A model generated the notes under the pieces. The model did no database searches. It had not been told where the DNA came from and worked only from the letters and a program-made list of their open reading frames with translations. Shown here piece by piece: positions 1 to 64,000 of a stretch of 64,000 nt of DNA. This DNA comes from Vishniacozyma victoriae. Its lineage: Eukaryota; Basidiomycota; Tremellomycetes; Tremellales; Bulleribasidiaceae. The position numbers were made by a program, and so were the translations under genes. Within the stretch, counting starts at the first letter, position 1. Every line of letters starts with the position of its first letter. The stretch spans positions 124,001 to 188,000 of the forward strand of contig JADPYG010000088.1 in assembly GCA_017654735.1 (NCBI GenBank), read 5' to 3'.

Positions 1-316
1 AAGAACCATTGTGTCGCTGTGCAATGGGCGGAGATCAAACCTGATGGGCTCTAGTGTGAAGAGAGCTAAACCATCCAAGCAAGGTAAGTATGAGAAAAAT
101 TCCGCGATTCGCTAAGAACATATAAACCGCTTTCAAGTCTAGCTCGCGACACAGGCCCTCTGTGCACAGTCTGAGACTGACTATGGGTGTGCCATCGCGC
201 GATCTAGATGCCTATCTTTGTTTCAAGAAGCTCAAGTAGGAATTGAGTTTTTCAGTATCCAAGGTCCAAAGATTCGAATGTTGTTCTTTGGTTCTCGACA
301 GCTTCAGCTTTAGCAT

Positions 317-436
317 GAATTGCGCGTGAAACGTGTGACCCTGTCAGAACCCTAAAAGCGAAATGCGCGTCAACGTTGTACGCCAGCCAAAACCTTTGTA
401 ACGAATTGCGCGTCAACAACATTGTCCTGTCGAAAC
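317..436. repeat. three degenerate copies of a GCGCGT-centred direct repeat
   Basis: Two 34-base copies, at 317-350 and 403-436, both begin GAATTGCGCGT and end in CCTGTC followed by GAAC or GAAAC. A shorter middle copy lies at about 359-382 (AATGCGCGTCAACGTTGT). They sit 430-540 bases before the transporter start. They could be a clustered regulatory element or a decayed tandem duplication; the sequence does not decide. Confidence 0.55.
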
Positions 437-648
437 AAAAGCTTTGACTCCCGTTCAGACTGCATCAAATGATGGCAGATCTTCCACACTATCTATCCCA
501 TCGCACTTCCGCCTCGGCGAGTGCATCGCCGGTCCTAGAGGCAGCGAGATATCCTAAGCGAGGCCCGGAAGTTACTGTGTGGGCGTTTACGTAAGGCACC
601 GAGACACTTCCGGTTGTCTTGGCCTTTCTCCGTCGTATATTATTAATA

Positions 649-656
649 TCCGCCGA
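649..656 (-). promoter_or_regulatory. TCGGCGGA core motif upstream of the sugar transporter
   Basis: On the minus strand this reads TCGGCGGA. It is the core of the 10-mer TTCGGCGGAG found in the promoters of the oxygenase, deaminase and permease genes further right. It lies about 206 bases before the transporter ATG. An 8-mer can occur by chance once or twice in 64 kb, so this single copy is weak support for shared control. Confidence 0.35.
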
Positions 657-861
657 GCCCTGGCATGCGGTCATCGGTCCGGTGTAGATGGAAGTTCATC
701 TCTCCGGAAATCTTCTGGTAAATCAGCCTGTTACTCTGACGTCTTGCTTGAGGGTCTCCGTGGAGGCGTACGCTAGTAAATGAACTCGGAATATGTATAA
801 ATAGTAGCGCAGATCGCCCACATTTCCGTTCATCATCTTTCCCACTATCACTACTTGCACT

Positions 862-2764
862 ATGGAGCGACCAGCTGGCATCTCCAAATACAATGTCGCC
901 AATCGACTTTCGAAACGGTCGTTGTTGATTGCGATCAACTGCATCGCGGGGCTCAGTATCTTCTTCTTTGGTTATGATCAGTACGTCACATGTAACACCT
1001 GTCTTGTCAATGTCTGACAGCTGCAGGGGTATGATGGGGGGTGTCAACAATGCCCAAGATTACATCAGCATAATGGGTTTCGGATACACCGAGGATCAGA
1101 ACGGCTACCCCACTCCGGTCATCACAGATTCGCTCCTACAGGGAGGAATCGTCTCCGTCTACTACCTCGGTACCCTTGTCGGTGCACTCGCAGGTGGTCT
1201 ACTCGGAGAACGATACGGTCGAATCAAGACAATTGCAATTGGCGCAGTCTGGGGTATCATTGGAGCTTCCTTGCAGACATCAGCCCAGAACCATCAGTGG
1301 ATGATTTGCGCTCGTCTCATCAACGGATGGGGTACCGGTATCTTGAACTCGATTGTACCCGTCTGGGCGACCGAAACCGCCGAGCACACCTCCCGAGGTC
1401 AATTCATTGCCATCGAGTTCACACTCAACATTTTTGGAGTTGTGGTGGCTTACTGGATGGAGTAGTAAGTCTATCATGCATATGAGAAGCCTTCAAGCTA
1501 ATGTACAGCGGGTTGTCCTATATCGACGGCGGTGCTTCTCCTGTACGATGGCGATTCCCTATCGGCTTCCAGATTATCCCCCTTCTAGTTCTCTTCGCCG
1601 CAGTCTGGTTCTTCCCCGAATCGCCCCGATGGTTAGTCAAAGTTGGTCGAGAAGACGAAGCTCGGTATATCTTGGGGCGACTTCGAGGAGAATCTGGAGC
1701 CGATGCGCAAAAGGCCGATACCGAGTTGTCCGAGATTCAAGCAGTGTCACGATTGGAGAAAGTTGAAGCACTGCCCACATCATATCTGTCCATGCTCCTT
1801 GGTCGAGGAAGCGGCAACCTTCACATTGGCCGACGAGTCCAATTGGTTGTTTGGCTGCAGATCTTCCAAGAGTGGGTCGGTATCGCCGGAGTCACCATCT
1901 GTAAGCTTATGATTTGCGTTACGGTACGGCAAGCTGACGAGGTCTAGATGCACCTACTATCTTCCGGCTTTCTGGTTTCAACTCTGACAAAGCCCAGTGG
2001 ATCAGTGGTCTCAACAATATCTTCTATATGGTGAGCTTCGACGACATGTAGTATAGACGCCCAAGCACTATGCTGACTACTAGTTTTCGACACTCATCTG
2101 TGTCTTCACTTTGGACAGAATCGGTCGACGATGGACGCTTTACTGGGGATCCGCCGTTCAGGGGATTGCCATGTTCCTCTGCGGAGGGTTCACTCGATTA
2201 GGTCTAAATGCCGACGCTGCCGGAGACACTGCTGCCGCCGGACGATATGGTATCGCCGCTGCGAGCATGATCTTCATCTTCACCTTCACATTCGGTGCGA
2301 CTTGGCTCACGGTTCCATGGTTGTACCCCGCAGAGATTTTCCCTCTTGCTGTTCGAGCAAAGGGTAATGCATGGGGTGTCGTCGGATGGAGTATTGGTAA
2401 TGGATGGCTTGTAAGTCTGATCTCGTTTACCTTTGCAAGAGTGCCTGGCTGATACGCTCAGACACTTCTACTACCGGTTTGCTTCGCCAGTATCGGGGAA
2501 AAGACCTACTACCTCTTCGGAATCGCAAACGCCATCAGTATCCCCTTCGTATGGGCTCTATATCCCGAAAGCAATCAACGCACGCTAGAAGAGATGAACT
2601 TGCTCTTCGCAGCCGATACACCATGGAATTGGGACGCAGAAGCTACCTTCGCTCGACTGAAGAAGGAGATGCCGGAGATAGCTCATGGTGGAAACGGTAC
2701 CAGTACCGGCAAGGACGTATACGGTGACGAGGAGCGAAAGGACGCTCCGACTCACAAAATGTGA
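862..2764 (+). CDS. MFS sugar transporter (hexose/lactose permease family)
   Basis: This encodes a twelve-helix sugar/H+ symporter of the plasma membrane. The family marks are plain. FFGYDQGMMGGVNN lies in helix 1 and is rebuilt by removing the intron at 981-1026. GERYGRIK lies between helices 2 and 3, and FPESPRWLV with a following GREDEA stretch in the central loop. DRIGRRW follows helix 8, VPWLYPAEIFPLAVRAKG lies near helix 10, and the end has PESNQRTLEEM. The start at 862 opens with MERPAGISKYNV and precedes helix 1 by a normal distance. At least four further short introns are needed. The substrate cannot be read from sequence. The gene converges with the regulator on its right. Confidence 0.92.
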
Positions 2765-3279
2765 TTGGCTTCCCCTCTCGACATATTCTCCGGTGTGGCA
2801 AGTGTATCAACAGATGGATTGGGTCGAAGACGAAAGAGCTCGGAAGATATATAGCTTTATCTTGAAATATGGAAGAAAAATTTACTTTTGAGAATGAACC
2901 ATCAGTATTATCATTACAGACGTGTTTGACGTGGTACAGATCGGATCAGCCCGTAGCATTCTCGTCCCGTGTACAGAGGCAGCTACAGCCCCATGTCGTC
3001 GGTACCAAAAGTTTGATTGATCCTGGGAGCAGAAGACCCCAAAGGAGAGCTCATGATCATCAAACAGTCGATCATCCGAGGGTTCGAGACTTTGTGGCGT
3101 CACTGAGTATGGAAGTTGACATCAGGAGCTCAGCCTCTGTATTCTCCATTCGAAAATCTGTACAAGATCATATGACACCCAGCGCTGCTTCCATAGTGAC
3201 GTGAAGACCTTTTATCTGCCTGCACTATCCCGCTCTGATGAATATAAGTCGAATCGAAGACAGCGATCCGATTCAATGG
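2765..3279. other. convergent intergenic spacer
   Basis: This is 515 bases between the 3' ends of the sugar transporter and the first Zn2Cys6 regulator. I see no gene. A GTTCGAGAC string near 3080 resembles a tRNA T-loop, but no cloverleaf can be built around it. The spacer should hold both polyadenylation regions. Confidence 0.6.
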
Positions 3280-6200
3280 CTACGTCCCACTTGACGCATA
3301 ATTCGTTGCCCAATCCGAAGTGAAATCCTCCACTACGACCGGATACCCCTGAGACTGCAGAAAAGTAGTATCGGCCAGCCAGTCCGTTTCGAGCGATAGA
3401 GGCATGTCGAACCAGGCTGATGATAGGTCGATAGCGTTTGAGCTGGACTGCTGTTGGCCGCTCTGGGCTTCATCGCCCGACTGAGTGAACATCCTCGCAT
3501 CCGTTGTCGCAACGGTGGAGTCCAGGCTTTCCGTGACCGCTTTGAGATCGATGTCGTCCATGCTGATTCCCGACATCCTTTGCGCCAGTACTTCAGCCAC
3601 CCAAGCCACGCCCGCCCAGTACCGTGTTTGTCTGATTAGACCCTGGCGCAAGGCAGCGATATTATTTGACGTAACGGATTGCAGCAGTGTTCGGAACATC
3701 TCTGCTCTCTCCTCTTTGACTTCAGCCCCATCATGCTCGTTGCCAGCAGAGCCTTCTATCGTGTGTACCTGGTTTGAGGCCGCCCCCGTGTTCTCATTGT
3801 CGAATTCAGGATGGACATTGTCGTGCGCGTCTGCTTTGCGCTCTGATTTCCTAAGTTGGGCATCCGCATCTTTGATGTAGCAGCAACCAGCCACAACAAA
3901 CGGCTGGTTGGAGAAAGGCAAGGCATGATAGACGAAAGGATTGACGATGTCAGAGAGGATAAGGATGTCGCCGATAGTCCGAGCGGAGTTCTGCCATAGT
4001 CGAGATGCGGTGGTATTCGAAGGAGTCATGTTGCCTTGAAGGTACGCCTTGCGATCCGGGCGGAGCACATCGGTCCCAATGAGGTAGCCTGATGCCTTGA
4101 GATCAGCAGAGGGTCTCAGATGAGATCAGCGTCGCACGCTTGTAAGAGGTCACGTACCAGTATAGTGTGCATCCATAGATGCATCTGGACAAATGTAGAT
4201 CCTTGATTCGAATGAGAATGAGTTTGAAGACTAGTTTTGTAAGTGAGAGCCCGGGAAAAGAGAGGCAGAGAATCGACTCACTTTAAAGCTGACCATTGCA
4301 TATCTGGTGGGAGACGGTTATAGACTTCGACGGCCTGTTGAGTGATCTGCTGAGCCTGTGACTCCCATTCAGCTTGGTTGTCCCAAGGGCCATTGACTAC
4401 ATTGACCAAGGGGCCGTATGCGTAAGCTAGTTTAGCCGCATACGCGAAGACATTCCGAGTCATTTCCGTGTTGGAGCTCCCGCTTACGGCGTTCGATTCA
4501 GCAAGAGAGCCATCGAAGTCGGCTTCGTCCGGTATCGTCTGAGTGATGGCAGCAAGTCTGAACGCCGTTTCTCGTCCGACACCAAATGACAGCGAGACAT
4601 CCAGGAAATATACCGACCAGAAAGTGAGGCGGTTCAGTCGACGATCTTCTTCGGACATGACTGAGCTAGGCGGGGGCGTCTGTGATAATAAGCCCTGAGA
4701 CGTGGCTAGTAGGTGTACGACTGTGGCAGAAAAGGGTCCAGGCCTGTACTTACCAGGTGAAGACCTAGATCGATCGCCATTCTCACTGCCATACCCGCGG
4801 CCATCCACTCTTCCGACTCTGAGTCTGCTCCGTCAGCCCTGCCCAGAAATGAGCGCACCTATCCCATGACTGATGCCGGCCAGAAGAGTCAAGGCTATGA
4901 CTGTCTCTCTACTTGGCACTGCCAGGACATTCCCCAGCATGTTCTTTGCAGTTTTGAGGAAAATGAGGCCGTATGAATGGGGCTCAATGCCCGACAGAGC
5001 GATGTCAGGATGTTTGGAGAAGCTGCGATGTAAGCCGCCTCACCGACGGAAATCTGCAAAGAGCGAGCACCCACCGACTTGCCGTACTAGCTATACAATT
5101 GAATAGCAAAGTCGATCCAGACCTCTGTTCCAGATCCCGCTCCAGTTGTGATCTACTGAGAGCAGGATACTGACAGCCAAAATGAGTCATGAAGACATCC
5201 AGCAGGTGTAGCATCAAGTCATGCCGAGGCATACCGCCCTCATCCACGAGCTTGTCCTGGGATGTCTGGGGACCAGCACCCTGACTGGGAAGTGATGAAG
5301 GCACTGACGGATCGATGTTCTCATCCAGGCGGACTTTGAGCGTAATGCGTTTCAGCCCTGAACGTCAGCGGGGACACCTTTGCACCATATGATGAGGTCA
5401 TCTCACCCGGGGCTATCGCAGATGGACCATGGAATCTCCACCAGACGACTTTCTTTACAGAAGAGGACTGGGCTGAAGTCACCGGCGATGCTGACGACCG
5501 GAATGGTTGAAATGGGTAGGTATTACTAGTCTGATGGGGGGGAGATGTATCGAAAAGCCCGCCCCAGGGGTGAGGATCTTGTTCCGGGAATTGTCGGAAC
5601 GTATTGTCTTCATGCTACTGGTCAAACAATTCAATGTGTGTCTAGATCTATCTCGACTTGCCTGTATATTGGAGAATCCCGGCTCGAAGCTGCGATCCGA
5701 GCTGCCCGGGAAAGGTTCCGTCTGCGGCTCGTTGGCATGGACGGCTTGTGAGGCTTGAAACACTCTGGGCCCTGTTTCAGTCATGGGAGGTCCGATACGA
5801 TGATCACCAGAGCCTGAGACATCAGCCTCACTCTCCAAAAATCCCTTGATGGGATACACTGCTCACCCATAAGTAGATCAAACAAGCCGCCCGAGTAATG
5901 CACCCCAGGATCCTCTTGTCCAGTGTTACGAGACTCGGCTCCACTGGAACCCCTTTCGAACCCAGTCGAAAAGTCCATATTTGAATCCAAGCTGGCTCGG
6001 CCTTTCTTCCAGCGGGTCTTTCTCCCGTCAATATCAGGTTTCCGACACTCCAGCCCTTCCCTGACGCAGTTCTCGCATTTCTCTATATAGTCCGGCGTAC
6101 ACCGTCTTTTGCGGACTCGGCACTGTAAAGTCAGCCGGACATGCGATTATTGTGGCTCGACGAGTGTGATTGGAACGTGCAAATGTGCATGAACAAGAAC

Positions 6201-6319
6201 CGGAAACGCCGGAAAGGCCAACTAACCTGAAAACAAGAGATAGTGTTTCGTTTACGCTTTTTGGGGTTGTCGTTGGGCTTTTCGGGGCAGCTACGGCTTC
6301 CAATAGCTTGGTCGGACAT
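3280..6319 (-). CDS. Zn2Cys6 transcription factor with fungal-specific regulatory domain
   Basis: This is a DNA-binding regulator. Exon 1 begins MSDQAIGSRS, runs through the basic stretch KKRKRNTISCFQ and is split by an intron; exon 2 continues CRVRKRRC. The joined six-cysteine cluster has spacing C-x2-C-x6-C-x7-C-x2-C-x6-C, the canonical binuclear zinc form. The middle-homology domain follows: DLMLHLLDVFMTHFGCQYP near 5200, AVRMAIDLGLH near 4760, and RLNRLTFWSVYFLDVSLSFG near 4600. The protein ends in an acidic, Gln/Ser-rich tail that may activate transcription. Several introns are needed. It is divergent from a second Zn2Cys6 gene 606 bases away, and both may control the neighbouring transporters. 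The target genes are inferred, not shown. Confidence 0.88.
6200..6212. promoter_or_regulatory. CGG-N5-CCG palindrome in intron 1 of the first regulator
   Basis: CCGGAAACGCCGG contains CGG and CCG half-sites five bases apart, the inverted form typical of Zn2Cys6 dimers. The identical 13-mer recurs at 6844-6856, close to the start of the divergent regulator. The copy here lies inside the intron that splits the zinc cluster. Confidence 0.5.
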
Positions 6320-6925
6320 GCCGCGAGGACCCTAGGCGGAACTTAGTATACAAAAGATCACCCAATATCGGTAAAGACAGTGATGAATGCACTCCCAGTA
6401 AGTTAATGTGAGTATTTGGTATTTCCGGTGAGGCACAATTACCGGATTTTACTTCTCCGCCGGGCCCCTCGCCGGTAAACAAACCCCTCTTACGGCCGCT
6501 CGGTAGCTCGTCGATGTCCATCAGGTGCCAAGTGCCTCTCCAACGGCTGGTCAAGACGCAAAACAACGTAGGGGAGTAGGGATCATCTGTTGCTTGTTGC
6601 GCCCAAATCAAGCCGCGGACTTGCATACACTTGCTTCGGGGAGAGTGATCTTCCGGGAGGTCAACCGAGCAGGCAAGCCCGTTCTTCGACTAGGATAGTT
6701 TTGTAAATATTCCTTGCGCTTGAGAGCTGCGAGTCCTGCCCCGAGTTCCACGGTGTATCGATGCGACAGGTCGCGCCCGATTCGACTTGACAAGTCGTCC
6801 AGACGGCTGATAGAGCGAATCCCTGACAGCACTCAGGTCCGCTCCGGAAACGCCGGGGGTTTTGCGCCGAAGATAAGGAGACTGAGTCACAACTTCGACT
6901 CACTTCAGAACATATACCACTCTAC
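6320..6925. promoter_or_regulatory. divergent promoter of two Zn2Cys6 regulators
   Basis: This 606-base region separates two regulators that point away from each other. It is rich in CGG/CCG triplets. One exact CGG-N5-CCG palindrome (CCGGAAACGCCGG) lies at 6844-6856, about 70 bases before the right-hand start. Paired CCGG sites lie around 6425-6444. Near 6455-6463 TCTCCGCCGGG nearly matches the reverse of TTCGGCGGAG. Such a layout suits cross- or auto-regulation by the two factors. Confidence 0.55.
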
Positions 6926-9804
6926 ATGTCAGAGCCAAACGCTAAGAGACTTCGCACAGAGTCTCTGGGCGTATCGTCCCCTTCGAGCATCAAGATCAGT
7001 CAAAGGCCCCCTAAAAGGTACTATAATACCATCGCCTGACGCGCTTCTTATCTGCTTGCAAGTTGCGCTGATCTGTTAGCTGTACCGAGTGCATCAGAAG
7101 GAAGACCAGGTGCAACAAGCAGGTACCATGCGAGCCTTGCTTGAAACGAAAGGTTGGGCATTCATGTCGGCTTGAGAGTCAATATGCGGCTGCTAGGTAC
7201 GGAGCTCAGCTGATATTGGTCACTGATCGGGTCCCAGTGTTGCGCATGCTCCTAACTCAGCATGCTTCACAGCAGGCGGAACATCGACACGTCTCATTCT
7301 CGATGAGATCGACTCACTGCGCAAACGTATAAGCGATCTGGAGCGCTCGTCTTCTTCGAGCGGCTTCGTCATCGACTCGAGCCAAGAGGGCCCACGCTCT
7401 TCTCACGCCAATACTGCTTTCGGACTCGATCAAGATGGAAATAAGGGGGAAGCTTCAGATGCAGGCGAGTCTCGAGAACGCATGCATGGCTCTGCAGCTG
7501 ATTTTTAGGCACGACCTTGGAGTATTTGGCACTGGGTATGGACCGTAGATTGGGGGATTCAGATACTCCTGGAGACGGACGCCGCAGTCATCGAGGTGGA
7601 GAACTTTCTGTGAGCGGGTGCTTCGGCCTATATAACCGCTACCACCGGCATGGATACTGATGCATAGCCTCGTCTCAAGATGATCAATCCCGATTCCGAC
7701 TTCACTGTCCCCGAATCGGTCTCAGATGCCTTGTTGCCGCGAAACACGGTAACTTCGATATTGGCGTACGCCGAATCCCATGTGCTTTGGCAGCATTGCT
7801 GTGTTCACCCTCCAACCTTTAACAAGGAGGTAGAGGCATTCTGGAATGCTATAGCCGCCCATGGATCCACAAGCGACGGCGTTTCGGCAGGGTGGGCTTC
7901 GATCGAACCAACTTGGATCGCCCTGTTATATGTCGTCATGGGGATTGCCGTACATCAGATGGACGAATACCACGCTGCAGGATGCGGGCTCGGTGACGGT
8001 CAGTGCTAAAGATGAAAGGGAGAAAGCCTGGCTAATGATTCAGCGGACCGCTTAGTACTTCCCAACGCCTTTGTATCAGCGGCAGAAGACGCCCTATATG
8101 CCGGCTCCTTCATGACACGTCCCTCGCTGTGGACTGTCCAAGCTATCGCCATCTTATCGCTGTGCGGTCATAATGTGTGCGATTCCGATCTTCTCTCTAG
8201 TCTGCTAGCTGTCGGGATAAAAATGGCTCAGTCACTGGGTTTGCATAGCCTAGGTCGGCGATCTCGCGCGATCGAAACGAAACAGAGTCAAGGTGTAGAC
8301 CTCTCAGGCCATGTGGATGTGGCTGAAGTCGTTGACGTCGAGATGGGCAAGAGAGTCTGGTGGGCACTGGTGCTGGAGGATTGGTTCGCCATACCATTCC
8401 GTGGAGTTTGGGGTAAGTCTGATATGAGCACGTGCGTCTTCTCGCTAATGATTCAGCTATACATCCAGATCAGATGGACACCCCCATGCCGTTCAATTGC
8501 CATAGCGAAGATCTGCAGGTCGGCCGCTACGTGTCTCGAGGCGATGGTGTGGTCACCATTGCCCAGTAAGTCCAGACGGAATGATCAAAGGACAAGCTGA
8601 CCACCAGGAAGCATCGGTTCTCATCACAGGTCGCGTCAATACTTCAGCAAGTCTTTCAAGGGCTTCGTTCATCGAAATCCGAGTGAGTCAAGCTGCAAGA
8701 TCATCAGCTCATCTGCTAGTCCGCTCCGTATCGTAAGCCTCGCTACAGGGCGTATAGAGCAGCTCCTCGGACACCTTCCGGACTGCTTGAAACCGCTCAG
8801 CTTGTCTCATCGCCAAACACATGAGCCAGAGGCACCGCCATACATATCAATAATGCGTCACTACATTCAGATCTCGGCACGACACAAGCTCCTCGTCATC
8901 AATCGGGCCTATTTGGCACATGCTGGTCCCAAAGAAGCTCGCGCCAGAGCTCATGAAGCTTGTGTAAAGAACGCGAAGGCGATTTTACAAGAACTCGACC
9001 GAGGTCAGCATCAAGATCATGCCCCAATGCAGAGTCTATGGACGATCCCATATCATAGCGTGGCTGCTGCTGTCGTTCTTGCACTCGACATGATCCAACT
9101 CGGCAGCGATGGGTCAGGCTCATCCCTGGTGCTACGTGATCGCAGACACGAGATACACAGAGCCACTCTAGCACTACAGCGACTTGCCCCAACCAGCCGA
9201 ATCGCACGACGGGGTCTTCAGGTACGTGAGACAATCATCTTTCTATCACAGGTCCTGATTTGCACAGGTACTTTCAGGTCTAGTGGGGGAGATCGACGCA
9301 GCATCTCAAGATCTGGGACGTAGAAAAGGCGATCAGATGGGAAATATGGTCACCAACATGAAAATGTAAGTGATCCAGCAAGACGAAGATGTGGTAAACT
9401 GACGAGACCGTATCAGTCCTTCAAACGATATGATCTTGACTTCTCTCGGAGCAGACGCCGAGTGGTCGTCAGATTTGGCTTCTACTAGTCATGGGGCAAG
9501 GCCATATGACACTGGCGTCAGTCAAGGTCTCATCGGCGTTCAGATCGGTTCGGACCCACAACCAACGTCTGAGGCCTTGCATGACGAACCGACTATCCAT
9601 GATCCACCGGTCGCCATCTCCGGCCCGGCGAGTGATTGGGCTTCAGATCCGATGTTACCTATCAGCCCAGATATCGCGAGCGGACTTGCTCAAGACGGCT
9701 CGCAAATCTGGAATCAGGAAGACATTGACAGGATTCTGTTCAGTCTCCAGGAGAGTCTACCAGACGTCGGTCGGCTGTTTGATGGGAGTATCGGTATGTT
9801 TTGA
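6926..9804 (+). CDS. second Zn2Cys6 transcription factor with fungal-specific regulatory domain
   Basis: The start is MSEPNAKRLRTES at 6926. Removing the intron at 7018-7079 joins PPK to SCTECIRRKTRC and gives the zinc cluster C-x2-C-x6-C-x5-C-x2-C-x8-C, ending GHSCRLES. The regulatory domain shows YAESHVLWQHCCVHPPTF near 7770 and LLAVGIKMAQSLGLHSLG near 8215. VDVEMGKRVWWALVLEDWF follows near 8340, then IMRHYIQISARHKLLVINRA near 8855. The C-terminal 120 residues are acidic and Ser/Asp-rich, ending LPDVGRLFDGSIGMF. Six or more introns are needed. The gene lies between the divergent regulator and the convergent oxygenase, so it is a natural candidate to control the oxygenase, deaminase and permease genes; that role is inferred from position and shared motifs only. 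Confidence 0.87.
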
Positions 9805-9874
9805 CCGTGAGTACGATACGGGACAAACTCTATACTTTGCATCTTGATCGCTACCAATACAATGAATATCTGAA

Positions 9875-11101
9875 TCATACAACGACTGCTGCCCTCAAGT
9901 GTTCCGGAACGAAATGAACTTCGCTGGCGACTTTGGAGGCATCCAACAAAGCTGCCGCTCGAGCGACTTCGGCTGATTGTAGCCTGTTTTTGGCCATTGC
10001 CTCTGCGATGAATTGCCCTCCGGTGATTGGCGGGTACTTCTTCGCTGGGCCTTGAATGATGATGTCGGATCGAGCTTGATTGAAAAATGCGAGCGAGTAC
10101 CTGGGACCTCTGGATTCACCACCCTCTGGTAGCCGTACCCGATGATAGGTCGACTTGAGTCGGTCATCGGACCACTGCGCTGTCAGCTTTTGCCATACTC
10201 ATAGCCAGTGCAAACAGCAGTAGACTTACACGCATGAGCTGATCTCCTATATTGCACACGATTCGATCTTGGCGCGCTTGCACAGGTAACCAATTTTGTC
10301 CCATACCGAAATCCCCAACGACCTTTCGACCAGGACAGACTTCCAGACCACCTTCGCCATCTTTCTGGAAAAGCTGAAAGCTCGTCAGCGCAACGTTGCG
10401 GAGGCTAAAAGACGCTTACCATTGTCAAGACATCGAAGTCTGCATGAGCACCAGCTCGCCAAAAGTTTGGTCCAAACGACTTTCCCTCGGTGGCATGGTA
10501 GTGCAATAGTCGCAAAACGGATTGAGAGTCCCCGACCCCAGGATCAACGGTTCCCTCGGTGAAGGTGTTCCTGTCGAGGCCGAGTCCCTCTGCCAGACAC
10601 TCCATGACTTTCACCGAGAGTCTACGTCTCAGCATCTGATGGATGACGGCAGTATATGACGTACCCTTGTACCTGCTTCATGAAGTACTCAGCTTGACTC
10701 TTGAATTCCGGAATGTTCTTCTCATCAGGCCACAATCCCTCCATTCGGGCAAACTGGAGTTGCATCGATTCTTTCTGGTCGGCGGTTCCGGTGGAAGGTC
10801 GAATCTGAGCGTTCTTTTCCCAGCCAGCATTTTTGCCGTTGAGTGGAGTTCTTGCCTTGATGTCGTCGTCCAGGGCAAAGAATCGTGCCGAAAGGTCAAA
10901 GGCGGCCTTGACGTCTTCTGAGGAGATACCATGGTCGCTCAGGGTGCTGTGGAGTCTGTCAGCACTCGGAAGGTGACATTTGTACTTGACTCACAAGAAG
11001 CCGACCTTCATCGACGCATCCAAGAGCTCTTCGATGATCTCGGATCTTCGCTGATCGAAGTCTCGCAGGGAGATTGTTGGTACCTCAGATGGCTTGGACA
11101 T
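9875..11101 (-). CDS. 2-oxoglutarate/Fe(II) oxygenase, thymine 7-hydroxylase-like
   Basis: This is a soluble non-haem iron oxygenase of the isopenicillin-N-synthase-like family. It starts MSKPSEVPTISLRDFDQRR. After one intron it reads VGFFTLSDHGISSEDVKAAF, the usual N-terminal dioxygenase domain. The catalytic core is complete: HADFD supplies the H-x-D iron ligands, KSTYHRVR the distal histidine, and GPRYSLAFF the R-x-S that binds 2-oxoglutarate. LRLLHYHA before the H-x-D and MRWSDDRLKSTYHRV around the distal histidine resemble thymine 7-hydroxylases of fungi more than antibiotic synthases. It diverges from the secreted deaminase across 385 bases. A nucleobase substrate is my inference from resemblance and neighbours; other small substrates remain possible. 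Confidence 0.85.
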
Positions 11102-11486
11102 GGTGATAGTATGAAGTGACAAGAAAGCGATGGGGAATGGGATCGCGCATGGTGGTCTCCAATATAAGCTGAGCACTAGCCTAGCCCATAGAGAGCATCT
11201 CCGCCGAAGCCCGATCAGAGGAGACCAATGGAAACCGTTACAGTTAAGTAGATAAGGCGAGATAAGGGGCATGTCGACATAATCCCTTCTAGGGATTCAG
11301 GAACACCCATCAGGTTTGAAGTTTCCCGACTTGGGAACAGGACCCTGACTCAAGTCTGATCTTCGGCGGAGTTGGTTTCCTCGCTGCGTGAACGGTGCCT
11401 TCTTTCTAAAGGATGTGGCCCATCATTTAATTGTGCGTTAGACTATAGAGAGCTGTCCTACTGCTGTCCCATCGATATCGTCCAAA
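11102..11486. promoter_or_regulatory. shared promoter of oxygenase and secreted deaminase with two TTCGGCGGAG sites
   Basis: This 385-base divergent promoter carries the 10-mer TTCGGCGGAG twice. One copy is on the minus strand (11199-11208), facing the oxygenase. The other is on the plus strand (about 11362-11371), facing the deaminase. The third exact copy known to me in the window is before the permease gene. Direct CGG half-sites are what Zn2Cys6 factors bind, and two such factors are encoded a few kilobases to the left. Confidence 0.6.
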
Positions 11487-12459
11487 ATGCGATTTCTCAC
11501 TCTGTACGCACTCATCACACTCGGACTTGGCCAGGTCACTAGCTACAACGTCGACATCCATCCAGAGTATCAAGAGGGCTTGTCCATCAACGATGTACCT
11601 GCCGAACGTCGCCTACACTGGATGCGAGTAGCCAATGAGGTGAGTACTGTATATTGGATGTGACTGTGCTCATGCGCGTAGGCAGTGTATGCCAGTGGTC
11701 ACCCATGCCCACAAGCTCCCTTTGGGTCGGCGATTGTCAACACTACATCTGACGAATTGATTTGCGTCATTGCAAATGCTGTAGGAACGACAGGAGGTAA
11801 GCCATACTTGGCCGTGTAGTCTGACAATGCCAGATCCAACAATGCATGGGGAAATCACTGCGATTCGACATTGTACCGATATTCTCCGTCAGCGAGGCTG
11901 GTCGCCCCAGAGGATCTTGCAGTCATGGAAAGACTTTTCGCTGTACACCAATGGAGAGCCATGTCCTATGTGTGCTAGTGCTATCAGATGGGCTGGATTC
12001 AAGGAAGTGATATACGGAAGCAGCATTCGGACCATCGCAGAGAGTACGCCAAACCACGTTGGGCTGTTGGAAAAGCGCTTACATCGGAGATGGTAGAAAT
12101 CAAATATATATTCCATCGACGTTGATTTGGGAGAAGAGCTACTCATTGGGTCACGCAACATTGATGTAAGTCAACTATGCGTATACAAAGCTCAAATCAG
12201 GCTCGGCAACGTCCTGACCAACGAGACTGACGCTTTCTTTCAACATCAGTATAACGAGTCGGCCGCATGTCGTACGTATCCTGATCATGGGTTTTCGGAT
12301 GTCGAGGCTGACTATCTAGCTATCGGATGTGAGCGACAAAGCGTCGAGGGGAAGAGGGTGAAGGCGTGCACTCCGCGAGATGACTGGCAGACTGTCTTAC
12401 ATCAAGCCGGGGTGGGCAAGGCTGCAGAGAAGGGTCACATCAGCCATACAGAATTGTAG
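11487..12459 (+). CDS. secreted nucleobase/nucleoside deaminase (CDA fold, guanine deaminase/TadA-like)
   Basis: The product begins with a signal peptide (MRFLTLYALITLGLGQVTS) and then NVDIHPEYQEG. The zinc site of cytidine-deaminase-fold enzymes is intact: MHGEITAIRH gives the zinc histidine and catalytic glutamate, and GEPCPMCASAIRWA gives the two zinc cysteines. The P-C-P-M-C form is that of TadA and CDA-fold guanine deaminases rather than cytidine deaminase. N-glycosylation sites (NTT, NET, NES) and a C-terminal cysteine pattern suit export. Introns after VANE and GTTG and within NESAAC (GTACGT...CTATCTAG near 12270-12318) are clear; the segment around 12040-12130 needs one more intron whose borders I cannot fix. 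The substrate is not known from sequence; guanine would fit the xanthine permease next door. Confidence 0.78.
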
Positions 12460-12697
12460 GGATATCGTGGATGGAGAGGTGATCACCGCACATACCCGTA
12501 GCCAATAGCGGCAGTAAATCGATGCATTGATTGCCAACATTTGCATCCTTATCTCAGACCCCCCGACTACCTCTCATTTCCAGGCACAACCTCTCTTGGG
12601 CCACTCGGGCTGACGGAACCACGGTAGACACAGGGCGTCCCCATTTGATGGTAAACTTATTCCTGCAAACCGGGAATCACGGATTGGTCATTCGGAT

Positions 12698-12707
12698 TTC
12701 GGCGGAG
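12698..12707 (+). promoter_or_regulatory. TTCGGCGGAG element in the purine permease promoter
   Basis: This exact copy of the 10-mer lies 132 bases before the likely permease ATG at 12839. It matches both copies in the oxygenase/deaminase promoter. The flank also holds ATTCGGATTTCGGCGG, so two CGG triplets lie on the same strand. Confidence 0.55.
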
Positions 12708-12838
12708 TGGGGCGATCATCCTGAATGGACCCTGAAAGACCAAAGATAAGAACATGCCATATATAGATGAGCAGTCTTCCACGGCTGGAACGATATCTCT
12801 CAACCAGCACCGTTTCTCAACCAGTCAGCTCTCCAACG

Positions 12839-14758
12839 ATGGCTCCTCATCCTGATAATATCGAATCAGAGTCCTCCGCCGACAAGTCTGTTGAACCTGT
12901 CATGGTCAACACCTTGGAGGCAGACGACCTCGGCCACACTCCACGAACCGGCTTCCGCGCCAAGAGATTTATTAGATCACTGGGTAGCAAAGATGCTTGG
13001 TTCGGTGACTATGTGAGTAGTCTGCGTTTCCATAGTCGACTTGCCCACTGATTGCCAGGACTATGGGGCATTATTCATCCCTAACATCCCGTTCATCACC
13101 AAGCAACAACGCGAGCTTCCCTTTTACGGTGTTGAAGAGCGTCTACCATACCTACTCGTCTTCATCCTTGGTCTTCAACATGCGCTAGCCATGGTTGGAG
13201 GTTTGGTCACGCCACCTTTGCTGTTGGCCGGTCCTGCAGGTGCCGCTCTAGGAACCGAAGCTCAACTATACCTGGTATCGGCATGTCTCATTTGGTGCGG
13301 AGTCGGCACTGCCATTCAGGTGTCTCGATTCAAGGTATACAAGACAAAATACTTCATTGGTACCGGCTTGATCTCCGTCGTCGGCACGAGTTTCGCTTTC
13401 ACCAATGTCGCTCTCTCCTACCTGGCCCAAAGTTACGCCAACGGTACTTGTCCCATGTCTGAAGATGGCAAAACCAAGCTGCCCTGCCCTGCCGAATTTG
13501 GAGCGATCCTTGGAACCTCGGTCTTGACTGGTATCTGGGCGATTGGACTTGCATTCGTACCTCCTCGAATCATCCGGAAGCTCTTCCCTCCACTCATTAC
13601 TGGAACGATGTTGGTCTTCATCGGTGCAGCTCTGGTCAAGAGTGGTGTTACCAACTGGGTAGGCGGTTCCGGAGCATGTGCTTCCGATCACACAGTCAAA
13701 TGCATGTCTGGCTCGAACCCTCAGCTCTGGGGATCCGCCCAATACATTGGTCTTGGTTTCTCATGCTTCATCACCATCATCCTTTGCGAGATCTTCGGTT
13801 CCGCCTTCATGAAATCGGCCTCTGTCTTCATCGGTCTCATCGTCGGACTCGTCATTGCCGCTGCTACCGGCTACTTCAACAGCTCGGTCATCGCTTCTGC
13901 CCCTGCCGGAAACTTCATCTGGATGAAGACATGGCCACTCGCCATTCGAGGCCAGCTTGTCTTGCCAATGATAGCGGCATGGACAATCATTGTGGCCGAG
14001 ACTATCGGAAATGTTACCGCCTCTGCCGATGTTTCGCGAGAACCCATTTCGGGCGACGCTTTCATGAGCCGAGTTCAGGGTGGTATGTTGGCCGACGCCA
14101 TCACAGCTACTCTCGCTGGTCTCGCTACCGTCCCGCCCCTGACGACCTTCTCGCAGAACTCCGGAGTCATCGCTTTGACGAGAAACGCTTCTCGGAAATC
14201 GGGCTACATGTGTGCCGTGATCCTTTTCTTCATGGGCATAATCGGAAAATTCGGCGCCATCTTTGTTGCTGCTCCACCTGCCGTGTAAGTCTGCCCCTTG
14301 GCACTACCGACAACGCTGACCTGTAGAATTGGAGGCTTTACTACCTTCTTATTCGGCGCCGTTGCTGTATCTGGTGTCCGTGTTCTGGCCTATGCCGGTA
14401 AGTTTGTCAAATGACTTTACTGCCAAGGCTAACATCACCAGAATGGACCCGACGAGATCGATTCATCGCGACATGTGCCTTCGCTCTCGGTTTGGCTTCT
14501 CTCTGTGTCCCAACCTGGTTCAACTATATCTTCACCTACAAAGGTGATAACGCCGGTCTCAAGGGTCTTATCGAAGCTGTGATCCTCATCGTCGAAGAGC
14601 CATACCTAATCTCCGCACTTCTTGCGGTTTTCCTGAACGCCACACTCCCAGCCGAGTTCGAAGAGGAGACCAAAGAGGCAGCACATCATCACGAATGGAA
14701 CACCCCTGTTCCTCTCGTCAGCGCTGGAGGATCGGACCAGGCTCAGAAGACTGTTTGA
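12839..14758 (+). CDS. NCS2 xanthine/uric acid permease (UapA family)
   Basis: This plasma-membrane nucleobase symporter has all the NCS2 marks. GDYDYGALF ends the cytosolic N-terminus, rebuilt across the first intron. LGLQHALAMVGGLVTPP is helix 1, AETIGNVTASADVSREP is the helix 8 region, and QNSGVIALTR near 14155 is the family signature. These match UapA-type purine permeases closely. I start at 12839 (MAPHPDNIESES) because TATATAG at 12760 looks like a TATA box; the in-frame ATG at 12767 would then be too close to it. Introns follow GDY, APPAV and the last loop. The C-terminus is acidic and histidine-rich. In context it would import oxidised purines such as those made by deamination outside the cell. 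Confidence 0.93.
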
Positions 14759-15236
14759 GCAGAGTTAGTGTAGTAGATTTGACCGATGTATTTCCCTATG
14801 GTTTCCTTGCTGTCGTGGCTTGCCAAATTGAGCATCATCGGGTGAGTCCAGGATACGAAGGGGTTTAGAGCGGAAAGTGTGAATGAAGTATGCAGAGTAG
14901 GGCAGGTAGAGGAGTTGACAGTGTAGGTAGGGAATAGGATAGGCAGAGAAGGTAGAGCATGTAGAGGTAAGGAGATAGGTAGAATGGATGGATTGATGAT
15001 GGGATTCGGGTTGCTCCCGGAAGAGTGGCGCCATAATGTGAGAGTGTTTGGTTTATAGGTTGAGGTTGGTTTGAGAGATGATTACTACCCATTGAGGTAG
15101 CGCCGCAGATCGATCCCGAGGTGGTCAGCGTTTGTTTCAATTCATTTTACCCTAAAGAGGTAGAGCCCGTGAATCACTCCCGAGGCGGGTAGAGTCCGTT
15201 GTCGAAAGTCTGATGCATATTTGTGTACAACGTTGT
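14759..15236. other. convergent spacer rich in GGTAG
   Basis: This is 478 bases between the permease and FAM32A 3' ends. The left part (14880-15000) is purine-rich on the plus strand with many irregular GGTAGAG/GGTAGG units. The right part has two similar CCCGAGG(T/C)GG strings near 15115 and 15180. I see no gene. Confidence 0.5.
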
Positions 15237-15797
15237 TTATCCTGGACCAATCTAGACAATCAGCATGTCTCATGAAAATAGTAGATGGACCTACTTTTGG
15301 CATATCATGATGCTCACTACATGTTCAGCTTGGCTCGAACGTGGTGGGAGAAGTAAACGCACCTCAGCCTCTCCAATTTGGCATTATACTCATTTACACG
15401 ATCCTTATGACTCTGAGTCGCCGTCTTCTTTGCTCTCTCTTCTCTCTGCCATAGTCAGCCAAGACCGTGACATTCAGCGGATTACTCACGCGTAATCTTT
15501 GAACTTCCTCGAACTTCCTCTCTGACTCCGTCATCTTCCTTCCCTCTCCAGGCGCAACGGTCTTGACAACGATCTCATTACTGTCCTCTCTATCCTCTCG
15601 AGATTTGCCCTTATCTTTCTTCTCCGACTGTCGAACCTCGGAACCGACTCTGGTTCGTTCAGAAGTGGAATGCGACTTCTTCTTCTTCTTCCTGTATCAT
15701 CAGTCAAGTCACAGTCGGCGTGTTTGCGGGGCACATACTTTTCGCCTGTACCCTTGAACTTCAATGACCCGCCAGGGACATGAGCGTAGTCGCTCAT
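15237..15797 (-). CDS. FAM32A-family splicing protein
   Basis: FAM32A is a small nuclear protein that in humans enters the catalytic spliceosome and helps dock the 3' splice site. The rebuilt product starts MSDYAHVPGGSLKFKGTGEK, continues with a lysine run and a charged linker, and has RKMTESERKFEEVQRLR. It ends TQSHKDRVNEYNAKLERLSEHHDMPKIGPG across the last three small exons. The N-terminal GGSLKFKG and the C-terminal HKDRVxEYNxxLexLsEHhDiPKigpG are the family's two conserved ends. At least four short introns are needed. It shares a 156-base divergent promoter with TIM8. Confidence 0.88.
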
Positions 15798-15953
15798 TGT
15801 TGCTGGAAGACCTATGGTTGGTGAGATATGCAGTGATCACTGAAGAGGGAAGTAGACTGGTTTAACGGAATCAAATATTGGTTAAGGGATCTTAGATCTT
15901 TGAACTTTCCAAAGAATTCCGGAACACCTTGCCACCTTTACAATCAATACATA
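15798..15953. promoter_or_regulatory. divergent promoter of FAM32A and TIM8 genes
   Basis: Only 156 bases separate the two starts, so both promoters must lie here. I see no clear TATA box. Confidence 0.5.
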
Positions 15954-16454
15954 ATGGCATCACAAGCACAGCTACCACAATTCGACGCAGCTTCAAAGGT
16001 TAGTCATCCTGCACGTATGTGAGGATTTCCACTGATGTTCCAGAAAGAGCTCGAGGAGTTTTTGGAGCAGGAGTAAGCCCAGACAGAGCTCGAGATCCAC
16101 TTTTCCGGCTGATCGTTCAGGCAGCAGAAGGCAAAGCTACAAGCTAGCGTACACGAGTTGACGGACAAATGTGAGTACCCTTACCCGTCCAATTGAGTAG
16201 AACTGATGCCTACAGGTTGGAAGAAGTGAGTCTCGGATCGATAGGATGAATGCAGGAACTCGGTGACTGACTTGCAGGTGCATCACTGGTAGCATCAGCA
16301 CCAAATTCTCTCGGTACGTCTTGTACTTCCAATGAGTTGTTATGCTGACAACTTTAGGGGAGAAGCCTCTTGTCTAGAGAACTGCGTCGATCGTTTCCTA
16401 GATAGCAGTCTGTATATCGTCCGACAGATCGAATCGCAGAAACAGCACATATAA
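15954..16454 (+). CDS. TIM8: Tim8, small Tim chaperone of the mitochondrial intermembrane space
   Basis: Tim8 pairs with Tim13 as a hexameric chaperone that guides hydrophobic precursors to the inner-membrane TIM22 complex. The rebuilt protein of about 88 residues starts MASQAQLPQFDAASKKELE and ends QIESQKQHI. It holds the twin CX3C motif: CWKKC, then GSISTKFSRGEAS, then CLENC, with FLDSSLYIVRQI following, as in Tim8. Five introns cut the gene. One leaves an exon of only ten bases (about 16216-16225, GTTGGAAGAA), which completes the first CX3C motif. Confidence 0.93.
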
Positions 16455-16676
16455 TTATAGAAAAGTGATCAGGCTCGGCAGGACCGCATACCTTCATCAC
16501 ATTCAGCATGCACACATCTCATCAAGGGTATTGGAGGATTCGCAGGACATGGGAAGACATGAGATTCATGAGCATGATGATATGATATGGTATGATACGA
16601 ATGAGACAACAAAACAAGCAATGTTACCAGAACAATCGCAAATAGAAAAAGGGGGAAGATCTGGAGGGGGAGTAGA

Positions 16677-18730
16677 CTAATGCCCGGCTCCGTTCTTAAT
16701 CCCCATACCCTGGCTGAAGCTATTTCGCTTTCCGCCCATAGGCCCCGCAAAGGCGTCCATTCCTTGACCACTGCCGATACGCCTCATGGGTTCGCCTTGA
16801 CCTGGCAAGCCTAAATTGCTCGCGCGTGGACTGCGAGAACCCATCATGTTGGAAGAACTTCGGGTGGTCGGCGAGACGGGCTGCTGGGGAATATGGGATG
16901 TACCGAGGCGAGATGGGGTAGACGGCACGTTGCCTGGATATGCCTTTAAGTTTGGAGGGAAGGTCTGCTTCAAGAATAAGCCTGGAGCAGGGTGAGCGTC
17001 GCTAGCGTGATACTGCCAGTCAGTGAGATGTTTACCAAATGATCGTCGGACTTACCTGGAATTCGATGGACATGGCGCTCTGATCGTTGGCATCCAGACC
17101 CATGCAATCCATAATCCGTTGACCAAGAGCATTGAGCGAGTCAGCGTCGGCGTCGGCTCGCGATCGAGTCCAGAGTTGGACCCTATCTACCTTGGGCCGA
17201 CTGGATGCTACGATGCCGCAAACCGCATCGTCCGGATCTAGGGTGTTACCAATCAGACCCATAACGAGATTTGCCCAGGCAAAGTCCATGAGGTGAGGAG
17301 CGTTCCTCAATAAGACCACCCATTTACCACCCTGAATGATCAGCAAACATATCGACTGCGACTCTGGCGAAACTTACGTTGGCGTTGGCAGGATCTTCCC
17401 ACATCTGCATGGTCAGTATAGTAGACACTGGTATGCAAGATCACGCTTACAGGTCGGATACCTTTCTTGAATAAATGGTAATTGGCGCCCTTGGTCAGCC
17501 GACTAGGTAGACGTATATTATTGAAATGCTGGCAGAAGCTCTCGACCTGCGAAGTCAGCGCCGCTGGCAGGGGAATGGAAGGGCTTACAGTATCGATATC
17601 GCCGACTTTGAGGAGAGATGCCTCCCAGTTGTCTAGTAGAGCCTTACCGCCAGTGTCTTCGGAAGGAGGAGGCTTGTACGTCTTAGAGTCGAAGTACATC
17701 GTCCTGTGTCGTCAGCCTAGAACCCTGATCGAAACACTATGGCTTACCAAGTATGAGCGAGAGGATGAGGGCTCTTCTTGGCAGCTCCATCCTTACCGTT
17801 CTCGGTTCCGACTCCGCCAATAACGATATCTGGGTTCTTGGCTTCTTCGACTTTGGGCTTGCTTTCTTCCAGCTTGGCTGGTTGGTCGAGCTTGCGAGAT
17901 TCCACGCCCGGCGTCGTTGTCTCCGCCTTGTTTTCCTTTCCCTGGTCAACACTTGGAGCCTTTTCTTGATGCCGCTTGGTGATCTGTGCTAGACTCGGTA
18001 CCGCTTTGTATCCAGCGATAAAGTCCTTGCTGGCGCCTCTAGCCATCGGAGGTGGAACCGGTGCAGCGTGGGCGGCAGTCTTGGGGGTCTCGACCGAGTC
18101 GGCCATCTGGGTTGGTGAAGCGAATGGGTCGTTGGTGTTGAATACAGTATTGGTGCTCGCACTTTCGGCAAGTGGAGTGGGGAGTGGATTGTTCCCTTGC
18201 TGGCTCATCGTTCGTTTCATTGCTGATACCGGCATCTTGAGCCGACCAGATGGCGATGAAGCGAATCCTTGTCCCGATGAAGCGGATGCGGGAATACCTG
18301 TAGCGAGAGACAGGCTGGGTCGTCCACCATCTCCGGCATCTACCGTTTGAGTAGATCCAGGGGAGCCACCGGTGGCAGAGTTAGTTGGGGAAGAGCTGAT
18401 GTGTAGATGGGAGGAGATTTGTTGAAGGGACGGAAGTCGCGTCATTCGCGGTCTGATATGTCAGTCATATCTTCAAGCGACCCAGGTCACTCGAAAGGGT
18501 ACTCACGGAGTAGGTTGGACGATATTGATAGGCAGGGGTGGCGGAGGCATCTTTGACTTTGGCTTTGCGCCCTCTACTTCAGCCCTGGGATTCTCTTTCC
18601 CGGAAGTCGCGACATCTCCTCGGAACTCGTTGGGAGTGATGATATTTGCGGTATCGGGGGTAGTCATGCTTGAAGCAGAGACCAGCTGAGGCTCAATTGG
18701 TGATTTGGAACTCGGTTCTTTGGTGGACAT
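16677..18730 (-). CDS. eIF4E-family cap-binding protein with long N-terminal extension
   Basis: The fold is clearly eIF4E. HPLAHTWTMYFDSKTY starts the domain. DNWEASLLKVGDIDT carries the first cap-stacking tryptophan, and RPVWEDPANANGGKWVVLL the second. ICG-type VCGIVASSRPKVDRVQLWTR closes the ligand site. Odd points: about 230 residues of Ser/Pro/Thr-rich sequence precede the domain, and there is a 15-residue insertion after the first strand (KPPPSEDTGGKALL). The dorsal VExFW motif used to bind eIF4G reads VESFC, so the tryptophan equivalent to human Trp73 is cysteine. A low-complexity tail of about 120 residues follows. It may be a specialised or repressive cap-binding protein rather than the main initiation factor. 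Six or more introns are needed. Confidence 0.88.
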
Positions 18731-19623
18731 CGTAGTGTAATGTCAAATGGAGTATTCCAGCAGGTATAGTAAAGAGCAAGGCAAGTTGAAGATTACAAGC
18801 AGCGTGTTCGGCGTCGAGGTCGATTCCCAATGTGCCCAGGAGCGGCTAACACGCGTGTTGTGTAGGAAAGTAGGGTGAGGTAGAAACTGAGACAGAAGGG
18901 ACACAAAGGGTGTTTTGGGATGTAACGTTTCAAGTGACCGGGGGATCCTTTGATGATCGGGGGCGATCTTGAAGGTAATCAGCGTCGAAGGAAGATTGGC
19001 GAGTACAAGTGACAATTAAGAGTATAAGTCAAATACAGGAATAGTAATCAGTGTAATAGAGTATGTGAGCTGCTGCGCGGCTTCGCTTCTTTTGACATCA
19101 TCACACACTCTACGACTATACTTCCGTCATGAGACAGTACACATTGTCATACATGATACAACACACTGGAAAGCCTCGAAACCATCCCAATGAGTAGCCA
19201 GAACAGACCTTGTTAGCATGCATATGCGCTAAAAGATGCATACAAGATGCCCTGCTTACAGAATGAGTCCTCGGGCGCCATTGTTCTGCAGATCTTTACT
19301 AATTGTAATTCTAGGCTCACAGCGTTTCCCCTTTTCGGAAACAGGGTACAAGTGATAAGGCGACTCCGCCATACATTGACAGTGTCTGACTACCGATGAC
19401 CAAGGAGACGCTCTACGAATGGGCCAAGGGATAGTACAAGACTGGATCCACGCCTTCCATAGATGGAACCAGGGCAGTTTACGGAGTGCCAGTGAGGACA
19501 TACGTGTATGTGTGTTTCGTTGAAAGCGTCCTCGGTGTCAACAAAGGTTCATGTGGACACCGCTTTCCCTTACCTCTGTTCACTCACTCTGATATCATCT
19601 CACCACGATACTCTGTCACCAAC
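18731..19623. promoter_or_regulatory. divergent intergenic region between eIF4E-like and coiled-coil genes
   Basis: This is 893 bases between two diverging genes, with no supportable gene inside. Short ORFs on both strands lack family features. The pyrimidine-rich tract around 19560-19620 is probably the leader of the coiled-coil gene. Confidence 0.5.
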
Positions 19624-21298
19624 ATGCCCTTCGACGAGAACGCACCACTACTGGAAGGACTGGTGCGACCCGGCGCGCCTAGACGACCCGCGAAATCAAG
19701 CAAGCAACGGGGATCAATCTTGTCAAATGTCCACTCAAATCGGATCACCGTATTCGAAGAGCATCAAACTACTAAGGCTGGAGGCCTGGAGACACAGATG
19801 GAAGGCGAACAGATCAGGGATGACAGGATCCAAAATCTCGAAACCGCAATCAAAGTTTTGCAAAAGAAAGGTGAGCGTACTGCCATTGATCAAAAGACGT
19901 TAAGTGGTAGATGTGAGTCTTCATTCATCGCTTCATTGTAGTATGGATTCTAAACATCTAGTGTCTACGACCGAGGCGAACTTTGTCGAGCTCAAGTGCG
20001 AATTGATGCTCTTCTCCAAACCCTCCCCATCAACTCCTGCCAAGTCACGAGTGGCCTACGATCCATCTACCGACTCCCCCATCGTCTGTCCTTCCCTCAC
20101 CGGAGCTGAAGAGAACACCTCCTTTGCAAGTCCACCAGTACCAGCACTACAGCGCAAATTGCTTCGCATCAGCATGCAGGGCAAAGGACCCTCCGGGCTT
20201 AGGAGCGAATTGCAAATCGACGATTTCGAGCATGAGAGTACGATAGCTGGCGACAACTCGATGGAATACTTGACGGAGGATCGATCTCCTGGAGGAGGAC
20301 ATAAAGAGGGAAGCTTGAGCTGGGAAGGTCTTGGTCCTACCAACTTGGGGTCTGTTGTGTTCAATAGGAAATCACGAAATCCAGCCCCGACATTTGATCC
20401 GGATGTTTCGCTTGGCGACATATCGATGATTGAGGGGATATATGATGACGCTGCCCGAGCAGGGGCATATCTCGATTCCCAAAAGACTGGCGCAAGCGAC
20501 ATCACCCCGAATGTTCTTTCCGAAGTCAACAGCGACGATCTCGATTCAGAAGACCTCATTTCGTCGGCAACCATTCGAACCAAGTCCTTGGCTCAGCACG
20601 ACGAAGAAGCGGAAATCGAACCAGTCGAGGCTTCTCCTCCAATGGTCGACGCGAGTATCCAAACCGAGATCGCTAATGAAGTCGCTTGCGACGCTACCGA
20701 ATCAGCATCTGCTATGATCGACGCTTCTATTCAGACTGAAACCGGAAGCATCGCCACGTCTGATGTAGGAGTGCAGGTCAACCAATTAGGTGAGTCTAGG
20801 TCCGGCGTGCGAATCAATACTGATAGTCCTAGCTCCAGCGATGAAGGATGCGGCTATGCAGACCATCTATGAGGATTCGACCGTTGAACGTCGAGTCATC
20901 AGTCAGTCCCCTTCGATAAGCATAACTTCTCAGCTGACAACATAGTCGAAGATCTCTCGGCTCGCGTCGAAAACCTCGAGCGTCTGATTGAATTTCAGAG
21001 TCAAACTTCGAGCTCTGTGGAGCATGAAGCTCTGGTCGATGCCTACAAGGGATTACTAAGAGTAGAGGCGGAGAAGAGGCTGGACCTCGTCGCTATGATC
21101 TCTAACTTTCAGGACGAGCTTGCCGCTTGCAAGAAAAAGCAGTCAGATGAGTCGGTGAGTCGATTGCATTACATCGAATCGCTTTCAGAAGCTGAATGGC
21201 AGACGGGCAAAGGGTGGGCCGGGTGCACTCTGATACTTTCTCACCTCGGCGTGGCTGTGGTGGTCTACTCTGTTATTCGTACGATTTCTGGATGTTAA
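19624..21298 (+). CDS. tail-anchored coiled-coil protein with repeated IQT/VQV motifs
   Basis: I do not recognise the family. The product begins MPFDENAPLLEGLVRPG. A short helical segment (DDRIQNLETAIKVLQKK) leads, across an intron at about 19871-19962, into a long disordered acidic region. There VDASIQTE, IDASIQTE and SDVGVQVN occur within about 50 residues. Sequences of this IQT/VQV form are typical ligands of the dynein light chain LC8. A coiled coil follows (VENLERLIEFQ, then VDAYKGLLRVEAEKRLDLVAMI). The last exon ends with one hydrophobic helix (LILSHLGVAVVVYSVI) near the C-terminus, a tail anchor. It may tether a dynein-light-chain complex to a membrane; this is inference only. Confidence 0.65.
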
Positions 21299-21547
21299 GA
21301 TCGCACGGTGGAAGGGGTCGTGACCAGTAAGAATCAGCCTAATGCATCATTCTTCAAGGCTTCTGGATATCTTTCCGTCCCATTCAATCCCATATCGAGA
21401 CGTCGAGTTGCCCCACGTTCGCTAGATTCGCAGATTACGAATCCATCTTTACACAATGTTTTCATCAACGCTAAACACGACCAATAATAAGACGAGAAGC
21501 TATTTACAAGGGAGCCAGTGTGACGATTACAAAAACATAGACACTTG

Positions 21548-24069
21548 TCAGGCCGAAGACTGACTGGACGGCTCGAGCGCCTTACGCTCGATAAGGTCGT
21601 TGGCGGCATCGATCACCTCCTGTTCGGCTTTGTCGACAGCATCGATATACTCCTGCTCGCATCGTTCGAGATGGTCTTGATAATCGCGGTCGCACTGCGA
21701 GATGTAATCGTCATATGCGTCGAGCTGCTCCTGCTCCCGCCTTTCCATATCGATCCAGTAATCTAGTTCGCATTGATCCAGATAATCTTCGTAGTCTTGT
21801 CCACACTGCAAAACGATTTGATCGAACAAGTCTAGCTCCTCTTGCTCTTGTCTCTCGATGTCGTACCAGTGTCTCAACTCGCAGGTGTCAAGGTGGTCCT
21901 GATATTCCTGTTCGCACTGCAGGAGATAATCGTGATAGGTATTGTCCTCATTTTGGTTGTTGAGGCTGTCCCTAAACTCCTGCTCGCATTCGTCGAGATA
22001 GTCCTGATGATCTTGTTCGCACTGCCAGAGATAATCGTTGTAGGCGTCGCGCTCTTCTTGTGCACAGTCCTCGAGCCAGTCGTCGTGGGCATCTCGGTCT
22101 TGAGCGAGATCGTCGAAGTCGGTCTCATCATCCGGCTCGCAATCGTTGAGTTGATCCTGATACTCCTGTTCATCGTAGGCGTCGCGCTCCGCTTGTTCAT
22201 CGGCATCGATTTGCTCTTGCTCAAGCTGATCGACATACTCCTGTGAGCTGTACCAAGCCTGTTCCCTCTCGTCCTCCTCATCGCGTTCGGCCTGTTTCTC
22301 CTCATCGGCATCGATCTGCTCCTGCTCAAGCTGATCGACATACTCCTGTGAGCTGTACCAAGCCTGTTTCCTTTCGTCCTCTTCATCGAGTTCGGCTTGT
22401 TTCGCCTCATCGGCATCGATCTGCTCCTGCTCAAGCTGATCGGCATACTCCATAGAGCTGTACCAAGCCTGTTCCCTTTCGTCCTCTTCATCCGCCAACT
22501 CTTTGAGGAGCTTAATTTCGGCCTGTTCCTCCCAGAACAAATCCTCTAGGTATCTCGGGTCGTCCCCGTAGAAGTAATCCTCCCAAGTCCGCTTCTTGCC
22601 TCGCGACCAATTTGACGTCGGCGCGACCTGGTACGGTTCACCAGATGTTTTATAGCGTACATCCCCAAGGTGGTCGGAGGATAGTATTCCAAGACGATCC
22701 AAATTCTCCGCTGCGAAATGCGGTTCCAAGACGGGACCAAGGCTGGGCGTCAGCCTCCAAAGCAAGCAAGAATGCACTCACCTCTGGAAGAACTTGATAG
22801 CCGCCTTCAGATTGTCATACCAACAGTAAAAGTTGTAAAGGATGATGCCCCCTTGGTCGTAGGAGGCGAACAAGTGATTTGTGAGCGGACCCAATACTAT
22901 GAACAGCTCGAAGTCGGGTGCAAGTAGGCATGCGAGCAAAATTTAGCGAAAAGACCTTGCCTAGATCCTGGGCATATCCACCAAATTCGTATACCATGAG
23001 CGTCAGCTTTTGAATAGTGCCTGGACCGGAGGTGATGTTGTAGGAAGGGGGCTCGATATCGCCGTCGTTCACATCGACTCCGCCGGACGAGAAAGTCATC
23101 GGTAGTCGAAGCTGCACCAAATTAGGGCAATACATCCGCACCATACCGACCACCAAGCTCAAAGCTTTCGGAGAAAGCAGGTTGGAATGAGGTTGAGTGT
23201 AGAGGTGAAGCTGGTGCAGATTCTCGCCGGACATCTTCATGAATCGTGACAGGTGGCCATCGTGAAATGGTTCGACGGTCGCGTTGATGCGGGAGATGGG
23301 TGCTTTGTTCGGATATCGCGATGCTATAATGGTACTGAGCTCTGACAGAGTGAAGCGCAACCAGCCGGTCTGTAGCTCAGTGACGTGCTTGTCCAGGCGG
23401 TCGGTGTCCATGAATACCGCTTTCATATCGTCGTCCCATATTTGAGTGACGCCAATCAGTCTGACGACTCCGAGACCAGCCGTGAGCTCGACATCCCAGC
23501 CCTGCCATAGTGAGGGTACGGCAAAAGTCGGTGCACGAACAATCCCCTCGTAGTTCACGGGAACAAGATCAACTTGGTCGTGGAATTGAACAGTGCCAGC
23601 GTCTTGATTCTCGTAGATTTCGATCGCGAATCGCTGGCCTGATCTTCCGTTCTGATGTCGTGTAATTCTTCGCAGATTCGGACACTTAAGACGCAAGGCG
23701 TTTACAGCGGTCGGCGAGCACGGCTCGGCGTGGTCGGAAAGATGATTGGGTTGGAAATTCGTCCAATACTCGGATCGTCGTGGTGGAAGGTCTGCTTTGA
23801 TATGGATGACAGCGTCAAGATACTGGCGTTGCCTCCGCTGCATCACGTCAGCTTAGTGTCAGGGTTTCTCGGCGCGAACTCACGGTCTCTCTCGTCATGT
23901 CCTTGACCACATCGTATGCCACTTCCTTGTACAACTTCTTCACGCATGAGTCGAAGATCGTGCCGTGTCGCTCTAGTCGCATTAGCTGGACTAGCGATGG
24001 CCTATCGCAGTGTCGTGCTAGCACTCGGAAGATGTCATCATTCTGATATACCCTATGTGATGCGGTCAT
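21548..24069 (-). CDS. F-box-like/LRR-like protein with long Asp/Glu/Gln/Tyr-rich repeat tail
   Basis: The first exon (MTASHRVYQNDDIFRVLARH, then LVQLMRLERHGTIFDSCV) looks like the degenerate F-box-like heads common in tremellomycete families. A middle part with scattered leucine-rich strands follows (LRLKCPNLRRI, YCPNLVQLRLPM), then LTNHLFASYDQGGIILYNFY. The last 350 residues are strongly acidic. They hold three 35-residue tandem repeats around AWYSSQEYVDQLEQEQIDADE, then looser repeats of the form QCEQDYQDYLDxCE. Joining the last exons needs acceptors at CTTCGAG and GACGCCCAG, which keep one frame. It may be a ubiquitin-ligase substrate adaptor; the tail has no known function. Confidence 0.7.
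22195..22500 (-). repeat. coding 105-bp tandem repeat, about three copies
   Basis: The string GAGCTGTACCAAGCCTG recurs at 22245, 22350 and 22455, so the period is exactly 105 bases (35 codons). The copies differ at a few positions, for example Met/Gln and Ala/Val. Being in frame, copy-number change would alter protein length without breaking it. Confidence 0.85.
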
Positions 24070-24435
24070 AGCTGTAAAGAAGTGAGTGGTATGGGTGAAG
24101 ATGATCAGATAGATGTCTTAGAGCCCTTCATGTGCACAGACCATGGAAGCTCCTAGTGCTACGAAAACTTACCCATCTCATCTCCGGATTGACCGGTGAA
24201 GGATAATCAAAAGGGATGGGATGTGTGTCGCACACAAAAGGGGCTTGTGTTCCTGACCGGCGTTATATCTCATTCACACACTAATCCCGTTGCTTTGACC
24301 TGCAAGAATGATCCGACGTTCCGCCACTGTATCTTGGGCCATGAATGGGTCGGTAGAAGAGAGACACTTCAAGGGCTAATTCATTGGTCATGCATCAAGG
24401 TCATCAAAGTCATCATGTATCGTATCTATCTCAAG

Positions 24436-25206
24436 TCATGTAGTTGGCGCACTGCCAGCCTCTTCTCTCATCCTAGCCATCTTTCTCTCCTCCTGCTGTT
24501 TCTTGTCCCGTTCCCACCATCCCGTTATATATCGGACAAATATGATTCTCCTACACATATCCACTTCCATTTTCTCAAATCCCCAAAGCCCGTACTTGAA
24601 CTCTTGAGGATCCTTCATGGATTTCACCCTACTGTGGAATACATCCCTCGCGTTGAGATATATCTTCTTTGGACAGCCGTAGAGCGAAGCGGGGGTGTGG
24701 CGGAGTTTCATGCAATCGGGATCCGAGCCTTTCATGACAGAGCGAAGAAACAGCCACGTTAGTCGGGTATTAAACCCCGTCTCGACCTCTATTGCACGGC
24801 TCAATGCCTCGGTGCGTATACTTTGAGTAAGATTACAATGAAACTGGTCGGCAGCATGGAGGCCGGGTTTGGGAATCGAGGTGGGAGGTATGACGCCAGA
24901 GTACGTGGAAGAAGAAGCTACTCCTGGTGGGTGATATCTCGGCATGACAACCGTCAGATCCCCCGCCTAGCATGATGCATCAGTAACACCCCTCACCGTC
25001 ATGTTTAACGAACTCACATCATCGATGAAAACTTGAGTCTGGATAGTGACATATTCCTCGTGCACTTCTCCATACTTCTCGCGCCATTCCCTTCGAGATC
25101 GTTCATCAATATAAGCCTTAGTCCTCAATAATTCTTCGTAATCTGGTTGCTTGTAATTCCTTTCGATTGAATGAGGCTTGATATTCGACCACTCGGACTC
25201 GGTCAT
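24436..25206 (-). CDS. hypothetical basic protein of about 239 residues
   Basis: Two exons join through a clean intron (GTGAGT...ATGCTAG, about 24969-25017). The product starts MTESEWSNIKPHSIERNYK and has a charged helical first exon (RREWREKYGEVHEEYVTIQT). It continues AGDLTVVMPRYHPPGVA, and ends in a highly charged helix (WWERDKKQQEERKMARMREE). There is no signal peptide, membrane segment or motif I know. The central part with GCPKKIYLNARDVFHSRVK and WGFEKMEVDMCRRI looks folded. The function is unknown; a lineage-restricted or mitochondrial protein is possible. Confidence 0.6.
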
Positions 25207-25775
25207 GATGTCGAGATTGAACGCTGAGGTGGGACTCGTGAAGAGCTGATCGGTTTTGCCGCGATATTCAACTCTCTGTATTCATCTAGAGGCCGCGCGG
25301 AACGAAGCATGTCGACGAGTCCATGAGGACATCCGAGTGGTGCGGAGTAGAAGGCCAGAAAGGGGTCTATCGAGAAGCGTGAAATCTACATGAGGCTTCG
25401 GAGTTGACCGGCGCGACCGGGTTCGATTGTCTTGGCTTTCGCTTTTATCACCATTCTCATTGTACATACTGTATACTGTATATACCACACTCTCCCACCA
25501 TGCAGGTCCTTCTCTCTGATAGTCAGGTGAGTTCATTCTTCTTAAATCTACCCATGGTCCCCGATCATATTATATTCCTATACACCGTTACGTAGATCAG
25601 CTCCATTGTTCTAGGGCAATTTCTATCCCTCATCGGCCGAAGCGGAATTTCACATCCCCTGGGCGCTCTTATCTGATTATCACCTCATCCCGCGCCTCCT
25701 CCCATCTTCACTACCTTTCACCTCTCTATCGCGTTCTTTACTGATACTCGCTATCAGGTTACCAATCGACCCAAG

Positions 25776-27010
25776 ATGTCTAAATCCAGAGTGGGTCCCC
25801 CACCTCTGTTATCGCGATCTTCGATATCCTCCGATGAGACTCCCTTACAGACTCCTTCCTTCACCCCGAACGCGCCAGCGGAATACATCACCAAGGCGGA
25901 CCTATCGTTGAAGGAGCTAGAGAAGGATGCGGTGAAGGCTGAGAAGGCTTCCGACCTCGATCTTGATTTACCGATTTCTACCTTGTTGCGAGAAGGCACG
26001 AAGCGAGCGCATGTTCAGGCTGAGAACAGTGCTGGTGCAGAGGCACTGGTGAAGGGTGAGCTACCTCTGGAAGAGTATACCAAGTGGTTAGCTGTGCTGT
26101 GGAGAGTGTATGAGTGAGTCTGGCCAAAAATACCAAGAGGCTAGAAGCTGATTGTTCAGCGCTTTGGAGCTTGCTTTGTCAACGCATTCTAGCAATCCGG
26201 TGCTACAAGGCATATATGATCCTACACTACTCGAACGAGGACCAGCACTAGCTGCCGATATCACTCACCTGCTCACTCTCCTTCCTGCCGAAACAACAAG
26301 TACAACAACCGCTCTCGCTCCACGCGAGTCCACACCTCTTCCCCCCTTTCCCCTTCCGACCTTCCTGGCACCAGTATTCTCCGACCCTGCTCCTGCCCTC
26401 CAGAACTTCATCCAACATATTCATCACTTATCAACCTCGTCCGGACAGGCTCCTCTGCTCCTCGCTCATGCCTACGTTCGGTACCTAGGAGATCTTTCTG
26501 GAGGTCAGATTATCGGAGGAAGGATCAAGAGGGCTTACGGGTTGAAGGAACAGCAAGGAACCGCGTTCTACGATTTCTCAAGTCAAGGGTCAAGAAGTGG
26601 GTTTGAGAGCGATCCCAGTGGAGAGGGCGGCAAGAAGAGGTTGATGGATATCAAGGATTGGTATAGACGTGGAATGGATGATGGCGTAGGGGAAGACAAG
26701 GATTTGAAGGGTAAGTTCAGTTCTGCCCAGCTGAAACAATCGGCTGATATATGCAGAGCGACTAGTAGCCGAGGCAAACTTGTCTTTCGCCCTCAACACC
26801 AGCCTCTTCGCCCTCGTCCCTCCCCCTCCAGCCAAATCATCAGCAGGAACGAAAGGGGCAGTACCGCCCGCTTTCCGGACCGCCGATGAGCTCCGCGGTC
26901 AATTAGACGGAAATTTCGGAACGATCCCCATGATGTTCTTCGCTTTCGGTGTCAGCTTGCTCGTCAGCAAGTTCCTCTTGCCTCAGATTTACGATATGAT
27001 GGGCCTGTAA
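25776..27010 (+). CDS. HMX1: heme oxygenase with C-terminal membrane anchor
   Basis: Heme oxygenase opens haem to biliverdin, CO and iron, usually on the ER membrane. The proximal haem ligand is His79 in LLREGTKRAHVQAE. The distal-helix signature is AHAYVRYLGDLSGGQIIGG near 26470. A hydrophobic segment near the end (MMFFAFGVSLLVSKFLLP) is the tail anchor. The protein carries about 65 extra N-terminal residues that are acidic and Ser-rich. Two introns lie near 26114 and 26711. I start at 25776. An upstream ATG at 25501 (MQVLLSDSQ) could join in frame to GTTACCAATCGACCC through a long GTGAGT...ATCAG intron, giving 14 more residues. Confidence 0.92.
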
Positions 27011-27135
27011 TCGGGTTTGTCTGGAACGAGAGCTCGGAAATTAGATGTCTAGGTCTAGGTTGTATCATCATTGGCTCATTAGAATGCATTGCAATGGACG
27101 AACATGAATGGTACTCGTTAAATGGGCATAGCTGA

Positions 27136-30100
27136 TTAGGCCACAGTGGCCTGGTATTCTTCCCACGACTTCTCCAGACTCTGGAAGACTCGCTGCGATT
27201 ATCAGCTTGTGACAAGGGAATGAAGACGCGACGCACTTTCAGTGACAGTTTGGCACCTGCCGTCAGACTTCCAATGACATCCGAATCCCATCTCGCACTG
27301 CCTTCACTTCCATTCGGCACATCGGCTTCTTTCTCCATCAATGCCTTTGCGTGATCGACCACATCCTTCAGATGACCGGTCGTATAATAGTAATGTCGGA
27401 TTTCATCCTGTAACCCTTCGGGTGGCGACGTGAGGGCTTGTCTGACAAAGCTTCTGGACAGGACATACGCCTTCTCGGAGTATAAGCGCCTGAGGTTCAG
27501 CGGTCGAACCCAAATGGTAGAGTTAGCAGTACTCACGAATTGACTGAACCCTCTTTCGTGCCTTCTAGCTTGGCGTAGGCTGGCTCGCAATGATACGGAT
27601 TGCGCACTAGGACCAAACCTGATATCGAGACAAAGACTTGTAGAAGGGATGAGCGCTCAGCACTAGACTTATCAGCGATGATCGGTATCAGGCTAAATCA
27701 GACCACTCACTCCCAGCTCTCTGATGCATCTCCTGACCATGTTCCGAGAATCGACAAGCAGACTTTGCCTTCTTCATACAAATTGGCTGGTCAGGTCAGC
27801 GGATCCCATTACCTAAGCGATGGTGACATACGGTTACAACGGCCCTTGCCGTTTGTGTGAGAATGGAAATGGACTACGGGCGGTTCGTATGGATACCTTG
27901 GACTGAGGAATACGTCAAAGACGAATGGCGCACCGGCATAGGGTGTACCTGCCGGTCCGATGATGAGCACCCTCATTAAATCCAGTCGGTCCTCGTAAGT
28001 TCGTACAACGATATTGTCTGAGATGTCAGCTTGTCCCCACTCAATCTGGCAGGACTGACCAGGCAGAGACGTCCTCAAGGCTTTATGCTCAGCACTGATT
28101 TTCTTCATCCTCGCCCTACTGGATGACGCTGGGGCTTCCCCAAAGTATCGGTGGTCGGATGGCGCAGTCTCCAACACTATAAAAGGCTCCCATGCGGGAT
28201 CTCGCGGTGCTGACGATGGTCCAGCCTGAGAGCTAGGTTCGGGAATCGTTGTTGGAGGTGGCGAAGGGGAGCGGGACTGTCGCATCGGTGGTGAAGACGG
28301 GGCCATTTCGATTGACTCGTCCACCCAGTCTGCGTCTTCTGAAGTATCGTCCACGTTCATCGAGTGCGAAACCGCTTCTCTTGTGGATCCATTGAATATG
28401 GGATCGTTCGTATCTTCGAAGGACGAAATAGCTTGATGAAATGACATCGATGGGAACGGACTCCTAGCCCGCGAGACATCCTCTTCGCTGTATTCCGTCA
28501 CCCAGCTCGCATCGGAGGCACCGTCGTTGACTGCGTTGTGCGCTCTTTGTAGTCTAGCGTTCGCCAGGACGATTTCGGCTAGAGAATGTCTTGACCCTTC
28601 AAATGTGAAATCCAAAGGCATCGGTTGATCGTAGTTACTTTCGGAGCCGTAGCCTTCGGAGTACATGTCCATATCACCTTCTTCCATAAGCTTGAGCAGT
28701 AGTACATTGCGTAGTTCGAGTAAGACGGTTTCGCCATTGGCTAGACGAACTCCAACTCGACCATCCATTTCCAAGGATACGACTTCGCCGACCCAGTCGA
28801 TATCATTTGGCTCCATTATAGCGCCAGACCACTCGCATGTGCTTGGAATCAGAGAAGATTGCTGTTGGACGGCAATGGAGAGCAGTGCGACAGGATCTGT
28901 TTTGGATGCCGGAGCGAGACCTATTGCAGGTACGTGTGGCATTGGCGATCCGCTGTCGTTGCAGATAAAGACGTATTCGCCAAGAGTCGCGCCGTATTCC
29001 TCGTGATTCTCGCTGCCGTGTTCCACTTCCAGTACCGACACTGTTTCTATCTGTGCCGTATCGCTAAAGCGAATGTCGACTATCCTCTGTACTGGATCGT
29101 AACGCTGCACGACTGCAGGACGTCTCTGATTGGGGTCGTCGGACCAGATGACATGTTGACCGGGCCATGACTCGTGTCTATGAGTCAGCTAGGCCCGTAC
29201 AGTCTCCAAGCCAAGTGCTGCTTACTCGTCCATGTTTTCGTGCCGCAGCAATGAATTCGCCCAATCCTCGGTAATGTGGCCATCTGGCCATTGTAGTCGA
29301 GCCTTTGTCCGAAACTCCACTACACGCAACGGTATAGTCCCTCCTACTGTAGCTCCCCCATATCTGGCAGGAAGGCCATGACCTAGTCATTCAGCTGTGA
29401 ACAGTATGGAGAGCCTGGAATACAAATTACGCTCGTAATCTGTCTCATCCTTGAAGACATATGATCTGCCTACCTGGCAGAATTTATCCAGCGCTTTGCT
29501 GACCCGCACAAGCTGGTGGAGCTCGTCGTGATTGTACCACGATTGAGGTCTCGGATATTTCCATTGTTCAGCAATAGGTATCTGCTGGAATTAGCGGCTG
29601 GGACTGTTGTAAGTTGTGTGCAATTACCTTTTGATTGATTGCAAGCCAGGCGACTTCGATACCGTGCGGTGCTGCCGCACAGACTCTATGGAATGGACCA
29701 TCTCCCATCATCGCCATGTCTATGCCTCTCGCCCGATATAAGTCGATAACATCCTGTAACAACGCATCAGTCTGTGCTCTCAACCTTTGGATAGATGGCA
29801 CTTACCGCTACTTTATCGCCAACCTGCATGATTGCACACGTATCGTGCAGCATGTAGGATGTCCCATCTGGGAGTTTCACCAGTCCAACCTGCCCGACCA
29901 CACTGACTGTTCCTAGCCATCCTCCGCTGACTACCTTGTCCCCTTCCCGAAAACGCGCGACGCTCGTCATGCTTTCCATTGGGATCCAGCCTTCAATTCT
30001 TAAGCATTCCAGCGCAGTTTCCACTCGCAATTCGGTATACGTCGACAGAACTAAGGCGACTTCAGGCGAAGCGACGGTCCGTTTAACTAGATCCCCTGGC

Positions 30101-30503
30101 TCGAGACCTCGACTCAGCAATTCCAGGATACTCTCTGGCTCAATCGCTCGATGACCCTGCGTTCCCACCCTAGATGATCAGCTCGTATATATCCACCTGA
30201 TCGCGAGATATCTCACCTCAAGCCGACCTCACCCAGCAGCAAGGGTCGATCAAGCGGGCCACTGCCCTCGAAATCATCGTCTTCTTCGGTCGACCAGGAC
30301 CTCTGAAGTGTTCAGCTGAGGCACTGCATCTCGGAATAGTGGAACATACGGCAACAAAAGCTCGCTTCTCCGGATCACTCTTGTAGAACACGATATCACC
30401 AATAAAGAACTAAGATGTCAGCTGCTACTCGTACAGCTTTCTGTGTCCTCACCTGGCTAACGTAGTCGTCCCCGAGACCTGGTAGCGCCTTGATGTTGGG
30501 CAT
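27136..30503 (-). CDS. UBE2O-type E2/E3 hybrid ubiquitin-conjugating enzyme
   Basis: UBE2O enzymes combine E2 catalysis with substrate binding and clear unassembled proteins. The start is MPNIKALPGLGDDYVSQFFIGDIVFYK. Several SH3-like strand segments follow (GDKVVSGGWLGTVSVVGQVGLVKLPDG near 29880, DWVGEVVSLEMDGRVGVRLANGE near 28770). The UBC domain begins KKISAEHKALRTSLPG and continues VRTYEDRLDLMRVLIIGPAGTPYAGAPF and YPYEPPVVHFHS. The catalytic cysteine is in KVCLSILGTWSGDASESWE (about 27760). QVFVSISGLVLVRNPYHCEPAY and LYSEKAYVLSRSFVRQAL are family-specific. Many introns are present. It shares a 504-base divergent promoter with the next gene. Confidence 0.92.
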
Positions 30504-31007
30504 CTTGGTCCCAGCCAGAGATTATCACTACCGAGGCCGAACAAAAAGGTCCTCCTGGTCTGGGAGGTGAAGTATAAACACAACGACGAATTGATAACGA
30601 GAGACAAATTGCGGATATCAATTTAAGCTTTTGTCATGGGATTGCTCATTGATGGCTCTACTATCTATCAAACATGATGGCAAGCGGACGTTGCCAGCGC
30701 AACCTCTTCAGTGCTTGGATCATTCTTACTCAGACATTTCATATCATGCATGCATACACCCATGACTTCTCTACTAGGCGAGGGCCAAAAGGGCGTTGAT
30801 GAGGTTTGATGATCGACGCGTCTTTGGAATTTGTGGATATAAATCTGGTTGATTCCATTACGCGTACATCTTCCTTTCCTAGCATTGTCGTTCGCGCCCT
30901 TCCCTCTCCGTTCTATACAACTTGCATACATCAGTCCATCACCGTCTCCTATCGATCTGGAAGCGTGTCACATCTCTAAAGTGTCTCTAGCATCAACACA
31001 AAGCGCT
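30504..31007. promoter_or_regulatory. divergent promoter between UBE2O-like and CH-like genes
   Basis: This is a 504-base region between diverging starts. A hydrophobic reading frame runs in phase upstream of the right-hand gene, but its codon use and position suggest leader sequence, so I do not extend the gene into it. Confidence 0.45.
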
Positions 31008-32963
31008 ATGGACGAATCATCCGACCCCCAATCTAGCGCCTCGGCTCTGCGTAACCCGAAACATCGTCATATCTCTCGCTCAGCAGCCAAACGGGAGTCA
31101 GTCCAGCTTTTAGGCTCTATCAAAGATCTTCAAGCCCACTTTGCCCGCGCTGGGTTTGTAGAACATCGACAGGGAGCAGGAGCAGGACTCAAAGGATCGG
31201 GACTAAACACCTTGGGCGAGGATGATGAATTGGACGGCGAAAACCGACCACCTCCTGTCCGGGATGAGAGAAGGAGAGAGAGAAAGACATGGAAGGACGT
31301 GGATCTACCTCGAGTTGATCCGATTGCGGCGCGAAGGGAAGCAAGGGGGATTGTTGGATCAATGAGGGCGACTTGGGGATTACAGTCGAGCTCGTCTTCT
31401 AGTGGATCATCGTCGATGGTCTCCTCACCTACTACGATGTTTTATCCCGACAATCCTGCGAAAGATACGAGAGGAGCTTTCGTCAACACTGCGCGGTCTA
31501 TCAGAACTATTCGAACCCTAGCACTGGCGATCTCGCATGTCGCCCGCCCAACCGACAGAAGGGTATCTTCATCATCTCAATTACTACCTCGACCTTCGTC
31601 CAGACTCCATCAATCATTCTCAACCCCATCACGACCCGCCGGTATGCCTCGAGCTGTATCCCTTGGAGTGCCAGCAAGAAAGTCATCTTTGGGCGTGATG
31701 GAGGAAGCACCTCAGGACGACATACAAGCGGATCTGCGTAAAGCTGCTATCGAGGTTTTGGCATGTTTGAGGGCTTTGGAAGAGATTCTGAGATACGATG
31801 GAGGATACGATGGAGACGACACCCAACCTTCGAGGCTCACGGAATCTCCAATCGAGTCGACTGGTACTGGCTCAACTACACTGGGTACTGATACGGCACA
31901 GACATCACTCCGCCCGCCCTCGACTGAAGCCGAGTTTGACGACTACGGCGACGATGAAGAGGAATACAATCTCAATGCTCTCGCTCTGGCGGACGCCGAG
32001 AATGAACAGCATACACGAACGTGGGAAGAAAGAATCATAGCGGAAGGCCGACAATATAGGGGATTCGATAACCTTGGCCCCATCACTGAACGCCAGGTTC
32101 ATCTAAAAGAGGCTCTTTCAAGGTGGATTGCTGTAGTCGAGCGGATCTTTCAAGTCCCAAAGGAAGGCGCGAATGACGTCGAGGATTGGGCAAAGCAGGA
32201 GCTATGGTACGGAAAGCCTCGAGGTAAGCAGCTTCTTCACGCGGAGGGAAGTAAGCTCATCGATAGAACGTATACAAAACTTCTTGAGCTCGTATCTACC
32301 CTTGCAGATCCAACTGCTCATGCCATCGACGGCTGATCGCGACTTCTCGTCTACCATCCTACCCAGACTCAGGTAAGGCTATCGATCCAGGTCTGGAATC
32401 GCGCTGATGAGCCAGTGATGGATTCGCCCTCATACACGCATACAACTGCGTGGTGCTATCTTCAAGCAAGCCGTGGGGCTTCATACCAGAAGAGGATATA
32501 CACGACACAGTCTCTCGTAGTGCTGGCTTGACACCAGATAGCGAGGGCGGTCAAGAATGGACATTTAGGAGGATTGGGAACCTCACATCCTGGGCAGCGT
32601 AAGTCGCACCCCGAAAAGTCATCTAAGCCATGCTGACATAGTAGGGCATTAAAGCACAGATACAACCTGCCAATATCATTACCCTCCACCGCAACGTCCT
32701 CGGCATTCCTGCCCAAAGTGACCGCTCTGCCACCACGAGCACCAGGTCCGAGTCCCGACTTCAATCCCAACAGATCTTTGCTCGGGGTATCAACCAGTAC
32801 GAGACCATCCCGAGAAGGCCAGCGAATCGATTTCGACCCCGCTCTTATAGCTAAGAAAGGAGCAGACTGGGAGGTTATGTTTGAGTCTCTACTTATGAGA
32901 TGGGTCGAAGCGGCGAGTGCAGAGGCAGACGTACAACTTCGACACGCTGTCGCTGGCGTATGA
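31008..32963 (+). CDS. uncharacterised protein with C-terminal calponin-homology-like segment
   Basis: I do not recognise the gene by name. Exon 1 begins MDESSDPQSSASALRNPK and holds a helix (RESVQLLGSIKDLQAHFARAGF), Ser/Arg-rich disorder and an acidic helix (ERIIAEGRQYRGFDNLG). A 43-base intron at about 32227-32269 must be removed to join KPR to ERIQNFLSSYLPLQIQLLMP; reading through gives an early stop. SDGFALIHAYNCVVL, KPWGFIPEEDIHD and EWTFRRIGNLTSWAAALKHR follow. Their layout of a 'gate' helix followed by an N-terminal-of-helix WxxAL block resembles a calponin-homology domain, weakly. This block suggests a cytoskeleton or polarity role, which is inference. Confidence 0.68.
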
Positions 32964-33412
32964 TGCATATTCATTAGTATCATGCCATGCTGTGTCGCCT
33001 ATACACGCCTTGACTTGTGCTGCACTCTTCGGCGGCATACAAAAGACTGACCGTCCGACGACCTCGGGACCAGCCACTTTGACGACTCCGATATTTATAG
33101 CTTTATCTCATAGATTGTTCTAGAAGTCGTTAGGGGGAAGTACCTAGGGAAATTGCCCTAAAGATTAAGTTACAGGGCATCAGGTCGTCCAGTACTGAAA
33201 CTGATAATATTGCATTACCAAGCCATTGTCGGATATCATTTCGAGTGGGGTAGGCCAAGATGTGTCAGGAATGATACAGGCTTGGCGTGAGCTATGGGCG
33301 CATGATGATGTGTTCGCGACGTCACGAGATACTGAGCGAACAATGACCAGCTATACCTCTTCCTAGGTTCAGCCAGCACTCATTGTACTCCTCGCTCGGT
33401 TCCAACTACAAT
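32964..33412. other. intergenic region upstream of the surface-protein candidate
   Basis: I see no gene in these 449 bases. If the next gene has a signal peptide, its first exon should be here; I could not find one that joins in frame. Confidence 0.4.
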
Positions 33413-34244
33413 ATGCCTCTCCGCTCCGTTCCAGCTACTGGCCTCGACAATGTGCGATCAGGCTTGAGTCCGTGTCTCGGAGTCGCCATCACCGACAGTT
33501 TGCCCTATGAACAGGTAATCTACACCAGACATAGTCTACCGGCATTGCATCTCGCTGATGGTAACAGAGCGGAGTACAGTTGAACGAGACTCTGGAAATA
33601 GTATTTCTTGGGACTCCCCCTTTCAACCTCACCTCTACGTAAGTGCAAGTAACAACATGACACCTGCTCATTTCACTAACGGGACATGCTTTGCTGAATG
33701 ACCTAGTATCTGCGACAACAATAGGACATGTTGGGTACGTTCGATTTCACCCCGCCGATCGAGCCAGCAGAATTCCGCTCAAATTTCAGTGCGGTACCCA
33801 AAGCCAGAACCTCAGTATGAACACGTTCACGTGGACAGTCGGCGGTGTGAACGTTAAAGACCCCAATACTCGTGATGATTCCCAAATTGAGGTCTTTACT
33901 ACCCTTGGGCACTCCATGTACGTTTGTCGCCATCGCTACTCCCACACCCATACACACCTTTAACCTTTTTTGCTCATTCAATTGAGCTGACAACGCGCAG
34001 AATCTGGGCAGCCGTCGAAGTGAACAATATTTCATTGACGCAGACTCAGTACAGCTACAGCCCCAATTTTTCGCTCTCGTCCAGCTCATCCGATGACCAA
34101 CCTTCGGGTGCTCCTTCTCCTCGGCTGAATCAAAGTTCACTTGGGTAAGTGATTTGGACACCTGTAAATCCGCTGATGCATTGCAGGCTGGTGACCTTGG
34201 GTATACTCTCGCTGGCGATCTTGGGAGTCTTGGCTGGGTTTTAA
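33413..34244 (+). CDS. putative GPI-anchored or membrane-tethered surface protein
   Basis: The small exons join into PYEQ-SGVQLNETLEIVFLGTPPF, STICDNNRTCW, CGTQSQNLSMNTFTWTVGGVNV and HSIIWAAVEVNNISLTQTQ. A Ser/Asp/Pro-rich stretch and a C-terminal hydrophobic tail (GLVTLGILSLAILGVLAGF) end the product. Many N-glycosylation sequons, paired cysteines and the tail fit a GPI-anchored wall protein. I start at the ATG at 33413 (MPLRSVPATGLDNVRSG), but this gives no signal peptide, so the true first exon may lie upstream. At least five introns. There is no known family. Confidence 0.5.
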
Positions 34245-34912
34245 GCACTCATGGCGCTGTGCAGTCGCGAGCTAGGGGTCTCAGCAGTTTCTAAGAGCAC
34301 AAGGTGGGGTGGCTTACTTGCAAATGTATCGTTGTGGTGTGCTACAGGGAGGCCTTGCCGCCCAGTAAAGGAGACTCGTTGTTGTCGCCATGAGCTCTCC
34401 TCTTTGAGATGGCATTTGGCGCTCAAGCCGTCAAGTATCTCAGCCCCGGCCTCGTCAGCCAGCCCACCCTCTGATATTGTGTGGCGGCGATGAGAATAGT
34501 AAGCCTTAGCGAGAAATCCAAGGCAACAAGTACGCTATTTGGTCCAGGTAACGCAACCACTATATCGTATAACCTCAAATTCAAAGAGTTGGTAAGGAAG
34601 ATTCGCACGTACACGATGTTGCAGATGGATCTACTTGGCGCTGCAGTCTGCAGTACTCTATTGCCATCATGGAAGCAGAGAGCTTGTCATCAACATAGCA
34701 TTTAGTGTGCATCGTATCGAGCCCTTGGTTCATGGATAGCGGAATCAAATCCGGTAACCGGACATTTAAAATGGATCAACTGACTCTGTACTTATACGCC
34801 CTCTTTACTATCTTATTTCATACAACTCAGGTGCCAAACCTGGCTCTCGGTACATCGCCTGGATTGAAGTCTACACATATACTTGGATATCATATCATAT
34901 CAAGCTCGGAAG
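34245..34912. other. intergenic region before TFIIS gene
   Basis: I see only short unsupported reading frames in these 668 bases. The last 100 bases are the likely promoter and leader of the TFIIS gene, with TATATACT-like strings near 34875. Confidence 0.45.
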
Positions 34913-36263
34913 ATGCTCGACGCAGCAGGAGTCACGACAAAGGTCAAGGAGCTACATGAAGCTAATAACGCAAAGAAGACCGAGGTATGTTCCATGATAT
35001 GTATCCGGGACCACAGATCTGATGATCTAGGATGTCATCAAGATCCTAAACGTCCTAAAAGCAGAGGTAGAGCCAACAGAGGAATTATTGAAGGTACACA
35101 ATCTTGTTATTCTCAAGAGGAAGTTGCACTAACACCTTTAGACGTCAAAGGCGGGTGTGGCTATTGGGAAACTCCGAAATTCGACTTCGCCAGGTGTCTC
35201 GAACTTAGCAAAGGAGGTGGTCAAGAAATGGAAAGAGGCCATCGAGCAGCAGAAATCCAAAAGGAAACGAGATGATGGGGATGAAGTCAAGAAAGAGGAT
35301 GGGGGGAAGAAAACCAAAACGGAAGGTAAGCCTCCTTATCATTCAATGGCAACTTGTTCTGATCGCAGCCTCATCAGCTGCAGCTTCTCCTTTACCTGTA
35401 ACACCGGCGGATTCCAAAAGCGATATCAAGCCAAAGAAGGAGGATGAGACTCCAGGAGCCTCATCTTCAAGACGGACATCACCAAAGGAGGAAGACGGAG
35501 TTCTCTCAACAATTGACGATACCCTGACGAAACCCCGTACGGCCGAGACGGATGGTGTAGCAAAAAATATGAGGGTGGAAGGGGGAGACGATACGACAAG
35601 AGACAAGTGTGCGATCATGATGTACAACGCATTAAGTATTGATAGTCGAGCAGGTGAGCTATTTTCTACGTTGAACATTTGAGGGTGACTGCCGACGCTG
35701 TAGAATCCCGTATATTGAAGGAACGGGCTTTCGCGATTGAGAAAGCTGTGTTTACGAGTCACGAGGGGTCGACTGGAAACGATTACAGAGCCAGTGAGTC
35801 ACCCCCAATTCAGCTTGGTCAGAGCTAATGTCCAGAAATCAGATCACTATTCTTAAACCTGAAGGACAAAGGCAATCCCGGATTACGAAACCAGATCGTC
35901 CTTGGCGATGTGGACGCGGACAAGATTGTATCCATGAGCAAGGAGGTAAGCTATCTTCGCGGTGAACCTGGACATGAAGCTGACAAACAGGACATGGCCT
36001 CGGAAAGCGTCAAGGCAATGAATCAGAAGATCACAGAAAACAATCTCTTCAATGCCAAAGCTGTTGGCGAGACCAATGCAGAGACTGACGCATTCAAATG
36101 TTCGAGATGTCAACAGAGGAAATGTACCTATTACCAGATGCAGACGAGAAGTGCGGATGAACCGATGACGGTGAGTCTTCCTCATAGGTTCAAGATATGG
36201 TTGCTAATCTGTCAGACTTTCGTGACGTGTATCAATTGTGGTAATAGGTGGAAGTTCAGTTAA
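34913..36263 (+). CDS. DST1: TFIIS, transcription elongation factor S-II
   Basis: TFIIS rescues arrested RNA polymerase II by triggering transcript cleavage. The N-terminal LW domain is present (MLDAAGVTTKVKELHEANN, then DVIKILNVLKAEVEPTEELLK, TSKAGVAIGKLRNSTS, VVKKWKEAIEQQK). A charged linker follows, then the central polymerase-binding domain (DKCAIMMYNALSID, FLNLKDKGNPGLRNQIVLGDV). The zinc ribbon reads [38 protein letters not shown]. Its four cysteines and the Asp-Glu pair (RSADEP) that enters the polymerase active site are intact. Around six introns are spread through the gene. Confidence 0.94.
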
Positions 36264-37972
36264 GCAGTATTAGCATGCATATAGTCGTATGGTCTGCGCG
36301 CAGTTTTCTGGGCCTCTGTCCTACATGTTGACGACAAAGACGGCCCAGTGCGCGTGGGTGGGTTCGCATGGCTCGTCCGCATTGTCGGGGACGCCAGGTA
36401 CGGACTCTGATGTCGTTTGGTTTCCTCAAAGAAAGACTTGGTGAACGGAGTCTCTCCTAGTAACTGGACCGCCTCACTTCGCTCTAGTAGACGAGAATCA
36501 ATGGGCAATCCACCTTTCCCCAACCGATCATCTGATGCATGTTTCCTTGGCGCCGAGACCTCAAGCCCCGGCCGCCGCTTTGCATCCCGAGACTTTTTCC
36601 CCGGCCTCGAGCCACAATGGATGGATCCCAAGTTGTAGTAGGAATCTTAGCTTTGCGATATTGTCGAGTGTTTTACGGGTTTGCAGCTTCTCTATGGACA
36701 GCTTCTGGACGATCAGACAGGTCGAATCAGCAACTACGCGATCCGCGATCATGTTATGTAGTATGGCGACATCCCGCAAAATTCCCTGAGCTCGGGCATG
36801 AATCGCGCTGTGAGACACCTATTGAGCTCAAACTCGATCGTCGCAACGTTGGAGCTGGAGCTGGGAAGGATTTACCGGCCGACTGCGGATTTTCTGCGCA
36901 TCCGCAGCTTGCACACGACAGTTCCGTCGGCATGAATACGCCTCGACATGCCATACAACTGATCGACGTGAAGAGTCCGTACTTCTATCATCTCTCTCTG
37001 ACCCATGAGGTTGTTGACGCCACATGATAAATGGCGGCGTGCGTTGTGGCGTGCTTGGCCTGTCAACGATTAATACGATGGCGGGGTGATCGACCTTCGG
37101 CCTTCCTTTGTCCGTTTGGAATCACGCTAAATTGGTCAGGGTCGCCACTGCGGGGAGGGAAGGGTGAGGGGTTTCCCTGATTATCTTTAACCGGCTGTCA
37201 CGGCTGTTGCGCCTTTTGCCAGCGGGAATCGATTTAAGGGCTTTGACGCGAGCAGTACCACGAGATTTGACCCCGAGCCGGTTCAGGGAAGATTGCCGAT
37301 CAGCAGGCCAGGGGGAAGATGAGAGGAATAGTAATAGTTTGATAAGCTCCTTTGAGGATGAGATTCAGGGTTTAATTCGGCGCTAGTGGAGCTCTTTGGT
37401 CAAGAGTAGATATTTAGTGCGGCACCGTTTAGATCGAATTCGGATGTAGGTATCGACTCCATTACCATTCTTCAATCACCTGTACACTCAACACTACACA
37501 TATTGCTACCATAACAAGCTACGCCAAAGCTATAGCGGATACACATACACGAGTACCTTGTCTTGGAACGCTAGTCTTGTTCCACCGCCCTTTTGTTGCC
37601 GGATCTCTTCGACTCTCGGAGGCTTTACTGGCAAATCTTCTCCGGCTGTTTAGCACAAGCTTGTGTCTGTTGAAGGACAAGATAGGTATCCAGCACTTGC
37701 TGTCAGAGTTCCAGTATTGGATTCTGAGCGGTTCACGCCTTTGGCAACACCTGTTGAGGAAATGTATGTGCTTTCTTCTCATATTCCCTCTACATGACAA
37801 GAACCATGCACAAGCAACCGTGCCCCAACGCGACCGAGCAAACGACGTTGCTACTTCACCCCCTCCTACCTACTACTTAGATCAGGGCTGACCAAATAGA
37901 AAGCACGCACACATTACCGACTTCGATTAAGATCGCTTACTCGTAACGCATTACAAAATCTTCATCCTCCAA
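36264..37972. other. long intergenic region and probable long leader of the CON7-like gene
   Basis: This is the longest stretch without a supported gene (1.7 kb). Reading frames here are short and show no family features. CGG/CCG triplets cluster at 37190-37290 (AACCGGCTG, GAGCCGGTTCAGG). Pyrimidine-rich leader-like sequence occurs at 37455-37970, with small upstream reading frames. Long leaders with upstream ORFs are common for fungal developmental regulators. Confidence 0.45.
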
Positions 37973-39483
37973 ATGTCACACACCAACTCCGAAAATAAGC
38001 CATACGGCTCATCGATCCCTTTCCAACTGTCCAACGATCAAGACCCTTCCTCGTTCGGTATCTCGCCATCCGATATTAACATGACCTTCTGGTCTAATGG
38101 TTCTTCATTCTCATCGTCCGCTTCCGGTTCCGGCGCCGGAGGATCTTTCTCTTCCGTCGACAACCTCCCATCCATCTCACGCGACTTTGTCAGACCAACG
38201 AATGATGCGCGTCGGCCAGCCACCGCAGGCGGTGCGCTCCAGCAGCCATCACGGACTATGTTCACCAGTGGGCTTGAAGCTACGATACAGGAGGAGGAAG
38301 GGAATGAGAATGATAACTCTGGAGGAAACAGCCGTCGAGCTTCTGTGCCCCATGATACGTGGTTGAACCATGGCAGCTCGATGCCTTCGATTACGCCCTA
38401 CAACCAGTTCGTCATGACTCAACAACATACACAAGGAAACCCAGCGCGAAATACAAACCAGGTACTAAGACCACAAACGAGCGACGGATTGCCTCATCAT
38501 ACCATGGTCCCCTCTCTACCTTCTCTCAACAGTCATGTGCAATACACCGGCGTCATGGCTCCTCGCACTATACCCAACGCGATCCCAAATATGGGCTACA
38601 GCAGTTTCCCAGGCGACCGCACGTTCTCCTTCGCTGGCGTCCAACCTCAATTCGTCAACGGCAATGTCGATGGACCATCAAGTTATCCAGGGATGGACGC
38701 AAGAAAGCATACTTTTGTCGCTGCCGATGAGGATCGACCTAAAGCAAAACGACCTAGGCGGAGGGCGGATGAGATCACTAGGAAGTACAAGTGTGGTTGG
38801 AATGGATGTGATAAGGGATATGGAACTCTGAACCACCTTAATGCGCATGTCGAAACCTTGAAACATGGTGAGAAACGAACATCTGACGGTAAGTCCCCAG
38901 TTTCGTCGGAGGGTTGAGGCAGTGGGCTGATGATGCAGAATTCAAGTGGATCAAGGAAGAAAACAAGACAATCAAGCAGCGGGCAGCGGCAGAAGCAGCT
39001 CGAAATAAGTCGTCTGCTCGTACTGGGCCCAGTAGGGGAAGTTTCTCTTCGGAATCGGACTACACCCGACGCGATTCAGCTGTATCAGGCTACTCTTCAG
39101 CCGATTTCTCCGGTCGCAGCTCCGCCGCTTCAGGCTACGAGTTCATGTACAGTCGTCCAGGGACCGCAGGATCAATGGCTTCCTTCGATGGAAATGCTTC
39201 GGGTGGATATGCCGATCAATTCGCTTTTGGAGGATCAATGAACCGACGTCCATCCGCACCGATGCATATCCCATTACCACCGCCCCGACCCATGAACCAG
39301 GATTTCGGTTTACTTGGTGGGAATCAATTTGTCAATGGTGATCATCTTACGCCTACGAATCAATATCCACACTCGCATTTGAATTTGGGAGAGTATCGTC
39401 CACCCGCTCAAAATTCGACGATCGCCATGACGAGCGCGCAGCCTCTTGAGAAACCTTTCGAGCAGTTCTCGTTTCAGAGATGA
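37973..39483 (+). CDS. CON7-like C2H2 zinc-finger transcription factor
   Basis: The protein has a single C2H2 finger, KYKCGWNGCDKGYGTLNHLNAHVETLKHGEKR, with cysteines four apart. TSD-EFKWIKEENK follows across the intron at about 38891-38936. Finger plus the following EFK...I..E block is diagnostic of Con7p, a regulator of morphogenesis and infection structures in filamentous fungi. A nuclear-localisation-type run (KAKRPRRRADEITRK) precedes the finger. The N-terminal 260 residues and the C-terminal part are Ser/Gly/Gln-rich and disordered, as in activation domains. Its role in a yeast of this group is not known from sequence. Confidence 0.9.
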
Positions 39484-39815
39484 GTAGCTTGGCCTGGTGT
39501 CGAGCTTAAAGGAGACTTTGTGGAATCAGCAGGAGTGCAGGAAATGTAAGATAACGAAGAAAAGAATAGATGAGTGAATGTGGAAATAGGAATAGACCGT
39601 TGATGGAACCTAACGCGAGTTGCAATGGAGGATCAATGAAGAAGAAGGGATAATTGTAACTTTTGTATATACGCATGTCATCTCGTGTCAATTTTGAAAG
39701 CACCATTATAACTAACCGTCTATGCCAGTGGGCACGCTGGGCGGACCATGAAGCGGTCATTGTAGTGCCTGAATCAACTGGCGATCATTTCAAGGAATTA
39801 CTCCACCCGGGCCTC

Positions 39816-41589
39816 ATGTCAACGATGAAGCAAGAACCGACAGAAAGTCCCTCATCGACAGCCCTAGCTTCTCGTATAGCTCGATACTCATATGAAGCTA
39901 CGCCGAGTCCGAACGGCAAGCGGAAGGCTACTCCTGTAAAGCGGGAACCTGGACCAAGTGTCAGTCCGCACTTTACTCGTAATCGGGGGTCGGTCATTTC
40001 ACGAGGAGCAGTCGTTGTGACTTCGCCTCACTTTTCGAAGCCTCCGACGCCAGTGACCTCGGTCAAACATCCGACAATCCTGAATGTGACACGAGCTGTA
40101 TCCAATGACGGATTAGACAGCGATGATGATTTGGAAAGTATCGATGGTTCCACTTCCGCCAATCATGCAGGGGTCGATTTGAGCGATGATGGAGAACTAG
40201 AGGATGAGAGTGATGGTCTAGGAGATCTCGTTTCATCTGATAGTGATGAGGAGGAAATGACTTCACCGAGTCGTCAATCTCAAACTCGTATACGAGCCAG
40301 AAGAGCAGGTCGGACGGAACAACATCTAATCCAAGAAGGAGAATCAAGTACAGGCGCCAGGAAGAGGCAAAGAATCAAGAGGGAAGACGATGGCGATGGC
40401 GGGACTAGGCCGAAGAAGAAGAAAGCACCTAGAGGTTATGCTGCTCCTGAGATATATCAGCATCTTAGACCATTACCGGATATCCTAGGACCTGGGCTTG
40501 ATGGTATGTCCCGCTCATTCTCGAGTTGCTAAAGCTGACGACATAGTGGTATTCTGCGGGATCAAGTGTGTTAATAATCAAGATCCTGGTATCGACTGAC
40601 GATAGCCCTGGAGTGAGGAGTTCAACGACAGGACATCATTTCGGTCATCCGACAAATAAGTTCTGGGTACGTTTCTTCACTCTTTGAAAGCTATTGCTGA
40701 CGACTCAAGAGATCACTTCATCAGTCTGGTACGATCTAAGGTCCTTTCAATGACTCAGGCCTGACGGACAGGTATGACCTCTAGACTGATCAAGCCCGAG
40801 GAAGATCATCTTCTACCTGTAGAGTTCAATTACGGCCTGGTGGGTCCTCTCAAGACCTCCTTCTTCCCGGTATAGGGGCTGATAAGACAGACAGTCCTGG
40901 TGGATAGACCAACAGCCGAACAATCCGAATTATCGACTAATGAAATGCGCTTGAACGTCCTTCCTTTCACGGAGAAACTGTCTGGTATCAGACCTGGGAT
41001 AGTCTGTTTCGTGGGCAAGAAGATTTGGGATGTCTACGAGAGCGTAGTCTCCAAGTCCGCTCGGGTAGTCAGTACGAGTCAGGGGATTGACGTGAAGGAA
41101 GAGGAGGACACGACTGCTATACCAAATTCGACACCTGCTGAAGGCGTGGTGAGCGGTGGACAAGGAGAGGATGTAAAACCCGCAATCGTCGACAGGCCAA
41201 CATCGCAATCAACTCCTCGCCGGAGAGCCCCAGCCAAGGTGAAAGAAAAGTTCGACTGGACAAAACCCCGTCCATTTCGCCTCCCACACCAGACTGATGA
41301 TGGATTGAAATACACTTATTTCTGGGTTGTACCCAATACCTCAGGTCTCGAACGAACTCCTGTAAGTCCACCTCTGTCTTTTTCCCCATCCGATGAGACT
41401 TGCCGGGACATGGCTGATATACAGCTCGCTGAGCAGGTTGTACTCTTTCGGCACCTGAAGACATTCAATGAAGAGGTCAAAGCTGGTCGGGTGGAGGGGG
41501 TATATCGGGACATCGATGTCGAGGGCGTCAAGGAGACAGTGGAGACCATGAAGAGGGCTGCAGAGGCTAAGGAAGTAAAGCAAGAATAG
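39816..41589 (+). CDS. G/T mismatch-specific thymine DNA glycosylase (TDG/MUG family)
   Basis: The enzyme excises thymine or uracil opposite guanine in base-excision repair. After splicing, [27 protein letters not shown] gives the GINPG active-site motif with its catalytic asparagine. RSLHQSG joins to MTSRLIKPEEDHLLPVEFNYGL through an intron at about 40731-40773, and later LSGIRPGIVCFVGKKIWDVYE and KYTYFWVVPNTSG follow. About 230 residues before the domain are acidic and basic disordered sequence with KKKKAPRGYAAPE just ahead of it. I start at 39816 (MSTMKQEPTES); an in-frame ATG at 39675 would add 47 residues. Confidence 0.92.
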
Positions 41590-41687
41590 GTGAACATGTG
41601 TACATCCATGTCTGGTGTAATGTACGTCCAAAATAATGCATGACATGACGAGCAATGCTATGTAATGTAGACAAGACATGAGACATA

Positions 41688-44600
41688 TTACCAGAATCCA
41701 GATAATGAGTGTAAATCACTAAACACGGTAGTACTACTACTTCCAATCTGCCTCATCATTTCTTTCTGTCGCTTGATAGGCTGTTCGGCGAATTGAGCAA
41801 GGAGGTGACCGTCAAGTACACCCCGAGCAAGGGGTTTGTTTATGATCTCATTTCGAACAGATCTATCATCAGCGAGTCATCTTGTCATGTAAGAGAAAGG
41901 AAGAAGGGGACATACCGGAAAGCACGAGGATTCAAACCTGCTATGTGCTGAGCATTCCTGACTAATTGTTCTGAAGCTAATTGTAATCGCTTGAATCGGG
42001 CTGGTTTGACAGCTACTAGAGTTGATATCGTTCCATCCGCATGGGCTATTGATCAGTTTTCCTCCTGACAAAGTGAGAATATATGGGCGTACCATAGAGG
42101 ATCTGGGATTGAGGCGCGACCTCCTCTTCGGACGTTTTGCGACGTGCTATAGTCTTACTTGCCATCACAGGTGCTCCACCGTAGTACTCTGTACGTAGTA
42201 CTAATCGTTCTCCATTGAATGAATCCGGGTCTGACTGTTAGCTATCTTCTCGGCATTGAAGAAGGGGGAGACATACCGGCTGGATCGAAATCTACTAATC
42301 TGAGAACACCTTCTTTGTCGTTTGAGATAAAAGTCATCTGTCCATCGTGGACCAAGAAATCGGCTGTAGACAGGGACACATCCTGAAGATCTTTTCCGAT
42401 CACTGTGAATTTATATGGCTCGTCCTAAACGTCAGCTTACGTTCGGATCTTAAGAAGCGTAGGGAAGACGAACCTGTAATGAAGCGAACCACATTGATTT
42501 GAATGCGTCTCCGAAAAGGATTAGATTCTTGAAGACGCTTATTGAAGTGACAAACAACCCAACATCCGCAAAAGCAAGTGCTAGGAGTCGATCATCGTAA
42601 TCGAGTCCCTTTATGTATACCTATACGTCAGCCTACAAAACGAGAGATAGACTTACCTTGGGCCCGTTGGAATGTAGGACATATCCATTGATATTATTCA
42701 ATGCGGAAACTGGATTCCTACATGGATCCTTACATCTCTTCTTCAATCTCCAACCAGGGGTTCCTTCCTTCTCTCCGACAGTCTCTACCACTTCAAACAC
42801 GTACACCTAAACATCAGCTAGAAGTCCCAATGAGCAGAAGGGAAGGATAGCTTACATTCCCACGACTAGCTCGATCTTCACCGAAATCGAATCCTGTTCC
42901 TACTGCTATGAAATCCCTCATTCCTCCTGAAACACTACTAGATTCAAGGGATACACTCTGACAACAAAGGATTACTTCATTTTGATCGAAATCGTATCCG
43001 TCAATCACCTTGAAAGGGTCTGAACCCTGAGAGAATAATTCAAGAGTGGATCGTTCATTCGTTGGTGAAGTTAAATTCTCTCCCTCTGGCCCTAGTAGGA
43101 TTTCACCTTCTTCATCGTATATTTGGAATGGGACTGTTATGGCTGATGCACCGACATAATGAGCTGAAGGGGGGTCAAAGACTATGTGGGTGTATTTTCG
43201 GGGCATCTCGTATCGGTCGCAGGGCATCGAGAAGTCCGTCTGCAACGTTGGCGGGAGGTAGCAGATGAAGGACCCCTACAGCATCAGCTTTGAATTCCTA
43301 CGGTTTGGCAAGCTTACATCTTCAATCTTGATAAAGTACTCTCCAGTTCCACCTAGGTGTGTAGTCTTAGCAAAGGCGAAGGCAGATTGTTTCAACCCAT
43401 AAGCCTTGAGCGGATGTGCATCGCTCGAAAGAATCCACTGGGGTCGTTCACCAGTAACAAAAGCACCAGTCTGACCTTCAAGGTTCGCGAATGGGATTAG
43501 AGTATATGGCAATTTGCTTGTAACGGGAATGGGGAGGTGCTGGTTGTAGACCCTCTTGAACCGTATAGCGAGTGATTTACGAGTTTGAGAGGCCGTATCG
43601 AGCGTAAAGCGGGGTAAGGCTTCGTAGATGTTCAACCGGCCTGATGTGTGGAGGACTAGTAGATGTGGTCGGGGAGATGTGGCGCCGACGGGAGTGAAAA
43701 GCATTTGCTTGACTGGATCTTGTTCCTCGTCGTCTGCCATTGTGGATTCCTCAGGGATATAGTCATCTGTGAAGGACGTGTCGGAGGCGGTGAGCCCGTC
43801 TGACTCTAAAACTAGTGCTAAGTCTGGTAATGAGCGGATCTACCATCAGTATTCTCCACCATCCTCGAAATTAGAGACTCACCTGAAGCAGTCCTCGATC
43901 CGTCACTACCGCCAACCAATGACTTCCCTGGGAAGCATTCATGGCATTCTGAATACTTGGTTCCTCGGCCGAGATCGCCGGTTTCTCATTCTGTAACCGC
44001 AAGACCTGATCGGGGGTAAGTTGGATCTTCGCCTGACCTTGACGCAGGGCGACTGAACGAGATGTCGAACCATTGACTGCTGAGGTAGGCTGCGATTCGG
44101 GTTGGGTCTGCGCTTCGAAAGACCGGTAAATCCCTGTGTTATCGGTGAATACCTCGATTGCCTGCACCTTTGTGGCCTGGCGTCAGTGAGGTCATTGAAG
44201 AATCGATGAACGACTTACGATGTCAGGTATGGCCGTCTCTGTGATTGTTCTGGAAACAGTCTCGCCAGCAAAGAAGGAACAGGTTCCATCGGCCCGCCTG
44301 AGTGCGATATAAGGGTCGAGTATACTGGCGGAAACAATGGCGGCACCCCCTTCATCAGGTGAGATGGCTTGAATCAACTTCCCATCTATTCGTCAATACC
44401 GCCTCAAATTACATGATGGGAGCTTACCCGAATCCAGTAAATTGACCTCAGACGGAGAGACGTGGACGACACAAGACCGCTGAAAGAACGGTGCCGCATT
44501 GATAGTGATACCAGCGATACGCCCGATCTGTTCCGGGTTGATCTTGGATGATAGAGCAAAGATCCTAGTTTGAGTACCTTCCGAACTGAAGAGTAAGGTG

Positions 44601-46617
44601 GAGCGTTCGTTATCGGGTATACCCTTCAGACGTTGGCCTGTATGGCGTTGGATGGGCAGGAACCAAACTGCTTCGGCATTTGATAGCTCATTGAACCGTC
44701 TCCTCTTCGTGATCGGCACTCCCCGCTGATTATCAGGATGGGTGACAGAAGCATGTTTGAGTAGTGACGTACTCTGAAAACATTGATGGTGGAAGACCTG
44801 CTTCCGCCATTGACCGTGACTAGCTGAGGATTGGTCCTGACCTGTACCGTCAGTGTTTACTCAGTGCTCAGTGGTCGAGCACCTACACCTTGATCGGTAG
44901 CTGCTATTCCAAACTCCATATCCATGATCTTACCTATACCGGCCAAGACATCGAAGGGCGTCACTGAAGCCCTACTTGGCCCCGTGTACATTTCCTGTCC
45001 AGCTGCATTCTTCTCTCCTCCATCGGCATCCCCATATAAGTCTTCATCGTAATCCACTTCCATATCGCCGTTGGGCTTGTCATCGGCAGCATCATCGACT
45101 TTGACCAGATCCCTGACCATATCAACTTTGGCGAGTAGAGAGTCTCCTTCGGCCGAACCGATGAAAACTGCATTTTCGCCTGCAGTGATGGCGCTCGATG
45201 GGGGTGGGACCGTAGTACTTTTCTCATCCACTAGGATCCGGCCGACTGATCTACCTTCCATCTCGAATCGAACTTGGTGTACATCCCCATTTGCCAGGAT
45301 AAGCAACATATCCCTTTCGCTGACGAACACGGCTCGAGACCCTTCCAATGATATTCGCCTTGCTTCACTTGATGTGTCTCCTTTCAAGTTGGTAGTGTAT
45401 TCCCACCAAGCATTCACGCCCGCTCCAACAACCTTGCCTCCTTGATCGATATGGATGATACCCGTGCTGGTGATGACTGCTACACCTCTCAACTCGGATG
45501 GGCAAGCGATCATGTAGAGTGGGTCACTTGGTAGTCCCGGGACAGAAGTGAGGAGAGGGTACGAGCCTGAGGTTGTTAGATCGAACGTTCGAATTTCGAG
45601 GCAAGTCGTGTCTCTTGCTGAACCGTATCGACCTGCCCAAGTGTGGATGGGGGTGTAGAGGATCGCCAGTGTCGGGGAATGGAAGCCGGGTAGGAAGAGG
45701 AGATCCTGAATATTGCGGATTTGAGGCGAGACGTCGGCTAATGGTAGCACGAAGGAAGGTGAGTATGGTACATCACTGATCGTCAGCCACCACGAGGAAC
45801 GAGGTGGGCAGACTTACTGAGGTAGACCTTCATAAAAAGGATCCAGTTCCGTCTGTTCCTGCAGTAAAGGCAATATGGCCAGAGCATCCTCCGGTAGCGT
45901 CAACACAGCCAGTCTCGAAAGTGGGTCGGTCCGAAGCATCGGGCTATAATTCGCCAAGTCCCCAGTGGACATTTGTAGACATCGTTCGTAGGTGTGTAGT
46001 GATACAGTCGCCAAATCTCCTCTGGACCACTCTAGCAGTGCCATCTGACCAGTCAGAAATCATCATCTTGTAATCGTTGCAGGGAGATTGAAGCAGACCT
46101 TTGCATCTTTGAAAGAGACTAGTAATCTGTCTAAGCCATCCACGCTTGATTCTATCGTCCGCAGAGCTGCTAGACCAGTGATGGTTCCGTGTAGCTGATG
46201 GACAGCTAGGAGATGTAGTCTCTTTTCAGTCTTGTACTTGACAGGTGCGGCCTTTACATCAGCGATGCACCAGCGAGGTAGGAAGCAGAGACTCACTTCG
46301 GAATGCCCAATGTCGTAAAAGTCCGCTTCCATCCCTTCTTCTATCTCGCCCTCTTCGTCACTAGCCCCCTCGAGCGTGCCATTTGCGCCATTCGGACGTT
46401 TCGAATCAGGAATCAAAGCAATCTGCGATTCCCTAATCTCGAATACCCTCAAATCGTTTCCACCGGCTACAATCAAGTTTCCGACAACCTTAACTTGAGG
46501 TGCGTCTGGGTTGTGTGCTTGTGGGAGCGGATAGATTGTCGATGGTGTGAAGTTTGGAAGATATAGAGAGTGATGTATTGCAGAGGGAGGTAGTACCGTC
46601 TGGTGTATAGCGTACAT
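41688..46617 (-). CDS. CFT1: CFT1/CPSF160, cleavage and polyadenylation factor large subunit
   Basis: This is the scaffold of the mRNA 3'-end cleavage and polyadenylation complex, built of WD-like beta-propellers. The N-terminus reads MYAIHQTVLPPSAIHHSLYL, then VKVVGNLIVAGGNDLRVFEI. LVSFKDAKMALLEWSRGD and SPMLRTDPLSRLAVLTLPED are typical of propeller A. PRPHLLVLHTSGRLNIYEALP lies further on. The C-terminal CPSF_A region holds FISNDKEGVLRLVDFDP-type strands and RNEIINKPLARGVLDGHLLAQF, ending QKEMMRQIGSSSTTVFSDLHS. About 20 short introns. The start at 46617 lies 286 bases from the divergent cytochrome c1 gene. Confidence 0.9.
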
Positions 46618-46903
46618 GTCTATAGAGGTGCTAGAAGTATAGTCACCTTGTTGAATTAGAGCAGGAGTAGCTTGCAGCTTGAAAGGATAGTTGTATGGTT
46701 CCTGGAATTCAGCCCACGCCTATGTTACTAACACCTACTCTGGTGCCTAAACATCTGCTCACCGGTTTCTCACGGTCTTATAAGAACTGTTCCGCCAATC
46801 GCGACAGCCACATTTTAACCCCGACACTTTCCGCGCTGGTTGTTACTGCTCGTCTATACACCTATACACCCACTTACTTCATCCTTAATACACATCACCT
46901 CAA
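46618..46903. promoter_or_regulatory. divergent promoter of CFT1 and cytochrome c1 genes
   Basis: These 286 bases must serve both an mRNA 3'-end processing gene and a respiratory-chain gene. No single element is decisive. Confidence 0.5.
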
Positions 46904-48227
46904 ATGCTATCCCAGGCATCAGCAAGGTTCGCATCCCGGGCCGCACACATCGGAAAGGTTCGTCTCGAATTTCAAGCATCCATTTTAAGCAAGGCGATCT
47001 CTAGATCAGAGGGATGGAGATAATATTGGTGGAATACGTGACTGACAATCTAGGCCCGATTCAACTCTTCCGCCTCTACCCCCGCTCAATCCTTCCTCCA
47101 GTCCCGATCGGCTCTATTGGCTGCTACCGCTGCATCCGCCGGATCGATCGCATTCTACTCCCACGCATACGGTATCCCATTCCTCCCAGAGGCTTCAGCA
47201 AACACTGCCGCCGACGATGGATTGCACCCCGCCAGCTTCCCCTTCGCTCACAAGGGAATTTTTGACACTTTCGATCACTCTTCCATCAGGCGTGGATACC
47301 AGGGTGAGTGGGATCGGAGCATGAAAGGATGGGAATTGCCGCTAATCCTACAGTCTACCGTGAGGTTTGTTCCGCGTGTCACTCTCTAGATCGAATCGCA
47401 TGGCGAAACTTGGTCGGTGTCTCGCACACTGTCGATGAGGTCAAGGCAATGGCCGAGGAGGTTGAATACGAGGACGGACCCAATGATCAGGGAGAGATGT
47501 TCCAGAGACCGTTAGTCGGATCGGATCTCGTCTGAATGGACCGGAAGCTGACTGGCATAGAGGAAAGCTCGCCGATTACATGCCCGGACCCTACCCCAAC
47601 GAGGAGGCTGCTCGAGCCGGTAACGGAGGGTACGTTTATTGCATCGCGGGTAGAGATCGGCATGCTGATAATCTAGTGGTCTGCCCCCAGATCTTTCCCT
47701 CATTGTCAAGGCCCGACACGGAAATGCCGTGAGTTTGCCGATCATCTTCACAAGCTCGTTCGCTGATGGATATAGGATTACATCTACTCTCTACTAACCG
47801 GTTACGTCGACCCACCCCCAGGAGTTGCCGTCGCCGAGGGCATGAACTACAACCCGTAAGTTCGCGACGACTTTTACAGGACAACCACTGATGATCAGCT
47901 ACTTCCCCGGAGGTGGTATTGCCATGGCCCGAGTCCTTTACGACGGACTGGTCGAGTACGAGGACGGAACCCCCGCCAACACATCACAGATGGCCAAGGA
48001 TGTCACCAACTTCCTTGCCTGGACATCCGAGCCCGAGCACGATCAGAGGAAGAAGATGGGAATGCAGGTGAGTACGGATGCATTTGCCCATGGCCTCAGC
48101 TGACATATAGGCCGTCATCATTCTCTCCACCATGACCGCCATCTCGCTATATATCAAGCGATTCAAGTGGACCCCCATCAAAAACCGAAAGCTCTTCTAC
48201 AACCCCCCAAGCACGAAGTCTCACTAG
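46904..48227 (+). CDS. CYT1: cytochrome c1, haem subunit of respiratory complex III
   Basis: The protein carries electrons from the Rieske centre to cytochrome c in the inner membrane. It begins with a basic mitochondrial presequence ([18 protein letters not shown]) and a hydrophobic sorting segment ([18 protein letters not shown]). The haem site is CSACH in [20 protein letters not shown] near 47370. [28 protein letters not shown], and [16 protein letters not shown] follow. The axial methionine is expected in IAMARVL. The C-terminal helix ([19 protein letters not shown]) anchors it, ending PPSTKSH. About six introns. The family is complete with no odd residues. Confidence 0.96.
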
Positions 48228-48886
48228 GGCAATTCTCTCGTTTTCCGTGTATCCCAGCAGTCAACAGCATTGTAGTCTGCTTGTCTATGTGTGAGCATGC
48301 ATCTTTACCAATTCGACTAACGGCATTCGGCGATTCCGGCTATGCAAAGACACGCCAAGGCTTATTTGACCTCAGACTCGACCTCTACGCGTCATGCACG
48401 CCGACTTGGTCCATGTCTGCTGGTCTGCGACGTACGAGACTGCAGACTTCTCATGGCGATTGAAAAGTGCTGACCGCACTGATGTCTCACATGTGTTTCG
48501 GAGCCGCACTTGTCGCTCTTCTCATTTGCCGGCGGCGACGAAAAGGTGTCTGAAACATTCTAGTCCAGCTATCGGTCTCACGCGCCCTGGCCAAGGATGA
48601 GGGCAGCGCATATATCAGTCGAGCATCCTCTACACTTACCTTTCCTCCTCACCCCCTCGTAGCCTTCTCTCCCAATCTTCCAATCTCATCCACCCTCGTT
48701 CGATATCCTGGTGATATATTCCTTGCAGTGCAGGCGAACTACCCCAATTTACTTTTACTATCTACTGTTTGACTGGTTCAACAGTTTACTTGTCTTTGTA
48801 AATCTCACCGAACTCGCCTGATTGATTCAGAAGAGCCGTACCGCCCCCGACTTCCTTTGCTACATATCAATCCTAAAGATATCAAT
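48228..48886. promoter_or_regulatory. promoter region of the secreted histidine-rich protein gene
   Basis: I see no gene in these 659 bases. A CT-rich tract lies at 48640-48700, and the 150 bases before the start at 48887 look like a leader. A long CT-rich tract is common in promoters of strongly expressed fungal genes. Confidence 0.45.
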
Positions 48887-51800
48887 ATGGTCCTACTTAA
48901 ATCATCTTTCGCCTCGGTCCTGGTCGGTGCTGCCTTGACGGCTTCCGCCTCTGGTGCCGCTCTACCTTCCATGCCCAATGGTGAATTGAATGCTAGAGAT
49001 GCTCAAGTAAGTTCTCTCACCACATGTTCGAGAAATAGCTGACACCTAGTCCGTTATGATGGTTCCTCATACCCCACTCGCACCGGCTGAGCAGGATATC
49101 AAGAACATCGCTAGTATGATGGGCAAGAAGATGAAGAAGAGGGAAGAGCAGTACAAGGGTGATGATGTCGATTTCACCCAGCACCCGGACAAACGTCTTT
49201 GGAGGGGACGACTAGGTCGACGAGGACCATTGAGGCAGAGGCAAGAGGACGAGGAAATGGCTCGGCAGGCTCAAGAGGTAGGTGATATGTTATCGCGAGG
49301 GTAAGTCTTACTGATGAACAGGTCGAGGAAGCCGAAGAGATGAGAGGCGACAGCCTTCCTGGAGGATCCGAGATGGATTTTGAGGCTCGTGGCTTACCTG
49401 CACGACCCAAGCAGCCTCAGGGTGAGACTCAGTACCAAGCTCCCCAGACCGAGGAGTCTCGACCTTCTGAGCCTGAAGTCGAGTCCGAGAATCGACAACA
49501 AGACATGCCTACCCAGAGTGGAAAGAAGGAGGATGTAAGTGATCCTATCACAGCGATCGTTCCAGTGCTGATGATTGCAGATGATCAACGTCGACATTGA
49601 TGGAGTCAAAGGTGATAGCCCAACTCATGGTCGGCTTGTCGACATTGATGCTCGACACTACGAGCGACCTGCTCATTACCATGATGTAAGTTCTACCTCT
49701 GATAGACAAGGCCCGAGCTAATTTGTAGTTGATCAACATCGACCTGAATGGTGTTCGAGGTGATAGCCCAGCTCATGGCAGCCTGTTGAACTTGGACGCT
49801 CGATCTCCCCGACACGACGATGATCGAGTCGTTGTTGTTGAAGGTGGCCGACACCGATATCATCACGATCACGATCACGACCATGACTATGACCACGATA
49901 GGAATGGACACGAGCACATTCACGAGCATATCCACTCTCGAAGCAATGTTGTCGTTGTTGACGAAGGCCGAGATCGAGGACGACACGGACATCACGGACA
50001 TCATGGTCATCGAAATGGCGATAATGTTGTTGTTGTTAACAAAAGGCGACATGATGACAATGATGAAGTTGTCGTTGTTGATGGAGATCGACACCACCGC
50101 CACCATGGCGATCATCATGGCCACCGACACGGAGGTGATGTTGTCGTGATGGACAAGAGGCGTCACAATGACGATGTCGTCTATGTCGATGGCGACTACC
50201 GATCCGATGGCGATATAATCTACGTCGATGGAAGCCGACACCACCGACACCATGGTGATGTCGTTTACGTCGATGGAGATAGGCATCACCGATATCATGA
50301 CCACGGAAATGTCAATGTTCATGAGCACATCCACGAGCATATCCACAAGCGAAGCCACAACGATCACGACGATATTGTTGTAGTCGATGGCGACAGGCAT
50401 GGACATAGGCACCATGGCCATGGTCATGGACACCACGACCACGACGAGACTGTCATCATCGACAAGAGACGACACAGGGACAATAACCATGGCCACCGAG
50501 GTCATCGAGGTCATCACAATCACCGACACTCCAATGTCAAGGTTATCCACAGGCCAGTAAGTGCTCCCCGTCCTGCTCCCGTGCCTGCTCCTGCTCCCCC
50601 TGCCCCCGTCCCTGTCCCTGCCCCTGTACCTGCCCCAGCGCCGAAACTTCCTACTCTCCCTCCTCCACCTCCTCCTCCTGCCCCGGAGCCTATTCCAGCC
50701 CCAGCCCCTGAGCCTGAGCCCGAGCCCGAGGCTCCTGTCGACGAGGAGCCTGTGGAGGAAGAGCCCGTGGAGGAGCCGGAGCCCGAGGACGAGCCTGAAG
50801 ACGAGGGCGAGGACGAGGGCGATATGGAGCGGAGGCGACTCGGGCGGCATGGGCACGGGGGGCACAGGCATGGACACAGCAGTGTAAATGCTCTAGCCCC
50901 GCTGAAGCACATTTGCTGACGATATAGGAAACTCGAGACGTTCAACAGAGGTCGCATGACCACCATCACGACGAGGTTATTGTGGTTGAAGATGGTCACC
51001 GACACCACCGACACCGACCTCTGATCGCTGTCGACAAGCGACAATCGGTCATGGAAAAGGTCAAGTCTTTCTTTACCGCCAGGAGCCATGACGACACTAC
51101 CATTGTCGAGACTGGACGACACCGACACGATGCCACGGTGGTCAAGACTGGTCGACATGGAGATACTGTGGTCAAGACTGGCCGACACGGTGATACTGTG
51201 ATTATCGACGGCCACCACAAGCGACACTCTACCAAGATCAATGTTATTGATGATGACCGAGAGTACGCTGATACTGTGATCTACCAAGACGGCCGTCATC
51301 ACCGACACGGTCGACCCATCTACATCGACTCTGGCCACTCTCGAGATGGAGTCAGAATCATTCCTCGAGATGAGATGGAGGAGGACGAGCTTGCGCCACT
51401 CTACAAGCGATCCCATGATCACGATGGACATCACAGTCACGGGCATCATGGAGGTCGACACAGGAATTGCCGAAACGGTGGATGTGATGATGACGATGTT
51501 ACAATCGTTACCAATAACAAGCGAGACATGGATATGGGTATGGGAGGTGCACCAGGATATATTGACGTCACCAGCCCCATGGCCAATTCGACTACCGCTC
51601 AAAAGATCGCCTCGCTCGTCTTGTCTACCTCTAACGGAACCGACTCGAACTCTACCTTTGTCTTCAACGCCTCCAACAATATCCGCACTCAGGTCTACCT
51701 TGTTCCTGTCAACACCACCTCTACCGATGCCGGGACCGCCGACAGTACCTCGCCTATTGCCGTCAACTTGAAGTTGCCTATCTTTAATGCTGCTTCGGCC

Positions 51801-52898
51801 GCGGTCGAGCCATACTGCGCTACCTTTGACCCTTCGCCCGCCTCGCCCGCACCCATGACTGTCATGCCATGTATGGCCGAGAACGATGTCCACCAAAGTC
51901 AAACTTTCCTTTACTATTCCGACACTGGAGTTATTCACCCTGATTGGAAACCTGCCGCTACCTCGCAGGATCTCTTGCAGTCGATGTCTGACTCTGTCGA
52001 CGATAGCGAGTCGATGATGAACATTGATGAAGTCTCTCCATCATCAATGATGGCTTCTTCGTCAATGATGGCCTCTTCGTCAATGATGGCCTCTTCGTCC
52101 ATGATGGCATCTTCATCCATGATGGCTTCTTCGTCAATGATGACTTCCATGACTTCCATGCCTATCATGACCTCCACGGCTTCGTCTTCGTCTTCTACCG
52201 CCTCCTCCCTCAAGACCTCCATCTCTGCTTCCATGCCCGCTGTCACTAGCATGTCGAGCTCTATGTCTTCTATCCCCAACCTCCCCTCCATGGCTGCTCC
52301 CACCGCCCCTTCGTTGGGTGCCGCCGCCGTCCCCACCATGGCTTCCGCTTCTTCCTCCGCCCCCAGCTCCATGCCCACTGGTTCCCCCTCAAACGTCACT
52401 TTGATCTTTTCCCCCGCCAACCCTTCCATCAAATCTGAGTCTATGTTGACTTCTGACTCGGACATGGCTCAGGCTGCTTTCGACGCTCCTTCCTCCAAGA
52501 TGGATGCTGAAAAGATGAAATCTACCCCTTCCGCTTCTTCAACTGATTCTACCTCCGCCGCCCCTTCTTCCACTTCTACTTCCGCTGGCCCAAAGCGATA
52601 CCCCGTCATCCCCCTTCCATCTGCCGATCCCGTTTCCGCCGAGACCTACAACGGCCAAGACGCTAGTGATCAGACTCTATCTGATGATGATTCTATGATG
52701 GACACCATGGGTATGGACGATGCCCAGACTGCTCCTATGTCCGGTCAAGACTTTACCGCTCCTTACCAGTAAGTAACCCATACTCAAACAACGGCAAACA
52801 AGTCTAACAATCCCACAGGCGCCGCTGATCATTCCAGATGGACATGGACTGCAGTCGACGAGGCTGCTGAAAACACTTCGCCTTCCGCTGTAGCTTAA
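48887..52898 (+). CDS. giant secreted histidine-rich repeat protein with Kex2-type sites
   Basis: I know no named family. A signal peptide (MVLLKSSFASVLVGAALTAS) opens it. Two repeated segments follow (INVDIDGVKGDSPTHG and INIDLNGVRGDSPAHG), each at the start of an exon. Then come many units of four beta-branched residues plus Asp-Gly-Asp-Arg (VVVVDGDR, VVYVDGDR, IVVVDGDR, TVIIDKRR) alternating with His-rich loops (HHRHHGDHHGHRHGG). A Pro/Ala then Glu-rich linker separates a second His block. A globular region with PYCATFDP and SQTFLYYSDTGVIHPDW and a Ser/Met/Thr-rich tail complete it. At least ten Lys-Arg sites could be cut by Kex2. Binding of Zn, Cu or Ni is a plausible inference. Seven exons; the last joins as PYQ-WTWTAVDEAA. 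Confidence 0.78.
49738..50535 (+). repeat. histidine-rich coding repeats, first block
   Basis: Within one exon, about a dozen units start with a four-residue strand such as VVVV, VVYV, IIYV or IVVV, then Asp/Asn/Glu, then Gly or Lys-Arg, then a loop of His, Asp, Gly and Arg. The loops HEHIHEHIH occur twice. The DNA reflects this as many GTTGTTGTTGA and CACCGACACCA strings. A second, shorter block lies at about 50960-51320. Confidence 0.8.
52041..52142 (+). repeat. 18-bp tandem coding repeat (Ser-Ser-Ser-Met-Met-Ala)
   Basis: TCAATGATGGCTTCTTCG-like units repeat five or six times, encoding SSSMMA each time. They lie in the Ser/Met-rich tail of the His-rich secreted protein. Methionine clusters can bind Cu(I), so metal binding may extend beyond the histidine blocks; this is inference. 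Confidence 0.8.
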
Positions 52899-53008
52899 TC
52901 CCTTATATTGTCCATATATAATACATGCATTGCATTCTTCTCAATTGCATCGATACAAACAAACATTATGACACCTGTACAACGTGAACAGTAGCAACAG
53001 CTTGAGCA

Positions 53009-54799
53009 TTACTTTTTGGCATTAATCGTAAACATCTTCATTCCAGATCTTTTCTTGTTTCCAGTGTCGGCCCCGCCGAAACGCCTTTTCAGTCGACTAC
53101 TCGCGAAAGCATCCTCCTCCGACCTCGGACTGCTCGATTTGAGGATAAGTGGTTTGATGTCCTGCGAACTCGTGGTCGCCATACGAAATGGATTGAGCGA
53201 TGGTTTGCTTGGTCTGCGGATCGTGCTCTGAGACTCGAGTGGTGGTGAGGACACGGGCGATGATGACCGGGTAGGACGGAATGGACCTGAATGTTTGACC
53301 TTTGTAGCGCCAAAGATATCACCGACGAGGTTGTCTCCTTTAGCCGAGCGAATCTGGGATGCCGATCCGGTAGACTCTTGTGGTTGATGTGCACGCACAC
53401 TAGTCCCCCAAGTCATTTCCTCCCATCCATCCGGGATCATCCTCACCATCATCAACCTCGGCCCACCCTTGATCTCTACCTTTTTCGCCTTTTTCGCCTT
53501 TGAAGGGTCAAAGATCTTCGGTTTCGGTTTCTTTTCCTCTAGCCACGGTTGGCGTACAGATCGGACATTCCCGTCTTTATCCCAATCTGAGGTTATTCGT
53601 TTCCTAACGATCCCTTTTTCTTGATCGTCCTTGATCTGCCAAGCTAGAGGAAGATTCTTGACTGCTCGCCGAAGTTCGCTGACGGGATTGGCGATATTTG
53701 CCGCGCCTTGTCCGTATACCATTCCAACTCCATCTGCACGATATGTTGGTGCTTGATGTGATGATCTCATAGGAGCTAGGGCGGGATTATCGGGGAAAGG
53801 GGTTAAATGGGGCGAGATCTGGGTGGTAGTCGGGACGATGTGGAGAGCGGTGTAATCGGTAATCTTCATCAGGGTCGAGCAGAGGTACGACATGACTTCG
53901 GAGGGGGTCTTGTCGGCTGAAAAGAGGTCGAGCAGGCCTTCGGTACAGGGCTGGAACCCGGGATAAGGAAACAAGGTAGCGGATTGACGATTGAAAATAT
54001 CAATAGCGACGTCCGTACATGATGTCTCGCGAACATCTACCATCAGTCAAGGTTAACAGTTCAGACATGGAGGAAATGTACCGAGCATGACCAGTCCTGG
54101 GAATCTGGCAAAATTCTTCATCGACTTGTCGGTGATCCCTCTACATCCGACCAAAGACCAAGCACGTAGCCTGCACATTCCCTTTGAACCAGGTAATTCC
54201 AATGCCGAAGTCAATAACGTGATCCCATAGTCTGAAACACTACATCCCTGCATCCACAAAGCAGTCAGATGCGTACACCACCTTAACCCCTGGATAGTCT
54301 GATCGTCGATCGGTCCATTTGAATTATTGAGTGATATCGTCGTCAGGAAACGAAATATCGAAGGCGCAGCTAATCCGGTTGGATCCCGGATATCCAGCGT
54401 CGGGAGAAGCGTTATTGGATGCCCTTGCATTCGTTGGAGCAGGTGAACACATGGTAGACCTAGCACGTGATCATCCGCTTCGTTTGGTAGGTAGAGAGCT
54501 TGTATAGCCCATATTGTTGTCTCATCCGGATGAGTATTGACCCGTCCATACATGTCTTCATCGTAATTCCGGTCAGCTCGTACTCGAGCGATGATGCGCC
54601 GGATCAAATGAGGGGGTAGTGAAGCGAATGATTGCAGGGAGAATTGATCGAATTTGACAGAGATCGCGGTGAGGGCACATGATGATAGTGTCTTGACGGC
54701 TGATGTTGACTGGGGCTTGTAGTCGGGCCGTAATCGCGAGAATGGCAATGGGGTGAGTAGCCAATTTGGCTTGGATGATGTGGCTCTGTGCGTCAGCAT
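53009..54799 (-). CDS. leucine-rich-repeat-like protein with basic C-terminal tail
   Basis: The first two thirds have irregular LRRs of the cysteine-containing kind. FSLQSFASLPPHLIRRII, then IQGLRWCTHLTALWMQGCSVSDYGITLL, then LRAWSLVGCRGITDKSMKNFARFPGLVMLDVRETSCTD show this. An intron of about 50 bases near 54030-54082 joins VML to DVRETS. The last third is disordered and basic, with KKPKPKIFDPSKAKKAKKVEIKG and an end KKRSGMKMFTINAKK. I start at 54799 (MLTHRATSSKPN), about 75 bases after a TATATAAG box on the minus strand near 54875. The nearest idea is an Amn1/F-box-type LRR protein; no F-box is visible. Confidence 0.68.
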
Positions 54800-55138
54800 A
54801 TCAATGAGATCTTTCACGTCACTTTGACTGACCTGAACGACTGATCTGATGCCTCTGACCCTGCTGCTGTTCTTATATAGTCCATAGCTGCCCACCGTAC
54901 ATGAGTGATATGGTACGTGATTTCTATAAAATGAGAAATCAGACGCGTCCCCTCCCCCCTCCACCCTCATATCCCATCGGAAAGATCCGAGAGATAACGG
55001 AATCAAACTGGATATATCAATCAATCGTTAATCGTCAACGGATAGAGTATCAGCAGACACACCTAAAGAGCACTCTCCTTTCATCAAATCCACTTCTATC
55101 ACATAACGAGATCAACGGCAGAGCTCCTAGTGAGCAAG
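54800..55138. promoter_or_regulatory. divergent promoter of LRR-like and UPF2 genes
   Basis: These 339 bases lie between diverging starts. A TATATAAG box lies on the minus strand near 54875, oriented to the LRR-like gene. Confidence 0.5.
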
Positions 55139-58100
55139 ATGTCCACAGCCGACTATATCGCCAAGTATCCCAGGCGCAAAGCACAACGGGATACAGTCGT
55201 CCGATATTGGACCGAGGATCCAAGACGTGAGCGGCGTCAAGGCTACCACTCGAAATGTTGGCTGACGAGATAACAGGACCTTCCGGAAGTCTCGATTCGT
55301 CTTTAAAGAAACATACGAATCTACTCAATAAGCTCAAGACGAATCTGCTTGCTTCGCCTCCTGATGCACTATTGAAGGATATAGATGGCTTGACATTGAC
55401 GAAATATCTGGAAGAGATTGTTGCTGCTATTGTCGAGGGGGCAGGAAAGGGGAAAGGAGATCCTGAAGCTGCTATCGAGGTGAGCTGACAGAGAATTCTT
55501 GTCTCACAAGCTCACGAGTAGGTGATTGTACAGTTACATACGCGCTTGACGCCCGATTTCTTGCCACATCTTTTACCGCCTTTCTTGGCCGTTCTTGCTC
55601 AGCCGCCAGTCCAATCGACTGGCAAAGAGGAGAAAGATAGAGAGAAGGAAGAAAAGGAGAGATTGAGTAGGCAGAGACCTGTGTTGAGGATCGTGGCAGA
55701 TTTAGCAATGATAGGCGGATGGCAAGCTGGTCCAGCGAAAGGAGGTGCAGAGGTCCAGAAAGTCATCAAAGGTTTGGTACGCTCCCTTCTCATCGGGCTC
55801 AATTCAAAGTGGCTGACGTCTAGATGACTGGTGACGCTCAATATGCCAATTTGCCATTACTCTCGACTTTCTTGAAACACTTTAATCGAGCCTACCTTGG
55901 ATCCCCGGAAAAGTCGGCAGAAGAGAAAGCAAGCGGTCATGGAGCGACTGGACCTTCGCCTGATTTGCCCGATGAAGTGACGGAATTGATCCCTGTCGGA
56001 CTGCAGAAGGAGTTCAGGGAAATGTTTGTTGCTTATTTCAACACCGCTAGCAAGACCTTGATCAAAGGGCATTTGGTGAGTTACTTGCCTTCCTTGAAGA
56101 ATCTCGCTGAACCAGACAGAAAGTATTGGATCAGGATAAACGTAATCACGAAGCTTATATCAAATCAGGAGAAATCTTTGAAGACCGCCAGCATGCCTAC
56201 GAGAAGATGACCAAGGTAGTTGAAAAGCTCACAACCGGTGTACAAGGTCTAGCAGATCTACTCGGCCTTCCATCACCAGTCTTACCTACCGCGGCGAATC
56301 TCGCCAAAGGAGGTCTTCAAATCGTCGATTCCGCCTCCTCGTTCCAGGTCCGAGACGATGGACCAGTACCAGGTGGAATATGGGATGATGAAGAAGAGAA
56401 GCGATTCTATGAAGAATTGGTGGATCTTAAAGAACATGTCCCTTCTGGTCTACTGGGAATCAAACCTGCTAAATCCAAGGCGGAGGGCGAGGCAGCTGAA
56501 AGAGAAGTCAATGGGAATGGACAGGAGAGTGAGGCCGAGGCGAAGGATAAAGCCCAAGCAGAGAATCTAGCGAGGGAGCTGGAAGAGATGTTATTGGCGG
56601 AAAGCGATTCCACCACAGAATTAGCCACAACAATGTCGAGGACAGCATCCGCCAACGCCCCAGTTGGAGCCCAGACTCCGTTAGGATCGCCATTAAAAAT
56701 CCCAGGCGAACTCGAGGAGGATCAACCGCCTGTTGCACCAGTCGCGAACGGAGAAGAGGATGCCATCAATTCCGGTCCTGCTGCGAGGTTATTAGCTCTA
56801 TTTGCTGCCTTGCCGGAAGCTAGTAATCGAGAAATGGTTGATAAGCTCGCTATTGAATTCGCTTTCTTGAATTCGAAAGCAGCTAGGAGACGGCTTGTTA
56901 AAGTACGTTCCGCATTTACTGGATGTACGAATAAGCTGATCGGCAGTTCATCGGAGAAGTACCAAAGAACCGAACAGATCTCTTGCCGCATTACGCCAGG
57001 CTGATCGCTACGCTCAACCCATATATGCCTGATGTCGGTTCAGGGGTGATTGAGATCTTGGATGAGGAATTAAGATATCTGCAACGAAAGAAGCTCGTCA
57101 AAGAACTTGACTCTGTGAGAATGAAGGTAAGCTTCGCCAAGCAGGAAGTTGGGAGGGAGCTGATAGTCAGAACGTCCGATTCTACGGAGAATTGGCCAAA
57201 TTCAAAGTTGCCCAGCCATTTACTATCCTACATGTCTTGAAGGTGTTTTTGGACGATTTCAAATCGAATATCGATAATATCTCAAATCTCCTTGAAACTT
57301 GCGGAAGGTTCTTGCTGCGATATGAGGGTACTGCGGTGACTGCAAAGAATATGGTGGAGTTGATGAGGCGGAAACAGGGGAATTCACACCTTGACCAAAG
57401 GCAGCAAATTGCTCTTGAGAATGCTTTCTACACTGTATGTCCATCCTGCACTCTCATACTACGACTGACAATAGTGTAATCCACCTGAAAGGGTGACTAG
57501 GGAGGTTGTGGAATTGTCGCCGATGGAAAGCTGGATCCAGCATTTAATGCACAATGTACTAGTCAAGCGGACTATTGACAAGGTGTTGAAGTACCTCAGG
57601 AAGCTACACTGGGAGGATCCAGAGGTCAGTTCAGTGGTTCTTACAGTCAGAGCAAAGCTGAATAAAAGGTTTACAGCTACTTGCTCAAGACATTCTCGAA
57701 TGTCTGGGAACTGAAGTATGGAAATATCGGATTTGTCGCTGGACTCGTATTTGATTTACAGCGATACCATCCCGAATTCGGGGTCAGCGTGCTCGATCAG
57801 ACCATGGAGAACATCCGGATTGGAATGGAGGTACGTCACATGTAATATTTGAAGGAAATGCTGATGAATAGGAAAACATCTTCAAGTTCAACCAAAGACG
57901 CCTTGCTTGTGTCAAATACCTTGGGGAATTGTACATGTACCGAGCAGTCAGCGCTGCTGTCATCTTTGACACTCTCTGGTCTTTGATCTCTTTTGGACAC
58001 CGTAAGATATCCATTCCGCCTGATCGCAAAGCTAATATTCAGCTCCCGGTCCACCTGTCCCTGGACGCGATAGCCCTATTGATGCTGTTCATGATTTCTT

Positions 58101-59111
58101 CAGAGTCAGATTGGTTTGTACGCTACTCGATACATGTGGATCTTGTTTCGATAGGGGATCTTTGAAGAGGAAATTGGATGCTTATCTCATCGTCTTCCAG
58201 GTAAGCTTTTCACATTTGGTGGGACGGACTTAGCTGATGAGCAGTTGTATGTGACTTGTAAGGTCGAGATACCGATGGACGTCGAGTTCATGTTGAGTGA
58301 TACTTTAGAGGTGGGTCGAGAGGAGTGAAAAAAGCGATTGCTGATTAGAAGGCGCTACGACCCAAGACTGCTCGTCTGCGTACATTCGAACAAGCCGCCG
58401 CTGCGACCGATGAGCTCTTTGCTCTTGAGCACGATTCGAACGCCGCCGACGACGCAGAATCAGACGAGGAAGGACCATCCAGAGGGAATCAGGCAGAAGC
58501 CGACGAACCAGTCGAAGAGCTCGACGAACTCGAACATGAACATCAATCCGACCAAGTCGAAGACGAGGACCAGGATCAAGATCAAGAAGTCGTGCTGATC
58601 CGAGATTCGAAGAAGGATGAAATCGATGAAGAAGCCGCTGCGGACTTTGATCGAGAGTTTGCAAAGATGATGGCTGATACCACCGATGCTCGACGTGGGG
58701 ATTCCAGACGAGCTCCGCCTCCTGTATTCGATACTGCTATCCCGCACGTCAAGAAGCGGGAAGAGAGGGAGGCAGCAGAGGGAAGGATGAGTTTCACATT
58801 ATTGTCAAAAAGGGGTAATCGGCAACAGGTCAGTCATCTCTCGTTTCTCTCGGTGTACTTGTCGGCTGATGGGAAGATGCGATCACTCGATATCCCTATG
58901 GATTCGAACATCGCCGTCAACCTGCAGAACTATCAACAGCAGAGTTTGGCAGAGAGGCAGCAGTTGAAAAGGCTGGTATTGCAGAATGAGGCTAGGCAGG
59001 AGCAGTCTGAGGTACAATGTGAGTATCCATGAAATCTTGGAGGCATCGTACTGATATCTAGCCCTGGTGGATAGGAGAGGTGGGATCAAGTGGCGGGTAG
59101 CTCCTGGATAG
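55139..59111 (+). CDS. UPF2: UPF2/NMD2, nonsense-mediated decay factor
   Basis: UPF2 links UPF1 and UPF3 in nonsense-mediated mRNA decay. Three MIF4G-type helical domains can be followed. The first lies at about 55260-56200 (LLKDIDGLTLTKYLEEIVAAI, VLRIVADLAMIGGW). The second is at about 56780-57450 (GPAARLLALFAALPEASNRE, AFLNSKAARRRLVK, NISNLLETCGRFLLRYEGT). The third is at about 57480-58330 (RTIDKVLKYLRKLHWEDPEV, RRLACVKYLGELYMYR, VRLVCTLLDTCGSCF). A long acidic stretch (EELDELEHEHQSDQVEDEDQ) follows, then VFDTAIPHVKKREEREAAEGRMSFTLLSKRGN and a UPF1-binding helix (MRSLDIPMDSNIAVNL). The end is WRVAPG. The first exon reads MSTADYIAKYPRRKAQRD. More than ten introns. Confidence 0.93.
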
Positions 59112-59355
59112 CCGACAAAAGTCATCGTATCCGTTACGGAGCGATATATCTTGGACTCGTCAGAGAGAGCTATTGTCGTCGCTCAGTATGCCGCCGTTGG
59201 TGAATTCGCTGCGCGGTATAGATTCACACGAGGCGGTCGAGCTGGGCAGTCGAAGTCGCCCGGATCGTGATAGACTCTGGCGGAATAGGTTCCGGCGATC
59301 TACGTAGCTTGCGATTGAAGCAGATGCATCCATTTGCTTGACGATTGCTTATCAT

Positions 59356-62300
59356 CTACAGACCAAGCTTATCTAGTCTCTGTATTCCTCGAGCTCCAGC
59401 TAGAGTCCCGACAACAGATCGCCTATCTCCTTTGTCCTCAATCCTGTCCGAATACTTGTATATATCCCTAACGAAAGAATCGGGACAAGTACTAAGTACC
59501 CCGACCAACATTCCCTTTCTCACTTCTTCGTCGCCGCCAGCCCATAGGGTAGCAGCAAGATGATGGACAGCTACTCCATACAAGAAAGTTCCTTCTCTCA
59601 ACCATCCTCTCGAACTTGCCCTGATCATTCCATCTAAAACATTTTGATCACTTTCAAGCGGTTTGTAGAATGCTTCCAACCCTTGTTCCGATTCGAGTGG
59701 AACATCTGTACTTTCAAGTCGGATACCACGTAAGATGGAAGTATGTTCACTCCAGAACAATCTCCTATAGTCCACCGGGTACTTCATTGATAGAGGTGGG
59801 AAAAGGAGTTGAGTGAATGAATGATCGGAAAATGAGATGGATTCGTATAAAGCCAAGAAATCGGTATACCATTGAAAGAAAGGTGTTTCAGGCCCTAAGA
59901 AGGAAATACAAGCTTGCTCCAGATTTGATTTTTCTGATGATGGAGGGAGTGGAGAAAGGGTGAGGGAGATCAAAGATTTCAATGATGTCGAAATAGTAGA
60001 GTTCCGGAATAGATCGGTTTCAGAGTGGTTGGTTGGTGTTTGTTGGCCATGCTCCAACATGAATACTTTCATCAAATTCAAGAGTAATTCGGATCGGGTC
60101 ATTTGATTATCGATCTTGGATCCAAGGTGGATTTGAGCCAGTAATAGAATAGCCTTGACCAGATCGAGTTCTGATGGATCCCAATCGGGTGGCGTCTGGG
60201 CTAGAGCATCGGAAGTGGCCGAGTGAAGTAGTTCGTCGAGGGGAGAGAATATCCAAGTTGATGAAAGAGGTAGACCTGGACTTCGCCTTGCATCGGGTGT
60301 GGGAGGAGGAGGGGGTCGAAGGGTGGATGTGGCTTTCAGATAATCTGGCCTGGGGGTTGTAGGGCCAACGACGTTCGTGAGATCGGGTAAGACAGTGTAA
60401 TGGAGTAACGGCCTTAAAATCTCCAATCCTGCGGACGGTAGGTCCATCAACACGTCTTGATGTTGCGGGTACTTGGCACGTAAGATCAAGTCGATGAGGT
60501 CGAGGACGAGGGGTTCCGTACCTGGTTGGAATGAGGTGACAAGTTCAAAGGCATTGATATTTGTGGATTTCTGATCTCGAAGAGCGAGCAGGAGGAGGGT
60601 ATATCGCAGTAATGGGTTCACGAATGATTTCTGTCGTCGCAGTGTATCCAGTTGTTCCTCACTGATAATATCTCCGAGCAGAAGATGAAGAGTGACGAGA
60701 TGGGCGAGGGCGGGTTCGATGATACTCTCTCCAGTATTTCCCATGACAGCTTCGATCACACCTGACTCCTTCAAGGCGTCCCGGACACTATTCTTCTCCG
60801 CTGATCCTTTATCCACTCCATTCACTTCCGACCCCTCTACCCAAGCTACCACAACGCCCAGCCCACTTGATAGCTGCGCCCAATCCTTTTTCTCCGCTAT
60901 CGCGCCAAGCATACCCATAACATCCTCAACCCATGACATGGCAGCTACCTGCGCCCAAGTCAAATCATGTTCCGGAGTCGTCTTGTGAGGGTCGGTTGAA
61001 CAGACTATCCAATTCCTAATCAAATCAAAATAGGCTGTTTTTATCCCTGATTCGTGGGTTGTGAGGTATTGTCGTAGCCTATCAAGAGGCTCCGCACCGG
61101 ATTTGGCTATGGATGTAGCTAGGCCGTAACGAGCTAGGGACGCTATGACCTCCAAACTGAGCTGGGTGAGATCTTGACCGAGGGGTGTATCGTCCCATGT
61201 CAAGGTGAGAGGGAACTTGAGGAGGGGTTGGATGATGTTCTGATCTACTAGGGCGACGGCGCATCGTCGAGACGATTGGATGAGGTCACGTAGTAGTGCT
61301 AAGACCTCGGTCGAAGGCGGAATTGAAGTCTCCGTTGATGGCCAAGGGCGAAGGAGGACGTGTGTCCGGACCATGACTGGCAGTAGTGGGGTTACGAGCT
61401 CACAATGTTCTTCGGTGAATACAGCTAGTCGCCTCAATATCCGAATCATCTGAGTACTCGTCCGAGGCGAGAGCGAGTCGGTGTCGAGCATCTCTCCGAA
61501 AGTGGGTACGATATCCTCCCAAGATACTGCCGATAGATCGATGTGGGTTTCTTTGGGTGTGAAGCTGGTGATAGAGTAGTTGTCCATGTATGTCCATTGA
61601 CTTCCACCTAGGGATTCATAGAACAGATCGATACCCGCTCTAAACACTCCGGCATTTTTCGACATGAGCAGAATAGCTCCCACAGCTAGATTTACAGCTT
61701 GTTCACAGACCCTCCTCTCCGTCATGATTCCCTTCACTGCCTCACTAGACTCCCCATTGATGTATGTCGATACGGTACGGGCTAGAACGCCCATCATTGT
61801 GATCCGCTGTGAAGGGACGGTAGATTGACATAAATGGACAATTTCATCTATCGTATACCCAGCAAGATCAGGCGAAGCACCATGATGGTGTAGACCGATA
61901 TTTGAGGGTAGATCTGCCGAATCGCTTTTAGAAAGTTCGTGACCTGACAAATCGAATCGGGGGGCTGTATCGTCCGAGGTAGGAGTGGGTGATTGGAACC
62001 ATGCCATCTTCTCTGGTTCGCTAGGTAAGTCGGGGAAGTATCTGGCTTTCAGGTCCATTTGAGAGAGATCCTCAGCGGCGGAAGTAGGTGTAAGTGTGGG
62101 TGGTTTGGTTTGTCCTACGTCGTCAGAAATGTGTGTTACGCTGGGTGCGACTTACGGGATGGTTGGGAAGTCGGTTTACTAGACTCCTGCTTCCATAATG
62201 AAGCAGAGCCCTGCTTCTTCAGAGCCCTCGTCCGCAGGGCATCAAGCGTAGCGGATCCAAACCGTTCTTCCAGCTCTTTCAATTCGGCCTTCCTTTCCTC

Positions 62301-62789
62301 TTCAGACATTGCCGCTACCCTTCTAGTATTCTCATCGTCTGCAACGCTGGATGCTACAGCCTGGGAAGATACAACAGATATGTCGGGCTGTTTCCCCTCT
62401 CTCTTCTCCCGCCTCCGTCGCATTAGATCCTCCAGCCCGGATCCGAACCTTGCTTTCAATTCTCCTACCTCCTCTTCCCTCTCCTCCGCCGTCATGGACG
62501 CAACCCTCTGAGTATTCTCATCATCCACCATCCGTCTCACTTTCTCTCCTTCCGGTAAGGATTCGAAGTCATCCTCACCGAAAACAGGCTTGGGCACTGA
62601 GGAAGTAGATTTAGATTTCGATGATTCTCCGACTTTCTGAGCATTCGAACCGAATCTCGAAGTAGCCCGTTGTGAACGATGTAGGACCGGGGGGAAAGCG
62701 TGGACTGATGATGATGTCGGTGCTCTCGGGGGTGGTGGTGGATTTGAAGAGGTGGAAGAGGGCTTCTCTATGATTTTACCTACTAGCAT
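59356..62789 (-). CDS. RBA50: RPAP1, RNA polymerase II-associated protein 1 (Rba50 homologue)
   Basis: RPAP1/Rba50 helps assemble and import RNA polymerase II. The N-terminal region holds two copies of the RPAP1_N motif: DDENTQRVASMTAEEREEEVGELKARFG and DDENTRRVAAMSEEERKAELKELEERFG. An intron at about 62108-62148 joins this to DLSQMDLKARYFPDLPSEPEKMAWF, the RPAP1_C signature. The remaining 850 residues are helical repeats without clear marks, in one exon. I take the start at 62789 (MLVGKIIEKPSST) because it precedes the conserved block closely; upstream in-frame sequence is hydrophobic and unlike the family. It converges with UPF2. Confidence 0.9.
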
Positions 62790-63768
62790 ATTGGTTGATG
62801 ATATAGGTGTAATTATCAATCTTGATAATTCACTTGTTCCGTCGTGCCTGAGCAGATTTCCGGTAGAGTTAGTGAACAGCAACAGCATGTCACTGGCAAA
62901 GGTAACCTGTAACTGGGTGAACAAGGGGAAGGGGCAAGTAGCGTAATGTAATGCATAAACAACACAACAAGTAGACAAATATAAAATAACTAAAAAGAAT
63001 ACAAAAATGTCGACCAAACTGATTAGTCCCCGACCAGTAGAGTAATAAACGGACGAGGACATGCCCAGTTCAGACGCGAAGAAAATTAATCTACGCTTCT
63101 GATCTATAGAGATCAAACCTCATCCGTAGCATTAGAAACGAAAAAGTCGTTTCTCGCATGGTGAGGGACTGGAAGCGGGGTGGAATGGGTGGGGGGGGGG
63201 GGGGGGTTCAGTCAGGATGACCGTGTCAATCTTGGTTCGATGTCATGCATTCGTGGCCTGATTGTCAGTTACATCTTCATATATTTAGATAGGAAAAGAA
63301 TGAAAGAGTCAGAAAGTGCGAGGTGAACGCCTTCGATTCCCTAGAATTTCGGTTCCTCTTTCGAGTAATGATTCCTAAAGATCGTAGTCCTGACGTGCAA
63401 AAGTCGAGCTAAGCTCATCTTGAAAGGTGGAGTGGGGTAGGAGGATGGTGTTGAGGGTTAGAGGGACTTACCTATTTACCTATACTACATGATAGATGAG
63501 AATGTTGAAAATAGAAAGAGAGAGAGAACGAGAGATCCAAAATTACTAGGATGTTCGATAACGGTGGCTCAGATAAAGATCACGTATACGAGTATTCAAG
63601 TGGAGTGGCAGAGTGGGGGATCATCTCGAGAGTGTGGAATGCGTAGGGGGCATGGAGAGGTCAAGCAAGCAAGCATACATCAACAAGATCATATCTACAA
63701 CGGAAAGAGTATACAATGAGACCCTACACAACAAACAATTCTGAAGTGGGCCAGAAAAGAGCTGACAC
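62790..63768. other. intergenic region with a 16-base G run
   Basis: These 979 bases separate the RPAP1 start from the 3' end of the next minus-strand gene. They hold the RPAP1 promoter and the downstream gene's terminator region. A run of sixteen G residues lies at 63191-63206. I see no gene. Confidence 0.5.
63191..63206 (+). repeat. poly-G homopolymer of 16 bases
   Basis: Sixteen consecutive G residues follow GGGT. This is rare in such a genome. It may form G-quadruplex structure or mark a sequencing length error. Confidence 0.85.
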
Positions 63769-64000
63769 CTACTCGCTCTCAGTAGTCCCTTTTGGCCAGT
63801 ACCAGACCGGACCACATGGGGATTGCTCCTCTCTCTGCGCATCTGTCCAGATCTATCATCAATCAGTTATCCTCTACATGAAACGCTATCCCGCTGAGAT
63901 AGAGCTTACACCAAAGAAACCCCTCTTACTTCCTCTTCCGCCCACCTGAACACATTCCAACCTCCACCGATCCTCCCCTCCATATCTTATAACAAGTGTC
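63769..64000 (-). CDS. partial gene, C-terminal end of unknown protein
   Basis: Two exons read in one frame on the minus strand. Exon 1 (63946-64000) ends ...RYGGEDRWRLECVQ; an intron at 63853-63945 (GTGGGC...GATGATAG) follows. The last exon (63769-63852) reads IWTDAQREEQSPCGPVWYWPKGTTESE and stops. The gene continues beyond the right edge. The length and Trp/Cys content suggest a real folded C-terminus, but I do not know the family. Confidence 0.5.

Follow-up and report, generated by a model that had tools for sequence, protein, structure and literature searches.

In mushrooms and related yeasts, one gene appears to code for a secreted precursor that gives rise, on cutting, to histidine-rich, probably metal-binding peptides and a separate, compact lectin-like domain. 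The representative described here lies in a stretch of 64,000 nucleotides of DNA from Vishniacozyma victoriae, which we call the window. We consider it probable that the product is a secreted polyprotein processed by Kex2, and that it gives rise to His-rich hairpin peptides that probably bind Zn or Cu as well as to a beta-trefoil protein.

The gene was read as seven exons on the + strand between positions 48887 and 52898. The product has 1225 or 1240 amino acids, depending on the acceptor used for intron 1, and residue numbers below refer to the 1240-aa model. Removal of six short GT-AG introns (49007-49094 or 49007-49049, 49278-49321, 49535-49580, 49686-49728, 50884-50927 and 52769-52837) leaves an open frame, and homologues back both gene ends, with an MVxxKS start (MVQIKSSVLVAAAA in Kwoniella) and a TAPYEWRWT tail. 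The coordinates, strand and reading proposed in an earlier note on this DNA are right. From N to C terminus, the protein comprises a hydrophobic leader, a basic Trp/Arg segment, two INVDIDGVKGDSP elements, a first His block, a Pro/Glu linker, a second His block, a globular domain with two Cys residues, a Ser/Met linker, the segment NVTLIFSPANP and the tail TAPYQWTW. The Pro/Glu linker, two-Cys globular part and Met/Ser repeats listed in that note are all present, and the secreted-type N-terminus it proposed is supported by eye and by the similar N-termini of homologues. The features are as follows.

48887-49006, 49095-49277 (or 49050-49277), 49322-49534, 49581-49685, 49729-50883, 50928-52768, 52838-52898, + strand: exons of the whole gene
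48887-48958, + strand: putative signal peptide MVLLKSSFASVLVGAALTASASGA
49191-49235, + strand: KR, then the basic Trp/Arg segment LWRGRLGRRGPLR; other Tremellomycetes have a similar one (Kwoniella WKGKxSKRGPWR)
49582-49803 (49582-49655 and 49730-49803), + strand: two diverged copies of INVDIDGVKGDSPxHGxLxxxDAR (repeat family D8, 74% DNA identity)
49813-50562, + strand: His block 1, residues 251-500, 24.8% His, in units of strand (VVVVDGDR), His loop and strand (VVVMD)
50563-50838, + strand: Pro/Glu-rich linker, ending in ERRR
50839-51524, + strand: His block 2, residues 593-806, 15.4% His, with intron 50884-50927 inside it and KR at 51036-51041, 51219-51224, 51405-51410 and 51519-51524
51411-51524, + strand: final His-rich piece ahead of the domain, SHDHDGHHSHGHHGGRHRNCRNGGCDDDDVTIVTNNKR; it has a C-x4-C pair, which reads CRHGRC or CRDGRC in several Tremellomycetes
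51549-51962, + strand: main part of the modelled beta-trefoil domain, residues 815-952
51963-52397, + strand: Ser/Met-rich linker with 18-bp Met/Ser repeats (5.8 copies at 52044-52147)
52398-52415, + strand: closing strand of the modelled trefoil, NVTLIF, which the family conserves (AlphaFold pLDDT about 90)
52838-52898, + strand: last exon, which with the end of exon 6 encodes the tail TAPYQWTW, as in homologues

Successive protein homology searches yielded 61 homologous proteins (29 matches, then 15 new, then 17 new, with about 8000 candidates scored each), and those that are named all belong to Basidiomycota. Among these are 12 Kwoniella proteins and members from Naematelia, Tremella, Dioszegia, Tremellales sp. 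Uapishka_1 and Tagirdzhanova-0007. The other named relatives come from Trametes, Cubamyces, Ganoderma, Postia, Fomitopsis, Phlebiopsis, Abortiporus, Somion, Coniferiporia, Piloderma, Tulasnella, Schizophyllum, Mycena, Amanita and Lentinula, plus one distant member from Sporobolomyces. No Cryptococcus protein was named among the homologues from the roughly 8000 candidates of each search, even though 12 were found in Kwoniella; we treat this absence as a lead and not as proof of loss. In a FastTree phylogeny of the domain rooted on Sporobolomyces, Agaricomycetes stand apart from Tremellomycetes, genera group largely as expected in a roughly species-like pattern, and the window gene is Tremellomycete-like. 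No second copy of the C-terminal domain was found among the best candidates of a six-frame search of its own genome (11.6 Mb, 17 contigs) with the domain as query.

The C-terminal domain was modelled by AlphaFold as a beta-trefoil, closed by a strand that lies about 145 residues further on, behind what is mostly a low-confidence linker. Conserved in the family are this domain with its C, C, SQxF and GxIxPxW motifs, the segment NVTLxFxP, the TAPYxW tail (in many members) and the dibasic sites. Exons 5 and 6 of the window gene had no Pfam match at E<=1, its N-terminal piece had one sub-cutoff match (0.054), and comparison with the PDB by sequence gave no usable match. Across 56 members, no Pfam family was matched at E<=0.01, in agreement with the earlier suggestion of a family without known counterpart, and therefore we file the domain under the trefoil fold and assign it to no lectin family. 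The SQxF...GxIxPxW pattern is reminiscent of the QxW motif. The modelled fold is shared with beta-trefoil proteins such as the ricin-B-like lectins SSA and PSL, macrocypins and IL-1, whereas the present domain lacks a Pfam match and places about 145 residues before its last strand. Of five proteins compared with NCBIfam, Schizophyllum P0049 alone gave matches, and these were sub-cutoff. One was to a Ser-rich family (E 0.0012), the other to the zinc protein ZrgA (E 0.0048, with 16.5 bits where the cut-off is 185); both probably reflect low complexity, and we set them aside.

The feature that the family keeps best is its dibasic Kex2-type sites, which the earlier note missed. In the window gene, these sites include the following, alongside those already given for His block 2.

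50041-50049, + strand: dibasic site NKRR
50155-50163, + strand: dibasic site DKRR
50347-50352, + strand: dibasic site HKR
50464-50472, + strand: dibasic site DKRR
51519-51524, + strand: the last KR of His block 2, a Kex2-type site directly before the C-terminal domain, kept across the family

Of 46 sequences (45 homologues plus the window protein), all but one, P0026, have a KR or RR in the 20 aa that precede the domain; these 45 compare with 16.7 expected from other 20-aa windows of the same upstream regions. These 46 were drawn from 62 sequences (the 61 proteins and the window protein) after exclusion of 12 without the start motif of the domain (P0018, P0019, P0041-P0044, P0054, P0057-P0061) and of four with fewer than 60 aa upstream (P0002, P0004, P0016, P0056). 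Among the 16 excluded, KR or RR occurs near the domain in P0002, P0004, P0057 and P0060 (the last by eye) and RR lies 16-17 aa upstream in P0056 and P0061, while none occurs within 21 aa upstream in P0016 and P0018 (both with hardly any upstream sequence) or in P0054 and P0058. A second, looser domain locator, which misplaced some starts (P0005, P0007, P0050) and failed to locate nine proteins, gave 43 of 48 against 18.2 expected.

The dibasic excess extends beyond this one site. Relative to shuffled sequences, the window protein holds 10 KR against 2.7 expected (z 4.9) and no RK against 2.6. Upstream of the domain, KR reaches z>=2 in 23 of 25 Tremellomycete-type members (exceptions P0014 and P0017) and in 9 of 20 of the Agaricomycete type; no excess of KR is seen in Trametes, Cubamyces, Postia, Abortiporus and Somion, which have RR. 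RK is near or under expectation in most members, with Piloderma at 6 versus 2.2. The genome also carries a Kex2-like gene, recognized by family matches to Peptidase_S8 and P_proprotein about 0.6 kb apart on the same strand of contig C6. Taken as a prediction from sequence, Kex2 processing of the precursor is well supported.

The earlier note had viewed the product differently, as one secreted protein that stays intact and stacks its strands into a beta-solenoid or an amyloid-like, metal-loaded matrix. The His-rich strand-loop units on which this view was built are present. Specifically, residues 241-806 contain 14 V/I/Y runs of at least three residues, whereas composition-preserving shuffles give 2.2 on average and 9 as the maximum of 2000, so the strand pattern is not a product of chance; the 'about twenty units' counted earlier was nonetheless generous, with 14 by strict count. 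Spacing in the window protein is irregular, with weak V/I autocorrelation peaks at about 13, 26 and 38-39 residues among lags no greater than 39, and is about 11-14 residues in the Kwoniella proteins inspected. Array types range from VVVVDGDRHHRHH in the window to DTTVVNNGRHG in Kwoniella and DKVVVKGDHDHVNVHRR in polypores. An intact matrix would be in keeping with the strong excess of strand runs, with the Kwoniella arrays and their spacing, and with the first part of His block 1, which has no dibasic cut as far as the site at 50041. However, dibasic sites would divide a good part of the array into units of strand, His loop and strand, and would set the C-terminal domain apart. Furthermore, an AlphaFold run covering most of the second block (residues 608-806, the exon 6 part at 50928-51524) returned pLDDT values of 29-50 and no strands, and thus no ordered solenoid in that part, with the proviso that AlphaFold can be weak on repeats. 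We regard the intact matrix as very improbable.

Predicted cuts at KR and RR would divide the window protein into His-rich pieces of 38-63 residues, along with two longer ones, of 231 residues (99-329, taking in the first third of His block 1) and of 122 residues (containing the Pro/Glu linker). The pieces that begin at residues 330, 368 and 431 resemble one another; those from 330 and 431 share 24 identities over 38 aligned positions (z 11.8) and the layout strand, His loop, strand, KRR. The clearest repeats are those of Phlebiopsis P0047, in which the units are near-perfect Kex2 repeats (SPHEHHDKVVVSGNHDHVDVHHKR), with five successive His-rich pieces of 24-32 aa that begin with SP and end in KR or RR. 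By our own, looser measure of similarity, three related pieces lie between sites in the window protein and six in Phlebiopsis, and at least three do so in 16 of 44 members. P0049 of Schizophyllum commune H4-8, in which a KR adjoins the domain, yields just four pieces, none of which form a repeated group. The residues that follow the sites differ between groups. At the 214 Tremellomycete sites, the residue that opens the next piece is His in 33% of cases against a background of 11.6%, whereas Agaricomycetes show no enrichment (14% versus 12.6%). XP or XA comes after 28 of the 101 Agaricomycete dibasic sites and after 15 of the 214 Tremellomycete ones, as plain counts without a null model. Polypore proteins carry spacers directly before HHHH, namely SPEP and SPAPEP in Postia and SPSP and SPLPAPEP in Trametes sanguinea, some after a single Arg, and spacers of this set likewise precede some His tracts in Cubamyces. 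These spacers match the XP/XA signature of Ste13 trimming in KEPs (PMC6339444, PMC9769878), and a cut after a single Arg has been proposed for some KEPs.

These observations bear on whether the His arrays might be a mere pro-region, a flexible spacer that helps the trefoil to fold, stay soluble or be transported and is removed by Kex2, leaving peptides without a metal function. The domain and its adjoining dibasic site are indeed better kept than the repeats. In addition, the earlier note would have counted orthologues that lack both His loops and strand periodicity as evidence against its proposal, and this is partly borne out: His content before the domain is about 2-3.5% in four members (Dioszegia P0014, 3.4-3.5%; Piloderma P0051, 2.5-2.7%; Mycena P0054, 2.2%; Mycena P0061, 2.0%). 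The arrays are therefore not invariant, and the same orthologues suggest a separate role for the trefoil. Yet strand-His pieces recur in both Tremellomycetes and Agaricomycetes, and HDH-type His runs are found in the lone Sporobolomyces protein too. The His-poor members sit among His-rich ones in the gene tree, so His richness looks ancestral and mostly retained. XP/XA spacers ahead of His tracts in several polypores would also be odd for a spacer destined for disposal. On balance, we think it unlikely that the arrays are a simple pro-region.

A further alternative is that the peptides, once released, form an amyloid-like fibrillar coat on the hyphal or cell wall, in the manner of the Rep1 repellents of Ustilago maydis, with His tuning assembly by pH or metal. 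To our knowledge, the Rep1 repellents have neither His arrays nor a trefoil. The resemblance lies in the release by Kex2, in a basidiomycete, of peptides that affect the hyphal wall; those of Rep1 are 37 aa long (PMC6339444). Strands such as VVVV and VIVV fall within the Kex2-bounded pieces of the present family, repellents are mentioned as amyloid-like fibrils (PMC9769878), and Zn binding induces both fibrils and antifungal activity in the His-rich peptide shepherin I (PMC10698721). The pieces are nonetheless very hydrophilic apart from their short strands, and assembly is conjectural. By analogy with the Ustilago repellents, amyloid-like assembly of released peptides is possible, but a wall coat of this kind as the main explanation seems to us improbable.

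The Kex2-processed polyprotein that we favour can be laid out as a series of steps. The gene product would be a secreted preproprotein, from which the signal peptide is removed first and which Kex2 would then cut after KR and RR in the late Golgi. Three kinds of product would be released: several His-rich peptides of about 38-63 residues, some of them strand-His loop-strand hairpins (for example, HDDNDEVVVVDGDRHHRHHGDHHGHRHGGDVVVMD); longer or non-His pieces, including a short Trp/Arg one; and the conserved beta-trefoil, its last strand supplied from beyond the Ser/Met-rich linker. Metal binding is the leading guess for the peptides because of their His composition and the analogy with shepherin I. 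The pieces are thus probably metal ligands, most likely for extracellular Zn(II), Cu(II) or Ni(II), and the metal binding proposed earlier is reasonable when judged by composition. The peptides might buffer metal, act as metal-dependent antimicrobials like shepherin and histatin 5, or form metal-stabilised fibrils. The trefoil probably works separately, perhaps as a carbohydrate or wall binder.

Established systems resemble parts of this arrangement. KEPs are defined as having at least three repeats of at least 8 aa, none longer than 100 aa, between Kex2 sites (PMC7329392). Members of the present family share with them a signal-peptide-like N-terminus, related pieces between KR or RR and, in some polypores, Ste13-type XP/XA spacers, and Phlebiopsis P0047 resembles a good KEP. 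In contrast, the repeats of this family are long and diverged, its cores are His-rich and hairpin-like, its C-terminal domain is long, conserved and free of repeats, and it occurs in two subphyla. The same source (PMC7329392) mentions two KEP types that carry an HH motif, and these may or may not correspond to the present family. Shepherin I of plants and human histatin 5, which is also His-rich and Zn-binding (PMC7559477), are comparable in composition, but no sequence relation is expected, and the present precursor is fungal with several Asp-rich cores; no shepherin precursor turned up in PMC10698721. The chimerolectin CCTX2 of Coprinopsis cinerea combines beta-trefoils with a Kex2 site that yeast Kex2p cuts in vitro, but it has four ricin-B-like trefoils and another domain, and His arrays are not mentioned in the accessible part of its description (PMC13324453). 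The DELD proteins of Serendipita indica are small and secreted, likewise come from a basidiomycete and are rich in His at regular spacing, although they measure 101-135 aa and have His/Ala helices and an RSIDELD tail (PMC3192844).

Kex2-processed polyproteins and a fungal trefoil protein with a Kex2 site (CCTX2) are already known. For the present family, its hairpin cores rich in His and the way these are joined to a split trefoil, we found no description in the literature, nor any mention of the locus tags of six homologues; the family may stand in supplementary KEP tables, which lay outside the reach of the search. A more ambitious possibility, which we advance only tentatively, is that these genes constitute an undescribed, conserved basidiomycete metallopeptide system. 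One precursor would supply His-rich hairpins released by Kex2 (and trimmed by Ste13 in polypores), with free N-terminal His tracts suited to Cu or Zn capture in some polypores, together with a split-strand trefoil, and the products might jointly take up metals or put them to use, either at the cell surface or against competing organisms.

One member of the family belongs to Schizophyllum commune, a laboratory species for which Cas9 methods exist. Given the occurrence of metal-ligand-like cores and a trefoil in Tremellomycetes, Agaricomycetes and, as one distant member, Sporobolomyces, the handling of extracellular metal by secreted ribosomal peptides would become directly testable in Basidiomycota.

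The gene for the putative His-rich precursor is flanked in the window by the following features.

46900-48225, + strand: cytochrome c1-like gene directly upstream, recognised by eye
53009-55027, - strand: convergent reading frames downstream, with family matches below the cut-off

The product of the upstream gene resembles mitochondrial cytochrome c1, terminal membrane anchor included, when judged by eye against motifs of that protein. The downstream frames gave weak Pfam matches to Transp_inhibit (E 0.028) and to a leucine-rich repeat (E 0.11), both of them below the cut-off.

Homology searches in which about 8000 candidates were scored in each returned 12 named proteins from Kwoniella, whereas none of the named ones came from the related genus Cryptococcus. 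The family may have been lost from Cryptococcus.

The last piece before the conserved C-terminal domain carries a C-x4-C pair, both in the window (51411-51524) and in Tremellomycete homologues. Were this piece released as a peptide, the pair would close a small disulphide loop.

In the Kwoniella homologues P0009 and P0030, KR sites bound a piece reading SPKxGISSKLAGLGRAFLKR (residues 325-344 of P0009, for example), which is cationic and amphipathic-looking and is found repeatedly among the homologues from this genus. The window protein has QSVMEKVKSFFTARS in a similar position. The Kwoniella piece is a candidate bioactive peptide in its own right.
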